Assembly: GCA_910579155.1 (NCBI GenBank)
Contig: CAJTTS010000104.1
Coordinates: 1-10,282 of the forward strand
Length of the DNA: 10,282 nucleotides
From: an uncultured Oscillospiraceae bacterium
GTDB lineage: Bacteria; Bacillota_A; Clostridia; Oscillospirales; Oscillospiraceae
Reading direction: 5' to 3'
The position numbers and the translations under genes were made by a program. The notes under the pieces are model-generated. The model saw nothing but the letters and a program-made list of their open reading frames with translations. It was not told where the DNA came from and did no database searches. Shown here in pieces: positions 1-10,282 of the stretch. Positions within the stretch are counted from its first letter, which is position 1; every line of letters begins with the position of its first letter.

Positions 1-304
1 TCTCAAACGCCACAGGGATCGTCCACGCCCAATCCTTATTGGCGCGGGAAACACGGTGCTCCTCCACCATGTTCTGCATGGTATTCGCCAGCACATAGAA
101 CGTCCGCTCGTAGCCGAACCGCCGCACCACATCTTGAACTGCCGCCACAGTGTTGAGGCGGTTGTCGCTGTAGTGGTCGGAAATGGCCTGCTCAATCGCC
201 GCCTTGCAGCCGATGTTGGCGGTATGAGATGCAATGTGCTGTGTTTCCTCGCCATGCTGATAGGCGTACTGAAATGATTCCTTGTAAATCGGGGTTTTAT
301 CCAT
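1..304 (-). CDS. DUF3849-domain protein, N-terminal part (runs off the window)
   Basis: The reading frame begins MDKTPIYKESFQYAYQHG and continues with NIGCKAAIEQAI, VVRRFGYERTFYVLANTMQ and NKDWAWTIPVAF before the window ends at about residue 101. This is the pattern I know for DUF3849, a domain of unknown function in small proteins on integrative elements of gut Firmicutes, usually next to DUF3848 and the large helicase/methylase. ATG at 304-302 is preceded on the minus strand by AAGGGAG at a suitable distance, which fixes the start. It lies downstream of the fic gene with a terminator hairpin between them, so it may depend on readthrough or on a promoter I could not identify. No biochemical role is known to me. 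The family assignment comes from remembered motifs, not a search. Confidence 0.7.
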   Translation of the reverse strand, partial: MDKTPIYKESFQYAYQHGEETQHIASHTANIGCKAAIEQAISDHYSDNRLNTVAAVQDVVRRFGYERTFYVLANTMQNMVEEHRVSRANKDWAWTIPVAFE

Positions 305-321
305 GTTGTGATTCTCCCTTC

Positions 322-357
322 AATAAAATCAGCCAGAAGGCCGAAACCTCCTGGCTG
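322..357 (-). terminator. Rho-independent terminator downstream of fic
   Basis: Read on the minus strand, an 11-bp stem (357-347 with 340-330, one G-U wobble) closes a 6-base loop and is followed by the T-rich run ATTTTATT at 329-322. It starts 19 bases after the fic stop codon, so it should end the fic transcript and separate it from the DUF3849 gene. Confidence 0.75.
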
Positions 358-375
358 TTCGTGTATTTTTCGTTG

Positions 376-1170
376 TTACAGCTCCGGCCCATCCTTCTGA
401 ACGGCGGGGAGCTTGATGTGGAACATCCGGCAGTAGTCCCGCTGGGCCTCCAGCTCACACTCAGCGATCAGCTTCACAAAGGCTTCGTCCGAGGGGGATC
501 GCTTCCGCTGGGCCTGCTGCAACGCGGTGATATAATCATGCCGCCACACCGGGGGAATGGACACGATGCAATAGCCCTGGTTTATCAGGATCAGGTTCAT
601 CAGCAGCCGCGCCGTGCGCCCGTTGCCGTCCTGGAAGGGGTGAATATCCACCAGGCGGCGGTGGGCGTAGGCGGCGAACTCTACCGGGTGCATGGCCTCC
701 CGCTTTTGGGGCAGCCCCGCCACAAACGCCGCCATACACGCGGGGACCTCCTCCGCAGCGGGGGGCACATACTCCGTCCCCGTGATGAATACCTGCCCGG
801 TGCGGTATTCCCCGGCGGCGTCCGGGTCGATACCATGGTAGAACAGGCGGTGCAGACGGCGGATCACGTCCTCCGTGATGGACAGATCCCCGCCGCGAGC
901 AACAGAAAGCATATAGTCGTAGGCTTTGGCGTGGCCAGTGGCCTCGTAGCAGTCCCGGATGGGCTTGCCCCCCACGGTGATGCCGTCCTCCAGCAGCACC
1001 TTGGTTTCGGAGATGGTGAGGGAGTTGCCCTCTAAGGCGTTGGAAGTATAGGTGGTGCCGATCTTATAGTAGGCGTCCAGCTCCCGCACCTCCGCCTCGG
1101 AGAGCGGGCGGTAGGCGCGGATCGCCGCCGCGTTGCGGTCAATTTTCGTCAAAAGCTCCCGGTTTCCCAT
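376..1170 (-). CDS. Fic-family protein (probable AMP-transferase) with N-terminal inhibitory motif
   Basis: 264 residues. The Fic core motif HPFQDGNGRTAR sits at residues 177-188, with H177 the expected catalytic histidine and DGNGR the loop that binds nucleotide phosphates. Fic enzymes usually transfer AMP from ATP to a hydroxyl side chain of a target protein, and some act as toxins. Near the N-terminus (residues 43-48, SNALEG) is a match to the (S/T)xxxE(G/N) autoinhibitory helix, with E47 as the glutamate that would block productive ATP binding. That makes it a self-inhibited, class II-like Fic with no need for a separate antitoxin. The start at 1170 is chosen because GGAGGGC precedes it correctly; an in-frame ATG at 1182 overlaps that ribosome site. 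The frame stays open far upstream, but that part overlaps the DUF3848 gene and looks like a shadow. It has its own promoter and terminator. The target is unknown. Confidence 0.92.
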   Translation of the reverse strand: MGNRELLTKIDRNAAAIRAYRPLSEAEVRELDAYYKIGTTYTSNALEGNSLTISETKVLLEDGITVGGKPIRDCYEATGHAKAYDYMLSVARGGDLSITEDVIRRLHRLFYHGIDPDAAGEYRTGQVFITGTEYVPPAAEEVPACMAAFVAGLPQKREAMHPVEFAAYAHRRLVDIHPFQDGNGRTARLLMNLILINQGYCIVSIPPVWRHDYITALQQAQRKRSPSDEAFVKLIAECELEAQRDYCRMFHIKLPAVQKDGPEL

Positions 1171-1197
1171 AGCGCCCTCCATAGTTTTGATATGGAT

Positions 1198-1226
1198 ATT
1201 ATACCATTTTTGCCCGCGAAACGCAA
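1198..1226 (-). promoter_or_regulatory. Predicted sigma-70-type promoter of fic
   Basis: On the minus strand, TTGCGT (1226-1221) and a perfect TATAAT (1203-1198) are separated by 17 bases. Transcription would start near 1191, about 20 bases before the fic ATG, which fits the ribosome site at about 1180-1175. The -35 box is only a partial match. Confidence 0.6.
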
Positions 1227-1253
1227 CGGGAACAGCGCACAGAATCCAGGCCG

Positions 1254-1673
1254 TCACAGCTCCGGCCCAGAGTGCTTGGGCGGCGTCCCCCGGCCTTGCC
1301 CCTGCTGGGGAGGCCGCTTCAAGCCATCCAGCACCGAGGGTCGCTCCCGGCCCTTGGAAGCCAGTTTTTCGGTCCAGTCCTCGATCACGTCCCGGAGATC
1401 CTCCATGTGGTGGGTCTCCACCGAGTTCCATTCCCGGTACAGTTCCGCCAGAGGTTCGGGTGAGGCCAGCAGCGCCGCCGCCTGTTCCGCAGGAAGCTCC
1501 AGGACATCCATCTCCACCAAAATGTCCTCCCGCACCGCAAACTCGGCGGCGTGATCCAGAATCTCGCTGGGCGGCAGGGTAATCAGCCATGCCCGGTATT
1601 TCTGCTGCTCCCCGGCCATTTTTTCGTAAAGCGCGTCATTGAGCTGGGTCTTGTCCATCGAAATCGTGTCCAT
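1254..1673 (-). CDS. DUF3848-domain protein with a shared RPSVL C-terminal tail
   Basis: 139 residues from MDTISMDKTQ. The central block (LYEKMAGEQQKYRAWLITLP, then FAVREDILVEMD, ALLASPEPLAELYREW and ETHHMEDLRDVIED) matches my memory of DUF3848, a small acidic domain of unknown function carried by Firmicute integrative elements beside DUF3849 and the large helicase. The last ~30 residues are a basic, proline- and glycine-rich tail starting RPSVLDGLKRPPQ; almost the same tail ends the neighbouring helicase fragment. Start 1673 is preferred over the in-frame ATG at 1688 because GGAGGA lies 8 bases before it, whereas 1688 has no ribosome site. It follows the helicase gene after a strong hairpin. 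Its last four residues (GPEL) and 3' end also resemble those of fic. Confidence 0.75.
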   Translation of the reverse strand: MDTISMDKTQLNDALYEKMAGEQQKYRAWLITLPPSEILDHAAEFAVREDILVEMDVLELPAEQAAALLASPEPLAELYREWNSVETHHMEDLRDVIEDWTEKLASKGRERPSVLDGLKRPPQQGQGRGTPPKHSGPEL

Positions 1674-1726
1674 TTTGTATTCCTCCATTCCATTTGAAAA
1701 TCTGTTGTGGTATCATGCGGAAAGCG

Positions 1727-1756
1727 AAGTCAGGCGGGGATGCCCCCGCCTGACTT
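1727..1756 (-). terminator. Strong hairpin after the helicase/methylase gene
   Basis: A perfect 13-bp GC-rich inverted repeat (AAGTCAGGCGGGG with its complement) with a 4-base loop starts 6 bases after the helicase stop codon. Read on the minus strand it is followed by CGCTTTCC, with T bases but no long run, so termination may be incomplete. The symmetry means it could also work on the plus strand. Confidence 0.65.
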
Positions 1757-1762
1757 TCCCTC

Positions 1763-2836
1763 TCACCGCTCCTGGTTGGCAGGCTTGGGCGTTCCCCTGT
1801 CCGGCCCCGGCTGGGCGGGGCGCTTCAAGCCCTCCAGCACCGAGGGGCGGGCACAGTCAGCGATGGCCTGTTCCTGGCCCCCGCGTCCGCCGTCGATGTT
1901 CAGCAGGGCGTCCAGCTCCGCGAGGCGGGCGGACTTCTCCCGCAGCTCGTCCTCCTGGGGGAAAGGCTTGCCCAGCTCCCCCTTTGCCGCCTCCTGCTGG
2001 GCGAACAGGTTATCAAGCTGGGCCTTGATTGCCGCCAACCGATCCGGCATTTTCCCCAGCGCATGGTCGATGCGCACCAAATTGCCGCGAACGTCCAGGC
2101 TCAGTTCGGCCTCATGGGTCATCTCGCCTTTCAGCGCCAGCTTATGCTTGAACAGGCTGACGCTTACCGACATGGTGAATCCGCGATAGCTGCCGATCAA
2201 GACCGGCTCCGCGTCCTTGACCTCCTTGCAGGCTTCCAGCAGCGCCGCCCCCGCCGCCTCCCTGTCCTCATAGGCCGTGCCTTTGATTACCATTCCGGCA
2301 AACCCCTGGGAGACCTCCTTGGCAACGGCGGCGGGTGCCGCAGATCCAGCAGGTTCCGCCCCCTCGCCCTGCCCCTCCGCCGCAGGAGCGGGCGCGGGGA
2401 TCTCCTTGATGATGGTGGGATGGGGGTGCTCCGCCAGGGTTTTCATGTCGGCCTCCAGCCCCTCAATATAGCCCTGGTACTGCCTGATCTGCTCCGGGAA
2501 ATGCTTCATCAGGTTGTCCTCCAGCTCATATTGCTTGCTTTGGTGGGCCGCTTTCATGATTTTCAGCCTGGACACGTCCACATCCAGCTCCATGCGCTCC
2601 TTGATGCGGGGGTCCCCGGCGCACAGGGCCTTGATCTCGGCATAGGACAGGGCTGCCTCGTCCACATCCTCGCAGGAGCGCACCGGGGATTTGGAGGTCA
2701 TGATTTGGGAGATGAACTTTTGCTTATTCTCCACCGTCTGCCACAGGTAGGCGTCGAAGGTGCCCTCGGTGACATAGCGGTACACCCGGACGATTTTATT
2801 CAGATTACCCCGGCGTTTAATGCGGCCTAAACGCTC
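1763..2836 (-). pseudogene. C-terminal fragment of a large SNF2-type helicase/DNA methylase of an integrative element, 5' end missing
   Basis: About 357 residues are open, beginning ERLGRIKRRGNLN and continuing RVYRYVTEGTFDAYLWQ, VENKQKFISQIMTSKSP, CEDVDEAALSYAEIKAL. This is the end of the helicase core (motif VI-like GRIxRxGN) and the conserved block after it in the very large (often over 2000 residues) helicase/N6-adenine-methylase-like proteins of Firmicute elements. An Ala/Pro/Glu-rich linker, a small mixed domain (GFAGMVIKG to ALGKMPDRL), a coiled-coil-like stretch and the tail RPSVLEGLKRPAQ follow. Upstream the frame meets TAA at 2839-2837, and the sequence beyond does not resemble the expected helicase motifs, so the 5' part has been lost or displaced by the adjoining island. 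No convincing start codon or ribosome site exists for the fragment. The internal GTG near 2785 falls within the conserved domain. It is probably not expressed as a working enzyme. Confidence 0.75.
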
Positions 2837-2863
2837 TTATCTCATTTTGACGCGAAAGAGCGT
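2831..2863. repeat. 8-bp inverted repeat at the helicase/island junction
   Basis: ACGCTCTT (2831-2838) is repeated inverted as AAGAGCGT (2856-2863) with 17 bases between. It spans the point where helicase similarity stops and the less GC-rich island starts. It could be a junction scar or a weak terminator; the length alone does not exclude chance. Confidence 0.4.
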
Positions 2864-2951
2864 AAGCAGATGCGCTTGGAATGTAAAGAATAAAGAATCG
2901 CGTGGTAAAACAGTTTGAAAAAATAGCGTCTTGATGGGGAGGGATAGAACC

Positions 2952-3365
2952 GTGCGGATCGCAATCGTAGAGGATCAAGAGGTAGACGCGCAGCAGTTGA
3001 AAGGATATATCATGCAATTCCAGAATGAGAGCGGTATTCCGATGTACGTTACGCATTTCTCAAACGGGATGAATTTTTTAGATGAATATACCAACGATTT
3101 TGATGTGGTCTTTATGGACATTGAGATGCCTCACTTGAATGGAATGGAGACCGCTAAAAAACTTCGGAAGGTAGATGCCAGCGTGGCGTTGGTATTTATC
3201 ACTAATATGGCGCAGTATGCGATTGCTGGCTATGAGGTTAGTGCAGTTGACTTTATGGTAAAACCGGTGGGATATTATGGAGCCACTGATTTAATCGCCG
3301 GTTTTCAGGAAAAAGCGCAGCATATTTTACTTTTGTTGCCTTGCAAAATCTATATACAGAATTAA
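2952..3365 (+). pseudogene. Truncated LytTR-type response regulator, receiver domain only
   Basis: 137 residues from GTG (VRIAIVEDQEVDAQQLKGY). The receiver signature is complete: acidic pair E7-D8, phospho-acceptor D56 in VVFMDIEMP, T84 in FITN, and K104 in MVKPV, followed by GYYG. The AVDFMVKPVGYYG pattern is typical of AgrA/VirR-like regulators, which are about 240 residues long and carry a C-terminal LytTR DNA-binding domain. Here the protein stops shortly after the receiver in a poor hydrophobic end (HILLLLPCKIYIQN) and no LytTR domain follows in any forward frame. GTG 2952 is chosen because GGGGAGGGA precedes it; an ATG at 2934 has no ribosome site. No histidine kinase is near. It is most likely a remnant cut by recombination, although a stand-alone receiver that still binds a partner cannot be excluded. 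Confidence 0.75.
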
Positions 3366-3487
3366 TCAGGGTTTCCCTAAATAAGGAGGGGCTCCTGAGC
3401 TAGATAACGGAGTAGGGAGGGCGAGGGCGGTCTTTCAAGGAAAACGCCCTTAAAGAAGCGTAAAAATAATAATGTGCTGTTTGACTA

Positions 3488-3516
3488 TTGAGTTTCAGAA
3501 CAGAATTCATTATAAT
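3488..3516 (+). promoter_or_regulatory. Predicted promoter of the TIR/propeller/SLATT operon, with overlapping inverted repeat
   Basis: TTGAGT (3488-3493) and a perfect TATAAT (3511-3516) are 17 bases apart, a good vegetative promoter. A 7-bp inverted repeat, AGTTTCA (3491-3497) and TGAAACT (3516-3522), overlaps the end of the -35 box and the end of the -10 box, a layout that would suit a repressor site. Transcription would start near 3523, about 70-95 bases before the possible start codons of the first gene. The rest of 3366-3487 holds two weak stem-loops (3384-3396 and 3424-3450) and no gene I can support. Confidence 0.65.
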
Positions 3517-3590
3517 GAAACTGACAAAAGCAAACAAGTTTATTCCCTTTTCTCGGTGGAGGGATCTTTTTCCTTTTTGCAGTTGCACCT

Positions 3591-5963
3591 TTGACAAAGG
3601 AGTGTGAGGTAGTTACGATTTATTTGATTTATACAAATCAGCAAAGGGCAGACGCGGAGGAGATACTGCGCTTTTTAATGGAAGAAAAGAAGCTCACCGT
3701 CAGCTACGATCACACGAAATGCAGTGTTGTGCAGTCGGACAGCAGAATCGTCCAGGATAGCGCCATTATCCTGGTTTCGAATGCGGCGGTAGAGGATGAG
3801 GAATGGCAGGCGCGGGTGGCTTGGCTTTCTGAGGAGATCCGCATCATTCCGGTAAGCGGAACAAGGAACGCGGATTATACAAACCCTGAGCAGATTCCGC
3901 CCCGGATAAAGGAACTGAATTATATCCGCATAGACGGAAGGTACCTGGAACACATATGGGACTCCTTAATTACGGAAAAGGAATTTTATCTGGTCAAGAG
4001 TATGCTTCTTCTGAACAGAAGCGTATGGGTCTTTTCAAATTATTCCGAGGACTTTCTGCTGACGGATTCAAAAGCAGTCAAACAATATCTGGAGCTTTTC
4101 CTGGAAAAGCTCCAGATGGAATCCGATCCCTATTTCCACCAAGAGCTTGTGGGGATTACGGAGTATCTGATTGTCTCCATGCAATACACCCGAAGGCTGC
4201 GGAGGGGGAGGATCAAGGACTATATCAAACGCGCTGCCATTGTGACGGCGGTGATTGTATGCTTTGTGTTGTTTCGGATAGTTCTTGATCTCAGAAACCG
4301 ATTAAATTATACAAATATTGTGATAAGCGTAGGGGCATGTGAGGAAATGGCGCCGATCAATTCCATTAAACTGGTGGATGGCATCACAAATCCCTATATT
4401 ACGGGCGACAGCAGAAATGAGCTGTATCAAACGCTTTCAGAGTATCTTAACATGAACTGGCATAACAGCGATGTGGGGCTCAACTATAAGTGGCCTTTAA
4501 ATGACGCGCAGATTGCGTCAGACGAGCGCTGCATATGGTCGGCCAACGGGAATGGATCGATTGCGAAATGGGATTCCCATACGGGAAAAATTGTTGAGCA
4601 GACAAATATCTCGGCACAGCCGCTTGCGGCGCTCGCGGTCTCTGAGCAGGAAAAGCTCTTTGTCGCGGTGGATAAAGAGGGATATATCCTGAAAAAAGCG
4701 AATGAGGGTCCCTGGGAGAAAAGTCCTCGCCCGTATGAGATTCCCTTTGAAGAAGGAATCGACGCGGTATGTAATGAGGAAAGGAATTGGGCTGTTGTGG
4801 CCGACGCTGGGGGAACGCTTCGATGGTTTGACCTTCAATCCGGCATTGAGCTGATCTGGGATGCGCGGTTTGACGAGATTTTCTGTATCGAGCTGACCGC
4901 CGCGGGACTGGAGGCGGTTGTGAGCAGAGACGGCGCGCGGTACGACCTCTATATCCGTGAGGACGGAACGGTGGACGAAATCGGCATTCCGATTGACGCA
5001 GACAGCGGCTGTTCAATGGACATCCGGAACGGCGTGATTGTTATGGCTGATTCCAAGCTCCAGATCGTGACCTGGAGCAGAGCGGAGCCGGAGGTCAAAC
5101 GCTCCACAGGGCTGGTTCTCTCCAGACCGCTGCACCTGTGCTTTTTGAACGATCAGGTGATCGTTTATTATGACCGCAACACAGGCACGCACTTATACGA
5201 TTTGAAGCGCAGGTTAGACCTGGGGAGTATTTTGAGAAAAGCCGCGGTGGTATCGTCCTTATCCGCTTCACGAAATACAGTTATGGCATGTACACTTGCG
5301 ACATCGGTATGTCTGACGGAAAACATACAGGCGCTGCTGCCTGCTGACGAGCTGGATAGAGCTGATGTGCGCGCGGTCTACACGGAAAAGGCTATGTCCT
5401 CGGAGGGGAGAATCCAGAGGGCGTCAATTGAAGGCGAATACATGATACGCGTCGATCTCCGCCTGGATGATCGGGACATGACGGTGATGATTGACGGCGG
5501 AAACCACTTTTACATTGGAGAGGCCCAGCGAGACCACTCCCTCGCCCAGGCGGTCTATTATGTGGACAAGCCGGCAAACTTTGTGGGGAGGCCAACTGTG
5601 ATTGGAATTGTGCGGGACGGGGAGGTACTGCTGATTGGCGGCTCAGATGGTTCCTTTTACGAGCTGATATTCACGGAAACAGGCGGCTGCCTGCGGGGAG
5701 CACAGATGCAGGTTCCCTCGCATACATCTATTGTAGCAATCTATCAGACAGCGGATCGCTATTATCTGAAGGACGCGACCGGAACCTTTTGGAGTACCAG
5801 AATAGGCTGTGACGCTCTGACTCCGGAGGGCGCAGTGTCGGCGGTGAGGGAAAAGCTGCACTGCGCGGCGGCGGAGGGAATTTATGAGAGCGTTTCCAAA
5901 GAGACCCTGAAGGCTCTGGATGTGGCGATTCTGCCGGGAGGCGGCGTCAGGGAGTGGGAGTAG
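3591..5963 (+). CDS. TIR-like / transmembrane / beta-propeller protein (first of pair)
   Basis: Up to 790 residues. Residues about 9-118 look like a TIR-type fold: beta strand TIYLIYTNQQ, helix EEILRFLMEE, strand AIILVSNAA, then IRIIPVS and the usual PPRIKELNYIRID ending. At the place where catalytic TIRs have a glutamate (W-C-x-x-E) this protein reads EEWQARVAW, with Val at about residue 76, so NADase activity is doubtful. A basic stretch (RRLRRGRIKDYIKR) leads into one membrane helix at about 215-233. The rest has WD40/quinoprotein-like blade motifs such as GSIAKWDSHTG (322-332) and GGTLRWFDLQSG (407-418), suggesting a propeller. The start is uncertain: no in-frame ATG exists before residue 30. 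TTG 3591 has no ribosome site, while ACG 3615 or ATT 3618 fits AGGAGTGTGAGG and would give a sensible TIR N-terminus. It is first in a three-gene operon. Confidence 0.75.
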   Translation: MTKECEVVTIYLIYTNQQRADAEEILRFLMEEKKLTVSYDHTKCSVVQSDSRIVQDSAIILVSNAAVEDEEWQARVAWLSEEIRIIPVSGTRNADYTNPEQIPPRIKELNYIRIDGRYLEHIWDSLITEKEFYLVKSMLLLNRSVWVFSNYSEDFLLTDSKAVKQYLELFLEKLQMESDPYFHQELVGITEYLIVSMQYTRRLRRGRIKDYIKRAAIVTAVIVCFVLFRIVLDLRNRLNYTNIVISVGACEEMAPINSIKLVDGITNPYITGDSRNELYQTLSEYLNMNWHNSDVGLNYKWPLNDAQIASDERCIWSANGNGSIAKWDSHTGKIVEQTNISAQPLAALAVSEQEKLFVAVDKEGYILKKANEGPWEKSPRPYEIPFEEGIDAVCNEERNWAVVADAGGTLRWFDLQSGIELIWDARFDEIFCIELTAAGLEAVVSRDGARYDLYIREDGTVDEIGIPIDADSGCSMDIRNGVIVMADSKLQIVTWSRAEPEVKRSTGLVLSRPLHLCFLNDQVIVYYDRNTGTHLYDLKRRLDLGSILRKAAVVSSLSASRNTVMACTLATSVCLTENIQALLPADELDRADVRAVYTEKAMSSEGRIQRASIEGEYMIRVDLRLDDRDMTVMIDGGNHFYIGEAQRDHSLAQAVYYVDKPANFVGRPTVIGIVRDGEVLLIGGSDGSFYELIFTETGGCLRGAQMQVPSHTSIVAIYQTADRYYLKDATGTFWSTRIGCDALTPEGAVSAVREKLHCAAAEGIYESVSKETLKALDVAILPGGGVREWE

Positions 5964-5964
5964 C

Positions 5965-8271
5965 ATGAATCACATCTTTATCTCCTATTCGAGGAAAAAT
6001 GAGGCACAGGTGACCCGGTTTGCCGAGGGCCTGCGAAGACAAAGGCTTGAAATCTGGCAGGACATTGCGGGGAAGCGCTCAGGGATCCCGTACTCGGTGA
6101 AATGGTTTGATGCGATTGAGGAGGCGATCTTTACCGCCTCTGGAGCGATTATATTCGATACGGAGCCGTGGAGGTGTTCCGTTCCGTGCCAGAAGGAATT
6201 CCAGCTCATTCAGGAGACCGCTCTGCCTCTTATGTACATATCCATGGACAGGCTGCTGTCGGAGGAGGCCGACGTTATACATGAGGCCGCCCGCTGGTGC
6301 AGGGAGCAAATCGAGTCCAAGGAGAACAGCTATTGCAGGTGGATGGTATCCGGGGCCTACCGGGTCTATAAAAAACTCCCGATTGAGGCATATTTTCCCG
6401 CAGGAAAACGGCTGATCCACAATTGGCGGTGGCTGAAGGAATGCCGCCGGATCGCCGGGCAGAAAAACTTTCATGGACCGTGGAGACAGAGCCTGGAGCG
6501 GTTTCTGCACCAGGCAAGGCGCAGGCTGCTGGGGAACGTTGCGGCGCGGGCCCTGATCGGAATGCTTCTGTCCGTGGGAATAATCTGGGTTTTGGTGGTT
6601 GCGGAAATTTATCAAATGGCGAAAGTTTTAAATGACACCACATCCACAGGCTCCATATTTGCAAGCAAGTTGCAGCGGATCGGGGAATATGATCCGCTGC
6701 AGGCGATGCAGATGGTAAAGGAGTACAGCGCGGCCATCGACGAGTACACCCAAAGGGTAAAAGAGTTCGGCGATAAGGAATATATCCTGAAAAATCAAGG
6801 CGATGCGTTTGCGGAGTATGTCTCCCGGGATTATTACGATCAAAACAGGGTGTTGGCAGACCTTATTTCCCGAAACTATCCAATCGCGTTCTATGAATCT
6901 GTGGCAGACTGCCCGGTGGATATTTCCTCTGCAAGCAAGGAGCAGGCGGGAGGGCGCTATACGATATCCTTGTCGGAGGATACCGCTCAGGTGTTTATTT
7001 TTGACCGTGAGCAGGATATTATCCGTCAATTGCTGCTTGCGGCTGTTCCTGAGACATACTGTTTCAGTGATAACGGACAAGAACTGGTGATAGCGGCGGA
7101 AAATGAAGTATATGTATATGATCTGCTGGGCGAAGTCCCCCCAAGGCCGCTGGCCTATAATTTTGAAACGGTCTGCGGCCTCGCACTGTATGAGGACAAG
7201 ATCTACGCCACGACAGAGAGCGGCCATGTAATCGTATGGAATCATCCGTTTTTAAAGAGAATGCTCCACAGGCAGAGCTTAGCGTCAGGAGAGCTCATAT
7301 CGTTGGGCAACGGGCAGGCTATGGCGGTTTATACAGACGATGGCTGCCTGATCAAAAACGTGAACAACCGCGAAGAAGTCTATCCGCTCCCCTTCGAGGG
7401 AATTGATCCGGATAACCTTTCAGTCTCGGCGGATCATGCGCTTGCCGCGGTCTCGTACAGGCCGGCCGGAAGCGGCACCGATTGGATTGGACTGGTTGAT
7501 TTGGCAAGCGGAACGCTCAGGCAGACGTATGATACCGGATACCGGATCGCGGGATACACGTTTTCCGAGGATGACAGTGCGCTGATCATAACCTGCTGCG
7601 ACAGGAACAGGATCGCCAGGCTTGATCTGGAAACGGGTAGCATACAGGAATCCTCAGGAACTACGGTGTCTGAGCCGTTTTCGATTACCGCAGCCCACGG
7701 CAGAATCTTGGTATGCGACATTTTTGGTGTGCTCACCATATTTAATGACGCTCTGGAACAGGAGGGAGACAGCCGGTCAATCGGGTATCCGGCACCCCAA
7801 AAGCAACTTGCCGTCTCGCAGAACTGGGAGTGCTTATTGACCGCCGGCCGCGGCGGCAATGTAATTGGCGGTTGTTGCAGAACCGGGCTTTCCAGTAACG
7901 AACAGCCGATTTTCGTGCCTGTCATCGAAGAGCCCATTACATCCACCACATCCGTGGCGGTAACAGACGGCGGGGATTATGTGGCTTACGGAAATGCCGG
8001 CGGAGCGGTCTATCTCTGGGATGTAGGCGCGATGGAACAGGTGTGGAACGGGCATTGCGTACCGGAATCCATTGTCGGACTGTCATTTTCCAGCGACCTT
8101 GAAGCGCTGCTTGCGCTTGGCAGCTCCGGAACCATTTATGAAATGGATCTGACCGGCGTCCTGACAGAATGTGTGCCTGCGGAGCCTGAGTCAATATGGC
8201 GGATGCATACACAAAAGGCAGATGAAATCACAAAAAATATGTATGACCTTGGCCTGTTTTGGGATAAATAG
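5965..8271 (+). CDS. TIR / transmembrane / beta-propeller protein (second of pair)
   Basis: 768 residues, starting one base after the previous stop, with GGGAG before the ATG. The N-terminus is a clear bacterial TIR domain: HIFISYSRKNEAQVTRFAEG (3-22), LEIWQD (28-33), then AIIFD (61-65) and SVPCQKEF (72-79). E78 occupies the place of the catalytic glutamate in NAD-cleaving TIRs, although the usual Trp before Cys is Pro. Known bacterial TIRs hydrolyse NAD or make cyclic ADP-ribose signals; activity here is inferred. A basic region (ERFLHQARRRLL) precedes a single membrane helix at about 196-214. After a helical segment (about 230-320) the remaining ~440 residues carry beta-propeller motifs, for example GHVIVW (about 418-424) and GGAVYLWDVG (about 679-688). 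The layout parallels the upstream protein, so the two probably arose by duplication and then diverged. The TIR is well supported; the propeller is less so. Confidence 0.82.
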   Translation: MNHIFISYSRKNEAQVTRFAEGLRRQRLEIWQDIAGKRSGIPYSVKWFDAIEEAIFTASGAIIFDTEPWRCSVPCQKEFQLIQETALPLMYISMDRLLSEEADVIHEAARWCREQIESKENSYCRWMVSGAYRVYKKLPIEAYFPAGKRLIHNWRWLKECRRIAGQKNFHGPWRQSLERFLHQARRRLLGNVAARALIGMLLSVGIIWVLVVAEIYQMAKVLNDTTSTGSIFASKLQRIGEYDPLQAMQMVKEYSAAIDEYTQRVKEFGDKEYILKNQGDAFAEYVSRDYYDQNRVLADLISRNYPIAFYESVADCPVDISSASKEQAGGRYTISLSEDTAQVFIFDREQDIIRQLLLAAVPETYCFSDNGQELVIAAENEVYVYDLLGEVPPRPLAYNFETVCGLALYEDKIYATTESGHVIVWNHPFLKRMLHRQSLASGELISLGNGQAMAVYTDDGCLIKNVNNREEVYPLPFEGIDPDNLSVSADHALAAVSYRPAGSGTDWIGLVDLASGTLRQTYDTGYRIAGYTFSEDDSALIITCCDRNRIARLDLETGSIQESSGTTVSEPFSITAAHGRILVCDIFGVLTIFNDALEQEGDSRSIGYPAPQKQLAVSQNWECLLTAGRGGNVIGGCCRTGLSSNEQPIFVPVIEEPITSTTSVAVTDGGDYVAYGNAGGAVYLWDVGAMEQVWNGHCVPESIVGLSFSSDLEALLALGSSGTIYEMDLTGVLTECVPAEPESIWRMHTQKADEITKNMYDLGLFWDK

Positions 8272-8301
8272 AGTGCAAATGGCAAGAGGGAAAGGATAGA
8301 A

Positions 8302-8841
8302 ATGAGCAGTAAAAATATGCAGGTGCCCGCTGATAATACGAGAAACGCGGCTTTGAACGATTTAACCGCGCAGGTTCAGAACGAGAAAACCAGAAGCTAT
8401 ATTACCACGCGCCTTATGCCGCAGATGGAGTGGTACAGCCATGAAGGGAGAAAATGCAAAAAGCGATATTTTCGCTGGACGATGGCGGCGATCAGTTCCG
8501 GTGCGTTGATCCCGGTGATATCTGTGTTTGCGGATGGGAGCGCTTGGGTGAAAGCCCTGATTGTGGCGCTGGGTTCCGTTGTGACGGTGTGCAATGCCTA
8601 TATTGCAATGAACAATTTCAAGGAATTGTGGCTGACCTATCGGAGCATCCGTGAAAAACTGCTCCGAATACTATACTGTTATTTCAATCATGCCGGCGCG
8701 TTCAGCCAAAGCGGAACACAGGAGGCAAGGGATGTATTGCTGATCAATCTTTGTGAGGAGGAGATGGTCGGCGAAAACAGCAAATGGGTGTCCTGTATGC
8801 AGATGGAAGCCGGTGCGCAGGACTCATCAGGCAAAAAATAG
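8302..8841 (+). CDS. DUF4231/SLATT-type two-helix membrane protein
   Basis: 179 residues, third gene of the operon, 30 bases after the second, with AAAGGA ahead of the ATG. The order of motifs fits DUF4231 of the SLATT group: YITTRLMPQMEWY (33-45), a basic K/R run (50-58), two close membrane helices (about 59-77 and 82-102, with GALIPVISVF and LIVALGSVVTVCNAYIA), then FKELWLTYRSIREKLLRI (106-123) and a closing ENSKWV (158-163). SLATT proteins were proposed from comparative genomics (Burroughs and colleagues) to be pore-forming effectors beside nucleotide-signal genes in bacterial conflict systems. Here the partners are TIR proteins, so it may damage the membrane once they fire; that role is inference. 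The basic stretch before helix 1 predicts both ends in the cytoplasm. Confidence 0.78.
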   Translation: MSSKNMQVPADNTRNAALNDLTAQVQNEKTRSYITTRLMPQMEWYSHEGRKCKKRYFRWTMAAISSGALIPVISVFADGSAWVKALIVALGSVVTVCNAYIAMNNFKELWLTYRSIREKLLRILYCYFNHAGAFSQSGTQEARDVLLINLCEEEMVGENSKWVSCMQMEAGAQDSSGKK

Positions 8842-8890
8842 GCGGATGCTGATTTAGATGATGCCGTCAAAATGCATGATATAATTACCC

Positions 8891-8940
8891 CCAGCGGCTG
8901 GTGCCCGATACCGGTTGTATCGGGGCATATCTTTGCCCCG
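8891..8940. other. Cluster of hairpins, two mutually exclusive, downstream of the operon
   Basis: CCAGC-G-GCTGG (8891-8901) is followed by CCCGATAC/GTATCGGG (8904-8911 with 8917-8924, 5-base loop) and by CGGGGCA/TGCCCCG (8921-8927 with 8934-8940, 6-base loop). The second and third stems share CGGG at 8921-8924, so only one can form at a time. There is no T-run as in a classical terminator, but this could still end the operon transcript or protect its 3' end. A further small palindrome, GGGAT-A-ATCCC, lies at 8960-8970. The rest of 8842-9078 holds no gene I can support. Confidence 0.45.
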
Positions 8941-9078
8941 AACAGAACAAACAAAACAGGGGATAATCCCAAATTCCGTGTAAACTCCATTTGAGGTGCG
9001 AATAGAGCAAAATTTATTCAGGACGGTAGTGGGGGAATTCGGCTGCCGGCATTTCAACAAGATAACGCGGAAGGAGAT

Positions 9079-9122
9079 GGATGTCAAGGGCCACAGAGCC
9101 GTTTATCACGCCCTTGACATCC
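9079..9122. repeat. 13-bp perfect inverted repeat just past the IS256-type transposase
   Basis: GGATGTCAAGGGC (9079-9091) and its exact complement (9110-9122) enclose 18 bases. It lies 14 bases beyond the original stop codon of the decayed transposase at 9136, on its 3' side. It may be the transposase terminator or part of the element end; I could not identify the terminal inverted repeat of the IS. Confidence 0.65.
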
Positions 9123-9135
9123 GGCCTCGGCGATG

Positions 9136-9788
9136 CTACTCAGGCATACGCCCGGCAAAATAGATGGCCATCTAGGCGTGAATCAGGCTCCAGTCCTCCC
9201 GGCGTCCGATCCACTTTTTTGTAATATCCATCATGGCCAGATACAGGATTTTCAGCAGGCTGTCATCGGTGGGGGACACGGAATTGGCCTTGGTGACCTT
9301 GCGCAGATGGCGGTTGAAGCCCTCAATGGCGTTGGTGGTGTAGATGAGCCTGCGCACCTCCTGAGGGAACTTGAAATACGTGCTCAGGTTGGCCCGGTTG
9401 GTCCGTCAGGACTGGGAGATTTTGGGGTATTTCTTGTCCCAGCGTTCCCCAAAGGCAGCCAGAGCGGCCTGCCCGTCCGCAGCGGCGTAGACCGCCTTCA
9501 GATCGGCCATGAGGGCCTTCAAATCCTTGTAGGACATATATTTGCTGGAATTACGAAGCTGGTGGATGACACAGCGCTGGATTTCCGTCTGAGGAAAGGT
9601 GGCATGGATAGCTGCGTCAAATCCCGTCAAATTGTCTGTACAGGCAATGAAAATATTCCCTACACCCCGGGTTTTCAGGTTGTTGAGTACGGTCGCCTAG
9701 AACTTGGCACTCTCGTTTTCGCCTACCCACAACCCAGGACTTCCTTCCGCCCATTCAGGTTGACCCCAATGGCGATGTAGACTGCCTT
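9136..9788 (-). pseudogene. Decayed IS256-family (mutator-type) transposase, C-terminal half
   Basis: About 218 codons remain of a family usually near 400 residues. In order: KAVYIAIGVNLNGRKEVLG, WVGENESAKF, IACTDNLTGFDAAI, TEIQRCVIHQLRNSSKYMSY, RRLIYTTNAIEGFNRHLRK and MAIYFAGRMPE. The Asp in CTDNLTGF and the Glu in NAIEGFN are family catalytic positions, and RCVIHQ is the conserved C/H motif. The gene is dead. A one-base loss near 9730 shifts the frame after KEVLG, and in-frame stops lie at 9699-9697 (TAG where Trp is expected), 9408-9406 (TGA where Trp is expected) and 9174-9172 (TAG where Gln is expected). Similarity stops at about 9788, where serine recombinase sequence begins on the other strand, so the N-terminal half is gone. 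Confidence 0.85.
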
Positions 9789-9869
9789 CTGAAGGGCAAG
9801 GTGATTTGTGGGTGCTGCGGCGGAAAGATGCAGCGCAAGCGTGGCACCGGCCATGCCGATTGGCACTTT
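9786..9869 (+). pseudogene. Fragment of a large serine recombinase (zinc-ribbon region)
   Basis: The plus-strand frame reads LLKGKVICGCCGGKMQRKRG followed by TGHADWHF, which resembles the zinc beta-ribbon of large serine recombinases (a CxxC knuckle followed by conserved basic residues and an aromatic DWHF-type strand). About 28 codons remain. The fragment is squeezed between the broken IS256 transposase on its left and an IS3-type end on its right, and the second half of the ribbon is missing. Large serine recombinases integrate and excise many Firmicute elements, so this may be what is left of an element integrase. It is too short to be functional. Confidence 0.6.
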
Positions 9870-9873
9870 AAAC

Positions 9874-9893
9874 TGTCCCCCAAGTCAAGGACA
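9874..9893. repeat. Probable end of the IS3-family element
   Basis: Serine recombinase similarity stops at about 9870 and TGTCCCCCAAGTC begins at 9874, about 12 bases beyond the stop codon of the IS3 transposase. IS3-family ends often start TGTCC, so this is the likely terminal repeat. The matching end is outside the window, so it cannot be confirmed here. Confidence 0.4.
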
Positions 9894-9904
9894 ATAATAG
9901 GGTG

Positions 9905-10282
9905 TCATTCAGGGTCTTGAGACGGTTTCACAAAGGGGTCTGTAGGCGTAGATCTCTTTAAGGGATAAACTCCAGATTCCAGGTAACGCGCATATTCGTT
10001 CGGAGACAGGAGTGCCAGGTTCCATTGGTAACGATCATTGTTGTAATAGTCTGCCCAATCGTCTATACGGGCAAGGAGATCGTTGTAATCGCTGCAGGAG
10101 GCCAAGTCCAACTCGTCCTTCATGTGTCCGAAGAAGCTCTCCTGCGGCGCATTGTCCCAGCAGTTGGCTTTCCTGGACATGGACTGGCGCAGATGATTGT
10201 CCCGGATAATTTGAATGAATTTAAGGCTTGTGTAGTGGGAGCCCTGATCGCTGTTGATCAGGGTTTCTGCCTGCAGCGAAAC
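9905..10282 (-). CDS. IS3-family transposase OrfB, C-terminal part (runs off the window)
   Basis: 125 residues are visible and the gene continues beyond the right edge. The integrase core reads LINSDQGSHYTSLKFIQII, then LRQSMSRKANCWDNAPQESF and FGHMKDEL. The Asp in SDQGSHY and the Glu in PQESFFG are the second and third DDE residues, so this part looks intact. YYNNDRYQWNLALLSPNEYA is the usual C-terminal block. In IS3 elements OrfB is normally made by frameshifting from OrfA, which would lie further right. The tail after LESGVYPL is slightly extended. Unlike the neighbouring IS256 copy it has no stops or frameshifts in the visible part, so it is probably the more recent arrival, and its end abuts the serine recombinase remnant. 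Confidence 0.9.
   Translation of the reverse strand, partial: VSLQAETLINSDQGSHYTSLKFIQIIRDNHLRQSMSRKANCWDNAPQESFFGHMKDELDLASCSDYNDLLARIDDWADYYNNDRYQWNLALLSPNEYARYLESGVYPLKRSTPTDPFVKPSQDPE

Follow-up and report, generated by a model that had tools for sequence, protein, structure and literature searches.

A recurrent gene pair encoding two predicted membrane-anchored propeller proteins, one with a TIR domain, in an uncultured Oscillospiraceae bacterium

The core of the operon described here is a pair of adjacent genes, A and B, and not the trio of A, B and C. The operon lies in a 10,282-nucleotide stretch of an uncultured Oscillospiraceae bacterium (the window), and all features below are on its + strand. 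Gene A (about 3615–5963), gene B (5965–8271) and gene C (8302–8841) form a real operon; they are on the same strand and tightly packed, with gaps of 1 base between A and B (TAG-C-ATG) and 30 bases between B and C, as the original prediction had read them. We give an even chance to the reading that A and B together form a heteromeric transmembrane TIR receptor, in which the ectodomains switch an NAD-consuming TIR.

In all 18 genome loci found with B, gene A is located directly upstream of B. The same order is present in three distant loci found with A (L029, L030 and L031); owing to this recurrence, we regard the A-B pair as a real unit. The distances among A proteins and among B proteins correlate at 0.98 over 19 pairs, a set that excludes L008, L011, L013, L014, L016, L017 and P0002/P0021 and includes six pairs of protein clusters whose partners are joined only by the equal size of their longest contig. 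A and B are inherited together. Joint descent alone is also expected to produce such a correlation. In L030, gene A is split into two ORFs.

The distribution of the pair is rare and patchy. Three surveys, in which not every first-look candidate was scored, covered 391, 244 and 246 genomes and gave at least 1, at least 5 and at least 5 carriers, previously known ones counted; among the scored candidates, 0, 0 and 3 carriers, respectively, were new. Many of the bacteria that carry the pair come from animal guts. In nine of the 18 locus records, the title gives a gut site of goat, sheep or roe deer; five more are RUG isolates, which we take to be from rumen. No paper describing the pair was found in the open-licence literature, nor is it described in the accessible parts of PMC8195603 and PMC12220804; no name for the set was found there either, in line with the original prediction. 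Should the predicted topology be right, these recurrent but unnamed genes of bacteria from animal guts would gain a function.

The TIR domain of B (5965–6318, approximate limits) matches Pfam TIR_2 (PF13676) with an E-value of 9.9e-7 and a score of 29.7 bits (cut-off 28). Our alignment of B (A4) has 32 rows: the window, P0003–P0018 and 15 of the 18 loci; P0001 (99% identical), P0002 (N-terminus cut), L008, L011 and L017 were dropped. TIR_2 is matched at E ≤ 0.001 in 32 of 32 sequences, and all 32, window included, share W..S..C..E, in which the Glu expected to be catalytic lies between βC and βD. In the window, the motif is at 6169–6198 and the predicted catalytic Glu codon at 6196–6198. In a profile search, the C..E of gene B aligns with the C..E of 7xoz and SpbK (9phb), and the PDB matches of the B TIR profile include SpbK and Cat1. 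On these motif and profile matches, the TIR domain of B is predicted to be of the NAD-cutting type, with the predicted catalytic Glu kept. It is followed by a predicted transmembrane segment (6553–6609, residues 197–215) and a propeller region (6886–8154, residues about 308–730), which is confident in the AlphaFold model (pLDDT 88). Eight of the 18 loci encode a short B protein of about 530–540 aa, in which the middle of the propeller region is missing, eight encode a long one and two are cut by the contig end.

Gene A has the same layout in its AlphaFold model (pLDDT 87), also with a confident propeller region. It contains an N-terminal α/β domain (3615–3914, approximate limits), a predicted transmembrane segment (4236–4292, residues 208–226 counted from 3615) and propellers (4452–5807, residues about 280–731, counted likewise); just after the transmembrane segment, at 221–250, the model is of low confidence (pLDDT about 56–72). 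The N-terminal domain has no S..C..E motif, and W..S..C..E is present in 0 of the 26 sequences of the A alignment (A5: window, P0020–P0029 and 15 of the 18 loci; P0019, P0030, L013, L014 and L016, in which A is cut or split, were dropped). No Pfam TIR family is matched by the window's gene A. Sub-threshold TIR_2 matches were observed in three relatives only, L030 (E 0.0011), L031 (E 0.0086) and L001 (E 0.051). Compared with the B TIR profile, the A domain does not stand out: 3 of 20 shuffled-column profiles scored at least as high as the real one, and 5 of 60 block shuffles were as high or higher. A further profile comparison gave 9% probability and E 0.0035 over 52 columns. A PDB profile search with the A domain returned no TIR, and the Foldseek and VIA match lists for the A and B models are filled by propellers, so that these lists speak neither for nor against a TIR fold in the N-terminal domains. 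A recognisable TIR in A was not confirmed: the profile comparison resembles its shuffles, the PDB search gave no TIR and the Pfam matches are weak and limited to three relatives. The domain is possibly, and at best, a degenerate TIR.

The original prediction had called two TIR proteins, each with one membrane helix and a propeller-like C-terminal region, and had proposed structure models and HMM searches as checks. The propellers of both proteins were borne out by the models; one strongly hydrophobic segment is present in each of the window's A and B. The TIR call stands for B, which is over the TIR_2 cut-off, but not for A, whose possibly degenerate domain has neither the motif nor a Pfam TIR match.

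The start of gene A differs from that of its relatives, whose ATG aligns with ACG at 3615; the mechanical ORF begins at TTG 3591, which is no clear start codon. It is improbable, in our view, that gene A is damaged in the window copy by this ATG-to-ACG change and that the operon is decaying. Judged from protein clusters, P0019 (99% identical, 779 aa) and P0021 (88% identical, starting further in) look as if they lacked that ATG as well. However, P0019 represents 28 sequences, the frame is otherwise open, the sequence is conserved and a Shine-Dalgarno-like AAAGGAG is in place at 3596–3602.

Charge and composition suggest that the TIR is inside and the propeller outside; Cys content speaks against this prediction. 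Cys after the transmembrane segment averages 1.5% in A and 1.9% in B, above the median of exported reference proteins (0.98%) and like that of cytosolic ones (1.5%), which argues for a cytosolic propeller. The export classifier that we used is modest, with a cross-validated AUC of 0.85; in the reference set, it assigned 70% of the exported proteins, but also 15% of the cytosolic ones, to the exported class. The C-terminal part of the window's gene A scored only 0.27. Propellers may bias this classifier. Hydropathy is not uniform among the relatives: B of P0007 has no segment over the threshold, and A of L001, L004 and L011 has a second one.

In the receptor that we propose, each of the two proteins would consist of an N-terminal domain in the cytosol, a single long helix across the membrane and a β-propeller ectodomain. 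The paired ectodomains would bind a ligand, the signal would be relayed through the helices and the cytosolic domains would be brought together. The TIR of B, with its predicted catalytic Glu, would then consume NAD+, causing cell arrest or death, or produce an NAD-derived signal; the motif-less domain of A would be its partner without catalytic activity. SLATT (gene C) might be a membrane effector added in the lineage of the window, perhaps gated by the NAD-derived signal. Toll-like receptors are single-span membrane receptors with the repeat ectodomain outside and the TIR inside, according to the accessible part of PMC7075850. By the proposed topology, A and B would resemble them in the single span and the outer repeat ectodomain, and B in the inner TIR. 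Different from Toll-like receptors, they are bacterial, have the reverse order with TIR first and carry propellers instead of LRRs (no LRR family was matched in A or B in Pfam), and their topology is predicted only. We tentatively suggest, at somewhat short of an even chance, that the pair is a bacterial counterpart: an outside-in two-chain receptor of a catalytic and an inactive TIR-type chain, an obligate heteromer into which lineage-specific effectors such as SLATT are plugged downstream. If the topology is true, a bacterial TIR would form the inner part of a receptor at the cell surface, as it does in animal Toll-like receptors, and the motif-bearing and motif-less chains would offer a simple model for TIR assembly controlled from outside.

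SpbK is an anti-phage NADase. B resembles SpbK and other bacterial TIR proteins in its profile and motif matches; unlike them, it adds a transmembrane helix, propellers and a conserved partner gene. Compared to Apaf-1/STAND-WD40 sensors, A and B are membrane anchored by prediction and have no NTPase domain; none was matched in the window's A and B (Pfam, E ≤ 1) or among the families of B relatives.

Gene C encodes a SLATT_1/DUF4231 membrane protein, as originally predicted; it is over the cut-off for DUF4231 (64.7 bits, cut-off 24.7), Pfam SLATT_1 (33, cut-off 26.3) and NCBIfam SLATT_1 (92, cut-off 41). In the accessible part of PMC7159879, SLATT is a predicted nucleotide-signal-responsive pore, present on several occasions together with nucleotide-related effectors such as TIR. 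The same part describes the GAP1-N1/GAP1-N2 and EACC1 systems as two-gene membrane conflict systems, with SLATT beside nucleotide-acting effectors and a possible membrane-associated sensor. Our operon is like them in having SLATT beside a putative nucleotide-acting effector and two genes for the membrane with a possible sensor, but differs in that A-B consists of two membrane-propeller proteins; at E ≤ 1, Pfam gave no GTPase or caspase match for either of them.

The original prediction had made recurrence of the trio its test. Only A-B recurs, in the 18 loci and the three distant ones. No match to the SLATT profile was found in the 18 loci, in 15 of which 1.6 kb or more of sequence lies 3′ of B (its absence cannot be judged at L011 and L017, where the contig ends in B, and hardly at L004, with about 390 bases); SLATT_1 is over the cut-off in 0 of 17 host genomes of unknown completeness, with a weak match in one. 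The pair therefore does not generally depend on SLATT, and the trio as a conserved unit was dropped, since no SLATT follows B where the region is visible. It may still do so in the window's own lineage, which the 18 loci do not sample. Beyond the window, we infer a link of SLATT to A-B only for one metagenomic contig, from a coincidence of length: the A cluster P0025, the B cluster P0006 and the SLATT cluster P0036 each list a contig of 6926 bases. Most likely, SLATT is a lineage-specific add-on to the pair. That contig, together with the position of SLATT as the next gene in the window, 30 bases after B, would suit a two-step scheme, with the trio as the functional unit, in which an NAD-derived messenger from the TIR of B opens a SLATT pore; given the loci and genomes without SLATT, we hold this scheme to be quite unlikely. 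Thoeris has a TIR enzyme beside an effector gene, and here too a TIR gene adjoins a possible effector gene. Different from Thoeris, SLATT is optional, sensor and TIR are in one membrane protein, and ThsA was not matched in A, B, C or the upstream regulator (PADLOC, E ≤ 1).

An immune or conflict system, as the original prediction had proposed, gained little from the neighbourhood. The Pfam families listed among the neighbours are mostly metabolic, and the commonest occurs in at most 4 of 112 neighbour ORFs. These ORFs matched 58 PADLOC families, 46 of which fall on one reverse transcriptase ORF in L016. The other defence-model matches are a mad3-like region in L013 and, not traced to ORFs, mad2 (two ORFs), SspA, DndA, PDC-M51B (two) and VakA (two). 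PADLOC also matched an ORF of L002 with a radical-SAM-type cysteine motif and a TatD-like ORF of L014; both labels are our own reading. The matches are few and scattered, and no multi-gene defence island is evident. Exact-pattern scans of viral contigs with the B, A and SLATT profiles gave nothing related, and searches with B turned up no relative in phages or plasmids. Plasmids searched with the upstream flank gave no result, and with SLATT two distant DUF4231 proteins. In one close species pair, dN and dS are 0.051 and 0.48 for A and 0.076 and 0.644 for B; with a dN/dS of about 0.11–0.12, both genes are under purifying selection in this pair.

An anti-phage function of A-B is possible. We consider it unlikely that the pair acts by abortive infection, the propellers sensing a phage-derived signal upon which the B TIR depletes NAD+, SLATT permeabilises the membrane, or both. 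The SpbK and Cat1 matches, the rare and patchy distribution, the few defence matches nearby and the mobile-element remnants beside the window copy fit such a role, and TIR and SLATT are conflict-system effectors in the accessible part of PMC7159879; the metabolic neighbours, the lack of B in viral, phage and plasmid records, the purifying selection and the poor conservation of SLATT do not. These neighbours and this selection, with the ruminant records, agree with a receptor that serves gut anaerobes in housekeeping or in signalling from the environment; it would sense wall fragments or ligands of host or neighbours and signal through TIR without cell death. This reading is somewhat unlikely, as the rarity of the pair suits an accessory system and no Pfam family recurs widely among the neighbours. 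L007 and L008 have similar upstream genes, a further point on its side.

The original prediction had one promoter drive the operon. A promoter-like site, TTGAGT-17-TATAAT (3488–3516, 10 of 12 matches), is well placed; however, it is doubtful, because a scan of 2850–9130 found 9 such sites against 6.8 ± 2.8 in shuffles. A terminator-like hairpin in the leader between this site and gene A (3544–3564, 7 pairs, 3 of them G-C) is a possible, putative attenuator; an Rfam search gave no result. The sequence scan placed another terminator-like hairpin 3′ of gene C (8904–8924). The island was also said to be less GC-rich than its flanks. In 500-base windows, its G+C content is 0.41–0.56; this holds against the upstream flank (0.55–0.66) but not against the downstream flank (0.51–0.56). 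The mobile-element debris noted earlier was confirmed downstream, where an IS256-like remnant and the end of an IS3-type transposase with rve domains are located.

Genes A, B and C lie on the same strand. Gene A was placed by its ORF at about 3591/3615–5963 and gene C at 8302–8841; gene B (5965–8271) was started at the Met common to its relatives, the mechanical ORF start being 5920. In the window, one base separates the A stop from the B start and the B-to-C spacing is 30 bases, in agreement with the tight packing of the three genes in the original prediction. The site scan framed the set with one promoter-like site (3488–3516) at the 5′ side and one terminator-like hairpin (8904–8924) at the 3′ side; another terminator-like site (3544–3564) is located in the leader. 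Terminator-like sites are in excess over shuffles (14 versus 5.0 ± 2.3), whereas promoter-like sites show no clear excess (9 versus 6.8 ± 2.8); the single promoter proposed for the operon has a well-placed candidate, but not one that stands out in number. Within region 3591–3624 of the window's A, ACG (3615) aligns with the start ATG of the relatives. Later starts were also called for A in two close metagenomic clusters, P0019 and P0021, therefore the lineage may share a non-AUG start for gene A.

The TIR_2 match (Pfam) of the window's B is barely above the curated cut-off. TIR_2 was found at E ≤ 0.001 in all 32 aligned B sequences, all of which contain the W..S..C..E motif; the motif is also readable in the distant B of L029, L030 and L031. 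Compared against the PDB, the profile of the B TIR matched seven sequences at E ≤ 0.01 (2.6e-4 to 9.6e-3), all of TIR type by their labels, and in the printed profile alignments the C..E of B aligns with the C..E of 7xoz and SpbK. According to PMC7075850, TIRs possessing the Glu between βC and βD depend critically on it for NADase activity; the TIR Glu is conserved in B, but not in A. The N-terminal domain of A is of α/β fold in the model, with pLDDT mostly 83–90 and about 60 at residues 81–100. Pfam gave no TIR match for the window's A, and the TIR_2 matches in A of L001, L030 and L031 are all below threshold. In profile comparison, the A N-terminal domain did not score above shuffles against the B TIR, and S..C..E is present in 0/26 aligned A. 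The domain is possibly a degenerate TIR, though sequence methods do not establish it as a TIR; of the two TIR proteins first proposed, B is recognisable as such and A is at best degenerate. Gene C scores above cut-off against DUF4231 and against SLATT_1 of both Pfam and NCBIfam, as expected for the predicted DUF4231/SLATT-type protein.

The B profile matched 18 loci in the genome collection, and an A homologue is immediately upstream of B in all of them; the B start lies −10 to +3 bases from the A stop in the 17 loci where the search pattern located it (all but L015). Searches with A matched 1/391, 5/244 and 5/246 genomes in G001's class, G008's order and G014's class, respectively, samples that include genomes already known as pair carriers. 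Three new genomes (L029, L030 and L031) emerged, where A is followed by one TIR_2 gene (E 2.1e-13, 6.5e-17 and 5.2e-14, respectively). For 7 of 11 A clusters among close metagenomic relatives, the longest contig equals that of a B cluster in size. The correlation between A and B distances is 0.978 when 19 pairs are used and 0.926 for the 12 genome loci alone, with 0/5000 permutations as high in either case. These sequence comparisons indicate that A and B are inherited together, with no partner exchange. Joint descent by itself would yield such a correlation, thus the unit is supported and contact is unproven.

B is short (about 530–540 aa) in L006, L007, L008, L010, L012, L013, L014 and L018, where the middle of the propeller region is missing; A is full length in all six short-B loci that contain the entire A gene. 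Gene A is split into two ORFs in L016 and L030, by decay or sequencing error. P0030 (1330 aa), which has a long N-terminal extension, gives a weak alignment with A (21% identity across half of the query, E 1e-5) and is possibly a related membrane-propeller protein elsewhere.

Recurrence of the trio was the check proposed for the operon; the A-B pair recurs in 18/18 loci, but the SLATT profile matched none of the 18, at least 1.6 kb 3′ of B being covered in 15. SLATT_1 was over cut-off in 0/17 genomes, the completeness of which is not established; G015 has a weak match (26.9 bits) elsewhere in the genome. The longest contig is 6926 bases in each of P0006, P0025 and P0036, and outside the window we infer linkage of SLATT to the pair for one contig only (6926 bases). 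There are close SLATT relatives, 19 proteins in all. SLATT is accessory to the A-B pair, although in the lineage of the window itself it may be a regular component.

As originally read, each large protein combines one membrane helix with a propeller-like region: A and B of the window each have one predicted transmembrane segment, and propeller folds are present in both models. K+R counts place the N-terminus inside in 24/26 A and 30/32 B. A classifier based on composition (AUC 0.85), whose training set comprised 44 exported and 319 cytosolic proteins of eight host genomes, assigned the C-part as exported in 19/26 A and 26/32 B, and the N-part in 1/26 A and 0/32 B. Two observations count against the propeller being outside: Cys after the transmembrane segment is as common as in cytosolic proteins, and the C-part of the window's own A scores 0.27 (0.69 for B). 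Of the two orientations, the one with the TIR inside and the propeller outside has the better support, though it is not proven. In such an arrangement, ligand binding outside would drive assembly inside; B would cleave NAD+, A may serve as regulator or scaffold, and SLATT may contribute a pore.

We scanned 112 neighbour ORFs of at least 170 aa lying within about 7 kb of the 18 pairs, some surely non-genes. They matched 138 Pfam families; the 25 listed are mostly metabolic, with at most 4 ORFs per family among them. At 1e-5, they matched 58 PADLOC families (25 listed). Among the 10 of 112 ORFs inspected, a single reverse transcriptase in L016 accounts for 46 of the 58, and QatD-like and pVip-like ORFs occur near the pair in L014 and L002, respectively. 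No multi-gene defence island is evident from the ORFs inspected; single defence genes may lie beside some copies. The reverse transcriptase ORF (L016:13056-14147, opposite strand, <1 kb past B) matches PADLOC RT (E 4.8e-34) and DRT- and RT-Cas1-type models; it could belong to either defence or a retroelement. In L013, the C-terminal part of one ORF 3′ of B (L013:4231-6267) resembles PADLOC mad3 (E 3.4e-31).

No relatives of B were found in viral contigs, phages or plasmids. Between L007 and L008, the only close species pair, A is 91% and B 88% identical; dN/dS is about 0.11–0.12, and the propeller is slightly less conserved than the N-domain (89% versus 95% in A). Given this ratio and mild propeller divergence, the pattern does not look like that of an arms-race sensor. 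The original reading matched the operon to no named system, and we likewise found no description of the A-B pair in the open-licence literature; the closest published ideas, both in PMC7159879, are the occurrence of SLATT in contexts with TIR and EACC1, a two-gene system at the membrane.

Upstream of the operon, one Fic/DOC family gene (376–1590, minus strand; PF02661, E 5.9e-22) is located near DUF3848 (1257–1688) and DUF3849 (2–304). Just 5′ of the operon, one short ORF (2931–3365) carries a response-regulator receiver domain (Response_reg, E 4.7e-16) with no output domain detected, and looks like a truncated gene. The predicted mobile-element debris was found downstream (9137–10282), where an IS256-like remnant is followed by an IS3-type transposase end (rve_2); the remnant is 74% identical over 654 bases to one Selenomonas plasmid, and several other matches are annotated IS256.
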